This document shows, in pieces, positions 1-64,000 of a stretch of DNA of 64,000 bases. The DNA lies in the NCBI GenBank assembly GCA_903844845.1, contig CAIMVG010000020.1, positions 1-64,000 on the forward strand. The letters are read 5' to 3'. The first letter of the stretch is position 1, and every line of letters starts with the position of its first letter. The stretch comes from an uncultured Dehalococcoidia bacterium (GTDB taxonomy: Bacteria; Chloroflexota; Dehalococcoidia; Dehalococcoidales; UBA1222). The position numbers and the translations under genes were made by a program. The notes beneath the pieces were generated by a model. It was not told the DNA's origin. It was given only the letters and a program-made list of their open reading frames with translations, and did no database searches.

Positions 1-125
1 AACTGAATTATCTCTAGGCGTTTTTCGATGGTAGTACGTTTGGGATTGTCGAGAACATCATTGACGTAATGCATGAAGCGAATATACCCGCTTCGGTAAT
101 AACTTTCTAGGTAGATCTGCTTCAA
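1..125 (-). CDS. Partial ORF at left edge, possibly the N-terminus of an IS481/integrase-type transposase
   Basis: An open frame starts at TTG 125 behind a GGGAG Shine-Dalgarno sequence and runs off the left edge after about 41 codons. The visible peptide ends in KRTTIEKRLEIIQ. From memory this resembles the stretch just before the helix-turn-helix of integrase-type (DDE) transposases, where a short helix of this kind leads into 'FFDE...'. No catalytic residue lies in the window, so function rests only on that resemblance. A 16-bp palindrome at 215-230 sits upstream. It could equally be an unrelated gene or a decayed fragment. Confidence 0.4.
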   Translation of the reverse strand, partial: MKQIYLESYYRSGYIRFMHYVNDVLDNPKRTTIEKRLEIIQ

Positions 126-349
126 TCGGACTCCCTGTCTTCACCCCCCAGAGAGTCCAATATGTTTCTGAACTTTTTCATCTTGTGGATAGGCCTTGAT
201 TTCGAAAGGGACAGCACGCTTGCAAGCGTGAAATAAAGAACATAAGCGCCATGCACATTAGATTGGGGTTCAGACCCCGGAAATACTTTTAATATGCTGG
301 CGGAATTGGTATTATACACTGGCTATTTGTTTTATTTTTTTGAGACGAT
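126..349. other. Intergenic region between the left-edge ORF and the pyrophosphorylase gene
   Basis: No credible gene is seen. A perfect 16-bp palindrome (CACGCTTGCAAGCGTG) lies at 215-230, where it could serve as an operator or transposon-end hairpin. The region is AT-rich near 300-345, just before the first gene, where a promoter would be expected, but no convincing -35/-10 pair stands out. Confidence 0.4.
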
Positions 350-352
350 GTG

Positions 353-1438
353 ATGAAAGCCGTAATTCTGGTGGGCGGTCTGGGTACCAGGCTTCGACCT
401 CTCACGTATAACACTCCAAAATCCCTGGTACCCGTGCTGAACAAGCCTTTCCTTGAGCACGTCCTGCTCAAACTGAAACAGCACGGCGTCGGGGAGATTG
501 TGCTGGCGTTGAGCCACCTGGCGCCTCTCATCGAAGAGTGTTTCGGCGACGGGCGGCGCCTTGGGCTCGATATAAGTTATGTCACCGAGAAATCTGCCAT
601 GGGGACTGCAGGCGCGGTAAAAAACGCGGCAGAAATGGTATCCGACACCTTTTTCGTGCTCAACGGCGATATTTTTTCCGACCTTGATCTCAGCGCGATG
701 CTAAGATTTCACAAGCAACACAGGGCAAAAGTTACCATCGCGCTGACTCCTGTGGACGACCCGACCCGTTATGGGTTGATTGAAACCGACGGCTATCAAC
801 GGGTTACGCGCTTTCTTGAAAAACCGCGCCCGGAAGAGGTAACCACTAATCTGATAAATGCGGGAACATATCTTATGGAACCCGATGTGCTCGGCAAAAT
901 CCCGGCCCTTGAAGAACACAGTTTTGAAAGGCAGCTCTTTCCTTCGATGTTAAAGGCAGGGGACGCGGTTTTTGCCTTCCCGTCTTCAGGCTACTGGATA
1001 GACATTGGCAACCCGGAAAAATACAAACAACTCAATTTCGATCTATTATCTGGCAAGGGTGGGCAATACGGCTTCAACCGCGGCGACCAGATTGCTCTAG
1101 GTCACGGCAGCCACATCCATCCGACCGCCAGGTTAAAGGGGCCATTGATGGTGGGCGATAACTGTACCATCGGGAAAGATGTTATCATCACAGGCCCGAC
1201 CATCATCGGACCGGATTGCCGGATTGAGGCAGGGGCAACCATTTCCGATTCCATCCTTTGGCAAAAGGTGACGATCGGAGGCGGTTGCAGCTTTATCTCA
1301 AGTATCGCAGCAAGGGGATGCCGGCTTGAGGAATCGAGCCAGGCCCACGGGGCTGTCCTGGGGGACAATGTAACAGTGTCTCAGGGGTACGTGTTAAAGC
1401 CCGGCGAAAGCGTCGAACCGGGAGTAACCAAGGGGTAG
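353..1438 (+). CDS. Sugar-nucleotide pyrophosphorylase (NDP-sugar / mannose-1-phosphate guanylyltransferase type)
   Basis: This enzyme transfers a nucleotidyl group to a sugar-1-phosphate, making activated sugars for cell-surface glycans. The N-terminus carries the nucleotide-binding signature GGLGTRLRPLT followed by TPKSLVPV, and a nucleotidyltransferase fold covers roughly residues 1-230. After about residue 245 come hexapeptide-like turns (HIHPTARLKG, IGPDCRIEAGATI), so a left-handed beta-helix trails the catalytic domain as in GMP and GDP-mannose pyrophosphorylases. The length of 361 residues is normal. A GTG at 350 directly precedes the chosen ATG at 353; either could start translation and no strong Shine-Dalgarno separates them. 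The exact nucleotide and sugar cannot be read from sequence. acsA follows after 27 bases. Confidence 0.85.
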   Translation: MKAVILVGGLGTRLRPLTYNTPKSLVPVLNKPFLEHVLLKLKQHGVGEIVLALSHLAPLIEECFGDGRRLGLDISYVTEKSAMGTAGAVKNAAEMVSDTFFVLNGDIFSDLDLSAMLRFHKQHRAKVTIALTPVDDPTRYGLIETDGYQRVTRFLEKPRPEEVTTNLINAGTYLMEPDVLGKIPALEEHSFERQLFPSMLKAGDAVFAFPSSGYWIDIGNPEKYKQLNFDLLSGKGGQYGFNRGDQIALGHGSHIHPTARLKGPLMVGDNCTIGKDVIITGPTIIGPDCRIEAGATISDSILWQKVTIGGGCSFISSIAARGCRLEESSQAHGAVLGDNVTVSQGYVLKPGESVEPGVTKG

Positions 1439-1465
1439 TACAGAATAATTTTGCAGGAGGGATCT

Positions 1466-3433
1466 ATGCCTACCATCGACAAAAGCGGGGAAAAACGCAA
1501 TCTGCCTACCAATAACTATTTTTGGCCGTTAAAAAGATATCTCGACATGTATAAAAAATCCCTGGATGACCCTGAGGGTTTCTGGGGAGAACAAGCCAAG
1601 CTTCTCGATTGGGACAAACCCTGGGACAAGGTACTGGACTGGAAACCGCCATATGCGCGCTGGTTCGTGGGAGGACGTTTGAATGTCTCGACACAGTGCG
1701 TTGACCGGCATGCGAAGACGTGGCGTAAAAACAAGGTGGCCATATACTGGGAAGGCGAAACCGGCGATACAAGGACGCTCAGTTATGCCGATCTCTATCA
1801 CGAAGTCAACCGCTTCGCTTTTGCATTGAAAAAGCTCGGGGTCAAAAAAGGCGACCGCATCGTCATCTATCTTCCCATGATTCCCGAACTGACGATAGCC
1901 ATGCTGGCCTGTGCCCGTCTCGGTGCCATCCATTGTGTGGTATTTTCGGGTTTCAGCGCGCAGGCTATCGCCGACCGCGTCAATGATTCCAATGCCAAAG
2001 TCATCATCACCGCCAACGGGGGTTATCGCCGTGGCAAGATACTGCCGCTTAAAGAGATAGTCGACGAAGCGGTTAAACTGAGCCCGGGCATCGAAAAAGT
2101 CCTGGTGGTGAAATATACCGGGCACGAAGCGGCGTTCGACGCAAAAACAGATGTCTGGCTTTCCGACCTTATGGACGGAGCCGGCATCCATGTCGAACCC
2201 GAATCGATGGAGGCTACCGATCCGCTCTTCATCCTTTACACATCGGGTACAACCGGCAAACCCAAAGGCATATTGCACGGCACTGCGGGATACCTGCTGT
2301 ATGCGGCTAAAACCCTTCAGTGGGCTTTCAATCCCAAGGATGATTCGATATGGTGGTGCACTGCGGACGCCGGCTGGATTACCGGTCACAGTTATGTAGT
2401 TTATGCGCCTCTCGCGCTGGGCCTCACCTCCGTCATTTATGAAGGGGCCCCGGACTTCCCAGCCATCGACCGCTGGTGGCATATCATTGAAAAATACGGC
2501 GTCACCATATTCTATACGTCGCCCACCGCGATACGTATGTTCATGCGCAATGGAGAAGACTGGCTCGCCAAACACGACCTTTCCTCGCTTCAGGTGCTCG
2601 GTAGCGTGGGCGAAGCCATCAATCCCGAAGCATGGGAATGGTACTATAAATTCGTCGGCGCGGAGAATTGCCCGATCGTGGACACCTGGTGGCAAACCGA
2701 GACCGGCGGATTCATGATTTCACCCTGCGTGGGTATCCAGTCTTACCCCCTGAAGCCGGGTTCCGCAACCTTGCCCATGCCCGGTGTCGACCCGGTGGTA
2801 CTGGATGCTGACGGTAAAGAAAACTGCCCTAATACCACAGGGTTTATCGCCATCCGCAAACCCTGGCCGGGAATGCTGCTTGATGTTTACGGCAACCCCG
2901 ACATTTACCAGAAAACCTACTGGTCCCGCTTCCCCGGCTTCTACGCTCCCGGGGACTATTCCATGAAAGACGACGACGGATACTGGTGGTTACTCGGCAG
3001 GGCGGACGAAGTGATCAAGGTCTCAGGCCACCGCATCAGCACAGCCGAACTCGAGCATGCGGTCGTGGGGCATACCGCGGTGGCTGAAGCCGCCGCCACC
3101 TCGAAACCCGACGAAGTCAAAGGAGAAGCAATCGTGCTTTTCGTGATCCTTCGCAAGGGCCAGACACCGTCCGTGGAACTCAAGAAAGAACTGGTCAAAC
3201 ATCTCAGGACCGCTATCGGCACCGTGGCGACCCCCGAGGAAGTTCTTTTTGTAGACAAACTGCCCAAAACCCGCAGCGGCAAAATCATGCGCAGGGTACT
3301 CAAAGCGGTCGCTGCCGGGGCAAGCATCGGCGACGTCACGACTCTGGACGACCAGACCTCAGTGGCAGAGGCCCTTCAGGCTTACGAAGATCTGAAGGCG
3401 GCCGCAGCCAAGTCTTTGCACCACAAAGAGTAG
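1466..3433 (+). CDS. acsA: Acetyl-CoA synthetase, AMP-forming
   Basis: It activates acetate to acetyl-CoA through an acetyl-adenylate. The adenylate-forming signature [11 protein letters not shown], the aromatic-rich acyl pocket around WWCTADAGW, the hinge region with [18 protein letters not shown], and the C-terminal [11 protein letters not shown] whose lysine is the acetylation-controlled catalytic residue are all present. The 655 residues match the family. Translation should begin at ATG 1466, because CAGGAGGG lies six bases before it; a longer TTG frame from 1451 contains that ribosome site and is unlikely. The gene ends at a strong hairpin terminator. Acetate use or recycling is the natural role; a propionate preference cannot be excluded. 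Confidence 0.95.
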
Positions 3434-3450
3434 CGATTCCGGCTTTTCGA

Positions 3451-3485
3451 AACGGAGGGAGGGATGTAAGTCCCTCCCTCCGTTT
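3451..3485 (+). terminator. Rho-independent terminator after acsA
   Basis: A 14-bp inverted repeat, AACGGAGGGAGGGA paired with its complement across a TGTAAG loop, is followed by TTT. It closes the pyrophosphorylase-acsA unit. Confidence 0.85.
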
Positions 3486-3487
3486 AT

Positions 3488-3517
3488 TTGAGGGCAAAAT
3501 CAGGCATATGATACAAT
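3488..3517 (+). promoter_or_regulatory. Candidate sigma70-type promoter for prfA-prmC
   Basis: TTGAGG at 3488-3493 and TACAAT at 3512-3517 are separated by 18 bases. They lie just after the acsA terminator and 21 bases before the prfA start. Match quality is 4/6 and 5/6. Confidence 0.5.
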
Positions 3518-3538
3518 GGACATCATAAGGAAAATGTT

Positions 3539-4609
3539 ATGTTAGATAGATTGGCCCAACTGGAAAAACGTTTTAACGATATAGAACTGGAAATGGCAAA
3601 TCCGGACATAGTATCGAACGTAAAACGTTTGCAGGAACTGGCACAGGAACGATCCGGCATCCAGGATGTCGTGACGCTGTACAGGCAATACAAATCGACC
3701 GAAAAGCAGATGGAAGAAGCCCGCGCCATGCTTGATACAGAAACCGACGAAGAGATGCGCGGCATGGCAAAACAAGAACTGATGTCCCTTCAAACAAACC
3801 TCGAATCACTTCTGGCATCGCTTAAAACCGCTCTTCTTCCCAGGGACCCCAACGACGACCGTGACGTGATCGTTGAAATCAGGGCGGGCGCAGGAGGCGA
3901 CGAGGCAGGCCTTTTCGCCGGTGAACTCTTCCGCATGTACAGCCGGTATGCGCTGACCCGCGGATGGAACATCGAAGTCATAGACCGCAATGAATCCGCC
4001 ATCGGCAGTATCAAGGAAATAATATTTGAAGTCAAAGGCAAAGGCGCTTTTTCACGTTTCAAATACGAGCGGGGAGTGCACCGGGTCCAACGCGTCCCCA
4101 GCACCGAATCAGGCGGCCGCATCCATACTTCCACGGCCACGGTAGCCGTTCTGCCCGAGGCCAAGGACGTGGAGGTGGATGTGAACCCCGGAGACCTCCG
4201 CATCGACATTTTTCACAGCGGTGGCGCCGGGGGACAGAACGTCAACAAAGTATCGACCGCGGTACGGCTGACCCACCTCCCGACCGGACTGGTGGTCGTA
4301 TGCCAGGATGAGCGCTCCCAATTGCGTAACCGTCAAAAAGCCATGGCTGTGTTGAAAACCAGGCTTCTCGATGCCGAGCGAACGCGCCAGGAAGGCGAAA
4401 TCAGCGCGGAACGGCGCGGCCAGGTTGGCACCGGCGAGAGGTCTGAAAAAATCCGCACCTACAATTTCCCGCAGGACCGGGTGACCGATCACCGGATCGG
4501 GATAACGATGCACAACCTGCCGAAAATCATGGAGGGCGGCCTCGACGACCTGATTGACGCAGTAGCTGCCAGCGAACAGGCCAAGGCTCTCGAATCCGAA
4601 CTGGTATGA
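3539..4609 (+). CDS. prfA: Peptide chain release factor 1
   Basis: RF1 reads UAA and UAG stop codons and triggers peptide release in the ribosome. The catalytic GGQ loop is seen in SGGAGGQNVNK. The codon-recognition tripeptide is the PxT type (RVPSTESGGRIHTS, PST instead of the common PAT), which assigns it to RF1; RF2 has SPF. Length is a standard 356 residues. The ATG is preceded by AAGGAAA. Its TGA stop overlaps the ATG of prmC in an ATGA junction, and prmC methylates this same GGQ glutamine, so the pair is functionally and translationally coupled. Confidence 0.97.
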   Translation: MLDRLAQLEKRFNDIELEMANPDIVSNVKRLQELAQERSGIQDVVTLYRQYKSTEKQMEEARAMLDTETDEEMRGMAKQELMSLQTNLESLLASLKTALLPRDPNDDRDVIVEIRAGAGGDEAGLFAGELFRMYSRYALTRGWNIEVIDRNESAIGSIKEIIFEVKGKGAFSRFKYERGVHRVQRVPSTESGGRIHTSTATVAVLPEAKDVEVDVNPGDLRIDIFHSGGAGGQNVNKVSTAVRLTHLPTGLVVVCQDERSQLRNRQKAMAVLKTRLLDAERTRQEGEISAERRGQVGTGERSEKIRTYNFPQDRVTDHRIGITMHNLPKIMEGGLDDLIDAVAASEQAKALESELV

Positions 4610-5433
4610 AAATAAAAGACGTCCTCGGAGCCGTCCGCGGGCGCCTCGATTCTGCCGGAATAGAAGAAGCGTGGCTGGAAGCCGAACTTCTCTTGCGGCA
4701 CGCACTTTGCCTGGGCTCCGTAGGTCTGTTTCTCGAACACGACGAAGAACTGGGCCCCTCTCAGGTAAAATTGATCAGCCTGCTGGTGGACCGGCGGGTC
4801 TCGGGGGAACCGGTCGCTTACATCACAGGCAAGCGCGAGTTTTACGGCAGAGAATTCCATGTCAATCCCCATGTCCTTATCCCGAGACCTGAAACCGAGC
4901 ACCTCGTAGAAAAGGCGCTGGAAATCGTTTCCCTGATAAAATATCCGGTCGTCGCAGATATCGGAACAGGCAGCGGGGCAATCGCGGTCAGCCTCGCCGC
5001 GGAAGTGCCGGATGCCCGCGTTTTTGCCGTCGATATCTCGGACCCCGCCATCGATACTGCGAGGTTGAACGCCAGGCGCCAGGGAGTCGAGTCCAGCATC
5101 ACCTTTCTTTACGGCGATCTGGCGGAGCCCTTGCCCGGACCGGTGGATGTCCTGATAGCCAACCTGCCTTATGTCAATTCAGCCGATTGTGTTGCCAGTC
5201 CTGAACCTCAACTGGCGCTTGACGGAGGGATTGGCGGGCTCGATGCCATCGAACGCCTCTGTAACAGCCTGGAGGGCAAATTAAGGCTGGGCGGATGGGT
5301 ACTCCTTGAGATTGGTCAGGGTCAGGCAGAAACCGTACAACGCCTGTTAAGGGAAGCCTTGCCGGATGCGCGGGTAGGAACGATTAAAGATCTCGCCGGG
5401 ATTGATCGGGTAGTGTGGGGTCAAACCGGCTGA
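4606..5433 (+). CDS. prmC: Release factor glutamine N5-methyltransferase
   Basis: PrmC (HemK) methylates the GGQ glutamine of release factors using S-adenosylmethionine. The SAM-binding glycine motif VADIGTGSGAIAVSLA and the substrate-glutamine motif NLPYV (NPPY in most homologs, with Leu for the first Pro here) are present. The N-terminal helical domain contains the expected YITGKREFYGREF. The 275-residue length is typical. It starts inside the prfA stop codon. The Leu substitution occurs in some homologs and should not by itself imply loss of activity. Confidence 0.93.
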   Translation: MKIKDVLGAVRGRLDSAGIEEAWLEAELLLRHALCLGSVGLFLEHDEELGPSQVKLISLLVDRRVSGEPVAYITGKREFYGREFHVNPHVLIPRPETEHLVEKALEIVSLIKYPVVADIGTGSGAIAVSLAAEVPDARVFAVDISDPAIDTARLNARRQGVESSITFLYGDLAEPLPGPVDVLIANLPYVNSADCVASPEPQLALDGGIGGLDAIERLCNSLEGKLRLGGWVLLEIGQGQAETVQRLLREALPDARVGTIKDLAGIDRVVWGQTG

Positions 5434-5516
5434 GATTTTCTTTACGAATTTGAGGTAAACACAAATCCAGCCTGATGATAATAAATTACATCTCCGCTGT
5501 GACCAAGACGAAGGTA

Positions 5517-5550
5517 ACAAAAAATGGGGGCGGTTTCAACCGCCCCCATT
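5517..5550 (-). terminator. Terminator of the EF-G-like gene
   Basis: A 12-bp stem (AATGGGGGCGGT with its complement, 5523-5550) is followed on the minus strand by a run of T. It lies between the convergent prmC and EF-G-like genes. Confidence 0.8.
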
Positions 5551-5571
5551 CGACGTTTGTTGACCGGGTTC

Positions 5572-7644
5572 CTATTTGACCTCTTCTTTTTCCTTTTCGG
5601 CCAGGCGGTCGGCTATGATCTTCTGCGTGATGTGGGCAGGGACTTCCTTGTAATGGCTGATTTCCATGGTATACGTCCCGCGGCCCTGGGTGATGGATTT
5701 AAGGTCCGTTGCGTAATGCAGCACCTCGGCCATCGGCGCTTCAGCATCTATTTCGTTGATGGGGCCGTTCGGATTCATCCCCATCACGTGGGCCCGCTTG
5801 GTATTGAGATCGCTCAAAATGTCGCCGGTGAAATCGTTCGGGACAGTGATCTTCATGGTGACGATAGGCTCGAGCAGGATGGGTTTGGCGTCCTGCATAC
5901 CTTGCTTAAGCGCGCCTGCCCCTGCTATCTTGAAGCACATTTCCGAGGAATCGACGGGGTGGTAGCTGCCGTCGACGACGATCGCCTTCAATCCTACGAC
6001 TGGAAAGCCCGCGAGCGCCCCTTCTTTCAAACCTTCGAGGACACCTTTTTCCACTGCGGGTATGTAATTCTTGGGAACCGCCCCTCCTACGACCTTGTTT
6101 TCGAAAACGTTTTCGGCTCCGCGCGGCAGCGGAACCAGTTCCAGCACCACGTGGCCGAACTGCCCGTGGCCGCCGCTCTGTTTCTTGTGCCTGTACTCGG
6201 ACCTGGTGCCGGTGGTGATGCTTTCGCGGTAGGGCACTTTCGGCGGGGTGAGATCCACGCCTACTCCGAATTTACGCAGCATCTTTTCCCCGGCAACCGC
6301 TAATTGGGTGTCCCCCATGCCCGAAATGATCGTTTCGGCCGTATCGTGGTCACGGTGTATGTGCAGGGTAAGATCTTCTTCAGCCAGGCGGGAAAGGGCA
6401 GCCCCCATCTTGTCCAGGTCGGCTTTGGTTTTGGGATGCACTGCAGCGCTGTAAACCGGCTTGGGGAAAGTCAGGGGTGCGAGTTTTACGGGTTTGTCCT
6501 GAGTGCCAAGCGTGTCCCCGGTGACCGTGGCATTAAGCTTGGCGACAGCGCCGATATCTCCGGCATCGACCTTGACCACCGCTTCCTGGGTTTTGCCCCT
6601 GATGGTGAATAGCTGACCGACACGTTCCTCGGCATTCTGGTTGACGTTCCAAAGATGCGTGTTGCTTTCGAGGGTGCCGCAATACACGCGGAAATATGTG
6701 AGCTTTCCCACATAAGGGTCAGCCGTGGTCTTGAAAACAAGGGCCGCAAGCGGGGCGCTAGAGACCGGCTGGGCTTCTTTCACCTTTGAGTCCTCAGCTA
6801 ATGCAACTTTGCGCTGAAGCGGCGACGGCAGGTAAGTCTCTATGGCGTCCAGCAGCTGGGTGATGCCGATCCCCTGGAGAGCTGAACCTGTGAGGACGGG
6901 GATGAGTTTTCTGGCAGGGACCGCCTGTTGGATGCCCTTCTTCAGTTCGGCCTCGCTGAGTTCATCCCCTCCAAGGTATTTCTCCATGAGCCCGTCATCC
7001 GTTTCAACCACAGCTTCGATCATTTTAGTTCTCAAAGATTTGGCCTGGTCCATCAACTCAGCAGGGATAGGGCCTGCCTTTGCCGGGGTACCCGTATAAG
7101 CTTTCATCGAGATAAGATCGATGATACCGGTAAAACTTGTGTGGGTGCCGATCGGCATTTGAAGAGGAACGCAACGGCCGCCGAACCTGGCCTGAAACTC
7201 CTCGGCGGTTTTCATGAAATTGGCGTTTTCCCGGTCCATTTTATTTACGAATATAATGCGGGACTGTCCGGTCTCATGGCTTAAATTCCAGGTTAGTTCC
7301 GTACCGACTTCGAGCCCTGAGGCGGCGGAGGCCACCATAACGGCGCCCTCTGTGACCCTTATTCCGGCTTTGACCTCACCTACGAAGTCTAAATATCCGG
7401 GGGTGTCGAGGAGATTGATTTTGGTTTCATGCCACTCGAATGGAAGCAGCGAGAGGTTGATGCTGATGTGGTGTTTGATCTCGTCGGGATCATAGTCTGA
7501 TGTCGTGTTGCCGGCTTCGATCTTCCCGAGGCGATTGATGGTACCGGTATTGAAAAGGATAGCTTCGGCCAATGTCGTTTTTCCGGCGCCGCTATGGGAT
7601 AGGAGAACGACATTCCTCAGATGCTCTGGAGAGAACTGTTTCAT
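5572..7644 (-). CDS. Elongation factor G-like GTPase (EF-G paralogue)
   Basis: A translation-factor GTPase of 690 residues with the full EF-G domain order. The G1 loop is SHSGAGKTTLAEAIL, whereas canonical EF-G has GHVDAGKTT. G3 is DTPGYLDF, where the usual His after DTPG is Tyr, and G4 is NKMD. These deviations mark the EF-G-like paralogue group, sometimes annotated 'elongation factor G-like protein' or EF-G2, and not the main translocase. The DTPGH histidine stimulates GTP hydrolysis in true EF-G, so its replacement suggests a slow or specialised GTPase. The start ATG follows AGAGAGG. Its exact cellular job is unknown; ribosome recycling or a stress role is possible. Confidence 0.88.
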   Translation of the reverse strand: MKQFSPEHLRNVVLLSHSGAGKTTLAEAILFNTGTINRLGKIEAGNTTSDYDPDEIKHHISINLSLLPFEWHETKINLLDTPGYLDFVGEVKAGIRVTEGAVMVASAASGLEVGTELTWNLSHETGQSRIIFVNKMDRENANFMKTAEEFQARFGGRCVPLQMPIGTHTSFTGIIDLISMKAYTGTPAKAGPIPAELMDQAKSLRTKMIEAVVETDDGLMEKYLGGDELSEAELKKGIQQAVPARKLIPVLTGSALQGIGITQLLDAIETYLPSPLQRKVALAEDSKVKEAQPVSSAPLAALVFKTTADPYVGKLTYFRVYCGTLESNTHLWNVNQNAEERVGQLFTIRGKTQEAVVKVDAGDIGAVAKLNATVTGDTLGTQDKPVKLAPLTFPKPVYSAAVHPKTKADLDKMGAALSRLAEEDLTLHIHRDHDTAETIISGMGDTQLAVAGEKMLRKFGVGVDLTPPKVPYRESITTGTRSEYRHKKQSGGHGQFGHVVLELVPLPRGAENVFENKVVGGAVPKNYIPAVEKGVLEGLKEGALAGFPVVGLKAIVVDGSYHPVDSSEMCFKIAGAGALKQGMQDAKPILLEPIVTMKITVPNDFTGDILSDLNTKRAHVMGMNPNGPINEIDAEAPMAEVLHYATDLKSITQGRGTYTMEISHYKEVPAHITQKIIADRLAEKEKEEVK

Positions 7645-7839
7645 CTAACAACCTCTCTTTGCTAGTTCTTAGCTTTGTTTATTAGTCTAAACAGGCACTG
7701 CCTGATCAGCCACAATTTACTTAGCCAACGCCTAACCTGTTGTCTTTACCCTCTTCATCGCCGGATGCCCTGAATGCATGATGACCGCGCGACCGGGGTC
7801 GAGTTGAACGGATAAATTTAGTCTTTGCCGGATATTCCG

Positions 7840-8100
7840 CTATTTGAGGAAAAACCACAGCACGAGGAGCAATAAAACTACAAAAGCGGAGAACAAAGCT
7901 ATGCGTTTTAGTTCATAGGGAAGTTCCGCAAATCTCACAGCCGCGGGCTCCTGGTTCACAGGTGTTTTAAAACCGGCAAGTTTTACCGGGGTTGCCGCAA
8001 CCGCCGGTTTAACCTGGGGCGCCTGGGCAGCCGGTTTAACCGCTGCAGCCGGCTTATGCGAACGGCTTTTTTTACTCTGGTGTATATTCCTGTGGGCCAT
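7840..8100 (-). CDS. Small tail-anchored hypothetical protein, Ala/Pro/Lys-rich
   Basis: The 86-residue product has a basic start (HQSKKSRSHK), a flexible stretch of repeated KPA/VKPA units, and one C-terminal hydrophobic helix ending FVVLLLLVLWFFLK. This predicts a membrane anchor with the disordered part in the cytoplasm. ATG 8100 follows AAAGGA. The gene lies 35 bases after the recombinase gene on the same strand, so the two may be cotranscribed. I do not recognise a family, and no function is proposed. Confidence 0.6.
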   Translation of the reverse strand: MAHRNIHQSKKSRSHKPAAAVKPAAQAPQVKPAVAATPVKLAGFKTPVNQEPAAVRFAELPYELKRIALFSAFVVLLLLVLWFFLK

Positions 8101-8135
8101 CTAGAATCCTTTCACTGGATAGTTTTTTTCGCTGG

Positions 8136-9059
8136 TTATCCCGCGCCGGCCTGTCTCGCCCTCGGATGGGCCTTGTCATAGGCCTGGCGGATGTGGTCCG
8201 ACGTTAGGTGAGTGTATATCTGGGTTGTGGAAATGTTGGCGTGGCCCAGCAGTTCCTGGACCGAACGCAGATCCGCCCCCCCGTTAAGCATGTGAGTGGC
8301 GAAGCTGTGGCGAAGGGTGTGCGGTTTGACCTGTTTCTCAAGCCCTATGACCTTCGCGTAACCTTTCAGGATCTGCCAGAGGCCCTGGCGCGTCAACCGG
8401 TCTCCGCGCTGATTGACAAAAAGGGCTTTCTCGTCCGTCGAGTGGACGAACTGGGGGCGAACTTCTTTTGTGTAAATCTCAACTGACTGCGCCGCCTGGG
8501 GATACACGGGCACCATGCGTTCTTTTTTCCCTTTACCGAAAGGCCTTACAAAACCGTTTTTGGTATCGATGTCTCCCAGGTTAAGACCGACAAGTTCACT
8601 GACCCTCATCCCGCTGGCATAAAGCAGCTCCAGCATGGCCCGGTCGCGCTTGGCTTCCGGGGCCTGGCTTTTAGCCGGCTGGTCTATCAATAACCGCACC
8701 TGACTCACAGTTAACGTATCCGGCAGGGCCTTGCCAACCTTCGGCGAGCTTATGTTGGCCATGGGATCGGCTTTGATCTTGCCTTCGGCGATAAGAAATC
8801 CGAAGAATGATTTGGCGGCCGCCACTTTGCGGGCCACCGTGGTAACTGCATATCCCCGTTCTTTGAGGTTGAGCAGGTAGCTCAGCATCTCGGGACGGTC
8901 GAAAGCATTCCAGGTCAGCCTTTTGCCATTTTTTGAGGCTGTATCTTCGGCAAAAGTAGCCAGTTGATTAAGATCGTTGGCATATGCCGAGGTAGTATTG
9001 GTCGAAAAACCTTTCTCCACTCGGAGGTAGTTCAAAAAGCTGTCAATATCCTCTCTCAC
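8136..9059 (-). CDS. xerC: Tyrosine recombinase, XerC/XerD type
   Basis: A 307-residue site-specific recombinase. The N-terminal SAM-like DNA-binding domain (about residues 1-85) is followed by the catalytic domain, with the first active Arg in ASGMRVSELVGL, the HxxR pair in HTLRHSFATHML, the late His in LGHANISTTQ and the nucleophile Tyr in IYTHLT. Length and motifs match the chromosome-dimer resolvases that act at dif, so a single-Xer role is likely; an integrase role cannot be ruled out. Translation probably starts at GTG 9059 behind GAGAGG. No dif-like site was recognised nearby, and no integrated element is evident around it. Confidence 0.88.
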   Translation of the reverse strand: MREDIDSFLNYLRVEKGFSTNTTSAYANDLNQLATFAEDTASKNGKRLTWNAFDRPEMLSYLLNLKERGYAVTTVARKVAAAKSFFGFLIAEGKIKADPMANISSPKVGKALPDTLTVSQVRLLIDQPAKSQAPEAKRDRAMLELLYASGMRVSELVGLNLGDIDTKNGFVRPFGKGKKERMVPVYPQAAQSVEIYTKEVRPQFVHSTDEKALFVNQRGDRLTRQGLWQILKGYAKVIGLEKQVKPHTLRHSFATHMLNGGADLRSVQELLGHANISTTQIYTHLTSDHIRQAYDKAHPRARQAGAG

Positions 9060-9293
9060 GCGTCACCTCTCTCCGAATTGCATCTATTTTAACATAACAC
9101 AAAGATAATGCAAGCGGCATTTGGCCGCGATTATTTATGGTCCCGGTAAAATTTTGCATCGGCTCCAGATCTGCCTTAACCCCTCCCCCGAACGTTTGGG
9201 GAAAGTCGCTTACATGTTCCGAACGGCCGTAAAATTGATAGATCCATCAAGAAACTAACATCTTATGCTCAGGCGTCGTTATAGTGATTGTAT

Positions 9294-9322
9294 TTGACGC
9301 CCAGATTTCTTTGGGCGATACT
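9294..9322 (+). promoter_or_regulatory. Candidate promoter for the Ala-rich coiled-coil gene
   Basis: TTGACG at 9294-9299 and GATACT at 9317-9322 have a 17-base spacer, with a GGAGG ribosome site (9336-9340) and ATG at 9346 downstream. Apart from this promoter nothing else is recognised in the 286-base gap from 9060 to 9345. Confidence 0.5.
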
Positions 9323-9345
9323 TGAATCATCTAACGGAGGTAACT

Positions 9346-9999
9346 ATGGCTGGTAAAGAGGTTGAGAACAAAGCCGAAAAAGCGATAGCTGAACAAGCCC
9401 TCGTCCGGAGGGCAAAGATATTGACCAAACCGCTCCCCCAGATTCTGGACGAGATGGACACCAATATCGAGGCGGCCGCCGAGGCCGCGCGCAAAGCCGA
9501 AGCGGCCGCTAAAAGCGCGAATGCCGCAGCCGGAGCGGCCACCAAAGCTTCAGATGAGGCCAAAAGGGCGGGCCAGGAAGCTGCCGACACGGCCACCCGG
9601 GCAGCTCGCGACGCGGCCGGCAAAGCGGAAAAAACCGCTAAAGCCGCCATCGAGGTGTCGGAAAGAGCGGTGGTGAGGGCCGACGAATCTGAACAAGCCG
9701 CTAAAAATGCCATCGAGATATTCAAACAACTCGTCGCCGAGGCCAGCCAGAAGGCTGATGAAGTACGCAGGGCGGGCGACCTGGCTTCCGACCGGGCAAC
9801 CCGGGCGGCTGCCGAGATAGCTGCCTTCGGTTCTTACACGGTTGAAGCTGTGAAGCAGATGACGGAACTTTCCAACAGGTTGATGGCAGACATACAGGCC
9901 AAAGCCGACGAAACCGGGGCCCGCATCAAGGGGTTGCAATCTGCCACCCAGCCGGCGCCGACCGCGGTTAAAAAGGAAACCAAACCGGGCAAAAAGTAA
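9346..9999 (+). CDS. Alanine-rich coiled-coil protein, unknown function
   Basis: The 217-residue product is extraordinarily rich in Ala, Lys and Glu (AAEAARKAEAAAKSANAAA, TATRAARDAAGKAEKTA). It shows heptad-like spacing from about residue 40 to 185, predicting one long helix or coiled coil, and has a basic tail ending KKETKPGKK. No signal peptide or membrane segment is visible. The start is ATG 9346, because CGGAGG lies just upstream; a longer frame from 9322 would place that site inside the coding region. It has its own promoter and terminator, so it is a single-gene unit. Similar composition occurs in stress (LEA-like) and polymer-scaffold proteins, but a function cannot be assigned. Confidence 0.75.
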   Translation: MAGKEVENKAEKAIAEQALVRRAKILTKPLPQILDEMDTNIEAAAEAARKAEAAAKSANAAAGAATKASDEAKRAGQEAADTATRAARDAAGKAEKTAKAAIEVSERAVVRADESEQAAKNAIEIFKQLVAEASQKADEVRRAGDLASDRATRAAAEIAAFGSYTVEAVKQMTELSNRLMADIQAKADETGARIKGLQSATQPAPTAVKKETKPGKK

Positions 10000-10017
10000 A
10001 TACCGGGATTCTTTAAG

Positions 10018-10048
10018 CAGGCGGGGATGGGCTCCCCGCCTGTTTTTT
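10018..10048 (+). terminator. Rho-independent terminator
   Basis: CAGGCGGGGA pairs with TCCCCGCCTG over a five-base loop, followed by six T. It ends the coiled-coil transcript and overlaps the end of the convergent gene at 10047. Confidence 0.85.
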
Positions 10049-10376
10049 ATTCCCCTGTTTTTTCCATCTCCAGGGGGCAAGTCCTCCACACGCCGTTTAC
10101 ATCGGGCAAGGCCAGCACCATGCCGGCAAGCTCGTCACGCCCGCCGCGCGCGAAATGCCACCAGTGTGTAAAAAGAGGGGGTATCCCTCTGGTACGGAAA
10201 ACTAACTCCTGCATCGGGCCAAAAGTCTGGACACTCAGCCCCGGCCATTCTTTAAACCCGCCGGAGGTTTCGGGGATACGGACCGTTACATCCTTTTCTT
10301 CCCAGTTGATTTCGAGCTCAACAAGAGATTCATGGTCAGCCCCGGGCATATGCGCTTTCCCTTTGAAATATTCCAC
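10047..10376 (-). CDS. Hypothetical protein downstream of a methyltransferase
   Basis: The 109-residue product contains acidic and aromatic patches (HESLVELEINWEEKDVTVRIP, EWPGLSVQTFG, PLFTHWWHFARGG). No signal peptide or membrane helix is seen. Translation starts at GTG 10376, one base after the stop of the methyltransferase gene, whose last codons supply a GGGGAG ribosome site, so the two are cotranscribed and coupled. I do not recognise the family. The tryptophan/histidine-rich central part suggests a compact beta-rich fold, but that is a guess. Confidence 0.65.
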   Translation of the reverse strand: MEYFKGKAHMPGADHESLVELEINWEEKDVTVRIPETSGGFKEWPGLSVQTFGPMQELVFRTRGIPPLFTHWWHFARGGRDELAGMVLALPDVNGVWRTCPLEMEKTGE

Positions 10377-10377
10377 G

Positions 10378-10926
10378 TCAGTGCTCCCCTAACGGTTTGC
10401 GGGCGATGATGCTGGCGATGGCCTTGCGGGGTTCGATGATCCCTTCGCGATACCTGAGTATGCGGTATTCACAGAACATATTCAGGAGTTCCCCGGGCTT
10501 CAACAGGTGTTCCGGATTTTTAGGGCGGCCCCATTCCGCCTGGTCGCTGTTGTAGGTTTCACAAACGACGATGCCGCCCGGCCGGAGGCCGTGTTTTATC
10601 TCGGGGATGAGCGGACGGTGCAGATAATAAAAGCAGATGATTACGTCATATCGGTCGGCGGGTATCCTGAAGCCGGTCTCGAGATCGGCAACGCTTGTTT
10701 TGATATTGACTTTTTCGCCGGAAGCCAGTTCTTGAGCTTTCGAAACAGCCTCTGGCGAGATGTCGATGCCCTCGACATCGAATCCTTCCCGTGCCAGGTA
10801 TACGGAATTGCGTCCTGACCCCATCGCCAGGTCGAGGACGCGTCCTTTCGGCAACAATTTCAGGTTCGCCACCAGAAAAGCGGCAGGGGTGAGGCTGTTG
10901 TGCATGGTTGCGCGTCGCATAATCAT
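10378..10926 (-). CDS. SAM-dependent methyltransferase (TehB-like class I)
   Basis: The 182-residue protein carries motif I of class I methyltransferases, VLDLAMGSGRNSVYLAREG, an acidic strand-2 end (VEGIDISPEAV) and motif IV-like YDVIICFYYLHR. It resembles the small TehB/UbiE-type enzymes that methylate small molecules or metalloids. The substrate is unknown. The start is uncertain: ATG 10926 has no good ribosome site, and in-frame ATGs at 10920 and 10905 are alternatives. It is followed without a gap by the hypothetical gene at 10047-10376, which may modify or depend on the same substrate. Confidence 0.8.
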   Translation of the reverse strand: MIMRRATMHNSLTPAAFLVANLKLLPKGRVLDLAMGSGRNSVYLAREGFDVEGIDISPEAVSKAQELASGEKVNIKTSVADLETGFRIPADRYDVIICFYYLHRPLIPEIKHGLRPGGIVVCETYNSDQAEWGRPKNPEHLLKPGELLNMFCEYRILRYREGIIEPRKAIASIIARKPLGEH

Positions 10927-10999
10927 ATTAAACTAGCATCTGCTCCAGTATGTTGCAAGCCGCACATCTGGTTCCGGGAACCGCAGGTAACGCGCACTT

Positions 11000-11020
11000 A
11001 TGATAATATATATTTATCAT
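11000..11020. promoter_or_regulatory. AT-rich inverted repeat abutting the uvrC start codon
   Basis: ATGATAA and TTATCAT flank a TATATAT centre, ending one base before the uvrC ATG at 11022. No Shine-Dalgarno is present. The element could act as an operator or expose the start codon in a leaderless-like transcript. Confidence 0.4.
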
Positions 11021-11021
11021 T

Positions 11022-12854
11022 ATGTCCGCTTCCAAGAACGATACCCCGCTGCTGGTCCGCGCCAAACAGCTTCCTACCGACCCCGGCGTTTATATAATGA
11101 AAAACGCCGCGGGCAAGGTGATCTACGTCGGCAAAGCGGTCAATCTGCGCAACCGCGTCAAAAGCTATTTCATGAAAACGGGCCACGACCCGAAAACCGA
11201 GCAGTTGGTGGCCAACGTAACAGACTTTGAATTTTTCATAGTGGCTTCGGAAGAAGAAGCGCTGATCCTCGAACTTAACCTGGTAAAAAAATTCCGCCCT
11301 CATTTCAACATACGGCTCAAAGACGACAAAGGTTTTCCGTATCTTAAAATAGACCTAACCGAAGAGTGGCCCAGGGTACAGGTAGTCAGGCACATCGCAT
11401 CGGACGGGGCGCGTTATTTCGGCCCCTTCGCGAACCAGCGTTCGATAATGCACGCCATGGATGTCGTGAAGTCGATATTTCCCTTCCGCAGCTGTGAGAT
11501 AAAACTTGACGGGCACACACGCCGGCCCTGCCTGGAACATGATATGCACCACTGCGTCGCTCCCTGCGCCGGCAAGATAACCCGCGGCGAGTACATGGAG
11601 ATCATCCATGAACTTATCCTGTTTCTGGAAGGAAAACAGAAACCGCTCGAACAGCATCTGCATCAGCAGATGCACCTCGCGTCAGAAATTATGCAATATG
11701 AAAAAGCAGCCTGGATACGGGACCAGATCAAAGCGGTGGAACAGGTGATAGCCTGGCAGAAGATGGCCGCCAAAGTGAAAGGCGACCAGGACGTCATCGC
11801 CTTCGCCCCCGACAAAGACCAGGCGCTGGTTCAGCTGTTTTTCGTTCGGGGAGGGAAACTCATCGGCCGGGAAGCTTTTACGCTGCAGGGAGTCGTTGAA
11901 GAAAAACCCGAACAGATAATGACCGATTTTGTCCAGCAGTATTATTCAGCTACCACCAGTATCCCGCCCCTCATCCTGGTGCAATTCCCTGTTCTGGAAA
12001 AAGAAGTCGTTCAGAATTGGCTTTCGTCCCGCCGCGGCAAACCCGTCATCCTGCGGGTGCCTGAGCGCGGCCCGTCTCGGGCTTTGATGCAGACGGTTGA
12101 AGAAAACGCCGTTAAAGGCGTAGAACAACTGAGGATAAAGAACCTTTCCCAGCCTTCCGCGCTGGAAGCGGCCCTTAACGAACTTAAAGAACAACTGGGC
12201 CTTGAGTCTCCGCCGGCACGCATCGAAGGATACGATATTTCCAATATACAGGGTAAAATGGCGGTGGGGAGTATGGTGGTCTTCGAAGAAGGCAAATCGG
12301 CCCCGGCGCGCTACCGGCGCTTCCGCATCAAAGGCGTATTACAGGCCAATGACTACGCCATGCTTCAGGAGGTCCTGCGGCGTCGTTTCACCCGCGTTCC
12401 CGAGCATAAGAACGACCAGGGCTGGGCCCTCCCGGACCTGGTGCTCATCGACGGAGGGAAAGGGCAGCTTTCCGCCGCCAGGGAGGCCATGGAGGAAACA
12501 GGCGCTGATGCCATCCCCACCCTCGGCCTGGCCAAGGAGAACGAAGAGATTTTCCTGCCGGGGAAGTCGGAACCCATCAGCCTGCCGGTAACGTCGCCGG
12601 GGCTGCAATTACTCCAGCGGGTGCGCGACGAGGCCCACCGTTTCGCGCTCGGCTATCATCAGAACATCCGGAAGAAGGAAGCCCTGACCTCCGTGCTGGA
12701 CGACGTTCCCGGGATAGGTCCCCACCGAAAGCGGGCGTTGTTGAAACATTTCGGGACCTTCCAGAATATCAGGCTGGCTTCGATTGAAGAGTTGACGAAA
12801 GTAAGCGGCATCACGCCTCTGATCGCACAGAAGATCAAAGAGTTTACAGGGTAA
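11022..12854 (+). CDS. uvrC: Excinuclease ABC subunit C
   Basis: UvrC makes both incisions around DNA lesions once UvrB is loaded. The N-terminal GIY-YIG nuclease is seen as GVYIMKNAAGKVIYVGKAVNLRNRV. A UVR motif for UvrB binding follows near residues 200-235. The RNase H-like C-terminal nuclease shows EGYDISNIQGKMAVGSMVVF and PDLVLIDGGKGQL with its catalytic Asp, and tandem helix-hairpin-helix motifs close the protein (VPGIGPHRKRALLKHFG, VSGITPLIAQKI). The 610-residue length is normal. uvrA and uvrB are not in the window. A hairpin between this gene and the convergent HAD gene can terminate both. Confidence 0.96.
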   Translation: MSASKNDTPLLVRAKQLPTDPGVYIMKNAAGKVIYVGKAVNLRNRVKSYFMKTGHDPKTEQLVANVTDFEFFIVASEEEALILELNLVKKFRPHFNIRLKDDKGFPYLKIDLTEEWPRVQVVRHIASDGARYFGPFANQRSIMHAMDVVKSIFPFRSCEIKLDGHTRRPCLEHDMHHCVAPCAGKITRGEYMEIIHELILFLEGKQKPLEQHLHQQMHLASEIMQYEKAAWIRDQIKAVEQVIAWQKMAAKVKGDQDVIAFAPDKDQALVQLFFVRGGKLIGREAFTLQGVVEEKPEQIMTDFVQQYYSATTSIPPLILVQFPVLEKEVVQNWLSSRRGKPVILRVPERGPSRALMQTVEENAVKGVEQLRIKNLSQPSALEAALNELKEQLGLESPPARIEGYDISNIQGKMAVGSMVVFEEGKSAPARYRRFRIKGVLQANDYAMLQEVLRRRFTRVPEHKNDQGWALPDLVLIDGGKGQLSAAREAMEETGADAIPTLGLAKENEEIFLPGKSEPISLPVTSPGLQLLQRVRDEAHRFALGYHQNIRKKEALTSVLDDVPGIGPHRKRALLKHFGTFQNIRLASIEELTKVSGITPLIAQKIKEFTG

Positions 12855-12888
12855 ATCCCTGATCGGCATTTCCCGCCTGTTAAACAAA

Positions 12889-12919
12889 TATCCCCTCGCC
12901 CGCGAAAGGCGAGGGGATA
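12889..12919. terminator. Bidirectional hairpin between uvrC and the HAD gene
   Basis: TATCCCCTCGCC pairs with GGCGAGGGGATA across a seven-base loop. The minus-strand side runs into T-rich sequence, so it best serves the HAD gene, while uvrC ends 34 bases before it. Confidence 0.7.
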
Positions 12920-12941
12920 ACTTATAAACCAACAAGGCCGG

Positions 12942-13757
12942 TTAAACGGAAAAGAAGAAATTTACCGCCGCCGCGACGCCCTGCTGTTCCACGTCGAGTG
13001 TGATGTAATCCGAAACCTGCTTCACCTCGGGGAATGCGTTTCCCATGGCGACCGCAACCCCCGCCATCTCGAGGAGCGGTATGTCATTCAAGCCGTCCCC
13101 TATGGCGATGACTTCAGGTGGCAGGTATCCGTTGAATTCCATGAGTCTTTTAAGCGCTTCGCCTTTGGAAACCTGGGGATCGATTATATTGATGAAATCT
13201 ATTTCCGGGAACGCCGGAGAACGCGCAATCGAATAGCGCAGCCTGTCGCCGAATTTCTCTTTGAAGTTCTTGGCCTTGACCGCTTCTTCGTCGTCATGCA
13301 CCACGATTTCCGCCTTCAAAAGGCGTTCTTTGTTCCAGATATCGTCGAAATTCACGGTCGTAGGCTCGACGCGGAAGAACTTGCGGTGGATGTCGTCGGA
13401 CCAGTTGGGTTTTTCAGAGAAGAATTTTTCGCTCGAATACAACTCGAGGTAGATATTGTTTTTCCGGCAGAAGTCGATGGCCTCATGCACGACTGACTGA
13501 TCGAGGGGTTTGGCATAAAAAGTGGCAAGGTTGCCCGGGTTATATATCAGGGCGCCGTCGTAAAATATATGGAACCCATGCAACTCCAGTTCATCGATGA
13601 TAGGCAGGGTCGCCTTGACAACGCGTCCCGTGGACAGCGTAACGGTAACATTTGAAGCGATAAGGCGTTTGATTGCCAGATTGTCTTCTTCGGCGATGTG
13701 CCCGTTTTTGTCTACCAACGTCCCGTCAAGGTCGATAGCCACCATTTTGTACTTCAA
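12942..13757 (-). CDS. HAD-superfamily phosphatase, Cof type
   Basis: A 271-residue haloacid-dehalogenase phosphatase. Motif I is VAIDLDGTLVDKNG, motif II is VTLSTGR, and motif IV is IAIGDGLNDIPLLEMAG, with a C2B cap between them, as in Cof/YbiV-type enzymes that hydrolyse sugar phosphates, pyridoxal phosphate or flavin mononucleotide. The substrate cannot be read from sequence. The start is TTG 13757 with GGAGG five bases upstream; a later ATG within the first strand would remove part of motif I. It is a single-gene unit convergent with uvrC. Confidence 0.88.
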   Translation of the reverse strand: MKYKMVAIDLDGTLVDKNGHIAEEDNLAIKRLIASNVTVTLSTGRVVKATLPIIDELELHGFHIFYDGALIYNPGNLATFYAKPLDQSVVHEAIDFCRKNNIYLELYSSEKFFSEKPNWSDDIHRKFFRVEPTTVNFDDIWNKERLLKAEIVVHDDEEAVKAKNFKEKFGDRLRYSIARSPAFPEIDFINIIDPQVSKGEALKRLMEFNGYLPPEVIAIGDGLNDIPLLEMAGVAVAMGNAFPEVKQVSDYITLDVEQQGVAAAVNFFFSV

Positions 13758-13891
13758 ATTGGCCTCCGGAATAGAAAACGCTCACGCAGATTATATCCAG
13801 TCGGGCGTGTTGACGCAAGAATAATTACGTTCCGCACGGTGTGCCGGGGGTTTCCTTTTAGGCGTTGATTCCGTTAGAATAGACCACGGAT

Positions 13892-16465
13892 ATGAAAGAA
13901 ACCCTGACGCCTATACGCGCCCAGTACCTGGGTATAAAACAACAGCACCCCGGGGCTATCGTGCTCTTCAGGCTCGGCGATTTCTACGAAACGTTCGACG
14001 AAGACGCGCTCATCACCTCAAAAGAACTGAATATCGTCCTCACTTCCCGCAGCATGGGCAAGGGTGTGCAAGTCCCCATGGCCGGCATCCCTTATCATGC
14101 CCTCGACGATTACCTCGGCAGGCTTATCAAAAGCGGCTACAAAGTTGCCATCTGCGAACAGCTCAACAAGCCGGGGGAAACCAAAGGGCTTATCGGAAGA
14201 GAAGTTCTGCGCATCGTGACGCCGGGAACGATAATCGAGCCGGGGTTGCTTGAGACGCGCGCCAACAACTACCTGGCGTCGGTGGCCGTGGAAGGGGCCC
14301 AGGCCGGGCTGGCTTATATCGATATCACCACCAGCGAATTCATGTGTACGCAGATGCCCATGGAAAGGCTGCGCGGGGAAATCGGGCGTCTCAATCCTGC
14401 TGAGATAATAATCCCGGAGAACTCCGAACTGCCCGAGATGGGAACTAATTCGTCCCTGACCAGGATAGAACCCCGATGGTTCAGTCTCGACGGGTCGGAA
14501 CGCCTCATGCTCGAACATTTCGGCGTGACCACGCTCGAAGGTTACGGCTGCGCCCGCCTGCCTGCCGCGATAAGAGCGGCGGGGGCCATCCTGCATTATC
14601 TTGAGATTACGCAGAAAAAAGCGCTGGAACAGGTGACCCGCCTTTCCACATATTCGACCGAATCGTTCATGGCGATGGACGGGATCTCGCATGACAACCT
14701 GGAGCTGTTCCGCGGCCTGGTATCGGGTACGCCGCAGGGCTCGCTGCTTTCGGTACTGGACGCGACCCGGACCTCGATGGGGGGCAGGCTGCTCAGAAGA
14801 TGGCTGAGCCAACCCCTTCTGGATATCGCCGAATTGGCCCGCAGGCAGGAAGCCGTTACGCGGTATTACTCCGATTCCCTGACCAGGCGCGAAACCGCGG
14901 TCCTGCTCGATAAGGTCGCGGACCTGGAGCGGCTGATAAACCGCGTGCGGGCAGGCATGGTGATGCCCCGCGAGCTGATCGCCCTTCGCCACAGCCTGGA
15001 AATCGTGCCCGCGATGTTGCGGTTGCTCAGGGATGAACCGGCCTGGTTAAAAAAGGGGTTGGCGCCCCGCGAGGACCTTGTAGAACTCATAGCCACGGCC
15101 ATCGAAGAGCAACCCGCGGCCAATCCCGGCGAGGGGGGCGTCATCAAACGCGGTTTTTCGGATGAACTGGACGCCCTGCTTTCAGTTTCGCACGACGCGC
15201 GCACCTACCTGGCGAACCTTGAACGCAAAGAAAAAGACGAGACAGGCATCAAATCGCTCAAGATAGGTTTCAATAACATCTTCGGCTATTACATCGAGGT
15301 GTCGCAGTCCAACCTCGCGCAGGTGCCGGACCGCTATATCCGCAAGCAGACGCTGGCGGGGTGCGAACGCTATTACACTCCGGAACTGAAGGAACACGAG
15401 TCCCTTATCCTTAACGCGAAGGAACGCATGGGCGAACTGGAAAGCCGCCTTTTCCGCCAGGTGTGCCAGCAGATCGCCATGGCGGCGGAACAGGTGAGCG
15501 CCCTCGCGGCGGTCCTGGGAGAGATCGACGTCTTCGCTTCACTGGCGGAGGTCGCGTCGCGTTCGGGCTACACCCGCCCGGAATTGAATTCGGAAGGTGC
15601 CATCGACATCAAGGGCGGAAGACATCCCGTGGTGGAAAAATCCCTCCCGGCCGGGCAATATGTTTCCAACGATGTTTTTCTTTCGAATGACGACTCGCAG
15701 ATAATCATACTGACAGGGCCCAACATGGCGGGCAAATCGACGTACCTGAAACAGATCGCCATCATCGTTTTGATGGCGCAGGTGGGCAGCTACGTGCCGG
15801 CGGATAAAGCTTCCATCGGGCTGGTGGACCGCATATTCACGCGCATCGGGGCCAGGGAAGACCTGTCTGCCGGGAAATCGACTTTCATGGTCGAGATGGT
15901 TGAAACAGCCAACATATTGAACAATGCCACCCCCAGGTCGCTCCTGATACTGGACGAGATAGGACGGGGCACCAGCACCTATGACGGATTGGCGATAGCC
16001 CAGGCCGTCGTGGAATTCATACACAACGCTCCCGGCCTCGGGGCAAAAACACTTTTCGCGACGCATTATCATGAACTGGTCGCGCTCGCGGATTACCTGC
16101 CGAGGGTCCGTAATTTCAATGTGGCTGTCTCGGAGGAGCGGGGGGACGTCGTCTTTCTGCACAAGATAATCGAGGGCGGCGTCGATAAAAGCTACGGCAT
16201 CCACGTGGCCAAGCTGGCCGGCCTGCCGCGGCCGGTAATAAAAAGGGCGACCGAAGTTCTCGGAGAGCTTGAAAACAGGGGCATGGGCGTAACCCGTGAT
16301 GCACAGGAAAGATCGCGGGCGGGCGAGCCGTCTCCGCAGCTTTCATTTTTCGCGCCGAAAACGGACCTACTCAAGGAGATCGAAGAGCTGGAAGTAGACA
16401 CTCTGTCGCCCCTGGATGCGCTGACGAAGCTGTACCAGCTTCAAAAAAGGGCCAGGGAAGCCTGA
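13892..16465 (+). CDS. mutS: DNA mismatch repair ATPase
   Basis: MutS binds mismatches and recruits the repair machinery. The mismatch-reading F-x-E appears in GDFYETF, the Walker A is GPNMAGKSTYLKQ, Walker B is LLILDEIGRGTSTYDG, and the dimer-interface helix-turn-helix follows at ATHYHELVALA onward. The length of 857 residues matches MutS1, not MutS2 (no Smr domain). A TAGAAT at 13875-13880 is a possible -10 element, but no good -35 accompanies it. No mutL is adjacent, which differs from the common mutS-mutL pairing. A strong terminator lies 66 bases beyond the stop. Confidence 0.96.
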   Translation: MKETLTPIRAQYLGIKQQHPGAIVLFRLGDFYETFDEDALITSKELNIVLTSRSMGKGVQVPMAGIPYHALDDYLGRLIKSGYKVAICEQLNKPGETKGLIGREVLRIVTPGTIIEPGLLETRANNYLASVAVEGAQAGLAYIDITTSEFMCTQMPMERLRGEIGRLNPAEIIIPENSELPEMGTNSSLTRIEPRWFSLDGSERLMLEHFGVTTLEGYGCARLPAAIRAAGAILHYLEITQKKALEQVTRLSTYSTESFMAMDGISHDNLELFRGLVSGTPQGSLLSVLDATRTSMGGRLLRRWLSQPLLDIAELARRQEAVTRYYSDSLTRRETAVLLDKVADLERLINRVRAGMVMPRELIALRHSLEIVPAMLRLLRDEPAWLKKGLAPREDLVELIATAIEEQPAANPGEGGVIKRGFSDELDALLSVSHDARTYLANLERKEKDETGIKSLKIGFNNIFGYYIEVSQSNLAQVPDRYIRKQTLAGCERYYTPELKEHESLILNAKERMGELESRLFRQVCQQIAMAAEQVSALAAVLGEIDVFASLAEVASRSGYTRPELNSEGAIDIKGGRHPVVEKSLPAGQYVSNDVFLSNDDSQIIILTGPNMAGKSTYLKQIAIIVLMAQVGSYVPADKASIGLVDRIFTRIGAREDLSAGKSTFMVEMVETANILNNATPRSLLILDEIGRGTSTYDGLAIAQAVVEFIHNAPGLGAKTLFATHYHELVALADYLPRVRNFNVAVSEERGDVVFLHKIIEGGVDKSYGIHVAKLAGLPRPVIKRATEVLGELENRGMGVTRDAQERSRAGEPSPQLSFFAPKTDLLKEIEELEVDTLSPLDALTKLYQLQKRAREA

Positions 16466-16530
16466 ACCCGGTCCGCGGGCGGATTGCACCGGGCGACATC
16501 GCCCGATATCATTCCGACACTATAAAAAAG

Positions 16531-16560
16531 AAACCACCGGGCTTTGCCCGGTGGTTTTAT
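16531..16560 (+). terminator. Rho-independent terminator after mutS
   Basis: A 12-bp stem, AAACCACCGGGC with its complement over a TTT loop, is followed by T-rich sequence. Confidence 0.85.
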
Positions 16561-16582
16561 TATGTAATGTTATAGGGGGTCT

Positions 16583-16822
16583 TTATTGCTGGTGCGGTGT
16601 GACGCTGATAAAATCGGGGGAGTTCACGTTGAAACTCATCTCGTGGACTTCCACCAGGTCTTTGCCGTTTTCCGACTGCCCTATGACACGGTAACTCACC
16701 TTGATATGGCTGCCGTTGATGTCCTCGACGATACATTTGTCGTAGGTTTCCATGACCGGATTTCCCTGCTTGTCATACCCGCTGCGATAGCTGACCGAAA
16801 CAACATCACCCTTTTTAAGCAT
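16583..16822 (-). CDS. Small hypothetical beta-rich protein
   Basis: The 79-residue product begins MLKKGDVVSVSYRSGYDKQG and continues with alternating hydrophobic/polar strands (HIKVSYRVIGQ, VEVHEMSFNV), suggesting a small beta-barrel. No signal peptide or cysteine motif is present. A longer frame reaches 16930, but its first 36 codons are Cys- and Phe-rich and look unlike the rest, so ATG 16822 is preferred, with AGGATAGG a little upstream. No family is recognised. It lies at the edge of the palindrome field and is convergent with mutS. Confidence 0.6.
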   Translation of the reverse strand: MLKKGDVVSVSYRSGYDKQGNPVMETYDKCIVEDINGSHIKVSYRVIGQSENGKDLVEVHEMSFNVNSPDFISVTPHQQ

Positions 16823-16981
16823 ATTCAGTTTGCATCCTATCCTGTGCCCTTCAAGGGCTGACTCTTTGATTGGCGGTATATTATAACATAAGTTTTGCAA
16901 AAAGCAATGAGAAAAACAAACAAATTTCAAACGTTGTAAATGCCTGTCCCTTTTTCTTCCGGCATCTTATTACAACGTGGT

Positions 16982-17009
16982 GTAGGGGCACGGCGCGCCG
17001 TGCCCCTAC
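16982..17009. repeat. 28-bp palindrome, copy 1
   Basis: This is a perfect 28-bp palindrome: half-site GTAGGGGCACGGC, centre GC, then the mirror half. It is the reference form for the family listed below. Confidence 0.9.
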
Positions 17010-17057
17010 GTAATGATCCTCGACGGAGGGTTCTTTCTGGTTTTTCGCGTTGTTCAG

Positions 17058-17087
17058 GTAGGGGCACGGCGTGCCGTGCCCCTCTAC
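17058..17087. repeat. 28-bp palindrome family, copy 2
   Basis: Full stem with a GTGC-type centre and a two-base CT insertion in the right arm (CCCCTCTAC). Confidence 0.85.
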
Positions 17088-17170
17088 GTACCGATTGCAC
17101 CAATGCCCTTGCGTACTTCAAACGCTGAAAATGGCCGTGCCTTTTTCTTTGATCCATTTGGTTATGCCGG

Positions 17171-17198
17171 GTGAGGGCACGGCGCGCCGTGCCCCTAC
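17171..17198. repeat. 28-bp palindrome family, copy 3
   Basis: The left arm starts GTGAGGG instead of GTAGGGG; the core and right arm are intact. It lies downstream of the transposase gene. Confidence 0.85.
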
Positions 17199-17242
17199 AT
17201 ACCGTATTTGGCCGTGCCCCGATATAATAATCGCACCGTGTC

Positions 17243-17857
17243 CTATTTACCGGTCCTGGACGGATTCTCTTCGTCTTCTTCCCAACGGACGGGGTTATAT
17301 TCGATATATTCACGAATGCGGTTCAAATCATCTTCGTCCCGCACAACATGTTCATAATAATTCCGTTGCCAGACGGGTGCGCCCGGCGTTTTGCGGGATT
17401 CGTTGATACATTTTGTTACCGCGGATTTATATGCGCGCACGATGGTCGGTATCGAATCGGCAAGGGGCTTACCAAATCCCTCTGGGGTAAGGGCACGGCG
17501 TTCGTAGCCATTCGGGATTTCCGTAGGGGCACGGCGTGCCGTGCCCCAATGCAACGCCGTACCATCATGTAACGAATCAAGAATTATTATGCCGTGGATA
17601 TGGTTGGGCATGACGGTAAATCTATCAAGCGTCACATTTTGCCGGAGAACCGCCGTTTTCAACCATTGTTCTTGTGCAAATCTGCCTGGTTCATTTAATA
17701 CGAGTAGGGGCACGGCGCGCCGTGCCCCTGCATAATGCCCGAATATAGGTTCGTGGTTGAATGTGCAAATTGTTATGAAATAGGCCCCGTTTTGAGAATA
17801 ATCGTATTGCGGAAGACGTGAAGAGCGTCTGTGACCGGCATTGGGATCATATATCAT
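17243..17857 (-). CDS. REP-associated-type Y1 (HUH) transposase carrying palindrome copies in frame
   Basis: The 204-residue product is a member of the IS200-like / REP-associated tyrosine transposase (RAYT) group. These single-strand DNA enzymes recognise palindromic hairpins and cut with one tyrosine. The HUH motif is MPNHIHGIII (His86, His88), the nucleophile is Tyr143 in RAYKSAVTK, and the family signature EYIEYNPVRW lies near the C-terminus. Two palindromes sit inside the gene without breaking it. Copy 17704-17731 is read as GARRAVPL (residues 44-51) and copy 17523-17547 as GTARRAPT (105-112, another reading phase); a half copy yields ERRALTP (119-125). All lie between conserved blocks, so the enzyme may still be active. 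The ribosome site is weak. Palindromes flank it on both sides. Confidence 0.88.
   Translation of the reverse strand: MIYDPNAGHRRSSRLPQYDYSQNGAYFITICTFNHEPIFGHYAGARRAVPLLVLNEPGRFAQEQWLKTAVLRQNVTLDRFTVMPNHIHGIIILDSLHDGTALHWGTARRAPTEIPNGYERRALTPEGFGKPLADSIPTIVRAYKSAVTKCINESRKTPGAPVWQRNYYEHVVRDEDDLNRIREYIEYNPVRWEEDEENPSRTGK
17523..17547. repeat. Palindrome copy 4, inside the transposase gene
   Basis: GTAGGGGCACGGC with centre GT and right arm ending CCCC (the last TAC is missing). It is translated in the transposase frame as GTARRAPT. Confidence 0.9.
17704..17731. repeat. Palindrome copy 5, inside the transposase gene
   Basis: Full length with one terminal change (CCCCTGC for CCCCTAC). It is translated on the minus strand as GARRAVPL, a different phase from copy 4. 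Confidence 0.9.
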
Positions 17858-17893
17858 AAATCGCTTTTCTCATTTGGGGCACGCCGTTTGAAT

Positions 17894-17917
17894 GGGCACG
17901 GCACGCCGTGCCCCTAC
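17894..17917. repeat. Palindrome copy 6
   Basis: The left arm is shortened to GGGCACGGC; the centre is AC and the right arm complete. It lies just upstream of the transposase gene. Confidence 0.8.
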
Positions 17918-18044
17918 GTACCAATTGTGTCGTGCCCCTACGTAATGATTGCGCCTTGCACCTGCATAATGCTCTGACGATGTTCGCGTTGGTCGTGTAG
18001 GGGAAGTTCGCGACTTGCCCCGCTTTTGGTTGTCCGCGTCGTTC

Positions 18045-18072
18045 GTAGGGGCACGGCGCGCCGTGCCCCTAC
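18045..18072. repeat. Palindrome copy 7
   Basis: A perfect 28-bp copy with a GC centre, preceded by CGCGTCGTTC. Confidence 0.9.
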
Positions 18073-18167
18073 GTGTTGATCGTCATGTTGTTGAAAACGT
18101 GCCGTGCCCTTACCTGTGCCGTGCTCCTGCGTAATGATTGGACTTCTTGGCTGTTCGCGTCGTTCGT

Positions 18168-18196
18168 GTAGGGGCACGGCGTGCCGTGCCCCCTAC
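18168..18196. repeat. Palindrome copy 8
   Basis: GT centre, with one extra C in the right arm (five C). Confidence 0.88.
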
Positions 18197-18252
18197 GTGT
18201 ATGATCGCACATTGAACCTGCGTAATGCTCTGACGTTATTCGCGTCGTTGGT

Positions 18253-18280
18253 GTAGGGGCACGGCGTGCCGTGCCCCATA
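18253..18280. repeat. Palindrome copy 9
   Basis: GT centre; the right arm ends CCCCATAC instead of CCCCTAC. Confidence 0.85.
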
Positions 18281-18308
18281 CGCAATTATCGCGCCGTGCC
18301 CTCGCTTA

Positions 18309-19070
18309 TTATTTTTCGGTCGCCACGTGATTGACCAGCCCGCCGATGCCCTCGATACGCACCTCGACCATGTCACCGGGCTGCATTGGCCCCACCCCTT
18401 CGGGCGTGCCGCTGGCGATCACGTCCCCGGGAAGCAGCGTCATAACGCGGGAAACCGCCGCCACCAGGCGGGCGACAGGGAAGATCAGGTCTCTCGTGTT
18501 CCCGCTTTGTTTCACTTCGCCGTTGAGACGGGTTTCGATCTTCAATGCCGAAGTGTCCAGTTCCGTTTCTATCCATGGCCCGACCGCCGCAAAAGTATCG
18601 AATGACTTGGCGCGGGTCCACTGGCCGTCGATCTTCTGCAGGTCCCTGGCCGTAACATCATTGAAACAGGTGTAGCCCAGGACAAAATCCAGGGCTTCCG
18701 CAGGCTCGACCCGCCGGGCTTTCCTGCTGATAACGATGCCCATCTCGCCCTCGAAATCCACCTGTTTCGAGATAGACGGATAAACTATGTCTGCGAGCGG
18801 GCCGATGACCGCGGTGGAGGGCTTGAGGAACATCAGCGGCGAGGCAGGCAGATCGTGTTTGAACTCTGCCGCATGTCCCCGGTAGTTTATACCGATGGCC
18901 GCTATCTTTGAGGGCACGCACGGCGCCAGCAGTTTGACCTCTGAAAGTTTAAATGCATCTTCAAGCAGTTTGATCCCGCCGAAAGGGTTACCGCTTATGA
19001 GTTGAACTTTGTCGCCCTTCAGTATCCCGTAATGCCTGCGGCCGGAGGCGGTGAATCGTACGATTTTCAT
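18309..19070 (-). CDS. Fumarylacetoacetate hydrolase (FAH) family protein
   Basis: The 253-residue protein belongs to the FAH superfamily, whose members hydrolyse C-C bonds, decarboxylate or isomerise beta-diketo acids with Mg2+. Family marks are GINYRGHAAEF, metal-binding acidic residues in VDFEGEMGIVI, CFNDVTARDLQ and the closing GDVIASGTPEGVGPMQPGD. The N-terminal small domain is also present, giving the length of the YcgM/HpcE type. The substrate is not evident; acylpyruvate or oxaloacetate are family options. ATG 19070 is chosen; a GTG at 19085 is the alternative and an AGGGAG site lies between possibilities. The gene ends inside the palindrome field. Confidence 0.87.
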   Translation of the reverse strand: MKIVRFTASGRRHYGILKGDKVQLISGNPFGGIKLLEDAFKLSEVKLLAPCVPSKIAAIGINYRGHAAEFKHDLPASPLMFLKPSTAVIGPLADIVYPSISKQVDFEGEMGIVISRKARRVEPAEALDFVLGYTCFNDVTARDLQKIDGQWTRAKSFDTFAAVGPWIETELDTSALKIETRLNGEVKQSGNTRDLIFPVARLVAAVSRVMTLLPGDVIASGTPEGVGPMQPGDMVEVRIEGIGGLVNHVATEK

Positions 19071-19119
19071 AGAGATTTCTAACACTCCCTGCTTTTGTTT
19101 TAGTAACTTCTGGTAATTG

Positions 19120-19154
19120 GAATTGAATTGGCAAGCGGCTTACCAAATCCCTCT
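19120..19154. pseudogene. Short remnant resembling part of the transposase gene
   Basis: This 35-base stretch, GGCTTACCAAATCCCTCTG at its core, matches 17456-17484 inside the transposase gene (the part coding PEGFGKPLADSIPT) with few changes. In both places it runs directly into a palindrome-derived GGGCACGGC. It looks like a relic of a second transposase copy or of a hairpin-linked excision. Confidence 0.55.
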
Positions 19155-19178
19155 GTAGGGCACGGCGGGCCGTGCCCC
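19155..19178. repeat. Palindrome copy 10
   Basis: Shortened copy GTAGGGCACGGC with a GG centre, attached to the transposase-like remnant. Confidence 0.8.
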
Positions 19179-19196
19179 AACGTAACGATAAGAATT

Positions 19197-20051
19197 TCAG
19201 TCTTTATCGGTGGGGATGACGAGGATGGGTTTATCCCCCGCCTGCAGGACTTTTTGTGTGGTGCTGCCGAAAACCCAGCGCTTGATGCCGGAGAATCCGT
19301 GCGTAGTCATGGCGATGAGGTCGATGTTTCCCGAATCCGAATAGTCGATGATGGCTTCGGCCGGCGCATCGGCGACCACGGCGGTGGAAAGTCTTGCGCC
19401 GCGCGCTTTGAAGGGGGCTGCAAAATCTGTAAGATATTTTCCCGCGGAACGTTTGATCTCGTCGTCGCTGGGTAACACCACGTTAGGCACCATCGTTTCA
19501 AAACCGGGGACATAGCGTACAGGCTCGACGGCCTGGAACAGTATGACCTCCGCCCCGAGCCCGGCCGCCGCAGGTTCGACCAGCTTGAGGGAGCGTTCGC
19601 TCATCGGCGAACCATCCAGCGGCACGAGGATGCGCTTTATAAGCCTTCCGTTACCTGCTTCCCGTTTGGTACGGACAAGCAGCACGGGTTTGCCGCTGCC
19701 CGAAAGTATCTTCCCGGCGATACTTCCCGGCATCTGAGGGTTCCCCCCGGTAGCGCCGTGGGCTGCGATTATCATCAGGTCCGTTTTCTCACTGGCGCCA
19801 AGCTTCAATATCTCGTCGGCGGCTTTGCCTTCCAGTTCGCAGGTTCTAGTTTTGATGCCTGACCGTTCGAGGTCGGATGAGATACGTTTGAGGTATGCCT
19901 CGAAAAGATGGCTTTTATCGGGTGTTCCCGTTTCGGAAACGGTCGCCAGGATGACCTCGGATTTGAAAGCGGCGGCGATTTCCGCCGCGTAAGGCAAAGT
20001 GATTTCAGCCCCGTTGGAACCATCGAGCGGCACTATAATTTTGTTGAACAT
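19197..20051 (-). CDS. Tandem universal stress protein (two UspA domains)
   Basis: The 284-residue protein repeats the UspA fold. Domain 1 (about 1-145) opens KIIVPLDGSNGAE and ends with the ATP-loop AAHGATGGNPQMPGS, GSGKPVLLV. Domain 2 opens RILVPLDGSPMSERSL and ends MTTHGFSGIKRWVFGST. Both carry the G-2x-G-9x-G-S/T nucleotide-binding pattern, suggesting ATP binding. Such tandem proteins act in stress survival, but the specific trigger is unknown. ATG 20051 has GGAGG four bases upstream, which decides against the longer frame to 20063. It is flanked by palindromes on both sides. Confidence 0.9.
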   Translation of the reverse strand: MFNKIIVPLDGSNGAEITLPYAAEIAAAFKSEVILATVSETGTPDKSHLFEAYLKRISSDLERSGIKTRTCELEGKAADEILKLGASEKTDLMIIAAHGATGGNPQMPGSIAGKILSGSGKPVLLVRTKREAGNGRLIKRILVPLDGSPMSERSLKLVEPAAAGLGAEVILFQAVEPVRYVPGFETMVPNVVLPSDDEIKRSAGKYLTDFAAPFKARGARLSTAVVADAPAEAIIDYSDSGNIDLIAMTTHGFSGIKRWVFGSTTQKVLQAGDKPILVIPTDKD

Positions 20052-20195
20052 TTCGTCCTCCATCCAGTTATCCGGTGGGCTTTATTATACATCTTGTCCT
20101 GCCTGTATTTTCAAACGAATGGGTTGGCGGGATTGCTCCGACAATCCAGACACCAGGGTCCGGGTCCCTTATCCTAGATTCCTCGAGCGTCGTTC

Positions 20196-20222
20196 GTAGG
20201 GGCACGGCGTGCCGTGCCCTAC
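20196..20222. repeat. Palindrome copy 11 with conserved tail
   Basis: GT centre and one C fewer in the right arm. It is followed at 20223-20262 by the tail that begins CCTGACAATCAAAAAGAG and ends CCGACAATCCA. Confidence 0.88.
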
Positions 20223-20314
20223 CCTGACAATCAAAAAGAGCCACATTCAATCCGACAATCCATTCGTCCCTCGGGGAACCGCCAGGTTCGGTTCGATACA
20301 TTGGGGCGCCGTTC

Positions 20315-20342
20315 GTAGGGGCACGGCGCGCCGTGCCCCTGC
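20315..20342. repeat. Palindrome copy 12 with conserved tail
   Basis: GC centre, last bases TGC instead of TAC. The tail at 20343-20382 differs from the others at two positions (CCGCATT, CCGGCAATCC). Confidence 0.88.
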
Positions 20343-20417
20343 CCTGACAATCAAAAAGAGCCGCATTCAATCCGGCAATCCATCAAATGAAAACATCCCG
20401 GCAGGCGCATTCGAGTA

Positions 20418-20447
20418 TTGACACCACTGACGCCGGATTGTTAAACT
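20418..20447 (+). promoter_or_regulatory. Candidate promoter for the cobO-fbp-rdgB unit
   Basis: A perfect TTGACA at 20418-20423 is followed after 18 bases by TAAACT (4/6) at 20442-20447. The cobO start lies 38 bases further on. Confidence 0.5.
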
Positions 20448-20485
20448 GTACTATCCCGTCCAATAGCCGCCGGTTGGAGAATTCG

Positions 20486-21052
20486 ATGACTGATGCCGTT
20501 TCACCGCCCTCTGACCGTGCAACGCTGCCGAGACAGGGTCTGGTTGCCGTTTTCACCGGCAACGGCAAGGGGAAAACGACAGCCGCCATGGGGACTGCGC
20601 TCCGGGCGGCAGGCTACGGGTTCAAGGTTTTCATCGTATTCTTCCTGAAGGGAAAAATGTTCACGCAGGGAGAAGTCCGGGCCTTCGCGAAGTTCCCCAA
20701 CGTCAAAACCGAGACTTACGGGACCAGCGAGTGGGTAAAAAAAGGCTCGGAGAATCCCGAGGCCAGGTCCCAATCGAAAAAAGCGCTTGAATCCGCCGGG
20801 AAAGCCCTTGAAAGCGGCGATTACGACCTGGTGATCCTGGACGAAGTTAACAGCGCACTGGATTTCGGACTGGTCAGCCTGGAAGACGTCATCGGTTTGA
20901 TAGCTTCGCGTCCATCGAATGTAGACCTGATACTGACGGGGCGCGGCGCGAACCCGGCTGTCATCGAGGCCGCCGACGTGGTGACCGAAATGGTAAACAT
21001 TAAACATGCCTTCGAACGGGGCGTTCCCGCCCGCGAAGGTTTTGATTATTGA
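20486..21052 (+). CDS. cobO: Corrinoid adenosyltransferase (cob(I)yrinic acid a,c-diamide adenosyltransferase)
   Basis: This CobO/BtuR-type enzyme attaches the adenosyl group to reduced corrinoids, making coenzyme B12 forms. The P-loop is GNGKGKTTAAMG, unusual in being used for ATP as adenosyl donor. LVILDEVNSALDFGLV and LILTGRGANPAVIEAAD are further family signatures. From ATG 20486, preceded by TTGGAG, the protein has 188 residues, the normal length; the longer frame from 20387 adds a tail encoded by repeat-derived DNA. It lies 25 bases before fbp. Corrinoid use is common in anaerobic Chloroflexota, but no other cobalamin gene is in the window. Confidence 0.92.
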   Translation: MTDAVSPPSDRATLPRQGLVAVFTGNGKGKTTAAMGTALRAAGYGFKVFIVFFLKGKMFTQGEVRAFAKFPNVKTETYGTSEWVKKGSENPEARSQSKKALESAGKALESGDYDLVILDEVNSALDFGLVSLEDVIGLIASRPSNVDLILTGRGANPAVIEAADVVTEMVNIKHAFERGVPAREGFDY

Positions 21053-21077
21053 AAATAATATTGACGGAGGAGAAGTC

Positions 21078-22178
21078 ATGAAACTAACTTTAAGCGTAAT
21101 CAAGGCCGATATCGGCGGCTATGTAGGGCATTCGGAATCGCATCCCGACGTGCTGGCCCATGCCTACGGGTGCATGCTGAAGGCCAAGAATGACGGCCTG
21201 CTGGTAGACTTCCATGTGACCAAGTGCGGCGACGACGCCCAGCTGGTTATGACCCACACCATGGGCGTGGACAATAAAACCATCCACGAACTGGCATGGA
21301 ATACTTTCGTCGGCTGCACCGAAGTCGCCAAGAAACTTAAACTCTACGGCGCGGGCCAGGACCTGCTGGCGGACGCCTTCTCCTGCAACGTGCGCGGCAT
21401 GGGGCCCGGCCTGGCAGAGATGGATATCACCGAGCGCGGCTCGGAACCCGTCGTCATCTTCATGGCCGACAAGACCTCCTCCGGTTCCTGGAACCTGCCC
21501 CTCTACAAGATGTTCGCCGACCCCTTCAACACCATCGGCCTCGTCATCGCCGAGAACATGCACCACGGCTACGCTTTCGAGGTGCACGATGTGATGCACG
21601 GCAAGAAGATTACCTTCAACAGCCCTGACGAGATCTACGATATGCTGGTCTTCATCGGGGCGCCTTCCCACTACTGCGTCAAAGCAGTGTATCACCGCGA
21701 TACCGGCGACGTGGCCGCCGTTTCCTCCACCCAGAAGCTCTCGCTCATCGCGGGACGCTACGTCGGCAAGGACGACCCGGTATGCATCGTGCGCTGCCAG
21801 GGCATCTTCCCGGCTGTCGGCGAGGTGCTGGAACCCTTCACCACCCCCTACCTGGTAGAGGGCTGGATGCGCGGTTCGCACGTCGGCCCTTTCATGCCGG
21901 TTTCCATCCCAGACAGTACTCCCACCCGCTTCGACGGCCCCCCGCGCGTCATAGCCTGCGGTTTCCAACTGGCTAACGGCAAGCTGATCGGCCCCCGCGA
22001 CATGTTCGCCGACAAGAGCTTCGACAATGCCCGCCAGAAGGCCCTCGACGTCGCCGACTACATGCGCGCCCACGGCCCCTTCGAGCCGCATCGCCTGCCC
22101 CTCGAAGAGATGGAATACACCACCATGCCCCAGGTGATGAACAAGCTTAAAGACCGCTTCATCCCCATCGGTGACTAA
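21078..22178 (+). CDS. fbp: Archaeal-type fructose-1,6-bisphosphate aldolase/phosphatase (class V FBPase)
   Basis: This bifunctional gluconeogenic enzyme condenses triose phosphates and dephosphorylates the product to fructose-6-phosphate. The 366 residues cover the class V family end to end: MKLTLSVIKADIGGYVGHS at the N-terminus, YGAGQDLLADAFSCNVRGMGPG for metal binding, and CRGIFPAVGE-like and MRGSHVGPFMPV motifs later. The ATG at 21078 follows GGAGGAG. This type is known from archaea and deeply branching bacteria and points to an anabolic, gluconeogenic lifestyle. Codon use is more uniform and GC-rich than in neighbours, as expected of a highly expressed gene. rdgB follows after three bases. 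Confidence 0.95.
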   Translation: MKLTLSVIKADIGGYVGHSESHPDVLAHAYGCMLKAKNDGLLVDFHVTKCGDDAQLVMTHTMGVDNKTIHELAWNTFVGCTEVAKKLKLYGAGQDLLADAFSCNVRGMGPGLAEMDITERGSEPVVIFMADKTSSGSWNLPLYKMFADPFNTIGLVIAENMHHGYAFEVHDVMHGKKITFNSPDEIYDMLVFIGAPSHYCVKAVYHRDTGDVAAVSSTQKLSLIAGRYVGKDDPVCIVRCQGIFPAVGEVLEPFTTPYLVEGWMRGSHVGPFMPVSIPDSTPTRFDGPPRVIACGFQLANGKLIGPRDMFADKSFDNARQKALDVADYMRAHGPFEPHRLPLEEMEYTTMPQVMNKLKDRFIPIGD

Positions 22179-22181
22179 ACT

Positions 22182-22793
22182 ATGACCGAAGCGAAGCTCC
22201 TCCTGGCTACCACTAACAGGGGCAAGCTGGAGGAGCTTCGCCTGCTACTCGCCGGTATACCTTTCGAACTGGTCGGCCCCGCAGATTTGGGGCTCAATCT
22301 GGAAGTGGAAGAGAACGGCGGGACCTATTCAGCCAATGCCCGCCTCAAAGCCACCGCTTTTGCCCGCGCCGGCGGCATGCTGACCCTTGCCGACGATTCA
22401 GGGCTGGAAGTCGATGCGCTGGGCGGTGCGCCCGGGGTCATGTCCTCGCGCTGGGCCGGGCCGCATGCGACCGACCGGCAGCGAATCGATTTCCTCCTCT
22501 CCAAGATCAAAGACGTCCCCATGAAAAACCGGCAAGCCCATTTCTGCTGCACGATGGTGATCGCCTCGCCCCGCGGAGGGCTGAGGATGTGTTCGGGCAG
22601 CTGCGCCGGTCTCATCGGGATGGCTCCCAGGGGTGAACACGGATTCGGATACGACCCCGTGTTTTATTTTCCGAACCTCGGCAAGACGATGGCCGAACTG
22701 CCTCCCGATATCAAAAACCGCATCAGCCACAGGGCCAAGGCCGCGGCCAGGGCCAAAAAGATACTCGCAGGCTTGCTCCAAAATAATCTTTAG
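22182..22793 (+). CDS. rdgB: XTP/dITP diphosphatase
   Basis: The Ham1/RdgB enzyme removes deaminated purine nucleotides (dITP, XTP) from the pool, preventing their use in DNA and RNA. Signatures are TTNRGKLEELRLLL at the start, the catalytic LADDSGLEVDALGGAPGV, the SSRWAG substrate loop, and GEHGFGYDPVFYFP near the C-terminus. The length of 203 residues is normal. It lies three bases after fbp, so it is translated from the same message. No rph (RNase PH), a frequent fusion or neighbour partner, is present. Confidence 0.93.
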   Translation: MTEAKLLLATTNRGKLEELRLLLAGIPFELVGPADLGLNLEVEENGGTYSANARLKATAFARAGGMLTLADDSGLEVDALGGAPGVMSSRWAGPHATDRQRIDFLLSKIKDVPMKNRQAHFCCTMVIASPRGGLRMCSGSCAGLIGMAPRGEHGFGYDPVFYFPNLGKTMAELPPDIKNRISHRAKAAARAKKILAGLLQNNL

Positions 22794-22863
22794 CTCGAAA
22801 GCTGAGCGGTTTCAGTGCCTCGTCGGAGGGCCGGCTGAGCCTCGCCCGTGTACGTTCAACCTA

Positions 22864-22892
22864 TTGAGTCCGGCCTATTATTGGTATATACT
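22864..22892 (+). promoter_or_regulatory. Sigma70-type promoter for dnaN
   Basis: TTGAGT at 22864-22869 and TATACT at 22887-22892 have an optimal 17-base spacer. The dnaN ATG lies 33 bases downstream of the -10 box. Confidence 0.75.
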
Positions 22893-22924
22893 ACTAGACC
22901 ACAACTTAAATCGGGGGTGACTAT

Positions 22925-24061
22925 ATGAAACTATCCTGCCTTCAAGAAAATCTGAACCGTGGGCTGAGCCTTGTGGGGCGCGCCGCTGCGACCCGCACGA
23001 CCTTGCCCATCACCAATAACGTGATGCTTTCCACCGAACAGGGCCGCCTGAAGCTGGTGGCTACCAACCTCGAGATGGCGGTCAGCTGCTGGATCGGCGC
23101 CAAGATCGACGAAGAAGGGTCCCTGACGGTCCCCGCCAAACTCCTGACCGAATTTGTCGCCACGCTTCCGAACGACAAGATCGACGTTAAACTGGCCCCC
23201 AAAGGCAAAACGCTCGAACTTAAATGCGCCCGTTTCGAAGCCCGCATCAGCGGCGTCGACGCCAAAGAATTCCCGCCCATCCCCAAAGTGGATGACGGCA
23301 TCACCACCAAGGTAGAACTGGCCGCTCTGCGGCAGGCCATCAGCCAGGTGGTTTTCGCGGCCGCGAGCGACGAGTCCCGGCCCGTGCTCACCGGCGTCAG
23401 CGCAGAATTCGAAGGGAAGATACTTACCCTGGCGGCCGCGGACGGGTTCCGCCTGGCCGTTTATAAACTGCCCCTGCTCGAAGCCGTCAAAGAAAAATCG
23501 ACGGCTATCATCCCTTCGCGCACGCTGGCTGAACTCAACAGGCTGGCAGGCGACCAGGAAGAGCCCGTCGAGATCAGGGTCAACGCCTCCAAGAGCCAGA
23601 TACTGTTTAAATTGAACAACGCGGAGATGGTATCCCAGCTGGTCCAGGGCAATTTCCCGCAGTACAGCCAGCTTATCCCCCAGAGTTTCAACACGCGGGC
23701 CGTGGTGGACGTTACATCGTTCCTCAGGGCCACCAAGACAGCCGCCATCTTCGCCCGCGACGGCAGCGGCATCGTACGGCTGATAATCACCCCCGGAGAG
23801 AGCGACTCGATGCCGGGCAAGCTTTCGATTTCCGCCCGTTCGGAAGAGATCGGTGAAGACACCGGTGAAATCGATACGGTCGTGGAAGGCGCGGAATCCA
23901 AGATAGCCTTCAACGGCAGATATCTGATGGACGTGCTGGGGGCCTTGAAAGAATCGCAGGTCGCCATCGAGATGACGACGCCCTCAAGCCCGGGTGTTTT
24001 CAAGCCCGTCGGCGCAGACAATTATTTACACGTTATAATGCCGATGTTCGTTCAGTGGTAG
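22925..24061 (+). CDS. dnaN: DNA polymerase III beta subunit (sliding clamp)
   Basis: The 378-residue protein shows the three-domain clamp pattern: MKLSCLQENLNRGLSLVGRA with LPITNNVML in domain 1, VFAAASDESRPVLTGVSAEF with LAAADGFRLAVY in domain 2, and FNGRYLMDVLGAL ending with LHVIMPM in domain 3. These are typical dnaN signatures, including the hydrophobic partner-binding pocket residues. It has its own promoter and a strong terminator. dnaA, recF and gyrB are not adjacent, so this clamp gene is displaced from the usual origin-proximal cluster, or this is an additional copy. Confidence 0.94.
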   Translation: MKLSCLQENLNRGLSLVGRAAATRTTLPITNNVMLSTEQGRLKLVATNLEMAVSCWIGAKIDEEGSLTVPAKLLTEFVATLPNDKIDVKLAPKGKTLELKCARFEARISGVDAKEFPPIPKVDDGITTKVELAALRQAISQVVFAAASDESRPVLTGVSAEFEGKILTLAAADGFRLAVYKLPLLEAVKEKSTAIIPSRTLAELNRLAGDQEEPVEIRVNASKSQILFKLNNAEMVSQLVQGNFPQYSQLIPQSFNTRAVVDVTSFLRATKTAAIFARDGSGIVRLIITPGESDSMPGKLSISARSEEIGEDTGEIDTVVEGAESKIAFNGRYLMDVLGALKESQVAIEMTTPSSPGVFKPVGADNYLHVIMPMFVQW

Positions 24062-24080
24062 TTTGAAAATTAAGTTGTAG

Positions 24081-24113
24081 AAAAGGCGGGCAAAATTGCC
24101 CGCCTTTTTTGTT
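24081..24113 (+). terminator. Rho-independent terminator after dnaN
   Basis: AAAAGGCGGGCAA pairs with its complement and is followed by a run of T. It marks the left boundary of the AT-rich island. Confidence 0.9.
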
Positions 24114-24188
24114 TTAGATAGCGGGTATTGAAATTTGTACTATAACAATGTTAGCGTTCGCCATAAGATTGTAGTGTCCATTTTGGGG

Positions 24189-25055
24189 TTAGAAATCGCA
24201 ATTCCTCAAATAGGAAGACCCCTCATTGAAGTATCTCTCCCTTAAATATTCGATATATTCGAAGTCAACTTTAGGAATCAGTTGTATTTCGTCAAACAAA
24301 CTTTGATACCTCATGCTCCGAAAATCGACCTCACTTGAAATGCGTTGTTGGAATTTTAGTATTTCCTGCTGTTGTTCTTTGGCTTCCGAATCGAGATCGT
24401 ACCATAAGTAAAGAAGCGTAAAACCCTGAGGGGTATATTCCCGGCTCAATCCAAGAATATGTTTAATCAATTGAGGAACATCGAGATAACCCCAACTTGT
24501 TCTCTCCCCTTCTTGAGCAAGCACTTCCTGTGCGACCTGTTTAAGATCATCTAACCCACGCCATACGTCGTCTATTTCAAGATATTTGTTAAGGTGTGTT
24601 CCATTTCGCCTGGTTATTTTTGAACGATAAGGTTCAGTGAATTTGGACTCAACCGCCAGCGGTTTTGTCCCGCTACCAATAAACTCAATATCAAGATGAG
24701 GAGGGGTGCCAAATTCTAAAATAGGGTGGGTTTTTTCAAACGACATTTGAACATCTTGTGAATATTTTCCACAAGCAGCTGCAATATTCGATACCCGTTC
24801 GTTTTGTCTCCAGTATTCAAATACGTTGACTACAAGAGCAGAAGAAGAACAAAGAGATTTCATGTGATCTTGAAATTCATTCCCTTTCCCCGCCGAATAT
24901 TCGCCAACGCTGCTGGTGGAAAGCACAGGGTAGAATATATTAGCTGGGAGAGTAGAAGTATGGGCTTCACCAAATGGATTAATGACGAAGTGGATTTGAT
25001 TTGAATCAGCCCAGTTGATTTGCTGGGTAAGAATCATCTCGAAAGTTTTATTCAT
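24189..25055 (-). CDS. Putative PD-(D/E)XK-fold nuclease (PGN_0703-like)
   Basis: The 288-residue protein contains LDIEF, ten residues, then LAVESKFTEPY, an arrangement that fits the PD-(D/E)XK core: Asp122 and/or Glu124 followed by Glu136-x-Lys138. From memory the VESKFTEPY block resembles putative restriction endonucleases of the PGN_0703 family. ATG 25055 has GGAG eight bases upstream, which is preferred over the longer frame to 25121. No methyltransferase is adjacent, so a stand-alone restriction, repair or defence nuclease are all possible. Base composition is clearly more AT-rich than in the housekeeping genes on either side, suggesting acquisition. Confidence 0.65.
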   Translation of the reverse strand: MNKTFEMILTQQINWADSNQIHFVINPFGEAHTSTLPANIFYPVLSTSSVGEYSAGKGNEFQDHMKSLCSSSALVVNVFEYWRQNERVSNIAAACGKYSQDVQMSFEKTHPILEFGTPPHLDIEFIGSGTKPLAVESKFTEPYRSKITRRNGTHLNKYLEIDDVWRGLDDLKQVAQEVLAQEGERTSWGYLDVPQLIKHILGLSREYTPQGFTLLYLWYDLDSEAKEQQQEILKFQQRISSEVDFRSMRYQSLFDEIQLIPKVDFEYIEYLRERYFNEGSSYLRNCDF

Positions 25056-25381
25056 AACACTTCTCCATCTTACCTCTATATTAACTTTAGCAGACCATGA
25101 ATCCCACTGTATGCTGGTCAATCGACCACCCTAAAACATCCATTCCCGTCCATACACATCGCGCAACATGCTAGCACTGCCCTGCGCTTGGTTCAAATGG
25201 AACACCACCATCGATATCGAAAATTGCGATTAAGGTCTGAAAGAGTGGGAAACACTAGAGGTGGTATCAGGAGGTTATCAAAGCTGTCTTGTTGGCCGGC
25301 GGTTATGAAATTTCAGAATTGACTATTGGCAAATCATATAACACCATGATATATTGTATTATATGGGAATAGAGGTTCACT
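25056..25381. other. Divergent intergenic region of the AT-rich island
   Basis: No gene is recognised. It contains the promoter for the rightward operon (25326-25355). A GATCGTATC-like palindrome is not present. The segment 25060-25260 is moderately AT-rich with no clear repeats. Confidence 0.4.
25326..25355 (+). promoter_or_regulatory. Candidate promoter of the DUF2683-LemA-Nudix/MPE-2H operon
   Basis: TTGGCA at 25326-25331, an 18-base spacer and TATATT at 25350-25355 lie 26 bases before the first start codon. Confidence 0.5.
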
Positions 25382-25552
25382 ATGGCTAAAATACAAGTTG
25401 ATTTATCGCCTCAGGAAGATAGAATAGTCGAAGTCTATAAGCTCATGAACAATCTGAAAACCAAACAGGAAGCCATTAAACGCATGGTCCAGTATTTTAA
25501 GGTAGAAATAAAACCAAAGAACGTTGAAGAAAAGGATTATTACTCAACATAG
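25382..25552 (+). CDS. Small DUF2683-like protein
   Basis: A 56-residue protein begins MAKIQVDLSPQEDRIVEVYK and continues MNNLKTKQEAIKRMVQYFKVEI. The pattern of a short beta strand then two helices is that of ribbon-helix-helix-like DUF2683 proteins, known mainly from archaea and some Chloroflexota; these may bind DNA as small regulators. GAGG six bases upstream supports the ATG. The stop codon TAG is part of the AGGAGG ribosome site for the next gene, so it leads the operon. A regulator or antitoxin-like role is plausible but unproven. Confidence 0.7.
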   Translation: MAKIQVDLSPQEDRIVEVYKLMNNLKTKQEAIKRMVQYFKVEIKPKNVEEKDYYST

Positions 25553-25560
25553 GAGGCCAA

Positions 25561-26163
25561 ATGAGTACTGGATCCATAATAGCGATAATCATCACTGGGG
25601 TACTTCTCATAATATTGGGGTTCATCACCCGACAATGGGTTACCATTTATAACAAATTCCAATATTGGATCAATCGAGCTGAAAGAAAATTCGCAGACGT
25701 CAATATCATCATGCAAGAACGTATGGATAAAATCCAGGCGTTATCTCAAATCGTCAAAAAGTATGATATCCATGAATGGAAAGCTCTTAAAGAAACCATA
25801 GAAGCGCGTAGTAGATGGACAAAAGACACTCCTTTGAATGAAAAAATCATGAACACCTCTGAGGTGGAGAATAACTATCTCAAGGTACAGGCTGTTTTTG
25901 AAAAATACCCGGAGCTCAAAGCTGACAAACTCCATGTCAGCCTGATGGACAGTGATTCCCGTATCGAGCGGAGACTTCGCGAAACTAGGTTAGCCTATAA
26001 TCTGGTTGCTCAACAATACAATGAAAGAGTAATGAAATTCCCTCGGAACATCGTGGCCAAAATACACCATTTCCAAAAGTTTGATTATCTAACTTTTCAA
26101 ACTCAAGAGCGTGATGAGCCTCAAAAGTCATTTGATCCAAAAACGATTTTTGCTGATAGTTAG
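25561..26163 (+). CDS. LemA-family membrane protein
   Basis: The 200-residue protein has one N-terminal membrane helix (IIAIIITGVLLIILGFI) and then the LemA domain: WINRAERKFADVNIIMQERMD, a three-helix region, and the closing YNERVMKFPRNIVAKIHHFQ typical of the family. The soluble domain is expected outside or at the membrane face. LemA proteins often neighbour peptidases or signalling enzymes and their biochemical role is not settled. The ATG has a perfect AGGAGG at seven bases. The next gene begins immediately after its TAG, so translation is coupled to the Nudix/phosphoesterase fusion. Confidence 0.85.
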   Translation: MSTGSIIAIIITGVLLIILGFITRQWVTIYNKFQYWINRAERKFADVNIIMQERMDKIQALSQIVKKYDIHEWKALKETIEARSRWTKDTPLNEKIMNTSEVENNYLKVQAVFEKYPELKADKLHVSLMDSDSRIERRLRETRLAYNLVAQQYNERVMKFPRNIVAKIHHFQKFDYLTFQTQERDEPQKSFDPKTIFADS

Positions 26164-27174
26164 ATGGCGCTCAGTTATTTCAACATCTCGAAACGCAGAA
26201 GGGGAACCGCCATTGTTGAAACAGAACATGGCATCGTGGTTGCTGCCGGAAGATCAGGTGTGTTCTTACTCCCGGGAGGCGGTGCAAATGGGCATGAATC
26301 CAGAAGCAAAGCGGCTGAGAGAGAGTTATATGAGGAAACTAGCCTCAAGGCTTATTCCAACAAGTACTTATTCGAGCATCTAGGCCATACTCACCGGACA
26401 ATAAGTGGCAAACGATGGCAAGATCACCATAAAGTGTTCCTCATTAAAGCCAAAGGTGAACCCAGACCGCATCACGAAATTAGGCACATTGGCTTTTATA
26501 CCCCGGGTTGTCACCTAAAGATTTCCTCAACAACTAGAGAAATCATTGAGCGATACTACGCCAATAAGAATCACGCGGAATTAAAGCGCCCCGAGGCTTC
26601 TTCAACGAGAGATGGCACAATATTTCTTACCAGCGATTTACACCTAAATCATAAAAATATTATCCGTTATTGCCATAGACCTTTTAAAACAACCCGGTCG
26701 ATGAATGAAACACTCATAAATAATTGGAACAGCCTTGTTGGAACCAATGATAAGGTATATTTTCTTGGAGATTTAGCCCCTTTCCAAGCGACACCCAAAC
26801 TACTTCAATGGCTAAAGCGCCTTAACGGCGATATCATTCGAATTCAAGGAAGTCATGATCCACCGAATTTTGGCCTAAGTCATGAAATATTGGAATATCA
26901 AGGCTATAAGTTCTTTCTAGTTCACAACCCCAGGCGTAATCCAAAATATGGGCAAAGTCCGATTCCTCTAGATTGGTGTAACTGGATTATTCACGGACAC
27001 ACTCACAACAATGAAATGGGGGAATATCCGTTTATCAATGGAAGCTTCAAGACAATAAACGTCAGCTTAGAATTGACCAAATATAGACCCATTAGCCTTG
27101 AATTCTTAGTTTCGCTAGACCTGAATAAAATAAAACGCATGGATACCATAGATTCAATTCCAGAGAGGTATTAA
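26164..27174 (+). CDS. Nudix hydrolase fused to a calcineurin-like metallophosphoesterase
   Basis: A 336-residue two-domain enzyme. The Nudix domain (about 10-135) has the box from Gly39 to Leu61: GGANGHE, then REL-YEET; only the Gly after EE is replaced, by Ser60. It should split a nucleoside-diphosphate-linked substrate. The phosphoesterase domain (about 150-335) has DLHLNH (Asp158, His160), GDL (Asp203), GSHD (230-232) and HGHTHNN (His279, His281). The usual metal-binding Asn of GNHD is Ser230, which may change metal binding or activity. The ATG abuts the LemA stop with no ribosome site, implying coupling. Candidate substrates are ADP-ribose derivatives or RNA-end phosphates; this is inferred from domain content alone. 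Confidence 0.85.
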   Translation: MALSYFNISKRRRGTAIVETEHGIVVAAGRSGVFLLPGGGANGHESRSKAAERELYEETSLKAYSNKYLFEHLGHTHRTISGKRWQDHHKVFLIKAKGEPRPHHEIRHIGFYTPGCHLKISSTTREIIERYYANKNHAELKRPEASSTRDGTIFLTSDLHLNHKNIIRYCHRPFKTTRSMNETLINNWNSLVGTNDKVYFLGDLAPFQATPKLLQWLKRLNGDIIRIQGSHDPPNFGLSHEILEYQGYKFFLVHNPRRNPKYGQSPIPLDWCNWIIHGHTHNNEMGEYPFINGSFKTINVSLELTKYRPISLEFLVSLDLNKIKRMDTIDSIPERY

Positions 27175-27903
27175 TTGGATAAATATTTTATTGAATTTAG
27201 AATAATGGGCCCCATGAAACGTGATATCAAAGCCATAACATACGAGGTTCGGAAAAACTGCAACCTGCGAGGGGCAAAACCTGTGCCGCATATTTCTCTG
27301 GTTTCTAGCCCAACCCCTAGTAGCGGCAAGAGGGATGAAAGAAGGCTTATCGCCGATTTCAATGAAGTATGTGCAAGGTATCCCGCTATGGAGTTCCAAT
27401 TTAACGGCTTCGGCCATTTTGATAATTTCCCGGCTAATGGCGTAGCTAAAATCAACATTATTCCATCAGAAAAAATGCTCGAATTGAGATGGGATTTAAT
27501 CAACCGACTCAGAAGTTACTGTGACCTCGACCGGAATTATGACGCGACTCGAAATTTCTACACACCACATGCCACAATCGCCATGAAATTGGACAGACCG
27601 CAACTTACCAGAGTCATGAACCATCTTAGTCGCCTTGAGCAACCCCGTAAACATTACTATCTTGCACGAGCAACTCTTCTAAAAAATAGCAGGATCTTAA
27701 GTGAATATGATTTCTTTCTCAGGAAATCCCTAACAAGAAGCCAAGCGTTAAGCAAGAGAATCCAGGCAATGACTCAGAGAAAGATAAGACAACAGATAAA
27801 AGAGAAATCATATATGAGGGAATCGATGGCAGCCCAACAAAAGTTCACCCTATTTCATCCATTTCAAAGGGCATTTCAAAAGTTTATATCCTTATTTAAA
27901 TAA
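27175..27903 (+). CDS. 2H phosphoesterase (2'-5' RNA ligase / cyclic phosphodiesterase family)
   Basis: The 242-residue protein has the two signature motifs of the 2H superfamily, PHISLVS (His39, Ser41) and PHATIAMKL (His132, Thr134), each ending a beta strand, within the first 190 residues. These enzymes open 2',3'-cyclic phosphates or, in reverse, join RNA ends. The C-terminal ~55 residues are basic (RKIRQQIKEK) and helical and could bind RNA or membrane. Translation begins at TTG 27175, directly after the previous stop, with GAGAGG upstream; the first strand KYFIEFRI is needed for the fold, so the next ATG is too late. This is the last gene of the four-gene operon. Confidence 0.87.
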   Translation: MDKYFIEFRIMGPMKRDIKAITYEVRKNCNLRGAKPVPHISLVSSPTPSSGKRDERRLIADFNEVCARYPAMEFQFNGFGHFDNFPANGVAKINIIPSEKMLELRWDLINRLRSYCDLDRNYDATRNFYTPHATIAMKLDRPQLTRVMNHLSRLEQPRKHYYLARATLLKNSRILSEYDFFLRKSLTRSQALSKRIQAMTQRKIRQQIKEKSYMRESMAAQQKFTLFHPFQRAFQKFISLFK

Positions 27904-28108
27904 ATCTGCCATATTCCAACATGGCCAACACAAACTCTTTCAGTAAGCAACCCATCACGTCAATCAACAATCAATCGCATCTCGATGATGAATGGTGGAG
28001 GCAAACACCCAGTTCGCGTATATTTTGGTTAATGACGTTGGAGTCAGGGTAGCACGGGTATTCGTGAATAATCGCCGATATGTTATCATCTACTCCACAG
28101 GAGTTCCG

Positions 28109-28729
28109 ATGGACGATAACATCCAACCAGAAATCGACACCATATGGGTTGAAGCCAAATCCTTCATCGAACAGAGAAATTTCGATCGGGCCATCGAAAC
28201 CTACAAATACATCCTCGTCAGATACGGCGATACCCCCATCGCCGTTGAATGCGCCAACGCCAACTTGGGCGATATTTACCTTACCATGGGGCAATTGGAT
28301 TCCGCGGAAATCTACATCAAGAAAGCTATAAGTTGCGACCACAGGAAACCCGATTATCACTATTTAATGGGGTTCGTATATTCAAAACGCGAGAAATGGA
28401 AGAGCGCCGTGAAGGAATTCCAGGCTGCTATCAAGGTTGAACCTGATAACCCTGAGTATCTGTGTGGGCTAGGGTGGGCACAATTCAGCAGCGGGGATAA
28501 AGAAAAGGGGTTGCAATACCTTCACAAGGCCAACGGGTTAAGCCCCTCGAATGTCAACGTGCTATTGGACCTGTCGAATGCTTATTTGATGATATTTGAT
28601 TTCGACAAGGCCAAGTTGTATGCAGAAAGGGCGCTGTTGGTTGACCCTCAAAATCAGCTTGCTCAAAAAACGAAGGACAAGGTTGAGGAACTCCACAAAT
28701 TATTCGACCAGGGTAAGGGGATAACGTAA
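28109..28729 (+). CDS. Tetratricopeptide repeat protein
   Basis: The 206-residue protein is built of about five TPR units, visible as AIETYKYILVRYGDTPIA, NLGDIYLTMGQLDSAEIYIKKAI, YLMGFVYSKREKWKSAVKEF, CGLGWAQFSSGDKEKGLQYL and LDLSNAYLMIFDFDKAKLYAERAL. No catalytic domain, signal or membrane segment is present, so it is a protein-interaction scaffold. ATG 28109 follows AGGAG; the frame upstream to 27992 lacks a ribosome site and does not continue the repeats. It lies 27 bases before a degV gene and could share its transcript. The partner is unknown. Confidence 0.85.
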   Translation: MDDNIQPEIDTIWVEAKSFIEQRNFDRAIETYKYILVRYGDTPIAVECANANLGDIYLTMGQLDSAEIYIKKAISCDHRKPDYHYLMGFVYSKREKWKSAVKEFQAAIKVEPDNPEYLCGLGWAQFSSGDKEKGLQYLHKANGLSPSNVNVLLDLSNAYLMIFDFDKAKLYAERALLVDPQNQLAQKTKDKVEELHKLFDQGKGIT

Positions 28730-28756
28730 ATCCCCAAGCGAATGAGGAGGTTAACT

Positions 28757-29593
28757 ATGTCCGTCAAAATAGTAACCGACAGTGATGCTGACGTTCCCGC
28801 CCGGTTAGCAAAAGACCTGGATATCACGGTGATACCGCAATATGTGATGTTTGGCAGGACCTCATATCGCAGCGGTGTGGATATGTCGGATGAAGAGTTC
28901 TATCAGAAGCTGCTGAATGGCCCTGTTTTCCCCACCACCTCCCAGCCCACACTGAAGGATTTCACGGATGTATATACCAGCCTTGCCAGAGAGGCCGACG
29001 GGATCATTTCTATCCATGTATCCTCCAAACTGAGCGGTACATCCAAAGTCGCCGAACAAGCCGGCAAAGACGCAAAACTCAATTGCCTCATTGAAATTAT
29101 AGACAGCCGGAACATAAGCATGGCCATGGGGCTGATAGTCATCGCTGCCGCCAGGATGGCTAAAGCCGGTAAAGGATTCAGCGAAATCGTCGCTGCCACC
29201 AACAGTATGGTGTCCAGGACCAAATTGCAGATGCTGTTCGGCACACTGGAATACCTGGCTAAAGGCGGGCGCATCGGCAAGGCCAAATCCTTGCTCGGTT
29301 CGATGTTGAACGTCAAACCCATCCTTACGCTCAATGACGGCGAAATCGTTCCCGTGACGCAGGTGCACAGCCAATCCAAAGGGATGGAAAAATTGCTGGA
29401 TTTCGTGAAGCGTGCCAAAGATATCGAAGAGGTGGGGATATGCTATACCACACTCTTCGACGAGGCCAACAGTCTGGCTTCCAGAGTTTCGGCGGTCACC
29501 AAAGCCAACATTATTATCAGCCGGGTGGGCCCGGGCCTGGGGGCCCACGGCGGGCCGGGCGGGATAGGCGTCGCGCTGATGACAAAAAGCTAG
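28757..29593 (+). CDS. degV: DegV family fatty acid-binding protein (first of three)
   Basis: DegV/FakB proteins bind a fatty acid and present it to the kinase FakA. The opening KIVTDSDADVPARLAKDLDITVIPQYV, the ligand pocket pattern PTTSQPT, ISIHVSSKLSGTSKVAEQA and the closing VGPGLGAHGGPGGIGVAL are family marks. The 278-residue length is usual. ATG 28757 follows GAGGAGG. It lies 20 kb from the fakA-degV-degV cluster, so it probably serves the same kinase with another acyl preference. A terminator follows. Confidence 0.92.
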   Translation: MSVKIVTDSDADVPARLAKDLDITVIPQYVMFGRTSYRSGVDMSDEEFYQKLLNGPVFPTTSQPTLKDFTDVYTSLAREADGIISIHVSSKLSGTSKVAEQAGKDAKLNCLIEIIDSRNISMAMGLIVIAAARMAKAGKGFSEIVAATNSMVSRTKLQMLFGTLEYLAKGGRIGKAKSLLGSMLNVKPILTLNDGEIVPVTQVHSQSKGMEKLLDFVKRAKDIEEVGICYTTLFDEANSLASRVSAVTKANIIISRVGPGLGAHGGPGGIGVALMTKS

Positions 29594-29611
29594 CAAACCC
29601 CATCGACATAA

Positions 29612-29640
29612 GAGCCCGGAAATTCCGGGCTTTTTTATTT
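29612..29640 (+). terminator. Rho-independent terminator after degV
   Basis: AGCCCGGA pairs with TCCGGGCT, followed by seven T. Confidence 0.9.
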
Positions 29641-29810
29641 CAACAGTCTGTTTATATGATAGTGAGATATGCGGAGATCAGTGAAGTTTGAGGATAGCCT
29701 GAAGGTGTTTGGGGGAGCGATCAGGCGTAGTTGGCCAACCAGGCGGGGGTAGAAAATTGTCATTTAATAACATTTTATAGTCTTTACAACCCGATAATCC
29801 GGGTATATCA

Positions 29811-29880
29811 TCGGTATCAACAAACAGGGCAGAATCGATTGGCTCCAAAACGCTGCCGGCTACCGAAGTCTAAAACGGCA
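29811..29880 (+). promoter_or_regulatory. Structured 5' leader of the zinc-ribbon gene, class unknown
   Basis: TCGGTA (29811-29816) can pair with TACCGA (29861-29866), and inside it GGCAG (29828-29832) pairs with CTGCC (29853-29857), leaving AC-rich internal loops. The stem ends 24 bases before the ATG. It looks like a regulatory RNA fold, superficially like c-di-GMP-I riboswitches at its 3' end, but the conserved aptamer core of that class is missing. Confidence 0.35.
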
Positions 29881-29890
29881 AGGAGTGGAT

Positions 29891-30364
29891 ATGGCTTTTT
29901 GTGGTAGTTGCGGCACACCGTACAACGAAGGCGCCCGTTTTTGTCCCGGCTGCAGCGCTCCCGTAGCTGTTCAACCAATGAACCCGGGGTATGCCCCCTC
30001 TCCTCAACCCGCTCCTAACGGCGGCTATGCTCCTTCGCCTGTGCAGACCCCCTATCCCGTTTACGCGGCTCCGCCTCAACCTGTGACCAACAGCAATATG
30101 CAACTCCCGCAAAGATTTGGCGCCAGGAGCAAGACCGTAGCACTCATACTATCAATTCTATTCAGCTACTGGACATGGCTCTACACATTTAAAAGAGACA
30201 GAACCAAATTCTTTATCGCCTTGGTATTGGCAATCGCGGCTTTCACAGGTTACTACGTATTTTCAAAGTTCTCGTATTATTCTCTCGCGCTCTCGATAAT
30301 ACTTTGGATTTGGCCTCTGGTAGTTACTTTGAGGAAAAGACCGGAATGGTACGCGGGATATTAA
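29891..30364 (+). CDS. Zinc-ribbon membrane protein
   Basis: The 157-residue protein opens with a double CxxC zinc ribbon (AFCGSCGTPYNEGARFCPGC). A Pro/Tyr-rich linker with PAPNGGYAPSPV repeats follows (about 30-75), then three hydrophobic segments (VALILSILFSYWTWLYTF, FIALVLAIAAFTGYYVF, SLALSIILWIWPLVVTL). It is an inner-membrane protein with a cytoplasmic zinc finger. The ATG at 29891 has AGGAG five bases upstream. The function is unknown. The protein at 32776-33405 begins with a very similar ribbon, so the two probably belong to one functional group. Confidence 0.82.
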   Translation: MAFCGSCGTPYNEGARFCPGCSAPVAVQPMNPGYAPSPQPAPNGGYAPSPVQTPYPVYAAPPQPVTNSNMQLPQRFGARSKTVALILSILFSYWTWLYTFKRDRTKFFIALVLAIAAFTGYYVFSKFSYYSLALSIILWIWPLVVTLRKRPEWYAGY

Positions 30365-30432
30365 TCGGAAATACTGCCATTGACAGAGCACCGGCAATAA
30401 GATCCATTGAGTAGCGTCAAGGGAGGTTCGCG

Positions 30433-32664
30433 ATGATAGAAGGCGACGAGCAAAATGACAGACGCCCTAATTTGTCAAGAAGAACATTCCTCAGGAATGC
30501 AGCTTTGGTCGCTGGGGGAGCCTCGCTGTATCTGCTTAACGGCTGGAAGACATGGACCACCGTGAAGAAAATGCTTCCGGGGGCATCTGGCAACAGCACC
30601 CGATCCCGCACTCCCAGGACAGGCAATATCAGTGTCGGAGCAAAAGTAGATGCTGTCACCAAAACAATTGGTTCATCCGGCGGATATGTTGGCGTATGGA
30701 AGTCGGGTGACCCGCTGGACGGTTTCACCATTTACGTGCCGCCCAATACCTACCCGGGCAACTCCTCGTTCAAAGTTTCCTATGCTCCAATCACCGGCCA
30801 GACGTTCGGTGCCGATATCAAACCCATATCACCGATGATATCTATTGATAACGGCGGTGAATACACCGATGACATCATGTACGTCAGAGTTCCGGTCAAA
30901 GTGCCCGACGGCTACTTCGCCATGGGCTTCATCTATGATGAACAGACGAAGCAATTGGAAGGCATGCCACTGGTAGCGGTGGATAGTGATTCGATCACTT
31001 TGGCCACCTGTCACTTCTGCAACATGTTCATCAGCATGATAGACAAACTGCTGCTCCACGGACCCCTTGACTCCGGGTTCCTTCCGGGCGTGGACGACTG
31101 GCAATTTACCAATTACGGCTCGTTCGCCGCTCCCAAGGGGCATTGCGACGGGCAATCCGTCTCCGCCATGTGGTATTACTGCACCCGCCCGGATGGTAAG
31201 GACTCCAGCCTCTACGAGCGCTATGATAACAACGGCGACCAGCCGATGACGCCGGATTTCTGGCAGGACGACTCGCTGGGATACCGTTTCTGTTCGGTAG
31301 TTCAAGCACATGGCCATCCTACTTCTGCCTTTTGGCTTGCATTAGCCGGGAAAAATTGGGTCCGCGACGCCGGTAATAACTTGAAATTTGTAGATACCCC
31401 GGTGGTTTTGGGTGACGAAGTAACATGGAACCTGTTTGCCTACTCCATGCAAGCCACGCATGAACCTCAGCTTGTCGGTGTATGGACTGAAGCAGGTACG
31501 GGGCATGAGATGGTATGTTACGCTATCGATCCGGGGCAATTCTGTGTAGCCGATCCCAATTATCCGGGCATCCCTGACCGAGCCATTGAATACACCGATG
31601 GCAAGTTTCAACCCTATAACTCGGCGGAAAATAAAAAGTTGATTGATGCCGGAGGTGGAAAGTCTTACAGTAAAATCGTTTACCTTGCTAAAACCACAGT
31701 ATTCCGCTGGGACCAGATTGCCAAAATGTGGTGGCTTGTCAAGAACAGGAATATCGGAATCGGTGTATTCCCAAGTTATGAGCTTTATTACAAAGACCAA
31801 CTAGGGCAGATAACACCAACCGGAAGTGGTTTCAGTACGGCGACAAAAGCGATTAATATCTATGTTTATTTCGGCGCCACTCAGGGGGATACGTCGTTGA
31901 TGGCGGAACCCGCAGTGTATCGTGATGGGGCGCTGCTTCCCCGGGGAGCTGGAGGTGTAATCGATCTCGTCCAGGGAGATAATAAACTGGGTATTTATAT
32001 CACAGGCAAGGTGGGTTCCGAGGACGAATACATAGACTTCCAGTACATCAACGTTAAATACGTTCCTTCTCTGGTTGCCTCCACGACCGCTGCCGTTGCC
32101 GGCAGCAACCTTATGGCATTGCAGCAGATGAAAACGTTTTCAGGCAATTTCCAGGGGCAGTGCAGCTACAAAGAAAAGACAGGAGCCTGGTTTATCACTC
32201 TGCCCATGCCCTATGGCGGTTTGACGGAGTCCTTCGCTATCTCCTGGAACGGCACTTCCTTCGGAAGTACCAATGCAATACCCGTCGTCGGCGGCGCAGA
32301 AACCAATACGTTGAGCGGTTCTGTCTCCAGTGACGGTAAAACCATTACCTCGCTGGTCTGGACGTACAGCCGGAAGAGTACCATAACCACGGCTTCCGGC
32401 ATCTCGACATCCGATAGCGCCATCAGAATCGAACTCAAGAATATCCAAGTCTCCAACCTGGTTTTCGCCAGCGGCCTGGCTTCAACGTTCCATTTTGCAC
32501 AATCGGGGCAAGAAGTTAAGAATTACCTGACTAAATTGGAATACCACATCTCCGCCTATTTGGCTGGTGTAGCGCAAAATGAACTGACCTATGTTCAGGA
32601 TTCCATAAACTGGAACGCCCCCGCACCGAATAGCTCTGCGCTGACGTTGGATTTCTCTAAATAA
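30433..32664 (+). CDS. Tat-exported protein with papain-like cysteine peptidase signature
   Basis: The 743-residue protein begins with a twin-arginine signal (SRRTFLRNAALVAGGASLYLL), so it is exported folded. Residues about 75-200 resemble a ZU5-like beta domain (GGYVGVWKSGDPLDGFTIYV, then ATCHFCNMFIS). A Cys-His-Asp set typical of papain/C39-like peptidases follows: GHCDGQS (Cys238), GTGHEMVCYAI (His358) and CVADPNYPG (Asp374). From about residue 450 on come beta-rich repeats of adhesion or binding type. The peptidase reading is inferred from spacing; no family match was tested. ATG 30433 follows GGGAGG. Confidence 0.65.
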   Translation: MIEGDEQNDRRPNLSRRTFLRNAALVAGGASLYLLNGWKTWTTVKKMLPGASGNSTRSRTPRTGNISVGAKVDAVTKTIGSSGGYVGVWKSGDPLDGFTIYVPPNTYPGNSSFKVSYAPITGQTFGADIKPISPMISIDNGGEYTDDIMYVRVPVKVPDGYFAMGFIYDEQTKQLEGMPLVAVDSDSITLATCHFCNMFISMIDKLLLHGPLDSGFLPGVDDWQFTNYGSFAAPKGHCDGQSVSAMWYYCTRPDGKDSSLYERYDNNGDQPMTPDFWQDDSLGYRFCSVVQAHGHPTSAFWLALAGKNWVRDAGNNLKFVDTPVVLGDEVTWNLFAYSMQATHEPQLVGVWTEAGTGHEMVCYAIDPGQFCVADPNYPGIPDRAIEYTDGKFQPYNSAENKKLIDAGGGKSYSKIVYLAKTTVFRWDQIAKMWWLVKNRNIGIGVFPSYELYYKDQLGQITPTGSGFSTATKAINIYVYFGATQGDTSLMAEPAVYRDGALLPRGAGGVIDLVQGDNKLGIYITGKVGSEDEYIDFQYINVKYVPSLVASTTAAVAGSNLMALQQMKTFSGNFQGQCSYKEKTGAWFITLPMPYGGLTESFAISWNGTSFGSTNAIPVVGGAETNTLSGSVSSDGKTITSLVWTYSRKSTITTASGISTSDSAIRIELKNIQVSNLVFASGLASTFHFAQSGQEVKNYLTKLEYHISAYLAGVAQNELTYVQDSINWNAPAPNSSALTLDFSK

Positions 32665-32690
32665 CAATTGATAGTTATCGGGGATAGAAG

Positions 32691-32736
32691 AGCTGGCTGT
32701 TGGGGTTCTCAGCCAGCTCTATTTTTGTGATTTTGG
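32691..32736 (+). terminator. Rho-independent terminator after the Tat-exported protein gene
   Basis: AGCTGGCTG pairs with CAGCCAGCT across a long loop, and ATTTTTG follows. Confidence 0.8.
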
Positions 32737-32775
32737 TTGGGCTTGGCCTAAGTAGGCATAGATATCCTGCTTATC

Positions 32776-33405
32776 CTATTTCTTTTCCGTTACTCTCCCG
32801 GGATAAATACCGCTAATTATCTTCACTACCTCTTTGATTCGCATGCTCAGAAGATATTTAAACAAACCTATTGACGTATTGAATACTACCTCCACATCAT
32901 ATGGATCTGCGGGTCTCTCATAGTTTGCCGGCTCATCTACAAGCCGGATATTCACGGCATTCACCGCCGCGTGGGCAATAGCAAAGTTGCCAGGAGTTTC
33001 AGCCAGTATTTGCTCGGGAATCATCTCGAAGTAGCGCAGGTGGGCGGTACTGAAGACCCGCATCTGATCACCGACTCTACCCAGCCACCCTTTCCCATCG
33101 GCTTTACCTTGAGCCTGAGCCTTCTTTTGAACATCCTGGAGTACCTCGGCTGTGAGTTTAGCCATTATTGCCTGGTTTGGAGTAAAGACAATCGTATATA
33201 TATCCGATGTCACTGTCGGCATTATCATCTTAGCCTGAGAAAGAATTGCAATAACTCTCGACTGATCCGCCATCGGCGCGAATCCTGGAGGTTGAGGGAT
33301 ATATTGATTCTGTTCAACGATGGGAGCGAAGCGTTGCATACCACATTGCCCGCAAAACCTGGCATTATCCGCAACGCTGATGCCGCAGTTAGCACAAAAC
33401 GCCAT
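32776..33405 (-). CDS. Zinc-ribbon domain protein
   Basis: The 209-residue protein begins AFCANCGISVADNARFCGQCG, a double CxxC ribbon much like that of the protein at 29891. The rest is soluble and mixed alpha/beta (TSDIYTIVFTPNQAIMAKL, QMRVFSTAHLRYFEMIPEQIL, YDVEVVFNTSIGLFKYLLS). No membrane segment or signal is seen, in contrast with its cousin. The TSDIYTIVFTPNQAI stretch resembles small 'phosphate-transport regulator'-like beta domains only loosely. ATG 33405 has CAGGAG eight bases upstream. It is convergent with the Tat-exported protein gene. Unknown function. Confidence 0.78.
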   Translation of the reverse strand: MAFCANCGISVADNARFCGQCGMQRFAPIVEQNQYIPQPPGFAPMADQSRVIAILSQAKMIMPTVTSDIYTIVFTPNQAIMAKLTAEVLQDVQKKAQAQGKADGKGWLGRVGDQMRVFSTAHLRYFEMIPEQILAETPGNFAIAHAAVNAVNIRLVDEPANYERPADPYDVEVVFNTSIGLFKYLLSMRIKEVVKIISGIYPGRVTEKK

Positions 33406-33544
33406 ATAATTCTCCTGGCTTATTTGATGGTAGCGTCAAGGGGTCAGGTCACTTCCCCAGACCAGAAAAACACAACCCAGAAGCCATTCTTCATACTGGG
33501 GTGAGAAACGACCCGATAGCCATGATATAATAAAAACAGGATAA

Positions 33545-34057
33545 ATGAAATTAATCTCGATGAATACTAAATATGCCATTCATCTTCTGTTCGCGATGTC
33601 CCTCGTCTTAATGGTGTCGACTTTCGGTTGCGGACCTAAAACATCTTCTTCAGCATCTACGCCGGTAATGCCCTCTACGACCTCAATCGCCACACCTCCG
33701 CTCTCCACAACGGCTGCAATTACTACTGCTACCACTGCTGCCACTGCATCCGGCACGAACAAGACAACAGCCGCCAATCCTACCTTCACCGTTCCCTTAA
33801 CTTCGAATCCTCCGGTGACCATGACCATAAACACAGCCGGGGCCTTTGATCCTCAGCTTTATATCATCAATACAGCTACCACGGTAAAATTTTTCAATGT
33901 GTCTCCATCTTCCATCACGCTGGTTAGCGACTATCCTTTTCAAACAACCATCCCCGGCGGGGGCATTTTTGAATTTACTTTTATCAATGCCGGTAGCTGG
34001 AATGTTTGGGACCAGGCTTTCCCGAACGATACGGCCGGTATATATATCAAAGCTTAA
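33545..34057 (+). CDS. Lipoprotein with cupredoxin-like domain lacking copper ligands
   Basis: The 170-residue protein has a signal peptide ending in the lipobox-like STFGC (Cys29), then a long Ser/Thr/Pro/Ala-rich stalk (SSSASTPVMPSTTSIATPP) and a C-terminal beta domain from about residue 95. That domain (FDPQLYIINTATTVKFFNVSPSSITL ... GIFEFTFINAGSWNVWD) follows the cupredoxin strand order. However, no His or Cys copper ligand is present in the usual loop, so it probably does not bind copper. ATG 33545 has only a weak ribosome site; ATG 33560 is an option. Located upstream of a second lipoprotein. Confidence 0.75.
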   Translation: MKLISMNTKYAIHLLFAMSLVLMVSTFGCGPKTSSSASTPVMPSTTSIATPPLSTTAAITTATTAATASGTNKTTAANPTFTVPLTSNPPVTMTINTAGAFDPQLYIINTATTVKFFNVSPSSITLVSDYPFQTTIPGGGIFEFTFINAGSWNVWDQAFPNDTAGIYIKA

Positions 34058-34180
34058 CAACAATAACCCTGTCCGCGGTACTATTGACATTTCCTTACAT
34101 CATGCTTATATTAAAGGTAGATATGCGCATAAAAGGATGATGAGCGGGTTTGCGCGTTGTCTGCCCATGGGAGCGATAAT

Positions 34181-34894
34181 ATGACTGGAAGAGTATCCCG
34201 GAAAATTCAGCAAAAGAAAGCACCGCTTGAAGTCACGGAATTTTCCAGACGACAGGTTTTAACAGGTCTTGGCCTGGTTGCGGCAGGGGCCGCGATCGTT
34301 TCTTTGCCGATCGGCTGCAAGTCGAGTGGCGGGAGCACTTCCGATACCACCGCCGTTGAACCCGCAACCACTGATTCCGCTACCACGCCCCCTGTATCTA
34401 CAGATGTTTACCCCTCAACATATGTTCCGTATATTCCGCCCACCACAAAACCGGGACTCATAATAATCGAAGGCACCACTTGTTCGGTTGCCACAGACCG
34501 CCTGTATACTCCGGGACATATCTGGGTCAAATCTTTATCGAACAGTTTTGTTGTCGTGGGCATCACCTATACCATGTATCATATCCTGTACAACCCCTAC
34601 AATTGTTCGTTATCTCCGATCGGGACCAAATTAGCTGCCGAGGACACATTCGGCAGTATCGAAGGTTATAAAATGACTACCGACCTGTTGAGCCCTGTCA
34701 GCGGGACGGTGACAGATCTTAACAAGTTAGTGATTGGGAATGCGGGCGGACAGGGCGCGGGTGATAGTATGCTGGCCGCTCTGGCGGATGTCTACGGAGG
34801 CGGATGGATGGCTGTATTTCAGCTGAGCAAACCCGCCGAACTCGGCAAATTACTCACTCCGCAGCAATACGCAACTCTCGTCGCCCATGAATAA
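34181..34894 (+). CDS. Exported lipoprotein with GcvH-like lipoyl domain
   Basis: The 237-residue protein starts with a Tat-type signal (FSRRQVLTGLGLVAAGAA) and a possible lipobox ending at Cys46 (LPIGC). After a Thr/Pro-rich stalk, residues about 110-220 resemble glycine-cleavage protein H: HIWVKS, VVVGITYTMYHILYN, then FGSIEGYKMTTDLLSPVSGTV. There Lys164 aligns with the lipoylated Lys of GcvH (ESVKAASDIYSPVSG), and GGGWMAVFQLS matches the end of the family. Export of a lipoyl domain is unexpected, as lipoylation is cytoplasmic; a Tat route would permit export after folding and modification. ATG 34181 follows GGGAG. No other glycine cleavage gene is nearby. Confidence 0.75.
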   Translation: MTGRVSRKIQQKKAPLEVTEFSRRQVLTGLGLVAAGAAIVSLPIGCKSSGGSTSDTTAVEPATTDSATTPPVSTDVYPSTYVPYIPPTTKPGLIIIEGTTCSVATDRLYTPGHIWVKSLSNSFVVVGITYTMYHILYNPYNCSLSPIGTKLAAEDTFGSIEGYKMTTDLLSPVSGTVTDLNKLVIGNAGGQGAGDSMLAALADVYGGGWMAVFQLSKPAELGKLLTPQQYATLVAHE

Positions 34895-34973
34895 ACGCTG
34901 AGACATATCCGTTTACTTCCCCGCTTCGATATTCAGTTTGCCTGTTACGGCTGCGTGAGTGTAAACTTTCGGC

Positions 34974-35396
34974 ATGATTCCCATAACCGCCAGCCTTTCT
35001 ATCGATGAAAGCGAGATCCACGAAGACTTTGTCCGCGCCTCAGGGCCGGGGGGACAGAACGTCAACAAAGTCGCCACCTCTGTTCAACTCCGTTTTGACG
35101 CGGCCAACTCGCGTTCCTTGCCCGAGGAAGTTCGGCAACGCCTCATTGTGCTGGCGGGCAACAGGATAACCGCGGACGGGGTCCTTATCATCGAAGCCCG
35201 GCGGTTCCGTACCCAGGCCCGTAACCGCGAAGATGCAACTGCCCGGCTTGTAGAGCTGATCCGCAGCGCCGCTCAAAAGCCGATAATCCGCAGAAAGACC
35301 AGGCCGACGCTGGCATCGAAAGAACGCCGTTTGGAAAGCAAACGCCGGGGTGCCGAGAACAAACGGGTCAGGGGGCCCGTCCACCACGAAGAGTGA
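34974..35396 (+). CDS. arfB: Peptidyl-tRNA hydrolase ArfB (YaeJ)
   Basis: ArfB rescues ribosomes stalled at the end of truncated messages by hydrolysing the peptidyl-tRNA. The catalytic GGQ is in ASGPGGQNVNKVATSVQLR. The C-terminal basic tail, which sits in the empty mRNA channel, is seen as PTLASKERRLESKRRGAENKRVRGP. At 140 residues it has the normal length and lacks the codon-recognition domain of RF1. The start ATG has only a weak ribosome site, and the gene stands alone. The stretch coding GGQNVNK is nearly identical at DNA level to that in prfA, as expected from strong conservation. Confidence 0.93.
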   Translation: MIPITASLSIDESEIHEDFVRASGPGGQNVNKVATSVQLRFDAANSRSLPEEVRQRLIVLAGNRITADGVLIIEARRFRTQARNREDATARLVELIRSAAQKPIIRRKTRPTLASKERRLESKRRGAENKRVRGPVHHEE

Positions 35397-35483
35397 CCGC
35401 CTTATAGCGGGGGAATGGGCATCAAATCTTTAACCAATGCAGTTCACCTGAGGGCTTGATTTACCGTGGTACAATATTCCCCG

Positions 35484-35903
35484 ATGGGTAAGCATAGTTT
35501 CGAATATCTGCTCATTGGGATCCTCATCCTGGTCCTCGGTGCCTCGCTCAACTTTTTAGTAGTTGCCTCAAACGGCATGCAGATGCCCACCAGCCTTGAA
35601 TATACAGACGATTGCTTCACGCTGGTCGACAGTGAGGGAAACGAGTTGGAAGTTACAGAGGATACCCCGTTTGCTCTGCCCGCGGGGCGTTTTTTCATGA
35701 ACGAAACTACCAGGTTAAAGATACTCGGCGATATCATCTACATCGAGAATTTTGTGTTCGACGGTTATTATTCAGCGGGAGATGTCCTGATAGAGTTCGG
35801 CGCGGTGAGCATAATATTGTGGCTGTTTGCCGCGTTCTTTACGACGGTAAAGAATATTTTCCGGGGCGGGAACCATTTCCGCGATAAACACGCATTCATC
35901 TAA
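35484..35903 (+). CDS. DUF5317-like membrane protein
   Basis: The 139-residue protein has an N-terminal membrane helix (YLLIGILILVLGASLNFLVV), an extracellular part containing NGMQMPTSLEY, and a C-terminal helix (SIILWLFAAFFTTVK). The order 'N-V-x-S-N-G-x-M-P ... LGDIIYI ... GDVLIEFG' is that of DUF5317-like proteins, a family of unknown function. ATG 35484 is preferred because the first five codons of the longer frame precede the membrane helix without a ribosome site. A possible -10 (TACAAT) at 35470 is too close to be reliable. It lies at the edge of the second palindrome field. Confidence 0.65.
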   Translation: MGKHSFEYLLIGILILVLGASLNFLVVASNGMQMPTSLEYTDDCFTLVDSEGNELEVTEDTPFALPAGRFFMNETTRLKILGDIIYIENFVFDGYYSAGDVLIEFGAVSIILWLFAAFFTTVKNIFRGGNHFRDKHAFI

Positions 35904-36086
35904 GGCCGCCCTAGCCGCAAACCGAAATTTCCCAAACCGGCTTCGACTAATTTTTTCCGGCTTTATCGGTCCACCGGCTTTCCAGCTGCCCCCAACCCGC
36001 ATTTATGTCGCCCCTCGGGGATGACAGGCTACTTTATTTGTCATTGTCGGACTCGCTCCGACAATCCAGATGCCACCATCATGTTC

Positions 36087-36114
36087 GTAGGGGCACGGCG
36101 CGCCGTGCCCCTAC
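36087..36114. repeat. Palindrome copy 13 with tail
   Basis: A perfect copy with a GC centre; the tail at 36115-36154 has one change (GATCAA for AATCAA). Confidence 0.9.
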
Positions 36115-36256
36115 CCTGACGATCAAAAAGAGCCACATTCAATCCGACAATCCATACGTCCCTCGGGTTCCGCCTAGGCGGATCGGACTCGCTCCGACAA
36201 TCCAGACATCAGGGTTCAGGTTCCTTATTCTGAATCCCTCGAGTTTGGAGCCGTTC

Positions 36257-36285
36257 GTAGGGGCACGGCGCGCCGTGCCCCCTGC
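36257..36285. repeat. Palindrome copy 14, without tail
   Basis: GC centre, five C in the right arm, last bases TGC; followed by unrelated sequence. Confidence 0.85.
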
Positions 36286-36357
36286 CCGTAAAAATCTTTC
36301 AGAGCAAGAATTTCGGGGAACCGCCCGAGGCCCGATTCGATACATTGGGGCATGTTC

Positions 36358-36386
36358 GTAAGGGGCACGGCACGCCGTGCCCCTAC
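36358..36386. repeat. Palindrome copy 15 with tail
   Basis: AC centre, one extra A after GTA. The tail at 36387-36426 is intact. Confidence 0.87.
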
Positions 36387-36502
36387 CCTGACAATCAAAA
36401 AGAGCCACATTCAATCCGACAATCCAGAGTAAAAGGTCCTGGCCGCCTTTATGGGATGACGGGGGGATATGATCTCGTTATTCCGGATTCCCGGTCCCCG
36501 CT

Positions 36503-37612
36503 TCAATCCTTTTCAAATTTGATCCACCGGCTTTTCAACTGCCCGCATCCCGCATCTATATCGGCCCCCCGGGACACCCTGAGCATCGTCCTGACCCCGC
36601 CGGCTATCAATCTTTTCTGAAATTCATGCGCCGCATCCATCGATGAGGGATTAAACTCGTTCGAGCCCGCAGGATTGCCGACTATCAGATTAACGGAACA
36701 CGAAAGGCCATTGAGCAACCGGATGAGTCCGTCGGCGTCGTTCATCGAATCGTTTATCCCCGAGAAAAGTGCATATTCGATGAAGATTTTCAGTCCTGTT
36801 TTGGCCACGTATTCCCGGCAGGCCGGGATCAGCACCCCCAGGGGGTATTTGCGGTTAACGGGAACGAGGCGGCCGCGCAATTCGTCATTCGCCGCATGGA
36901 GAGAAACCGCCATCTGGAACTGAAGGCCCTCGGAGGCGAGTTGAAGCATCTGGGGGGCCAGGCCGGAGGTGGATAGCGTCACCTGGTGAAGGCCCAGGCC
37001 AAAACCTTTGGGGGAGTTGATCATGGCGAGAGCCTGCCGCACGTTATCGTAATTGGCGAGCGGTTCCCCCATACCCATGAAAACCACGTTGGTCAACCAG
37101 CTCCGATCAGATTTTTGACTTTCGCCGGAGCCCCCGAACCCGAACCGCCGGGTGAAGTACAGGACCTGCCCGATTATCTCTCCCGGCTCCAGGTTGCGAT
37201 CGAAACCTTGCCGGCCCGTCGCACAGAAGTTGCATCCGACCGCGCAACCCACCTGGCTGGATACGCAAACGGTATGCCGGACCCTTCCAGTGCGGGTGAT
37301 TTTGGAAAACATCAAAGTCGATTCGATGGTCTTGCCGTCTTCCAGCCGAAAGAGGACTTTGCGTGTTTGACCGTCGGCCGACACTTTTTCGTCGACAGGT
37401 TCAGGCAAACCGAGAACGGCTTGCTCCGCAAGTTTCTCTTTCAGGGAATGTCTCAAGCCCGTCATTTCCTCAAAGGTCGAGGCGCACTCACGGTAGATGG
37501 ATTTCAAAAGGACGTCAGCCTGTGAAACGGGTTCACCGAAAGACTTTACAAACTCCGCCAGTTGAACAGGCGTAAAATCGAGGATTTTAACCGGGGCGTC
37601 CTTAGAAAGCAT
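36503..37612 (-). CDS. rlmN: Dual-specificity RNA methyltransferase RlmN (23S A2503 / tRNA A37)
   Basis: RlmN is a radical-SAM enzyme that methylates C2 of A2503 in 23S rRNA and A37 of some tRNAs. The 4Fe-4S motif is CAVGCNFCATGRQG (C-x3-C-x2-C). VVFMGMGEPLANYDNV, TLSTSGLAP and a C-terminal conserved Cys in SRGADIDAGCGQL are all present. The last is the second catalytic cysteine, so the enzyme should be complete. The length of 369 residues is normal. The start is ATG 37612. It ends close to a palindrome field, with no visible terminator. Confidence 0.95.
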   Translation of the reverse strand: MLSKDAPVKILDFTPVQLAEFVKSFGEPVSQADVLLKSIYRECASTFEEMTGLRHSLKEKLAEQAVLGLPEPVDEKVSADGQTRKVLFRLEDGKTIESTLMFSKITRTGRVRHTVCVSSQVGCAVGCNFCATGRQGFDRNLEPGEIIGQVLYFTRRFGFGGSGESQKSDRSWLTNVVFMGMGEPLANYDNVRQALAMINSPKGFGLGLHQVTLSTSGLAPQMLQLASEGLQFQMAVSLHAANDELRGRLVPVNRKYPLGVLIPACREYVAKTGLKIFIEYALFSGINDSMNDADGLIRLLNGLSCSVNLIVGNPAGSNEFNPSSMDAAHEFQKRLIAGGVRTMLRVSRGADIDAGCGQLKSRWIKFEKD

Positions 37613-37814
37613 GGAACATTTTAATCTAATTCACACGGTCATGAAAAGGCGCAGCGCAATAAGGCAGGATTGTGCCTGTTCCGTGCGCATAATTTGTGTA
37701 ATCAGAACATTTGTGCTACTATTGATTTATGCCCCTTCGGCACTTTATGGCAAGCCGATTAACAACACGAACTGAATATATCGAATAAGAAAGACCAGAG
37801 TGTTCAGATCGCAC

Positions 37815-37838
37815 GGGCACGGCGCGCCGTGCCCCTAC
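37815..37838. repeat. Palindrome copy 16 with tail
   Basis: The left arm is shortened to GGGCACGGC, right arm complete. The tail (37839-37878) has two changes (TGATAATC, TCCAACAATCC). Confidence 0.82.
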
Positions 37839-38001
37839 CCTGATAATCAAAAAGAGCCACATTCAATCCAACAATCCAGACACCAGAGGGAGGGTCACTT
37901 ATTCTGGATCCCTCGAGCCTCGAGGACAAGAACCTCGGGGAATCGCCCGAGGCCCGGGTCTCGGCCCGGGATGACAACCACAAAACCTTCCCGGCGGGAC
38001 C

Positions 38002-38029
38002 GTAAGGGCACGGCGCGCCGTGCCCTTAC
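38002..38029. repeat. Palindrome copy 17 with compensatory stem change
   Basis: GTAAGGGCACGGC replaces the standard GTAGGGG arm, and the right arm reads GCCGTGCCCTTAC. Both arms changed so that the palindrome stays perfect (G:C to A:T at position 4/25), indicating selection for the hairpin. Confidence 0.9.
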
Positions 38030-38348
38030 CCAGATCCGACAATCCATTGGTTTCTTAAAGCCCCTCACCTCTGCCCTCAGCGACACCCGGGGAAACTCTC
38101 TTTCACCCACCTGTGAAAATCGGTTCGTTTTATTTGAACGAAAAACGAATCGACGAATGAGGCCATGCCTGCGACGCCGATTCGTTTCCTTAAAAAGATG
38201 CTTTGATTGCGCTTATGTTAAGTGACTGCAATTCGACTATCGATTTGACCCAAACGACGGCGGCGCGGGATGGCACCATCCATAATCGATAGCAGGGAAT
38301 AGTCGGCGATGGTCGTTAAATGCGAGGACAAGGCCCGCTCGTAAGGAG

Positions 38349-38882
38349 TTACCTGACCAGTTCAGCGGTAGCCTGCTTTTGAATCTGCGCAAGATTTGGC
38401 AAATCAGCCTGACTGGTGACCACCGCCCCGATCATGAGTATCCCCTGGGGGCTCGGCGCGGTTATCACGTATGCCTTTCCCGTTGTATCCTGGTAGGTCA
38501 TTCCTTTGGAAATCAAAACAACCTCAATGGGATTCGACTTCGCCTGGTTATCATCGATGACGAAGAAATTATCTGTATTCATAGAAAAACCGGAGATAGA
38601 CGAGTATTCGGATAGCATAGCAGTCACGCGAAGCGGATGTTGGCTGACGTCATAGCAAAGGATCGAGTAAAGAAGGTCGGCTGATGGTCTGATCACTTTT
38701 TTGCTAGCGGCTGATGACGGCGGTGAGAAAACCCACTGATTGCTGGGAAAGTTGAATTTCTCGGTCATCGTTACTTGCATTTGAGTATTGGGTATCCTGA
38801 TTACCAGGGCAAGATTTACGATGAAGGCCACCGCGACAGCCCCCAGGATCATCAATCCTATCCACAGTATCCGCTTCTTCAT
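38349..38882 (-). CDS. DUF1254-type membrane-anchored protein
   Basis: The 177-residue protein has an N-terminal membrane helix (WIGLMILGAVAVAFIVNLALV) and then a soluble domain starting PSNQWVFSPPSSAASKKVIRPSADLLYSILCYDVSQHPLRVTA. This resembles the N-terminal half of DUF1254 proteins ('rpnpDtlys...'), a family of unknown function that pairs with DUF1214. Its ATG overlaps the stop of the upstream DUF1214-like gene in an ATGA junction, so translation is coupled and the products likely form one complex on the outer face of the membrane. Confidence 0.72.
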   Translation of the reverse strand: MKKRILWIGLMILGAVAVAFIVNLALVIRIPNTQMQVTMTEKFNFPSNQWVFSPPSSAASKKVIRPSADLLYSILCYDVSQHPLRVTAMLSEYSSISGFSMNTDNFFVIDDNQAKSNPIEVVLISKGMTYQDTTGKAYVITAPSPQGILMIGAVVTSQADLPNLAQIQKQATAELVR

Positions 38883-39442
38883 TGTTGGGAGCTCTCCTTG
38901 ATGATATGCGGCAACTCCATCGTCTGCAAAGTCCTGGCATCCAAATAAGCGGGCCCGGGGTTATGCAGGCGAAGGTATATTGACATCGTTTTGGTGTTTC
39001 CGGAGGGCAGCCAGTTTCCCTGCTGATAGGTATTTGACAGATGTATCTTGAAACTGCCGTCAGGCTCGAATGTAATATCGGTTGAACTAAACGAATAGCG
39101 GTCCTGGTCATTGGCTATCAAGAAACCATCCTGATCATAAACAGTGATGTCCCACCATCGGGCGTCAGGCGCCCGGCCCTGTATGATATAGTCGCAACTG
39201 CTCACCAGCGGGTTGGCGTCATCATCGGAGTACGCATCTAAATAAATAACCTCCGATTTATTCAATGCCATCAGCCCGTTTTCGGCGACCCACGCCCTGA
39301 CATAGGGGTTTGCCCCGGTGCTGCCCATGGAAAAGTTGGTAGACCATGGCCCGTTTTTGACATTGCTCCAAAGTGGGATAAGATTGACAACAGGCTTGAC
39401 GGTAAAATAGCCTGCGGAAGTACCCGCAACAACAACTATCAA
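38879..39442 (-). CDS. DUF1214-type membrane-anchored protein
   Basis: The 187-residue protein carries VAENGLMALNKSEVIYLDAYSDDDANPL, ARWWDITVYDQDGFLIANDQDRYS and NWLPSGNTKTMSIYLRLHNPG, a good fit to DUF1214, the usual partner of DUF1254. A hydrophobic N-terminus anchors it. The start is problematic. TTG 39442 gives a signal anchor without its basic flank. The frame remains open upstream (RGVRDIKTIYKVAISV) and an ATA codon at 39475 lies seven bases after an AGGGGGG-TTAGGG stretch, so a non-standard or mutated start is possible. It is the first gene of the pair. Confidence 0.72.
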   Translation of the reverse strand: MIVVVAGTSAGYFTVKPVVNLIPLWSNVKNGPWSTNFSMGSTGANPYVRAWVAENGLMALNKSEVIYLDAYSDDDANPLVSSCDYIIQGRAPDARWWDITVYDQDGFLIANDQDRYSFSSTDITFEPDGSFKIHLSNTYQQGNWLPSGNTKTMSIYLRLHNPGPAYLDARTLQTMELPHIIKESSQQ

Positions 39443-39598
39443 AACAGATATGGCAACCTTGTAGATAGTCTTTATGTCCCTAACCCCCCTGATACCGGCG
39501 GATAATCTGCTGCGGGTGAATTTCCCTTTAGTCTAGTCTCCGGGAAATTTATTATCAACACATTTTGACATATATACAACATGCGGCGGAAGCCGATC

Positions 39599-39626
39599 GT
39601 AGGGGCACGGCGCGCCGTGCCCCTAC
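39599..39626. repeat. Palindrome copy 18 with tail
   Basis: A perfect copy with a GC centre; the tail (39627-39663) is diverged in its middle (CCCATGACTC). Confidence 0.9.
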
Positions 39627-39760
39627 CCTGACAATCAAAAAGAGCCCATGACTCGACAATCCATTCTTCTCTCGCGTCATTGTCGGACTTGCCTCGGGTT
39701 GTTCCCCGAGGTTCTTGTACTCGAGGCTCGAGTGATCCGACAATCCAGACATCTGAGCGA

Positions 39761-39836
39761 CGACATTTGGTATTGTTTCGCTTTGCTCGACAAGGCAGTG
39801 GAAATGGATCCCCGGGTCTCACGCCCGAGGATGACA
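39761..39836. repeat. 76-bp direct repeat, left copy
   Basis: This copy begins CGACATTTGGTATTG and runs through CTCGACAAGGCAGTGG and GGATCCCCGGGTCTCACG. It matches 41261-41336 with about five differences. The two copies bracket both cyclophilin genes. Confidence 0.85.
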
Positions 39837-39925
39837 TTTGTATTGGTTTGGATGAAATCCCCTCAGAAGGTCACTACCCGCCAATAGGGTTGACGAAAAG
39901 CTCCCCGAAAGGATATTGTTTAAGG

Positions 39926-40576
39926 ATGAAAAAATTAACTTTCAAAATTTTCTCTTTACTGACCGTGCTCCTGGTTTGTATCACGGCCATCGCGGCATCA
40001 GCCTGCAAAAGTTCTTCATCCGCCACCACGAGTGTCCATACCCAGACATGGTCCGCGGCACCTGCGATGCAGATCGACCTTTCAAAAACCTACACCGCGG
40101 TTTTTGATACCAGCCTGGGCACTTTTAAGGTCCAGTTATTCACTTCCCTCGCACCCAAAACGGTAAATAATTTCGTTTTCCTGTCGAATCAAAAATTCTA
40201 TGACGGCACCATATTCCACCGCATAATGAAGACTTTCATGATCCAGAGCGGCGACCCCACCGGCACCGGCATGGGCGGGCCCGGATACACCATACCCGAC
40301 GAATTGCCTGTGAAATACTCTTATGACCCCGGTATCGTTGCCATGGCGAACACAGGACGAGCCAACTCGGGCGGCAGCCAGTTCTTCATCTGTACGGGAA
40401 CTGTGGCGGCCAACCTTAACCAGAACCCGATCTACACCGAATTCGGGAAAGTCATCGAGGGCATGGACGTAGTTCAGAAGATAGCCGCTGTGTCCGTCGT
40501 GGCGTCATCTTCCGGGGAACTTAGCAAACCTGTAACCCCGCCGGTCATCAAAACGATCACCATAGAAGTATCTTAA
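39926..40576 (+). CDS. Peptidylprolyl isomerase (cyclophilin), lipoprotein
   Basis: Cyclophilins catalyse cis/trans isomerisation of prolyl bonds. The 216-residue protein starts with a lipoprotein signal (LLTVLLVCITAIAASAC, Cys27), so it should be anchored outside the cytoplasmic membrane to help fold exported proteins. The catalytic domain runs from about residue 50 to the end: FHRIMKTFMIQSGDPTGTGMGGPGY, with the active Arg in FHRIM and PVIKTITIE at the end, and the substrate-binding residues of SQFFICTG. Start is ATG 39926; the frame upstream is repeat-derived. The next gene is a close paralogue without signal peptide, 31 bases away. Confidence 0.93.
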   Translation: MKKLTFKIFSLLTVLLVCITAIAASACKSSSSATTSVHTQTWSAAPAMQIDLSKTYTAVFDTSLGTFKVQLFTSLAPKTVNNFVFLSNQKFYDGTIFHRIMKTFMIQSGDPTGTGMGGPGYTIPDELPVKYSYDPGIVAMANTGRANSGGSQFFICTGTVAANLNQNPIYTEFGKVIEGMDVVQKIAAVSVVASSSGELSKPVTPPVIKTITIEVS

Positions 40577-40607
40577 TAAGCACATTTTAATTAGGAAGGA
40601 AGAAAAG

Positions 40608-41168
40608 ATGCCGATCAATACAGGAAACCCAGGGATGCCGATGAGCTGGAGTTCAGCTCCTGCAATGACACTGGACAAGACCAAGAAATACCATGCCGTT
40701 TTCGAGACGAGCCTCGGTTCTTTCAAGGTAGAACTGCTGGCCGACGAATCGCCGAAGACAGTTAACAACTTCGTCTTTCTGGCAAAGCAAAAGTTCTACG
40801 ACGGCGTGATTTTTCACCGCATAATCAAGACTTTCATGATCCAGGGCGGCGACCCCACCGGCACCGGATGCGGCGGCCCGGGATACCAGTTCGCAGACGA
40901 ACTGCCCGTCAAACACTCCTATGAACCGGGTGTCCTGGCGATGGCGAATTCGGGCCCCAATACCAACGGGAGCCAGTTCTTCGTCTGCACCGGCGGCGAT
41001 TCCAAGTTCCTTAACCAGCAGCCGAATTACACCCAGTTCGGGAAAGTCGTCGAAGGCATGGATATCGTGCAGAAGATAGCGTCGGTGCCCGTTTCGTTCA
41101 GCAACGGGGAGATGAGCAAGCCCCAGACGCCCCCCGCCATCAAGACCATTACGATCATTGAGACGTAG
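40608..41168 (+). CDS. Peptidylprolyl isomerase (cyclophilin), cytoplasmic
   Basis: The 186-residue cyclophilin is highly similar to its upstream neighbour: ETSLGSFKVELLADESPKTVNNFVFLAKQKFYDGVIFHRIIKTF, then GGDPTGTGCGGPGYQFADELPVKHSYEPG and SQFFVCTG. It lacks a signal peptide, so it acts in the cytoplasm. The pair looks like a tandem duplication in which one copy gained or lost a lipoprotein signal. ATG 40608 has AGGAAGG upstream. The coding sequences are clearly diverged, so the duplication is not recent. After the stop comes a strong hairpin at 41211-41250. Confidence 0.94.
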   Translation: MPINTGNPGMPMSWSSAPAMTLDKTKKYHAVFETSLGSFKVELLADESPKTVNNFVFLAKQKFYDGVIFHRIIKTFMIQGGDPTGTGCGGPGYQFADELPVKHSYEPGVLAMANSGPNTNGSQFFVCTGGDSKFLNQQPNYTQFGKVVEGMDIVQKIASVPVSFSNGEMSKPQTPPAIKTITIIET

Positions 41169-41210
41169 GCGAATCAGCTATCAGCTTTCTGCACTCAGCT
41201 GTCAGTAACG

Positions 41211-41250
41211 TTTGAAGGATTGTCGGGCTTCGGCCCGACAATCCTTCAAA
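41211..41250 (+). terminator. Perfect 18-bp hairpin after the cyclophilin pair
   Basis: TTTGAAGGATTGTCGGGC pairs fully with its complement around a TTCG loop. There is no T run, so it may act as a message-stabilising hairpin or repeat and not as a classic terminator. Confidence 0.6.
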
Positions 41251-41260
41251 TCACGTTAAA

Positions 41261-41336
41261 CGACATTTAGTATTGTCTCGCTACGCTCGACAAGGCAGTG
41301 GAAATGGATCCCCGGGTCTCACGCCCGAGGATGACA
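41261..41336. repeat. 76-bp direct repeat, right copy
   Basis: Partner of 39761-39836, in the same orientation. Confidence 0.85.
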
Positions 41337-41783
41337 ATTATGTTTAGTGACAATGAACCACAATTGTCTGTCGATCAATAAAATTCCCACGTCATTGTCG
41401 GACTTGCTCCGACAATCCAGAGTAAACGATCCTGGATTCCCGCCTTCGCGGGAATGACAAACCAACCAATGGCAGGATCTCCCCTATACCCCGCGTTCCG
41501 CCTAGGCGGATCGGAATTGCTCCGACAATCCAGACACGCCGAACCATTGTTCTGGATTCCCGGGTCTCGACGCCCGGGAATGACCCTGGGGTTGAAATCG
41601 GCTCTGGATTCCGGCTGTCGCGCCGGAATGACAAATATATGGACGGGATGACATGGGGTAGTAGGGGGTGGGGAACGAACAAAATATATTTCAACCTTGA
41701 CACAGATACGGGTTTGTGCAAAACTACTCTCAGAAACAGAAAGGCAATACTGGAAACAATATTCGTCTTTCTAAGGCTAAAAT

Positions 41784-42089
41784 ATGTCAGAATGGGCCTT
41801 TATCACAACACACGGGCTGGTGCTTGCCGACATCGCCAAACACCCGCGCAGTACCGCGCGTGACATCGGCGACGCCGTGGGAGTCACCGAACGGACCGCC
41901 CACAAGATCATCATCGACCTCGAAGAAGCCGGCTATATCACCAAGACCAAGGTCGGCCGCAAAAACAAATATACCATCCACCCTGACATGCCCCTGGCTG
42001 ACGAAGCCAGCGACGCTGCGGTCGGGGAACTCCTCGTCATGCTGGGCTGGAAACGCCGCCGTCACCAGCCGGCCGAATCAGTAGCCTAG
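41784..42089 (+). CDS. Winged helix-turn-helix DNA-binding protein
   Basis: The 101-residue protein consists almost wholly of a winged HTH: VLADIAKHPRSTARDIGDAVGVTERTAHKIIIDLEEAGYI (helix, turn, recognition helix) and a basic wing TKTKVGRKNKYTI. It lacks any visible effector domain and ends in a basic GWKRRRHQPAE tail. The type resembles MarR/ArsR-like or IclR N-terminal modules used as small transcription regulators. ATG 41784 has AAGG seven bases upstream. It lies 95 bases before argJ on the same strand, so it could control the arginine operon, but nothing in the sequence shows this. Confidence 0.8.
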   Translation: MSEWAFITTHGLVLADIAKHPRSTARDIGDAVGVTERTAHKIIIDLEEAGYITKTKVGRKNKYTIHPDMPLADEASDAAVGELLVMLGWKRRRHQPAESVA

Positions 42090-42183
42090 CTCCTTATTCC
42101 CCTTCACCTCTTCCCGTCTACTGGTCCAATCCAGCTTTCCAAATTGCCCATATTCGGGATACTATGATATATTTCTTACACTT

Positions 42184-43395
42184 ATGAAAACCGATACCGA
42201 CTATAAAATAATCCCGAACGGCACCATCACCTCGCCCCTCGGATTCAAGGCTGGGGCCGCGTATGGCGGGATCAACAAACATGCCAGGTTTAACCTCGAC
42301 GTGAGCATACTGGCAAGCGACGTCCCCTGCCTGGCTGCCGGCGAATTCACGACCAACAAGATCAAGGCCGCCTCTGTATTATTATGTCAACAAATCCTGC
42401 CCTCCAAGTCCGTCAGGGCCGTCGTGGCAAACAGCGGGTGCGCCAACGCCAGCACGGGAGAGCAGGGGCACCTGGATGCTTCAAACATGGCGTCGGCTGC
42501 CGCGGCGCAGGTGGGCGCCCGCCTCGGTGAAGTCCTGGTCGCCAGTACTGGAGTGATAGGGCGGAGGCTTCCCGTAGACCTTCTCAACTCGGCCATAAGC
42601 CGCATCAACCTTTCGAGGGACGGCGGGCATGATATGGCCAAGGCCATCATGACCACGGACACGGTCCCGAAAGAGATCGCGGTAGAAGCCGGGGGGTTCA
42701 TCATCGGCGGTATAGCCAAAGGCGCCGGTATGATCCACCCCAACATGGCTACGATGCTTTCGTTCCTGACGACCGATGCGCCGCTCGAACAGGGGTTCCT
42801 CTCTTCCAGCCTGAAAGAGGCGATAGACCTGTCCTTCAATATGATATCGGTGGACGGGGACACTTCACCGAATGACAGCCTCATCCTTTTATCCAACGGT
42901 ATGGCCGGAGGCGAACCGATACGCGGCGGCTCCGAAAGAGCGCGGCTTTTTCAATCGGCTTTGAACGCCGTTTGCGTGCACCTGGCAAGATCGGTGGCCC
43001 GCGACGGCGAGGGCGCCACGAAACTCATAGAAGTCAACGTCCGGGGCGCCGCGAGCATGTCAGACGCCAGGATAACGGCGCGCACCATCACCACTTCGCC
43101 GCTCGTCAAAACGGCCGTCCACGGCAACGACCCCAACTGGGGCCGTATAGTAGTGGCAGCCGGGCGCAGCGGGGCCGAACTGGTCGAGAATAAAATAAGC
43201 CTCGACATCAGCGGCATACCTGTCGTAAGCGAGGGGATGCCCCTGCCTTTCGACGCCGATAAACTGGTGGCGGCGCTGAAGCTTCCCGACGTCCAGATCA
43301 ATTTCGACCTGGGCCTGGGGCCTTATTCCGCAACAGCCTGGGGCTGCGACCTTTCGGCCGAATACGTGTCCATCAACGCCGATTACACCACCTGA
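42184..43395 (+). CDS. argJ: Bifunctional glutamate N-acetyltransferase / amino-acid acetyltransferase
   Basis: ArgJ makes N-acetylglutamate and recycles the acetyl group from N-acetylornithine to glutamate. The self-cleavage site is GAGMIHPNMATML, where Thr of ATML becomes the nucleophile of the beta chain. VANSGCANASTG at the N-terminus and DPNWGRIVVAAGRSG at the C-terminus are family marks. The length of 403 residues is normal. Because the acetyl group is recycled, argA and argE are not needed. It begins the cluster argJ-argB-argD-hydrolase-argG-argH. argC and argF are missing from the window. Confidence 0.95.
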   Translation: MKTDTDYKIIPNGTITSPLGFKAGAAYGGINKHARFNLDVSILASDVPCLAAGEFTTNKIKAASVLLCQQILPSKSVRAVVANSGCANASTGEQGHLDASNMASAAAAQVGARLGEVLVASTGVIGRRLPVDLLNSAISRINLSRDGGHDMAKAIMTTDTVPKEIAVEAGGFIIGGIAKGAGMIHPNMATMLSFLTTDAPLEQGFLSSSLKEAIDLSFNMISVDGDTSPNDSLILLSNGMAGGEPIRGGSERARLFQSALNAVCVHLARSVARDGEGATKLIEVNVRGAASMSDARITARTITTSPLVKTAVHGNDPNWGRIVVAAGRSGAELVENKISLDISGIPVVSEGMPLPFDADKLVAALKLPDVQINFDLGLGPYSATAWGCDLSAEYVSINADYTT

Positions 43396-43411
43396 AATTA
43401 AAGAGGCTATT

Positions 43412-44212
43412 TTGAATAAAGAACCGGGTGTCATAGTAATCAAACTGGGCGGTTCGGTGATTTCCAGCAAGGATTCCGCTGTTCAGAGCATCGTCGAACT
43501 CCAAAAGTCCGGCCGCAGGGTTGTGGTGGTGCACGGCGGCGCCAGCCTGGTCAACAAATGGCTGGCAGCCCAGGGCGTTACCTCCGAATTCAGGCAGGGT
43601 GAAAGGATAACCGACGCCAAATCCCTCGAAGTCGTCACCGCCGTGCTGGCAGGGCTCGCCAACAAGGAAACGGTCGCCGCGATCCTCGATGCCGGCGGCA
43701 AAGCGGCCGGGATAAGCGGGGCGGACGGCGGGATGGTGAAGGGCAAAGTCCGTGACCCGGAACTCGGTTTCCTCGGGGACGTGGTCAAGGTGGACGCGCA
43801 GTTAGTGGAAACACTCCTCAAAGACGGATTTATCCCTGTGATTTCACCCGTCAGCCTCAACGTTTTCGGCAGGCTGCCGGGCGATCCCCTGCTGCTCAAC
43901 GTCAACGGCGACGCCGTGGCAGGCGAGATCGCGGCGGCGCTGGGGGCCGAGCAGCTTGTGTTCCTGACGGACGTCGACGGCGTGAAGGACACCGCCGGAA
44001 AGGTCATCCCGAAGCTCGGTACGGACGAGATCGAATCCCTTCTCGCAAGCGGGACCGCTTACGGGGGCATGATACCTAAACTGAAAGCCTGCCTGCGGGC
44101 CGCACGGGCGGGAACCACCTGCCGCATAGCGGACGGGCGCTTTCCCGGGGCAGCGGCCGGCGCGGTTTCCGGGCACTTCACCGGCAGCACCGTAAACGCC
44201 GAGGAGAGATGA
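43412..44212 (+). CDS. argB: Acetylglutamate kinase
   Basis: ArgB phosphorylates N-acetylglutamate with ATP. The 266-residue protein shows VIKLGGSVI (phosphate loop), VVVHGGASLVNKW and NVNGDAVAGEIAAALGAEQLVFLTDVDGVKD (nucleotide loop), plus GTAYGGMIPKLKACLRAA. It lacks an N-terminal helix, so it should be the hexamer-free, arginine-insensitive or short type. LysZ-like specificity for a lysine pathway carrier is an alternative given the short form. Start TTG 43412 has AGAGG five bases upstream. Its stop region overlaps argD. Confidence 0.9.
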   Translation: MNKEPGVIVIKLGGSVISSKDSAVQSIVELQKSGRRVVVVHGGASLVNKWLAAQGVTSEFRQGERITDAKSLEVVTAVLAGLANKETVAAILDAGGKAAGISGADGGMVKGKVRDPELGFLGDVVKVDAQLVETLLKDGFIPVISPVSLNVFGRLPGDPLLLNVNGDAVAGEIAAALGAEQLVFLTDVDGVKDTAGKVIPKLGTDEIESLLASGTAYGGMIPKLKACLRAARAGTTCRIADGRFPGAAAGAVSGHFTGSTVNAEER

Positions 44213-44214
44213 AT

Positions 44215-45408
44215 ATGAACCTGGTTGAGTCTGAAAAAAAGTATTATATGCCCGTTTACGAGCGTATGCCCGTAACGCTTGTGCGCGGAAAAGGCGTAAA
44301 CGTCTGGGACGACGCCGGCAAGCGCTACCTCGACTTCGTTTCAGGCATCGCGGTGAACAGCCTGGGGCATTGCCATCCAGCCGTAATCAGGGCCGTGAAC
44401 AAGCAGGTACGGACGCTGATACACACCTCCAACCTTTTTTATACGGCTCCTCAGCTGGAACTGGCGGAACTGCTCGTAAACCACAGCGCGATGAAGAAAG
44501 TCTTCTTTGCCAACAGCGGGGCCGAAGCGGTCGAGGGTGCGGTGAAACTCGCGAGGCGCTGGGGCAAGCTGAAACTTGGCGGCGCGTATGAAGTGATCAC
44601 CGCCAACGGGTCTTTTCACGGGAGGACCCTGGCCATGGTGGCCGCAACCGGGCAGCCGAAGTTCCAAAAACCCTATGAACCCCTGCCCTCGGGATTTGTA
44701 AATGTAGCTTACAACGACATCGACGCCATCAAAAAAGCGACGACCGATAAAACCTGCGCCGTCCTGCTGGAACCTGTACAGGGCGAAGGCGGGGTCAATA
44801 TACCGGGGCCCGGCTATTTGAAACAGGTGCGGGCATGGTGCGACCAGAAGGGGCTCCTGCTGGTGCTGGACGAAGTTCAAACCGGCATCGGCCGCTGCGG
44901 CACGCTTTTCGCCTATGAACAGTACGGTATCGAACCTGACGTGATGGCGCTGGCCAAGGGGCTGGCCGGAGGGATACCCATCGGCGCCGTGCTGGCGACC
45001 GACAAAGCGTCGGTCTTTGCCAGGGGGGACCATGGAACGACGTTCGGCGGGAACCCGCTGGCATGCGCCGCCGGGACAGCCGTCCTGAGATATGTCATCG
45101 AAAACGATATCCCCTCGCACGCAAAAGACATGGGCGAACTGCTGCTGGCAGGGTTAACCAAACTTAAAAAAGAGTTCAAATTCATCAAAGACGTCAGGGG
45201 CAAGGGACTGCTGCAGGCTGTCGAGTTCGACCAGGACATCGCCAGGGGCGTGGCACTTTTATGCCTTGAGCAGGGGCTCATCGTCAATAACCTCAAGCCT
45301 GACCTGATCCGGCTCATCCCGCCGCTGGTAGTCCAGCCGGCAGATATCGCAAAGGCCCTGCGCCTTTTGAAATATTCTTTGAAACAGGCGTCGGCAAACC
45401 TGGCATGA
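44215..45408 (+). CDS. argD: Acetylornithine aminotransferase
   Basis: ArgD converts N-acetylglutamate semialdehyde to N-acetylornithine using pyridoxal phosphate. The class III aminotransferase marks are FVSGIAVNSLGHCHPAV, the PLP-phosphate loop NSGAEAVEGAVKLAR, the Asp of LLLVLDEVQTGIGRCG, and the Schiff-base Lys in ALAKGLAGGIPIGA. Two starts are possible: ATG 44209 overlaps the argB stop but has GAGGAG only two bases away; ATG 44215 has the same site at eight bases and is preferred, giving 397 residues. The next gene overlaps the stop in an ATGA junction. Confidence 0.94.
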   Translation: MNLVESEKKYYMPVYERMPVTLVRGKGVNVWDDAGKRYLDFVSGIAVNSLGHCHPAVIRAVNKQVRTLIHTSNLFYTAPQLELAELLVNHSAMKKVFFANSGAEAVEGAVKLARRWGKLKLGGAYEVITANGSFHGRTLAMVAATGQPKFQKPYEPLPSGFVNVAYNDIDAIKKATTDKTCAVLLEPVQGEGGVNIPGPGYLKQVRAWCDQKGLLLVLDEVQTGIGRCGTLFAYEQYGIEPDVMALAKGLAGGIPIGAVLATDKASVFARGDHGTTFGGNPLACAAGTAVLRYVIENDIPSHAKDMGELLLAGLTKLKKEFKFIKDVRGKGLLQAVEFDQDIARGVALLCLEQGLIVNNLKPDLIRLIPPLVVQPADIAKALRLLKYSLKQASANLA

Positions 45409-46316
45409 AGTCTGTAAAAAAACCGGCGGCGCTGTGGCTCGGAGGATTTACGCTGCTCCTCGCGGGCGCTCTGACCCTCACCCTCATTGCGCCGTCGCCG
45501 TTCGTGCCGGGCTTGATGTGCGCCGAAGTCGGCGGGCAAGTCCTGTCGTCTTCAGATCTTAACGGCGTTCCCCCACAGGTGGCTGCCAGCGCAGGGGAAC
45601 TCGGTCGCAAATTCTTCCCTGGCGACGAAGCCAAAGCCGCCGACCTGGCGGGCCAGCTCATCGGGACCTACCTTGCCGCGGCCGATAAAGACTTCGTGGT
45701 CATCTTCAATCCGGGGGGCTGGGGCTGGGACCCGCTGAGCGAGATACCGGGTTGGGAATCCATAATGAACGGCATCAGCGACACGCTGGGCGGATACGGA
45801 TATAATTCCCTCCTGCTGGATTACAAAAGGACACGCCACGGGTTCGACGGGGTAGTCGGAGAGACGGAAGTCCTGCTCAACGTCCAGCCCGCGAAAGCGC
45901 AGGAGCTTGCGGCGCGGGTCAGCTTTTTGACCGATAACATACCGGGCCTGCGCGTCATCCTTACGGGTGAAAGCAACGGAGCGACCATGGCAGACGATAC
46001 CCTGCGCCTGCTGGAAGACAATCCGCGGGTATTCGCCATCGAGACGGGCCCGCCCGTGTGGCATCCGAGCCTCCGGTTCTCCCGTTCCCTGATCATCAGA
46101 AACAACGGTGAACAGGCAGACACTTTTTCAAACGGCGACATCCCCACAATAATCCGGGCCAACGCCGAATCGGCTTTCGGGGCCTATCAGGGGGCCCAGG
46201 GGAACATCCTGCTTTACATCGGGGCGCCCGGGCATTATTACAGCTGGGATTATGCGGCGGTACGCTCGCAGGTGGGAAATTTTGTCTCGGGCATCGTAAA
46301 AAGCCCTTCCGCCTGA
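45405..46316 (+). CDS. Exported alpha/beta-hydrolase-like protein within the arginine operon
   Basis: The 303-residue protein has a signal anchor (LWLGGFTLLLAGALTLTLIA) and then a domain with VVIFNPGGWGWDPLSEIPGW, DYKRTRHGFDG, LTGESNGATMADDTLRLL (a GxSxG-like elbow, Gly-Glu-Ser-Asn-Gly) and a late APGHYYSWDY that could supply the catalytic His. An alpha/beta hydrolase or esterase outside the cytoplasm is the best reading. The substrate is unknown. Its ATG overlaps the argD stop in an ATGA junction, so it is translationally coupled to an operon whose other members are all cytoplasmic arginine enzymes. No arginine-related role is evident; it may be a hitch-hiker. Confidence 0.7.
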   Translation: MKSVKKPAALWLGGFTLLLAGALTLTLIAPSPFVPGLMCAEVGGQVLSSSDLNGVPPQVAASAGELGRKFFPGDEAKAADLAGQLIGTYLAAADKDFVVIFNPGGWGWDPLSEIPGWESIMNGISDTLGGYGYNSLLLDYKRTRHGFDGVVGETEVLLNVQPAKAQELAARVSFLTDNIPGLRVILTGESNGATMADDTLRLLEDNPRVFAIETGPPVWHPSLRFSRSLIIRNNGEQADTFSNGDIPTIIRANAESAFGAYQGAQGNILLYIGAPGHYYSWDYAAVRSQVGNFVSGIVKSPSA

Positions 46317-46327
46317 ACGGGTTAATG

Positions 46328-46333
46328 TATAAT
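46328..46333 (+). promoter_or_regulatory. Candidate -10 element for argG-argH
   Basis: A perfect TATAAT lies 19 bases before the argG ATG, without a good -35. It could allow internal transcription of argGH within the operon. Confidence 0.35.
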
Positions 46334-46352
46334 AAATCGAGAGGGAAAGAAA

Positions 46353-47588
46353 ATGACGGATAAAGTAGTACTCGCTTACAGCGGCGGTCTGGACACTTCG
46401 GTCGCCATCAAATGGATAAAGGACAAATACGGCTATGACGTCATAGCCGTGACCATCGACGTCGGCAATGAAAAAGATTTCAGCGCCGTGCGTGAAAAAG
46501 CCCTCAAAGTGGGGGCCGTCAAGGCGCTCGTCATCGACGCCAAAAAAGCCTTTGTGACAGACTACCTGTTCCCGGTGCTGAAAGCCGGCAGTCTGTACGA
46601 GGGCGTTTATCCCATGGCGACCTCCATCGCCCGCCCGCTTATGGCCAAACTCCTGGCCGAGGTGGCCCTGGCCGAAGGGGCTGTTGCCGTAGCGCACGGC
46701 TGCACCGGCAAAGGCAACGACCAGGTGAGATTTGAAGTAGCCATCAACGCGCTGGCCCCGGACGTCAAGATAATCGCTCCCGCCCGGGAGTGGGGCATGA
46801 CCCGCGAAGACACCATCAAGTATGCCGCGAAATTCGGCATCCCCGTCCCGGTCAAGACCGGCCATGCCTACTCGACCGACGAGAACCTCTGGGGCCGGAG
46901 CGTCGAGTGCGGTGTCCTGGAAGACCCCTGGGCCGAACCTCCCGAAGAAGTTTACGCATGGACCAAGTCCCCCGCGGCGTCGCCGGCCAAAGCCGAATAC
47001 TGCGAGATAGATTTCGACAAGGGCATCCCGGTGGCCTGCGACGGGGCCGCGATGGACGGTGTGGCCCTTATCTCCAAGCTGAATGAACTCGCCGGCAAGC
47101 ACGGGATAGGGCGGATCGACCACGTCGAGAACCGGCTGGTAGGCATAAAGAGCCGCGAGATATACGAAGCCCCGGCCGCCGTTCTGCTGCTGACGGCGCA
47201 CCAGTCGCTCGAAGACATGACGCTGGCAAAAGACCAGTCGCGGTTCAAAGCCAGAGTGGCCATGGAATATGCCGACCTCATCTATAACGGCCTGTGGTTC
47301 ACCGCCAACCGGCAGGACCTGGCCGCTTATGTCGACAGCACCCAGCGCTTCGTCACCGGCACCGTGCGCCTGAAATTGTTCCGGGGTTCATGCACCGTCG
47401 TGGGCCGCAAATCGCCGTATTCGCTTTACAGCCACGGGCTGGCGACTTACGAGAAAGGCGACCAGTTCGACCAGAGCGCCGCCCCCGGCTTCATACAGAT
47501 CTTCGGGCTGCCCGTGAAAACCCAGTCACGGATACAGCCGCTTTTCAAATCGGAAACGGATAAGAAATCCAAAGGCAAAGGAAAATAA
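46353..47588 (+). CDS. argG: Argininosuccinate synthase
   Basis: ArgG condenses citrulline and aspartate using ATP. Signatures are LAYSGGLDTSVAIKW (the PP-loop for ATP), AVAHGCTGKGNDQVRFE and YSTDENLWGRSVE. The length of 411 residues is normal, and a Lys-rich tail KKSKGKGK ends it. Start ATG 46353 follows GAGAGGGAAAG. The argH start codon directly abuts the argG stop. The arrangement gives the last two steps of arginine synthesis as a pair. Confidence 0.97.
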   Translation: MTDKVVLAYSGGLDTSVAIKWIKDKYGYDVIAVTIDVGNEKDFSAVREKALKVGAVKALVIDAKKAFVTDYLFPVLKAGSLYEGVYPMATSIARPLMAKLLAEVALAEGAVAVAHGCTGKGNDQVRFEVAINALAPDVKIIAPAREWGMTREDTIKYAAKFGIPVPVKTGHAYSTDENLWGRSVECGVLEDPWAEPPEEVYAWTKSPAASPAKAEYCEIDFDKGIPVACDGAAMDGVALISKLNELAGKHGIGRIDHVENRLVGIKSREIYEAPAAVLLLTAHQSLEDMTLAKDQSRFKARVAMEYADLIYNGLWFTANRQDLAAYVDSTQRFVTGTVRLKLFRGSCTVVGRKSPYSLYSHGLATYEKGDQFDQSAAPGFIQIFGLPVKTQSRIQPLFKSETDKKSKGKGK

Positions 47589-48965
47589 TTGAGCCATATA
47601 CGCGGGCGCTTCCAGAAAGATGCCGCCGAGGCGGTTGTGAAATACACCACGTCCCTGCCTTTTGACCGGCGCTTGTACCGCCAGGACACGCAGGGAAGCA
47701 TCGCCCACGCCCGCATGCTGGCAAAACAGGGCATCATCTCAACCGATGACGCCAAGGTATTGGAAGAAGGCCTGAAAGCGGTCACAAAGGAACTGGACGA
47801 AGGCAGGTTCATATTCAAGCCTGAACTGGAAGACATACATATGGCGATCGAATCCAGGCTGCTGGAACTTGCCGGGCCCGTAGCGGGGAAACTTCATACC
47901 GCGCGCTCCCGCAACGACCAGGTGGCACTGGATATGCGTCTTTATACTCGGGACGCCGTCACCGAAACCATGAAGGGCATCCGGGACCTGCAGCTCGCAC
48001 TGGTGGAGCAGGCGGAGAAAAACACCGCCGTCCTCATGCCGGGATACACGCACATGCAGCTGGCACAGCCGGTTTTGCTGGCCCACCATCTGCTGGCCTA
48101 TTTCGAGATGCTGCAACGGGACTATGAGCGGTTCGGCGATTGTTTCAAACGGGCCGATGTGATGCCCCTCGGCAGCGGTGCCCTGGCAGGCGCGGCATAT
48201 AAGCTCGACCGCGAGTTCGTCGCTAAAGAACTGGGGTTCAGCGGCATAAGCCAGAACAGCCTCGACGCCGTTTCCGACCGCGACTTCGTGATTGAATACA
48301 TGGCGGCGGCCAGCATATGCATGATGCACATTTCAAGGCTGGCTGAAGAACTGGTCATCTGGTCTTCATCCGAGTTCGGTTTCGTGGAGATGGACGATTC
48401 TTACGCCACCGCCAGCTCCATCATGCCTCAGAAAAAGAACCCTGACGTGGCGGAACTGGGCAGGGGAAAAACCGGGCGGGTATTCGGGCACCTGGCGGGG
48501 ATGCTGGCTACGATGAAAGGCCTGCCGCTTTCCTATAACCGCGACCTACAGGAAGACAAAGAAGGGCTGTTCGATACGGTCGATACGCTGGCCGCATCGC
48601 TGGAAGTATTCGCCGGTATGGTGGGCACCCTCGAGTTTAAAGCGCAGAACATGCGGCGCTCCCTGGACAAAGGATTCATCCTGGCCACGGACGTGGCGGA
48701 CTACCTGGTTAAAAAGGGCATGAGCTTCAGGGAAGCCCACGGAGTGACCGGCCGGCTGGTGAATTATGCCATCGGCAAGGGAAAGACGCTGGAAAGCCTG
48801 TCGGCCGAAGAATACCGGGAGTTCAGCACCCTGTTCGGGGAAGACGTCCGCGGCATAACCGCCGAAACGTCGATCGCGTCAAAAAATGTGCCGGGAGGCA
48901 CTGCTCCCGGCGAAGTTTCCAAACAGATAATCAGGTGTAAAAAGATACTCGGGCAGGTTGGTTAG
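47589..48965 (+). CDS. argH: Argininosuccinate lyase
   Basis: ArgH splits argininosuccinate to arginine and fumarate. The fumarase/aspartase-superfamily signature SSIMPQKKNPDVAEL contains the catalytic Ser loop. HTARSRNDQVALDMRLY and GYTHMQLAQP are ArgH-specific. The 458-residue length is normal. TTG 47589 immediately follows the argG TAA, with AAAGG in the end of argG as ribosome site; a start further downstream would remove RGRFQKD, which is conserved. It ends seven bases before the convergent rpmB, with no terminator. Confidence 0.96.
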   Translation: MSHIRGRFQKDAAEAVVKYTTSLPFDRRLYRQDTQGSIAHARMLAKQGIISTDDAKVLEEGLKAVTKELDEGRFIFKPELEDIHMAIESRLLELAGPVAGKLHTARSRNDQVALDMRLYTRDAVTETMKGIRDLQLALVEQAEKNTAVLMPGYTHMQLAQPVLLAHHLLAYFEMLQRDYERFGDCFKRADVMPLGSGALAGAAYKLDREFVAKELGFSGISQNSLDAVSDRDFVIEYMAAASICMMHISRLAEELVIWSSSEFGFVEMDDSYATASSIMPQKKNPDVAELGRGKTGRVFGHLAGMLATMKGLPLSYNRDLQEDKEGLFDTVDTLAASLEVFAGMVGTLEFKAQNMRRSLDKGFILATDVADYLVKKGMSFREAHGVTGRLVNYAIGKGKTLESLSAEEYREFSTLFGEDVRGITAETSIASKNVPGGTAPGEVSKQIIRCKKILGQVG

Positions 48966-48971
48966 CCCGTT

Positions 48972-49160
48972 TTAAACGGTTTTTACCGTTTTTCGTTCGG
49001 TGCGCATACACCTGGTGCAAAGCGTCATCCTGACATTTTTGCCGGCCCGGATAACTTTAGCCTGCTGGATATTTGCTACCCAGCGATGGTTGGTGCGCCG
49101 TTTGGAATGGCTGACGTTATGCCCAAACTGCTCCGATTTTCCGCAGATATCACATTTCAT
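48972..49160 (-). CDS. rpmB: 50S ribosomal protein L28
   Basis: The 62-residue protein is L28: MKCDICGKSEQFGHNVSHSKRRTNHRW and LCTRCMRTERKTV. Two CxxC pairs (CDIC, CTRC) make this the zinc-binding (C+) form. The start at 49160 follows AAAGGAAAGG; the longer frame is not supported. It is divergent from fakA, in the rpmB-fakA neighbourhood common in Gram-positive bacteria, although asp23, usual between them, is missing. Confidence 0.95.
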   Translation of the reverse strand: MKCDICGKSEQFGHNVSHSKRRTNHRWVANIQQAKVIRAGKNVRMTLCTRCMRTERKTVKTV

Positions 49161-49306
49161 TGTAGTAGTCCTTTCCTTTGACTGGTTAATAAGCTTTGGT
49201 GTAAAATGCCTTGTTTCAAACATAGAATATTACCACATCCAAACCACGCTTGACAAGCAGGGTACAATCATTAAAGACATCTTGAAAGAGGATGGCGTAA
49301 CGAATC

Positions 49307-50956
49307 ATGAAACAGTCCAATTCGATTAACGGAACTGAATTCCGTGATATGTTTGCCGCAGCGACCACCTGGCTGGAAAAAAGCGCCTCGGATATCGATG
49401 CCCTTAACGTTTTCCCCGTGCCGGACGGAGATACCGGCACAAACATGCTGCTCACCATGCGCTCCACCGTCGAAGAGGGCTTCAAGGTAACCGATACGAG
49501 CGTATCGGCCATTGCCCAGGCGATGGCCAACGGCGCCCTCATGGGGGCCCGGGGGAACAGCGGAGTGATCCTTTCACAGATATGGAGCGGCCTCGCGCAG
49601 GGGCTTTGCGACAAGGAGACCTTCAACGGCAAGGACCTCGCAAATGCGCTGGAGCAGGCTTCGGAAACCGCCTATAAGGGGTTGAGCAACCCGGTGGAAG
49701 GCACCATCCTCACCGTCATGAAGGACGTGTCCAAAGCCAGCCAGAAACAAGCGGCCAAAAATGGGGCCGGAGGTGACGTCCTCTCTGTTATGGAAGCGGC
49801 CGTCAATGCCGCCAGCGAATCCGTCGCAAATACTCCGACCCTTCTTCCCGTGCTCAAGGATGCCGGGGTGGTGGACGCAGGAGGCCAGGGACTGTTTACC
49901 CTGCTCGACGGCGCATTGCGGTTCATGAGAGGCGAAGCGGAACTGATGCGTTTCCGCAAACCCCAGCTCGTCGAAAGCAACGTTCCGATGACTCCTATCA
50001 CCGTCACCGCTCCCGAGAAAGTCGGGGCTGACGAGATACCCTTCGGTTATTGCACCGAGTTCCTGCTGAAAGGCAAAGAGCTCGAACCTGAAAAATTGAA
50101 GCGCAGGCTCGTGAAACGCGGGCAATCTCTCATCGTCGTCGGCGACGACACCACGGTGAGGGTCCACGTGCATACCATAGACCCCGGCGCTATCATCCAT
50201 TTCGCGACCACCCTCGGCACGGTCCACAGCGTGAGCATACGCAACATGGACGAACAGCACCAGGATTTCCTCGAGATGCAGAAGTCCCGGACGCCCGTTG
50301 CCGATATCGAGATAGTCGCCGTGGCTGCCGGAGACGGTTTATCGGACGTGTTCACCAGCCTGGGTGTCGCCGCCGTGATCCCTGGCGGCCAGACGATGAA
50401 CCCGAGCACCAAAGACCTCCTCCAGGCCGTCAACAGCCTGCGCTCGGACAAGGTCATCATACTCCCCAATAATAAAAATATCGTGCTGACTGCCGAAAAG
50501 GTCCAGTCCCTCACGGAAAAGCACGTTCACGTGGTGCCTTCCCGCACCATCCCGGAGGGCATCGCGGCGCTCCTGTCTTTCGATTACGAAGCCGACTTCG
50601 ATGCCAATACCAGGATCATGACCGAGGCGCTCTCATCGGTTAAAACGGTGGAGATCACGCGGGCAGTCAGGGCAACGCAGTTCAACGGCTTCGCGATCAA
50701 GAAAAAACAGGCCATCGGCCTGCTCGACGGGACCATCGTCGCGGTGGCCGACGAGCCGCTCGACGTGCTCCGCACAACACTGACAAAAGCAGGCCTGAAA
50801 AAAGCCGAAGTGGTCACGCTGTATTACGGCGAGGATACTGACGAGAAAGAAGCCCAACAGGCCAAGGATGAGATAGCGTCCAAGTACCATAACCTTCAGG
50901 TAGAGGTGGTAAGGGGCGGGCAGCCGCACTACAATTTCATCGGTTCAGTGGAATAG
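49307..50956 (+). CDS. fakA: Fatty acid kinase, catalytic subunit FakA (DAK2/DhaL domain)
   Basis: FakA phosphorylates fatty acids presented by a DegV/FakB partner, making acyl phosphates for phospholipid synthesis. The 549-residue protein has a DhaL-type kinase domain with NVFPVPDGDTGTNMLLTM (the Asp residues bind Mg-ATP) and GARGNSGVILSQIWSG, a central region, and a C-terminal EDD-like domain (VVTLYYGEDTDEKEA) as in full-length FakA. No signal peptide is present. It is followed at 22 bases by two degV genes and recG, and reads divergently from rpmB. This layout agrees with fatty acid uptake coupled to membrane lipid supply. Confidence 0.93.
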   Translation: MKQSNSINGTEFRDMFAAATTWLEKSASDIDALNVFPVPDGDTGTNMLLTMRSTVEEGFKVTDTSVSAIAQAMANGALMGARGNSGVILSQIWSGLAQGLCDKETFNGKDLANALEQASETAYKGLSNPVEGTILTVMKDVSKASQKQAAKNGAGGDVLSVMEAAVNAASESVANTPTLLPVLKDAGVVDAGGQGLFTLLDGALRFMRGEAELMRFRKPQLVESNVPMTPITVTAPEKVGADEIPFGYCTEFLLKGKELEPEKLKRRLVKRGQSLIVVGDDTTVRVHVHTIDPGAIIHFATTLGTVHSVSIRNMDEQHQDFLEMQKSRTPVADIEIVAVAAGDGLSDVFTSLGVAAVIPGGQTMNPSTKDLLQAVNSLRSDKVIILPNNKNIVLTAEKVQSLTEKHVHVVPSRTIPEGIAALLSFDYEADFDANTRIMTEALSSVKTVEITRAVRATQFNGFAIKKKQAIGLLDGTIVAVADEPLDVLRTTLTKAGLKKAEVVTLYYGEDTDEKEAQQAKDEIASKYHNLQVEVVRGGQPHYNFIGSVE

Positions 50957-50977
50957 ACAGTCAGGGAGGGTAATATA

Positions 50978-51820
50978 ATGACCGTTAAAATCGTCACTGA
51001 CAGCACATCCGACATCACCTCCAGACTCGCCCAGGAACTGGGGGTCACGGTCGTCCCCCTTACCGTGTTTTTCGGGCATGAATCCTTCCAGGACCGCGTG
51101 AACATCAGTACCGATGAATTTTACCGCAGGCTGAGCCAGGAAAGTATCTACCCGACCACCACCCAGCCGGCCCCGGGCCTTTTCGCGGAAGCCTATCAAA
51201 ACCTGCTCAAAGGCAATAATGAGATCCTCGTCCTCTCCCTTTCCGGCCGACTCAGCGGCACTTTCAGGTCGGCAGTCAACGCGGTCGGGATGGTTGAAGG
51301 CAAAGGACGCATAGAAGTCATCGATACTTCCCTGACGGCCATGAGCCTCGGCCTGACCGTGATATCAGCCGCTAAAATGGCTGCACAGCCGGGGATGACG
51401 CTCCGCCAGCTCACCGAAAACGTGAAGGCGAAGCTGCCGCACACCAGTACGCTGGTGGCGTTCGATACCCTGAAATACCTTGCCAAAGGCGGCCGCATCG
51501 GCAAGGCCCAGGGCCTGCTCGGTTCACTGCTCGCGGTGAAGCCTGTCCTTACCCTGAAAGATGGGGAAGTGGCGCCTATGACGCGCCTGCGCTCGATGTC
51601 AGCCGCCTCCGATTACCTTTATAACCATATCGCCAATATGCCCAAAGTCGAGGCGCTGGCAGTAGAACATGCCACAACACCGCATGAAGCGGACATACTC
51701 GTCGCCCGCCTGGGCAAGATCTTCCCGAAAGAGAACATCTACCGATCGGTGCTCAGCCCGGTCCTCGGCACTTACATGGGCCCGAACATCCTGGCGGTTT
51801 CGTTCATCGAAAGTAAATAG
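50978..51820 (+). CDS. degV: DegV family fatty acid-binding protein (second of three, FakB)
   Basis: The 280-residue protein starts VKIVTDSTSDITSRLAQELGVTVVPLTVFF and has the pocket motif PTTTQPAPG, LSLSGRLSGTFRSAVNA and VLSPVLGTYMGPNILAVSF. The place next to fakA makes it a likely FakB, supplying the kinase with acyl chains. ATG 50978 follows AGGGAGG. It and the following paralogue differ in sequence throughout and could select different chain lengths or saturation states, as FakB1/FakB2 do in Staphylococcus. The intergenic gap to the next degV is 13 bases. Confidence 0.94.
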   Translation: MTVKIVTDSTSDITSRLAQELGVTVVPLTVFFGHESFQDRVNISTDEFYRRLSQESIYPTTTQPAPGLFAEAYQNLLKGNNEILVLSLSGRLSGTFRSAVNAVGMVEGKGRIEVIDTSLTAMSLGLTVISAAKMAAQPGMTLRQLTENVKAKLPHTSTLVAFDTLKYLAKGGRIGKAQGLLGSLLAVKPVLTLKDGEVAPMTRLRSMSAASDYLYNHIANMPKVEALAVEHATTPHEADILVARLGKIFPKENIYRSVLSPVLGTYMGPNILAVSFIESK

Positions 51821-51833
51821 CGGTAAAACCTGT

Positions 51834-52772
51834 ATGACAGTCAGAGTGGTTACCGACAGCACCGCCGATCTGCCCGCGGAACTGGTGAGGGAGCTCAACA
51901 TCACCGTGGTCCCTGCCTATATAAGCATCAAAGGGCGCAGCTATCGGGACGGCGTCGACATCTCCCAGGACGAGGTATATAAAAAACTGGTGGAAAGCGA
52001 CTCACCCATCACGACCTCCCAGCCGACCCCGAACGATTTCGCCACGGCTTACAAGCATGTATTGAAAGAAGCCGACGAAATAGTCTCCATCCAGGCGACT
52101 TCGAGGCTCAGCGGGATCTACCAATCCGCGGTCCAGGCACGGGAAATGGTGAACGCCAGGGGGCGCATCGAAGTGGTGGACTCCGCCTCGGTATCGATGG
52201 GCCTGGGTCTGGTGACCATCGCTGCCGCCAGGCTGGCAAAGGCAGGAGTGAGCCTGTCCGGGGTCCTCGAAGAAAGCCACCAGGCCATCAAACAGGTGCA
52301 TATCTGGGCCTTTTTCGACACCCTGAAATACGTTTTCCGCGGCGGCAGGCTCGGTAAAGCATCGGCCCTGCTGGGCACGATGCTCACCGTCAGGCCGATG
52401 CTGACCATGAAAGACGGCATACTGCACCCCGCAGGGTTGGTCCGTACCAGGGCGCGCGGCATGGAAAAACTCCTGGACTACGTCAGAAAATTCCAGAATG
52501 TGCAGGACATCGGCATCGTGCACAGCACGACGCCCGAAGAAGCGCAAACGCTGCGGTGCCGCTTGAGCGCACTTCTTGACAAAAACAGGATATACGTGTC
52601 CAAGCTGGGCCCGGCGCTTGGCGTGCACGGGGGCCCGGGGACACTGATACTGGCCCTCCGCGCCAGCGATACCCCCAGAACCAGCATGGAAGACGCCATA
52701 GAAAAAGCCCGGAAACGCATCCAGTTGCCTTCTTTCCGCTCTCCCAAATTAAATTGCCTGCCCCTTTCTTAA
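51834..52772 (+). CDS. degV: DegV family fatty acid-binding protein (third of three, FakB)
   Basis: The 312-residue protein begins VRVVTDSTADLPAELVRELNITVVPAYI and contains ITTSQPTPND, SIQATSRLSGIYQSAVQA and LGPALGVHGGPGTLILAL. It extends about 30 residues beyond the other two, with a basic tail (KARKRIQLPSFRSPKL). ATG 51834 lies 13 bases after the previous stop; the ribosome site is weak, so it may depend on coupling. The closing GVHGGPG is closer to the first paralogue (GAHGGPG) than to the immediate neighbour, suggesting these two are sister copies. Confidence 0.93.
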   Translation: MTVRVVTDSTADLPAELVRELNITVVPAYISIKGRSYRDGVDISQDEVYKKLVESDSPITTSQPTPNDFATAYKHVLKEADEIVSIQATSRLSGIYQSAVQAREMVNARGRIEVVDSASVSMGLGLVTIAAARLAKAGVSLSGVLEESHQAIKQVHIWAFFDTLKYVFRGGRLGKASALLGTMLTVRPMLTMKDGILHPAGLVRTRARGMEKLLDYVRKFQNVQDIGIVHSTTPEEAQTLRCRLSALLDKNRIYVSKLGPALGVHGGPGTLILALRASDTPRTSMEDAIEKARKRIQLPSFRSPKLNCLPLS

Positions 52773-52790
52773 CCGCCCGGGAGGACTGCC

Positions 52791-55250
52791 TTGACGCTGG
52801 ATAACACCCGCCTGCGCCAGATCTTCCAGCAGGAAAAAAAATGCGGCTACACCGATAAATCCGTTTTTGGAGGGCTCGACCTGTTCCTGGCCAACTGGCT
52901 CGGGCAGGCAACAGCCCAGATAACACAGCCCGCAAGGCTCAAAGCCCTCAGGAAGATATGCCCCGTCACTTTCCGTTACGCCGCACTGTCTCCTGTTGAA
53001 CGTGAAAAATGGACCGAGGCGCTGTTGAGCTTCGTCCTTCTTCCTGAAGCGCCTCCGGCTACCCCTGACAAACCGGCACTGCCTCCCAAAAAACCCAGGA
53101 AAACCGCCGGCACCGCGGCCAGGGCAACGCCGCCCGCGCCCGCGGCCGTAGATTCCCCGATAACCACGATTAAAGGGATCGCCGGCGCCCTGGCTGAACG
53201 CTTTGCCAGGCTCGGTGTACGCACGGTGCGTGACCTGCTTTACTATTTCCCCTCCAGACACCTTGATTACAGCAAACTGCTGAGGGTTTCAGAGCTGACC
53301 GAAGGCAAAGACCAGACCATCATGGCCAATGTCTGGGAGGTGCGTCCCACCATGCCCGGCGGAAGGCGCAGCACCGAGGCAACCCTGGGGGACGAGAGCG
53401 GCAACATCAGGGCGGTTTGGTTCAACAATCCCTACGTCGCCCGCCAGATGAAAGCTGGCGACCGGATAGTCGTGAGCGGGCGGGTGAAAGTGTTCGCCGG
53501 AAGGCTGGTCTACGAATCACCCGAATGGGAAATCGCGGACGAGCGGGAACTGATCCACACGGGCAGGCTGGTGCCGCTTTATCCGCTGACTTCCGGGCTG
53601 CACCAGCGCAGCGTCCGCAAACTCATCAAAAACGTTGTTGAGGAATGGGCGGGGCGCCTTCCTGAATTCATGCCGGCCGCTATGTTGGAGCGCCTCCGCC
53701 TGCTGCCGCTGCCGGAAGCCATCTCCCAGGCGCATTTCCCTGTTGACTACCCGCTCAAAGAACGGGCAAGGGTCCGCCTGGCTTTCGATGAACTGATGCT
53801 TCTTCAACTTGGGGTCATGGCCAAAAAGCGCAAGTGGCAGACCGAGCAGCCAGGCGTTCCCCTGCGCATAGACGACAAGCTGCTGAACAGGTTCACGGGC
53901 TCGCTCCCCTTTACCCTCACGCCGGCCCAGAAACGGGTTTCAGGCGAGATAATGGCAGACCTGCAGAAACCCGTCGCCATGTCCAGGCTGCTCCAGGGAG
54001 AGGTCGGCAGCGGTAAAACCGTAGTTGCGCTGGAAGCCCTGCTCATGGCGGCGACCAATGGTTTCCAGGGGGCGCTCATGGCCCCCACGGAAATCCTGGC
54101 CGGGCAGCATTTCAAAAGCATCAGCCGCATGCTGGCAGTATTCGGAACGGCGGAACGGCAGGAAGACCCGACGGTCACTTTCACGGGGATAACCGCTAAA
54201 CCCCTTACCGTGGCTTTATTGATATCGGACGTAAAAGGCGCGGCCAAAAAAGTACTGAAGGAAAAACTGTCCGCGGGCGAGATCGACATCATAATCGGAA
54301 CACACGCCCTGATAGAAAAGGAAGTCCGGTTTGCCAGGCTGGGCCTTGCGGTCATAGATGAGCAGCACCGTTTCGGCGTGGAACAGCGGTCGGCCCTGCG
54401 GCAGAAGGGCTTCAACCCGCACATGCTGGTGATGACCGCAACCCCGATCCCCCGCACCCTGGCGCTGACCCTGTACGGAGACCTCGACCTCTCCGTCATA
54501 AACGAGCTTCCGCCGGGGAGGCAGGTTATAAAAACCAAATGGTTTTCGCCGGCCCAGCGCGAATCCGCGTACAGGTTCCTCCGCAAGCAGGTTTCCGAAG
54601 GGCACCAGGGGTTCATCATCTGCCCCCTGGTTGAAGAATCGGACTCTGTCCAGGCAAGAGCGGCAGTAGAGGAGTTTGCCAGGCTTTCCAGCCAGGTCTA
54701 TCCCGACCTGCGGCTTGCGCTCCTGCACGGGCGCATGCCGGCCGCCGAGAAAGAATCCGTTATGAAGGCATTCAACCTGCACGAGACCGACATACTCGTT
54801 TCTACCGCGGTGGTGGAGGTCGGCATAGATGTCCCGAACGCCACTGTTATGATGATCGAAAGCGCCGACCGGTTCGGGCTTTCACAGCTGCACCAGTTCC
54901 GGGGAAGGGTGGGACGCGGGGCTGCCCAGAGCTACTGCATGCTCATGACGGAAAACCCTTCGGACATCGCAAAATTAAGGCTCGATATCATAGAGACCAC
55001 CCAGGACGGGTTCAAACTGGCGGACGAAGACCTGAAGCTGCGCGGGCCGGGCGAGTTTTTCGGCACGCGGCAGTCGGGGTTGCCGGACCTGCGCATGGCT
55101 AAACTGTCCGACACCGCGCTCCTCGAGCTTGCGCGCAGCGAATCCATCAAACTCATAGAAACGGACCCCGGCCTCAAACAACCGCAGAACGCCGCCCTGG
55201 CAAAAGAGCTGGTCAGGGTGTGGGGACTGAAAACCGGGGAGTGGAGTTAG
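52791..55250 (+). CDS. recG: ATP-dependent DNA helicase RecG, with N-terminal extension
   Basis: RecG remodels stalled forks and branched DNA. From about residue 125 the usual protein is seen: a wedge domain (TTIKGIAGALAERFARLGVRTVRDLLYYFP), Walker A QGEVGSGKTVVALEAL, the DEQHRFGV box and the helicase motif VGRAAQSYC-like QFRGRVGRG. The first ~120 residues are extra: a helical part (QIFQQEKKCGYTDKSVFGG) and a Pro/Ala linker (PALPPKKPRKTAGTAARAT). Total 819 residues against about 690 for most RecG. TTG 52791 follows GGGAGG. The extension is of unknown role; similar ones exist in Chloroflexota, to my knowledge. Confidence 0.95.
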   Translation: MTLDNTRLRQIFQQEKKCGYTDKSVFGGLDLFLANWLGQATAQITQPARLKALRKICPVTFRYAALSPVEREKWTEALLSFVLLPEAPPATPDKPALPPKKPRKTAGTAARATPPAPAAVDSPITTIKGIAGALAERFARLGVRTVRDLLYYFPSRHLDYSKLLRVSELTEGKDQTIMANVWEVRPTMPGGRRSTEATLGDESGNIRAVWFNNPYVARQMKAGDRIVVSGRVKVFAGRLVYESPEWEIADERELIHTGRLVPLYPLTSGLHQRSVRKLIKNVVEEWAGRLPEFMPAAMLERLRLLPLPEAISQAHFPVDYPLKERARVRLAFDELMLLQLGVMAKKRKWQTEQPGVPLRIDDKLLNRFTGSLPFTLTPAQKRVSGEIMADLQKPVAMSRLLQGEVGSGKTVVALEALLMAATNGFQGALMAPTEILAGQHFKSISRMLAVFGTAERQEDPTVTFTGITAKPLTVALLISDVKGAAKKVLKEKLSAGEIDIIIGTHALIEKEVRFARLGLAVIDEQHRFGVEQRSALRQKGFNPHMLVMTATPIPRTLALTLYGDLDLSVINELPPGRQVIKTKWFSPAQRESAYRFLRKQVSEGHQGFIICPLVEESDSVQARAAVEEFARLSSQVYPDLRLALLHGRMPAAEKESVMKAFNLHETDILVSTAVVEVGIDVPNATVMMIESADRFGLSQLHQFRGRVGRGAAQSYCMLMTENPSDIAKLRLDIIETTQDGFKLADEDLKLRGPGEFFGTRQSGLPDLRMAKLSDTALLELARSESIKLIETDPGLKQPQNAALAKELVRVWGLKTGEWS

Positions 55251-55321
55251 CCGGACCGCTTGCCCGGCACCGCCCCCGAACCGTCAATCCCCCTTCGTTT
55301 CAGGCACGGTGAACGGCTTCA

Positions 55322-55330
55322 TGGTATAAT
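55322..55330 (+). promoter_or_regulatory. Extended -10 promoter for argS
   Basis: TGGTATAAT matches the extended -10 consensus TGnTATAAT, 34 bases before the TTG start of argS. No -35 is needed for this class. Confidence 0.6.
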
Positions 55331-55364
55331 CGTAAATCTGAATTAAAAGCTGCGGAGTACCTAT

Positions 55365-57041
55365 TTGAACAATCTGCTTGAGATCAAAACACGTATCGCC
55401 GAACTGCTTAAACAGGCGGCTGAACAGGCCCAGCGGGAAGGCAAGCTTCCCGAGGTTGCCCTGCCCGAAATATCCGTCGAAAGGCCCCAGAAGGCAGAAA
55501 ACGGGGACTACGCTTCCAACCTGCCTTTGAAGCTGGCGCGTTCTATCGGAAAAAATCCGATGGAGATCGCAGCGGCCATCGCAGGACTGATACCCGCGAC
55601 CCCCGAGATGTTGTCGGTAGAAGCCGCGGCGCCCGGGTTCATCAATTTCTCGCTGCGGCCCGAGTGGCTGAACCGGCAGGTGGACTCGATCCTGGAAGCA
55701 GGCGACAATTACGGGGACATCGACATCGGCAAGGGCCAATCCGTGCAGGTGGAATTCGTGAGCGCCAACCCGACCGGGCCGCTCCATATCGGACACGGGC
55801 GAGGGGCCGTCCTCGGCAGTACCATCGCCAATGTCCTGGAAGCCAGCGGTTATAACGTCGAAAAAGAATACTACATCAATGACGCGGGCAGCCAGATGAC
55901 CGCGTTCTACCGGTCCCTGCTGGCGCGCTACAGGCAGGCCAACGGGATCGACGTCGAGATGCCGCAGGAAGGATATTTCGGCCAGTACATGATCGACCTC
56001 GGACGGGAGATGAAGGCGGAATACGGGGACAGGTTCATACATCTCCCCGCCGAAGAAGCAGAGTCTGAACTTGGTAAAATCGGGGTCACCAAGATGCTGG
56101 CGCTGATACGTTCGGACCTGGGAAAGCTGGGGGTTGAATTTGACTGCTGGTTTTCCGAACAGAGCCTTTATGACAACGGGCAGTTCGCTAAAGTGACGGC
56201 GCTGCTGCGCGCGGCCGGGCACCTGAATGAAAAAGAAGGAGCGACTTGGTTCGTCTCTTCGGCATTGGGCGAAGACAAGGACAATGTCGTTATACGCTCA
56301 ACGGGCACCTCGACATATTTCGGCACGGATATAGCCTATCATTACAACAAGTTTATCGAGCGCGGCTTCAACCGCGTCATAGATATCTGGGGCGCCGACC
56401 ACCAGGGCCACGTCTCCCGCATGGGAGCGGTCATGGGCGCCCTGGGGGTCGACCCTAAACGCCTGCGGGTCATCATCTCCCAACTGGTTACGCTGAAGCG
56501 CGGAGGGGAATGCGTGCGCGTTTCAAAACGCAGCGGTGATATGATCACCCTGCGTGACGTGATAGACGAGGTGGGTGTCGACGCCTGCCGTTTCTTCTTC
56601 CTGGCTCGTTCCGCAGACAGCCAGATGGACTTCGACCTGGAGTTGGCCAAGAAGGAATCTTCCGAAAACCCTGTTTATTATGTCCAGTACGCCCATGCAC
56701 GCATCGCAAGCATCCTGAAGCTGGCCGGTGAAGAGGGGTTAGATTTCTCGGACGGGGACGTGTCCCTGTTGACAGGAGAACCTGAACTGGCGCTGGTGCG
56801 CCTGATGCTGCAGCTGCCTGAAATCGTTGAATTCGCAGCCCGGACGCTTGAACCGCAGGGGCTGCCGCACTACGCTCAGGACCTAGCGACGAGTTTCCAT
56901 AGTTTTTATAAACTATGCAGGGTGATTTCCCACGAGAACTCCGCACAGACCAAGGCACGCCTGAAACTCGTGGCCGCGGCCAAGGTCATACTGGCCAGGA
57001 CCCTCGGCCTGATGGGGATGACTTCGCCGGAAACTATGTAG
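55365..57041 (+). CDS. argS: Arginyl-tRNA synthetase
   Basis: ArgS charges tRNA-Arg. The class I signature is [13 protein letters not shown] (HIGH variant), and the Lys of [14 protein letters not shown] stands for KMSKS, as often in ArgS. The N-terminal tRNA-binding Add1 domain ([24 protein letters not shown]) and the C-terminal helical anticodon domain ([23 protein letters not shown]) are complete. The length of 558 residues is normal. TTG 55365 has GGAG eight bases upstream and lies after an extended -10 promoter. The gene runs directly into the convergent 57043 gene, ending one base before its stop. Confidence 0.97.
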
Positions 57042-57042
57042 C

Positions 57043-57273
57043 CTAAACAGCGAGGCAGGTCACTGTGCGTGAAATGCCGTCGACTGCGTGTATCTTGCTT
57101 GTGATTATATCGCCGATCTCGTTGAGCGTGTCGGCTTCTACCACCGCGATGATGTCATAAGGCCCCGTAACGGTATCGACTGATTTGACACCCTTCATTT
57201 TATGCAGGGTGGAAACCACCTCTTTATTTTTACCAACGGCGGTTTCAACAAGGACGAACGCTTTTGCGGCCAT
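57043..57273 (-). CDS. Lrp/AsnC-type ligand-binding (RAM) domain protein, stand-alone
   Basis: The 76-residue protein is only the effector-binding domain of Lrp/AsnC regulators: KAFVLVETAVGKNKEVVSTL, GVKSVDTVTGPYDIIAVVEAD and IHAVDGISRTVTCL, without the DNA-binding HTH. Such stand-alone domains bind amino acids and may modulate partner proteins. ATG 57273 follows GGAGGAG. It reads divergently from yceD, with a gap of 205 bases, and convergently with argS. The ligand is unknown. Confidence 0.88.
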   Translation of the reverse strand: MAAKAFVLVETAVGKNKEVVSTLHKMKGVKSVDTVTGPYDIIAVVEADTLNEIGDIITSKIHAVDGISRTVTCLAV

Positions 57274-57447
57274 AGGACTCCTCCTCGTGGTGTTACTGCG
57301 TAAATTTAAGGGTGATAGGATTATAGATGCCCCCCGGGATGCTGTCAAACCGGGCTGAGCGTCCGGTTTTCCGGCCAAGAAACGCCCCCGGAAACAGGGG
57401 ATCGCCTGCCTCGCCCGGCCTTTGTGGCGCGAGTGAGTTTTTACGTG

Positions 57448-57453
57448 TATAAT
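57448..57453 (+). promoter_or_regulatory. Candidate -10 element for the yceD-acpP operon
   Basis: A perfect TATAAT lies 26 bases before the yceD ATG in an AT-rich setting; no good -35 accompanies it at the standard distance. Confidence 0.5.
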
Positions 57454-57478
57454 AGTAAGGTTTCTTTGGAAAATACCG

Positions 57479-57904
57479 ATGCTTGAAATTAACGTATCCC
57501 AGATCCTGAAGGGCACTATCGGGACACAGAAGTCCGTCCAGGTAAGCGGTGAAGTGGAAATTACGGGTTTCGGGGCGGCCCACGCTGAAGGGAGCGTGAA
57601 GTTAACGCGCACGAACCGCAGCATCCTGGTGAAGGGAACGCTGAAAACGAGCGTGAAAGCCGAATGCGCGCGGTGCCTTGAGCCGTACGACTGCCCGCTG
57701 GTCCTTAACATCGAAGAAGAATATTTCCCGGTAGCGGACGTCAATACGGGCGCTCCCCTTCCCGAACCCGATGAGGAACCCGGGGCTTTCGTGATAGACG
57801 AACACCTGATTCTCGACCTGTCCGAAGCAGTTCGCCAGTACACTTTGATGGCGGTTCCGATGAAGCCGCTTTGCCGGACCGAATGTCCGGGCATTATCAT
57901 ATAA
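57479..57904 (+). CDS. yceD: YceD/DUF177 family protein
   Basis: The 141-residue protein shows the DUF177 pattern: an N-terminal beta sheet, then KAECARCLEPYDCPLVLNIEEEYFP with a paired CxxC, and a late CRTECPGI that completes a zinc-like site. In bacteria this gene almost always precedes rpmF, as here (29 bases), and it has been linked to ribosomal RNA accumulation. ATG 57479 is chosen because it starts the conserved MLEINVSQILKG. No ribosome site is strong. Confidence 0.9.
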   Translation: MLEINVSQILKGTIGTQKSVQVSGEVEITGFGAAHAEGSVKLTRTNRSILVKGTLKTSVKAECARCLEPYDCPLVLNIEEEYFPVADVNTGAPLPEPDEEPGAFVIDEHLILDLSEAVRQYTLMAVPMKPLCRTECPGIII

Positions 57905-57933
57905 GCAAAATTTTTAAGGAGAAAGAACGAGTT

Positions 57934-58134
57934 ATGGCACCTCTACCTAAGAGAAAAATCGCACATGCAAGACAGGGCGAGCGCCGCGCCCACATGAAAA
58001 TTGAAGCCGAAGCCGTAATGAATTGCCCCCAGTGCAATTCCCCCAAGCTTCCTCATCATGCCTGCACCAATTGCGGGACATACAACGGACGCGAAGTGAT
58101 TGAAATAAAGGCCCCCAAGAAAAAGACTTCTTAA
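57934..58134 (+). CDS. rpmF: 50S ribosomal protein L32
   Basis: The 66-residue protein begins MAPLPKRKIAHARQGERRAH and has the zinc ribbon CPQCNSPKLPHHACTNCGTYNG, the C+ form of L32. ATG 57934 has AAGGAGA upstream. It forms the yceD-rpmF pair and is followed by fabD; plsX and fabH, usual between rpmF and fabD, are missing. Confidence 0.96.
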   Translation: MAPLPKRKIAHARQGERRAHMKIEAEAVMNCPQCNSPKLPHHACTNCGTYNGREVIEIKAPKKKTS

Positions 58135-58171
58135 CACCGGTTAAGACGGTGAGCTTCGAGAGAGAAGGATA

Positions 58172-59113
58172 ATGGATCATTCTCCCGGAACGGCCTTTGT
58201 ATTCCCCGGCCAGGGTTCACAATTCGTGGGCATGGGGAAAGAAGTATACGCAAATTTTGAGGCGGCCCGCTCCGTATTCGACGCGAGCGATAAAGCGCTG
58301 GGATTCGAACTTTCGCGCCTCTGTTTCGAAGGCCCCGCCGAGGAACTCCGCCTGACGGTCAACGTTCAGCCGGCCATAGTGACCTTCAGCCTTGCCCTGC
58401 TGGCTGTGATGCGCACTGGCAAAGGCTTCATGCCGCCCGACTTTACAGCGGGACACAGCCTCGGCGAATATTCCGCCATGGCCGCCGCGGGAGCTTTGAG
58501 TTTTCCTGACGCTATCCTGCTGGCCCGCAAACGCGGGCAACTGATGTACCAGGCCGGGATAAACAAGCCGGGAGCCATGGCAGCTATCCTCGGGCTTTCG
58601 GAAGAAGCCGTTGGACAGCTTGCCGGAGAAACAGGCGTCCACATAGCTAATTATAATTGCCCCGGGCAAATCGTGATCAGCGGTGAAGCCAAGCGCATGG
58701 AAAAAGCCATGGGGCTGGCGACATCCCTCGGGGCGCTTAAAGTCGTACCGCTGCAGGTCAGCGGCGCTTTCCACACGAACATGATGCAACCCGCCGCCGA
58801 AGGGTTGAACGAAGCCCTGGCGACAGTCGTTTTCAACGCGCCCGAAGTCCCTGTTATCGGCAACGCAAGCGCAGGCCCGCTGGTATCCATCGGGGAAACC
58901 AAGGATGAACTCCTGCAGCAACTCTGCCATCCCGTCCAGTGGCAAAAATCCGTCGAATACCTCCTGTCGCGCGGTGTCGAAACTTTCGTGGAGGTAGGGC
59001 CGGGCAAAGTACTTTCGGGACTCATCAAAAGAACGAAAAGAGAAGCCAGGACCGTCAATATCGGCGACGCCGCGTCTCTCGACGATTTTCTGGCCAACGG
59101 ATTTACGGCATGA
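58172..59113 (+). CDS. fabD: Malonyl-CoA:ACP transacylase
   Basis: FabD loads malonyl units onto acyl carrier protein. The active Ser lies in TAGHSLGEYSAMAAAGAL, the FPGQGSQFVGMG motif and the catalytic His of VSGAFHTNMM complete the site. The length of 313 residues is normal. ATG 58172 follows GAGAGAAGGA. The stop overlaps fabG in an ATGA junction. The substrate-selecting Arg appears to be the one in LLARKRGQLMYQAG. Confidence 0.95.
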   Translation: MDHSPGTAFVFPGQGSQFVGMGKEVYANFEAARSVFDASDKALGFELSRLCFEGPAEELRLTVNVQPAIVTFSLALLAVMRTGKGFMPPDFTAGHSLGEYSAMAAAGALSFPDAILLARKRGQLMYQAGINKPGAMAAILGLSEEAVGQLAGETGVHIANYNCPGQIVISGEAKRMEKAMGLATSLGALKVVPLQVSGAFHTNMMQPAAEGLNEALATVVFNAPEVPVIGNASAGPLVSIGETKDELLQQLCHPVQWQKSVEYLLSRGVETFVEVGPGKVLSGLIKRTKREARTVNIGDAASLDDFLANGFTA

Positions 59114-59853
59114 GCCCCACCGGAAAAATAGCCCTCGTGACGGGAGCCGGCCGCGGCATCGGCAAAGCCGTCGCCCTTAAACTCGCCGCGGGCGGGGCGA
59201 CTGTGATCGTAAACTCCCTTTCCCGGCCGAATATCGACGCCGCAGTCGCCGAAATAGTCGCCTCAGGCGGCCAGGCTGACGGTATGGCTGCCGATGTGAG
59301 CTCGCCCGCCGATGTCCTCGAAATGTTCGGTAAAATCATCTCCCGATACGGCCGGATAGACATACTCGTCAACAACGCGGGCATCACGAAGGACCAGCTG
59401 CTGCTGAGAATGACCGACGAAGATTGGGACGAAGTCATCGACACCGACCTTAAAAGCGTGTTCCTGTGCACGAGGGAGGCTTTCAAATACATGGTCAAGG
59501 AGCGCAAAGGGCGGGTGATAAATATTTCCAGCGTTGTCGGGCTGATCGGCAATGCCGGCCAGTCCAATTATGCGGCGGCGAAAGCCGGAATTATAGGATT
59601 CACGCGGGCGGCTTCAAGAGAGGTCGCTTCGCGCGGTATCAACGTAAATGCGGTCGCGCCCGGGTTCATCGAAACGGACATGACCTCCAGGCTGACCGAA
59701 AAACAGAAACAGGAACTCCTGTCGCGCATCCCGGCAGGCTGCCTCGGGACACCCGAAGATGTCGCCGAGGTCGTGGCGTTCCTCGCCTCCGATGCTTCAA
59801 GGTATATCACGGGCCAGGTCATCACCGTCGACGGCGGGATGACCGGCGCCTGA
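59110..59853 (+). CDS. fabG: 3-oxoacyl-[ACP] reductase
   Basis: FabG reduces 3-oxoacyl-ACP with NADPH. The 247-residue SDR protein shows TGAGRGIGKAVALKLA (cofactor), VNNAG, NISSVVGLIGNAGQSNYAAAKAG (Ser, Tyr and Lys of the active site) and APGFIETDMT. ATG 59110 overlaps the fabD stop. It is followed 16 bases later by nusB, and then acpP. Confidence 0.95.
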   Translation: MSPTGKIALVTGAGRGIGKAVALKLAAGGATVIVNSLSRPNIDAAVAEIVASGGQADGMAADVSSPADVLEMFGKIISRYGRIDILVNNAGITKDQLLLRMTDEDWDEVIDTDLKSVFLCTREAFKYMVKERKGRVINISSVVGLIGNAGQSNYAAAKAGIIGFTRAASREVASRGINVNAVAPGFIETDMTSRLTEKQKQELLSRIPAGCLGTPEDVAEVVAFLASDASRYITGQVITVDGGMTGA

Positions 59854-59869
59854 ATGCGGTTGAAATTAT

Positions 59870-60280
59870 ATGACAGGTGAAAGACGCAAAGCCCGCGAGT
59901 TAACGCTTCAGGCGCTTTATGAAATCGACCTTACCGCGCATGCCTCCGACAGGGTGATGGCCAGGGCGATCGAAGAAAACGGCCTCACGCCTGAGGGCGC
60001 GGACTTCGCACGCGAACTGCTGGAAGGCGTGATCGGCAACCGGGAAAAAATCGATGAACAGATACGGCATTTCGCCACCGCCTGGCCGCTTGACCAGATG
60101 TCCATCGTCGACAGGAATATCCTGAGACTTGCAATCTATGAATTATTACACAATAATAAAGTGCCTGTGAAAGTGGCCATTAACGAAGCCGTGGAACTTG
60201 CCAAGAGTTTTGGAGCTGACAGTTCACCCAGGTTTATCAACGGAGTTCTGAGTTCAATCAGCAATCTGGCTAGCAGGTAG
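59870..60280 (+). CDS. nusB: Transcription antitermination factor NusB
   Basis: The 136-residue all-helical protein is Nus[22 protein letters not shown] at the N-terminus, then [24 protein letters not shown] and [25 protein letters not shown] at the end. It binds boxA in rRNA transcripts together with NusE. Its place between fabG and acpP is unusual; nusB commonly sits with ribH or accBC. The start ATG lacks a strong ribosome site, so coupling to fabG is likely. Confidence 0.94.
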
Positions 60281-60293
60281 CTTGGAGGTCCAA

Positions 60294-60854
60294 TTGGCGA
60301 CTATTTTAGAACGTGTAAAAAAAGTTACGATTGCCCAGCTTGGCGTCACCGAAAGCGAAGTTTCATCCGGTTCTAATTTTGCCGGCGACCTCGGCGCGGA
60401 TTCCCTTGACCAGGTTGAACTGCTCATGGCCCTGGAAGAAGAGTTCAGTACTCCCGATAAAAAGATAACCATCCCGGACGAGGAAGGCGAAAAGATATTG
60501 ACCGTGGAAGACGCGGTTGATTTTTTGAAAAGCATCGGGGTCTCGGACTTCGAAGCGCCCCCGAAAATCCCGGAGAGGTCCGGTTTTCCGAGGATCAATC
60601 TGCCCAGGCCCAACATCAGCCGGCCTCCGTTGAACAAACCCAATCCCCAGGTCCAGGACAGGCAGCAAAACCGGCCTGCCGCCGGAAACCCGCCCCGCGG
60701 AGGCCAGCCCCAGCGCAGGGACAACCGCCCCCGGAGAGACCGGCCCCAGGGGAACTTGCCCCGGCCCAACAACGTGCCGAGACCGCCGCAGCAACCCCCG
60801 CCTGCTCCCCAGCCTCCCCGCAACCCGCCCGGGCCGGGCAGCACGCCGGCGTGA
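60294..60854 (+). CDS. acpP: Acyl carrier protein with long Pro/Arg-rich C-terminal tail
   Basis: Residues about 1-82 form a normal ACP with the phosphopantetheine Ser in [18 protein letters not shown] and the closing [13 protein letters not shown]. The next ~100 residues are a disordered tail rich in Pro, Arg, Asn and Gln ([52 protein letters not shown]). TTG 60294 has GGAGG five bases upstream and is preferred over TTG 60282. The ACP fold is certain; a tail this long (186 versus ~80 residues) is not usual. It has no stop or frameshift to suggest an assembly error, and a terminator follows. Confidence 0.9.
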
Positions 60855-60873
60855 TAAAGATTTATCCATACAC

Positions 60874-60905
60874 AAAAAGAGGGAGTTAAAACTCCCTCTT
60901 TTTAT
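60874..60905. terminator. Bidirectional terminator between acpP and mfd
   Basis: AAAAAGAGGGAGTT pairs with AACTCCCTCTTTTT across a short AA loop; T runs occur on both strands, serving both convergent genes. Confidence 0.92.
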
Positions 60906-60926
60906 ATTTAACGGGGATCCGGCGGT

Positions 60927-63900
60927 CTATCCCCCGGGGGCCAGCCTTGTCACGACTTCCTGCAGGGATTTTTGCCAGTCATTTTTAAGTACGGCAGTAT
61001 CGAGCCTGACCTGGTTCAGGCTGACCCTGACGCCGGCCCGCGGCAGTCCAGGCATGGCCGGATCGAACTGTATACCGCTCGGCCGCCGCAGGACGATCTG
61101 GCCTCCCTCGGTTGAAATCGATTCAAGCCTGGCTTTGGACGCCAGCACCTTGATCTTTACCGCATATAACAGGTTTTGGACCTCGGCAGGCAGTTCTCCG
61201 AAACGGTCTTTGAAATCCTTGCCCAGGACATCGACCGCTTCGGTATTTTTTGATCCGGCCAGGGACTGGTACAGGCTGAGCCTGGTGTCCGTATCCGCCA
61301 CATAATTCTCCGGGATGAAAGCAGGCTGCGGAAGATCGATGGTGGGAGGCGGGAGGCGCATGCTGGGAACGAACGATTTCCCCAACTTATCGGCATTCCT
61401 GCGCGATTTGAGTTCGTCTACGGCCTCGGAAAGGAGATGGGTGTACAGGCTGAAACCCACGGAATTTATGTGCCCGCTCTGTCTGACCCCGAGGATGTTG
61501 CCGGCCCCCCTTATCTCAAGATCTTTCATGGCGATGCCGAAACCCGCTCCGAGTTCAGTGGCCTCATAAATGGTACGGAGGCGCTGGTCGGCGTCCGGGG
61601 TCAGGCGCTTGGCCTTGTCATACAGGAAATAGGCGTAGGCCAGGTTGGCTCCGCGCCCGACGCGCCCCCTGAGCTGGTAAAGCTGGGTCAGCCCCAGCCG
61701 GTCGGCCTGGTTGATGATAAGCGTGTTGGCGTTGGGAACGTCGAGCCCGCTCTCGATGATCGTGGTGCAAAGCAGCACGTCGACGCTGCCCTGGGCAAAA
61801 TCGCCCATAACTTTTTCAAGGTCGTCCTCATGCATCTGGCCGTGTCCCACCGCGATCCGGGCTTCAGGCACCAGAACCCTGAGTTTTTCAGCCAGTATGC
61901 CGATGCTCTGAACACGGTTGTGGACGAAAAACACCTGCCCGTTGCGCTCGATCTCACGTACGATGGCTTCACGGACCAGCTGGTCGTCGTATTCGGCAAC
62001 GTAGGTTTTGATGGGAAGGCGTTCTTCCGGTGGCGTTTCCATGACGCTCATGTCGCGGACCCCCACGAGCGAAAGGTTAAGCGTGCGGGGGATAGGGGTG
62101 GCCGAGAGGGTCAGCACGTCTACTTCCCGGCGCATCCGCTTGAAATGCTCTTTATGGCTGACGCCGAAGCGCTGCTCTTCGTCTATGACCAGCAAGCCGA
62201 GGTCCTTGAATGTGACGTCTTTTTGAATCAGCCGGTGTGTTCCGATGGCTATGTCCACCGAACCGTCGGCGATCCCGGCGATTATCTCTTTCTGTTCGCC
62301 TGCGCTTTTAAAGCGGCTAAGGGATTCGATCCGCACCGGAAATGCGGCCAGCCGTTCCTTGAAAGTCGTGTAATGCTGCTGGGCCAGAACAGTGGTCGGA
62401 ACCAGTATCGCCACCTGCTTGTCATCCATGACCGCCTTGAACGCGGCGCGCAGGGCTACCTCGGTTTTTCCGTATCCCACGTCGCCGCATATCAGCCTGT
62501 CCATGGGGCGCGCATGGGACATGTCTTCCTTCACCTGGACGATGGCGGTCAGCTGGTCGGGAGTTTCCACATACGGGAAAGAAGCCTCAAGTTCGATCTG
62601 CCAGGTGTTGTCCGGCGAGTAAGCGAAACCGGGCGCAACCTCGCGTGCCGCATAGATATTGAGCAATTCTTCGGCGATATCTTCCGCCGATGCCCGCGCC
62701 TTCTCCTTGCTCTTGACCCATTCCAGGCTGCCCAGGCGGCTCAGTGAAGGCGGATGGTCCCCGGCCCCGATATAACGGCCTACCCGGTCTATCTGATCGG
62801 TAGGCACGTAGAGGCGGTCGCCGGACGCGTAATCGAGCAGCATGTATTCCCGGGTCATGCCGCCCGCGCTCATGGTTATAACACCGGAGAATTTCCCTAT
62901 GCCGTGTTCGATATGCACCACGTAATCGCCCGGTTTTATGTCAACATAAAGCTTGTGATGCGCGACGGGCCTGCGCTTCGCCTGCCTCTGTTGTTTGAGG
63001 AACCCGAATAATTCGCTGTCGGTAAAAAGAAAAACACTGCTGCCCAGTTCCCAGCCGTGTGCGAGAAGCCCCTGGACCAGAGTTAAGGAACCTTTGACGG
63101 GCAGGTTGTCTATTTCATCGACCACCCCGGCGCTGAGGCCTTCTTTCGCGATCAATTCCGCCAGGCGCCCCGCCTGGTGACTGACGGCGATCACCCGCTT
63201 TTTGTCGGCGATGAGGCCTTTGACCCTTTCTATCCATGCAGGAAGCTGGCCGGCATAACTGTGCGCCGGGCTGAAATCGATCTTGAGGGCTTCGCTCCCG
63301 GCGGCGGGCGCGAGGTCCGAGAATTCCAGCCTTCTGGACCGGATAAGGCCCGTTTCCAGTTCGTCCCAGGTGAAATAGGGCCGTGGGAAATTCGAGGGCA
63401 ATTCCCGGGCAGCCAGCCTCTGTTCGAACACCGGGCGAGCTTCGTCGTCCAGAAAACGGGCTTCCTCTTTGATACGGCCGGGTTCATCCAGGACCATAAG
63501 GCAGCCCGGAGGCAGGTAACTTAAAAAAGTGTCTTCGTTGAAAAGCGCCGCGTAAAAGGAAGGTGATTCCGGCAGATGCCCGGCGTTGAAGAGTTCGATG
63601 TCCCTCTCGAAGGCGAGCCGCGATTCGTCATTCAACTCATTCAGGATGCCCGGAGCGAGGTTTTTGTTGACACTGGAGCCGTCTCCGACGAAAAACGGCG
63701 CCATCTCCGAGGCCGGGCCTATTTCTATGGACTCGACCTGCTTCAAAGAACGCTGGCTTGTCGGTTCGAACAGCCGCAGGCTTTCGACGCTGTTGCCGAA
63801 AAACTCCACTCTGACCGGCATCTCCAGGGTCGGTGGATACACGTCGAGTATCCCCCCGCGACGGCTAAGGCTCCCGGGCACTTCTACGAGGCTCTCGGTA

Positions 63901-64000
63901 TGATAACCGAGGGCCCCCAGGCGGGCTGCCAGGTTGACGGGGTCTGCCTCCATACCCTTGCCGAGTGTTATCCAGCCTGTCCGGAACAACTGCGACGCGG
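60927..64000 (-). CDS. mfd: Transcription-repair coupling factor Mfd (5' end outside window)
   Basis: Mfd removes RNA polymerase stalled at lesions and recruits UvrA. The visible 1,024 codons include part of the N-terminal UvrB-like region ([26 protein letters not shown]), the RNAP-interacting domain ([32 protein letters not shown]), the translocase with Walker [16 protein letters not shown], the DEEQ-box VIDEEQRFG and the QLRGRVGRG motif, and the C-terminal D7 domain. The frame stays open to the window edge, so about the first 100 residues are missing. It converges on acpP with a shared terminator. Confidence 0.96.

Follow-up and report, generated by a model that had tools for sequence, protein, structure and literature searches.

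The gene at 17243-17857 on the reverse strand of the window, the whole 64,000-nucleotide stretch of DNA analysed here, encodes a REP-associated tyrosine transposase (RAYT/TnpAREP) with copies of its own REP family inside its coding sequence. As judged by sequence, the palindromes within the gene match those that flank it, and across phyla the palindrome in the slot after the HuH strand (slot 2) tracks the sequence of the transposase and not the phylum of the host. The gene is probably a TnpAREP of the subclass 2.4 kind, assigned by description, with a putative cognate double-foot REP in the post-HuH loop and a further copy in a beta-hairpin turn, mobile as a unit. The features concerned are as follows.

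16986..17194: three downstream REP palindromes (16986-17005, 17062-17081 and 17175-17194), from a palindrome search
17243..17857, reverse strand: RAYT/TnpAREP-type Y1 transposase gene, from the ORF, domain matches, alignment and predicted fold
17306..17308, reverse strand: Y184, the likely catalytic tyrosine (YIxxNP), from the alignment and knowledge of the family
about 17488..17506: half copy of the palindrome, next to EGFGKP and encoding ERRALTP, from comparison with the fragment at 19049-19177
17526..17547: slot 2 palindrome, 22-bp core, read as GTARRAPT (residues 105-112), between the HuH strand and the next helix
17594..17602, reverse strand: HuH motif H86-I-H88, invariant in alignment A2
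17706..17729: site 1 palindrome, 24-bp perfect core, read as GARRAVPL (residues 44-51), from the sequence; in a beta-hairpin turn in the model
17894..18276: four upstream REP palindromes (17894-17913, 18049-18068, 18172-18191 and 18257-18276), from a palindrome search
19049..19177, reverse strand: remnant of a second, decayed transposase copy whose slot palindrome directly adjoins EGFGKP, from sequence comparison

The open frame specifies a protein of 204 amino acids that matched Y1_Tnp in a domain profile search (E = 2e-6). REP_Tyr_transpos (NCBIfam NF047646) was matched in two stretches with an insert between them (E = 1.8e-19), scoring 70 bits against a curated cut-off of 80, which is an annotation threshold and not a biological feature. 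The Pfam search over the organism's own genome did not pick up the gene, probably because of the insert. The HxH motif at residues 86 and 88, originally noted as undisturbed by the palindromes, is indeed intact. Tyr143, originally named as the catalytic residue, does not hold that position: Phe is the usual residue at this place in the relatives, and the tyrosine that hardly varies in the alignment is Y184 in REYIEYNP. This sequence fits YIxxNP, the RAYT signature. The protein shows the combination expected of a RAYT/TnpAREP, namely a Y1_Tnp domain with the HuH motif and the tyrosine in YIxxNP, and the gene is flanked by GTAG-type REPs. The predicted fold is likewise RAYT-like, the top Foldseek match being 4ER8 (E = 2.2e-6, probability 1.00, TM 0.49/0.59), the structure of E. 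coli TnpAREP in complex with a REP hairpin, which was also the best PDB match by sequence. Mean pLDDT for the AlphaFold model, built from 40 sequences, was 79.9, with values above 90 over much of the conserved core and of about 50 in the slot loop; slot 2 is predicted to be a disordered, variable loop.

Two full palindromes and one half copy lie in frame within the gene, as was originally noted, and the full copies do occupy two different codon phases. The sole mismatch of the 17526-17547 core is at its centre, and each in-gene copy has one foot decayed. Their placement between conserved blocks agrees with the model, in which slot 2 falls in the disordered loop and GARRAVPL in the turn of a predicted beta-hairpin with strands at residues 40-46 and 49-54. 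The GTAG-type REP family was present at approximately 38 places in the 1.91-Mb genome, 18 of them in this contig and nine within 16986-18276, and at zero places in the reversed, non-complemented control of the genome. Both full in-gene copies folded better than nearly all shuffles and are predicted to form stable hairpins as DNA and as RNA. The genomic copies, the empty control and the folding together indicate that the in-gene palindromes are not there by chance; the domain matches and genome copies support the proposal of a RAYT gene containing its own REP family. Double-foot REPs (GTAG...CTAC) are found at, for example, 16982-17009 and 18045-18072. In the window's genome, none of seven candidate ORFs that span palindromes had a credible match in Pfam; the majority of the copies appear intergenic.

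Other repeats were evident in the same genome. Between 20120 and 41536 in the window there is another intergenic repeat, marked by the motif TCCGACAATCCAGA, which often adjoins the palindromes. At 40154-41092 two stretches in tandem resemble each other (78% over 197 nt and 81% over 84 nt) and represent an apparently duplicated gene. Nine palindromes of a sister subfamily are clustered within 8.5 kb at 990-9528 of locus L264 (contig C27); their flanks resemble TATGRTGA...CTACAAAA, with CTAC on one side and the GTAG foot absent on the other. A protein search of this 990-9528 region did not find a relative of the transposase.

The decayed fragment at 19049-19177 is situated 1.2 kb upstream of the intact transposase gene and extends to where an FAA-hydrolase gene begins. 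It matches the transposase gene over the part from the slot onwards, and its full palindrome stands almost directly beside AGAGGGATTTGG; in the intact gene, the interval between the palindrome centre and AGAGGGATTTGG contains 36 additional bp and then another right arm. The comparison suggests that a 36-bp insertion or duplication, in frame, broke up an earlier slot palindrome, whose right arm would be the ERRALTP half copy; the window gene would then have an older half copy beside a newer full one.

Of the 80 best relatives found in public genomes, which represent many phyla and align over the whole protein, 68 had a palindrome in slot 2, two had their best palindrome at site 1 and 10 had none above threshold. 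Since the query itself contains GTARRAPT, a slot-blind profile was also run against 400 genomes of the phylum, where it matched in 125, many of the matches being split at the slot junction. The slot palindrome was present in 27 of 52 distinct genes taken from these matches, which may be an underestimate because the loci returned first favour unsplit matches. Occupancy is patchy, with 25 changes on a transposase tree whose deep branches are weakly supported, so the slot palindrome is not required; several relatives carry decayed palindromes. Most relatives have FGxIVDGEMxLN at site 1 and no palindrome. Two relatives (L112 and L113) have a palindrome at site 1 and an empty slot 2, one (L062) has palindromes at both, and another (L024) has a degenerate palindrome at site 1, which is a rarer second permissive site. 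A plasmid search returned four relatives only, all distant. The original prediction expected both peptide segments to be insertions lacking from relatives. GARRAVPL is absent from most; GTARRAPT proved to be no one-off, a slot palindrome being found in many phyla. What had been set down as evidence against the prediction, conservation of these peptide segments in unrelated genomes, was nearly encountered, in that the site is shared, but as a DNA palindrome that varies and is read in two frames rather than as a peptide.

No stem mismatch was present in 76 of 99 palindromes, among which there were more than 40 different arms. Even-length palindromes occupied two codon phases (33 and 31); the TAG within GTAG closes the third. 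Pairs with higher slot-masked protein identity had more similar arms (r between arm distance and identity = -0.32, p <= 0.0005, n = 92). Between-phyla pairs alone yielded r = -0.34 and a shared phylum added no effect (p 0.5), host phyla having been assigned by hand on the basis of record titles; the host REP pool was rejected as the source of slot identity for want of this phylum effect. The correlation held with the N-terminal part of the protein alone (-0.18) and the C-terminal part alone (-0.11), and therefore cannot be attributed solely to the protein adjoining the slot. Within the groups of genes sharing the arms GGTTCG, ACGGCA, GTATTG and ACGGCG, the core is identical or nearly so, the remainder of the gene has approximately 60% DNA identity, and fourfold sites are 25-35% identical, that is, saturated; divergence is lower within the GCAATT group (53% fourfold-site identity). 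Palindromes of the ACGGCA and GTATTG types were found in both frames. Near-identical cores at saturated fourfold sites, together with the use of two frames, indicate that constraint or renewal acts on the DNA and not on the peptide. Because a common arm was the basis on which these groups were chosen, they show that identity can outlast saturation and not how often it does so; the general link between palindrome and transposase is carried by the correlations. Synonymous-codon shuffles provided a poor null, since the shuffling frequently restored some of the palindrome.

The association extends to the flanks. Copies of the slot core occurred at 1.8 per kb upstream and 1.7 per kb downstream within 100 bp of the gene, and at 0.02 per kb at a distance of 2-4 kb. 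A palindrome was present within 250 bp of 45 of the 92 genes, its arm being that of the slot in 25 of the 45 and differing by no more than one change in 36; the mean difference between flank and slot arms was 0.98, against 3.81 expected from the arms of other genes. On a wider count, the flanks of 23 of 65 genes held a slot-core copy, compared with 1.3% in other loci. Genome-wide copy searches covered a small number of genomes, of which several were draft MAGs. Two of those searched, Aquaspirillum serpens (G004) and a Nitrospira MAG (G009), had no recognisable copy other than the one in the slot, and two-mismatch matches were near the control level. In sampled genomes other than that of the window, 38 of 69 palindromes fell in long stop-to-stop frames, which are possible genes.

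Individual loci showed further variation. In L081 the slot arm is GGTTCG and that of the downstream flanking copy GATTCG, a compensated change since both palindromes are perfectly self-complementary. Palindromes at 2677 and 3943 of L192 are identical to the slot copy of the neighbouring transposase and lie in one open frame of 1199 residues, which may be a real gene with internal REPs. In L173-L187, from a Latescibacterota genome (G001) that also contains the relative L023, exact GTAG palindromes numbered 17; they have a dozen or more different arms, and most lie in long open frames.

An internal REP is already a known feature of subclass 2.4 genes. In-frame REPs, generally between HuH and Y, were described in 2018 as a predominant and unique feature of this TnpAREP subclass (RAYT group 4), which has double-foot REPs, and the insertions were judged peripheral, tolerated and of little impact on the protein (PMC6006769). 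By description, the likeness extends to in-frame REPs between HuH and Y, GTAG...CTAC double-foot REPs, flanking REPs, occurrence in many phyla and a variable insertion domain from the HuH strand to the next helix, in which the in-frame REPs were found here. The window gene differs in its second-site copy in the beta-hairpin turn and its split older copy. E. coli TnpAREP (RayT, subclass 2.2; 4ER8) shares the HuH/Y1 fold and is the best structural match, whereas the rayT coding sequence is without a REP-like palindrome (best 12 bp) and its REPs are bulged (PMC8266576); in vitro recognition of REP and GTAG motif has been described for other subclasses (PMC8266576). IS200/IS605 TnpA proteins (IS608, ISDra2) have the same Y1 HuH fold and hairpin recognition, predicted here, but a weaker sequence match, and mobile IS ends were not identified at the window gene. 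Intragenic GTAG/CGTC REPs and Rickettsia palindromic elements also lie in frame within coding genes (PMC3733652), although those genes are unrelated and the gene here is that of the presumed cognate enzyme. New here are the finding that the palindrome follows transposase sequence rather than host phylum, its reading in either of two frames, and its occurrence as the sole genome copy. In the open-access literature searched, the link between slot palindrome and transposase, the two frames and the sole copies were not found reported.

The palindromes may have no role, REPs landing anywhere and persisting only where, as in this loop, disorder permits, which is the view of PMC6006769 and a possibility to be taken seriously, though not one that we favour. 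The disordered, variable loop of the model, the patchy occupancy, the decayed palindromes of several relatives and the palindromes lying in other long open frames are all consistent with such tolerance. It fits poorly with a palindrome that follows the transposase and not the host phylum, with near-identical cores despite saturated synonymous sites, and with sole genome copies; yet renewal driven by the enzyme, with no role for the internal copy, stays compatible with these. Somewhat less likely, and offered tentatively, is that the palindrome is a selected cis-acting DNA signal, either a seed ensuring that gene and cognate REP move together or a site of cis-preference or self-limitation. Sole copies in some genomes and identical palindromes across phyla at approximately 45-66% protein identity point in this direction; against it, many members have no slot palindrome and re-insertion could yield the same pattern. 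Regulation of the gene through its mRNA, by pausing, decay or autorepression, is improbable: the predicted RNA hairpins are strong (-20 to -22 kcal/mol), but G.U-type mismatches are not in excess on the sense strand (16, against 17 of the antisense type), and selection on an mRNA hairpin was rejected for this lack of strand bias; the self-regulation by an mRNA hairpin that was originally suggested finds no support here. That the encoded peptide (GxxxxAPT/GAxxxPL) is the conserved entity is very improbable despite invariant G105 and P111 in 40 aligned proteins, since the same DNA yields different peptides in two frames and there are many unrelated arms, and peptide conservation was rejected on the two-frame reading.

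The preferred reading is that of a subclass 2.4-like transposase travelling with its putative cognate REPs. The cognate association, the identity at the level of DNA and the indifference to frame are observed. The enzyme would cut and join single strands at REP hairpins, so that cognate REPs would be inserted, duplicated and renewed time and again, both within the gene and next to it. REPs arriving inside the gene would mostly be lost, but the slot loop and the beta-hairpin turn would tolerate them in either open frame. The gene with its internal and flanking REPs may pass horizontally from host to host as a self-contained unit, retaining one or more copies of the substrate.

The spread of REPs and the matching of RAYT to REP are unsettled questions, on which the internal hairpin bears as a built-in record of the likely substrate of each gene; more than 40 enzyme-hairpin pairs can thus be read from genomes for in vitro tests of specificity. 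The data challenge the published view of the insertions as merely tolerated (PMC6006769). That the internal hairpin follows the enzyme and not the host suggests that it belongs to the gene as a matched component and is not litter left by accident. It is conceivable, if on balance doubtful, that the in-gene REP is a selected component at the DNA level, such that a matched enzyme and substrate hairpin would be inherited and transferred together.
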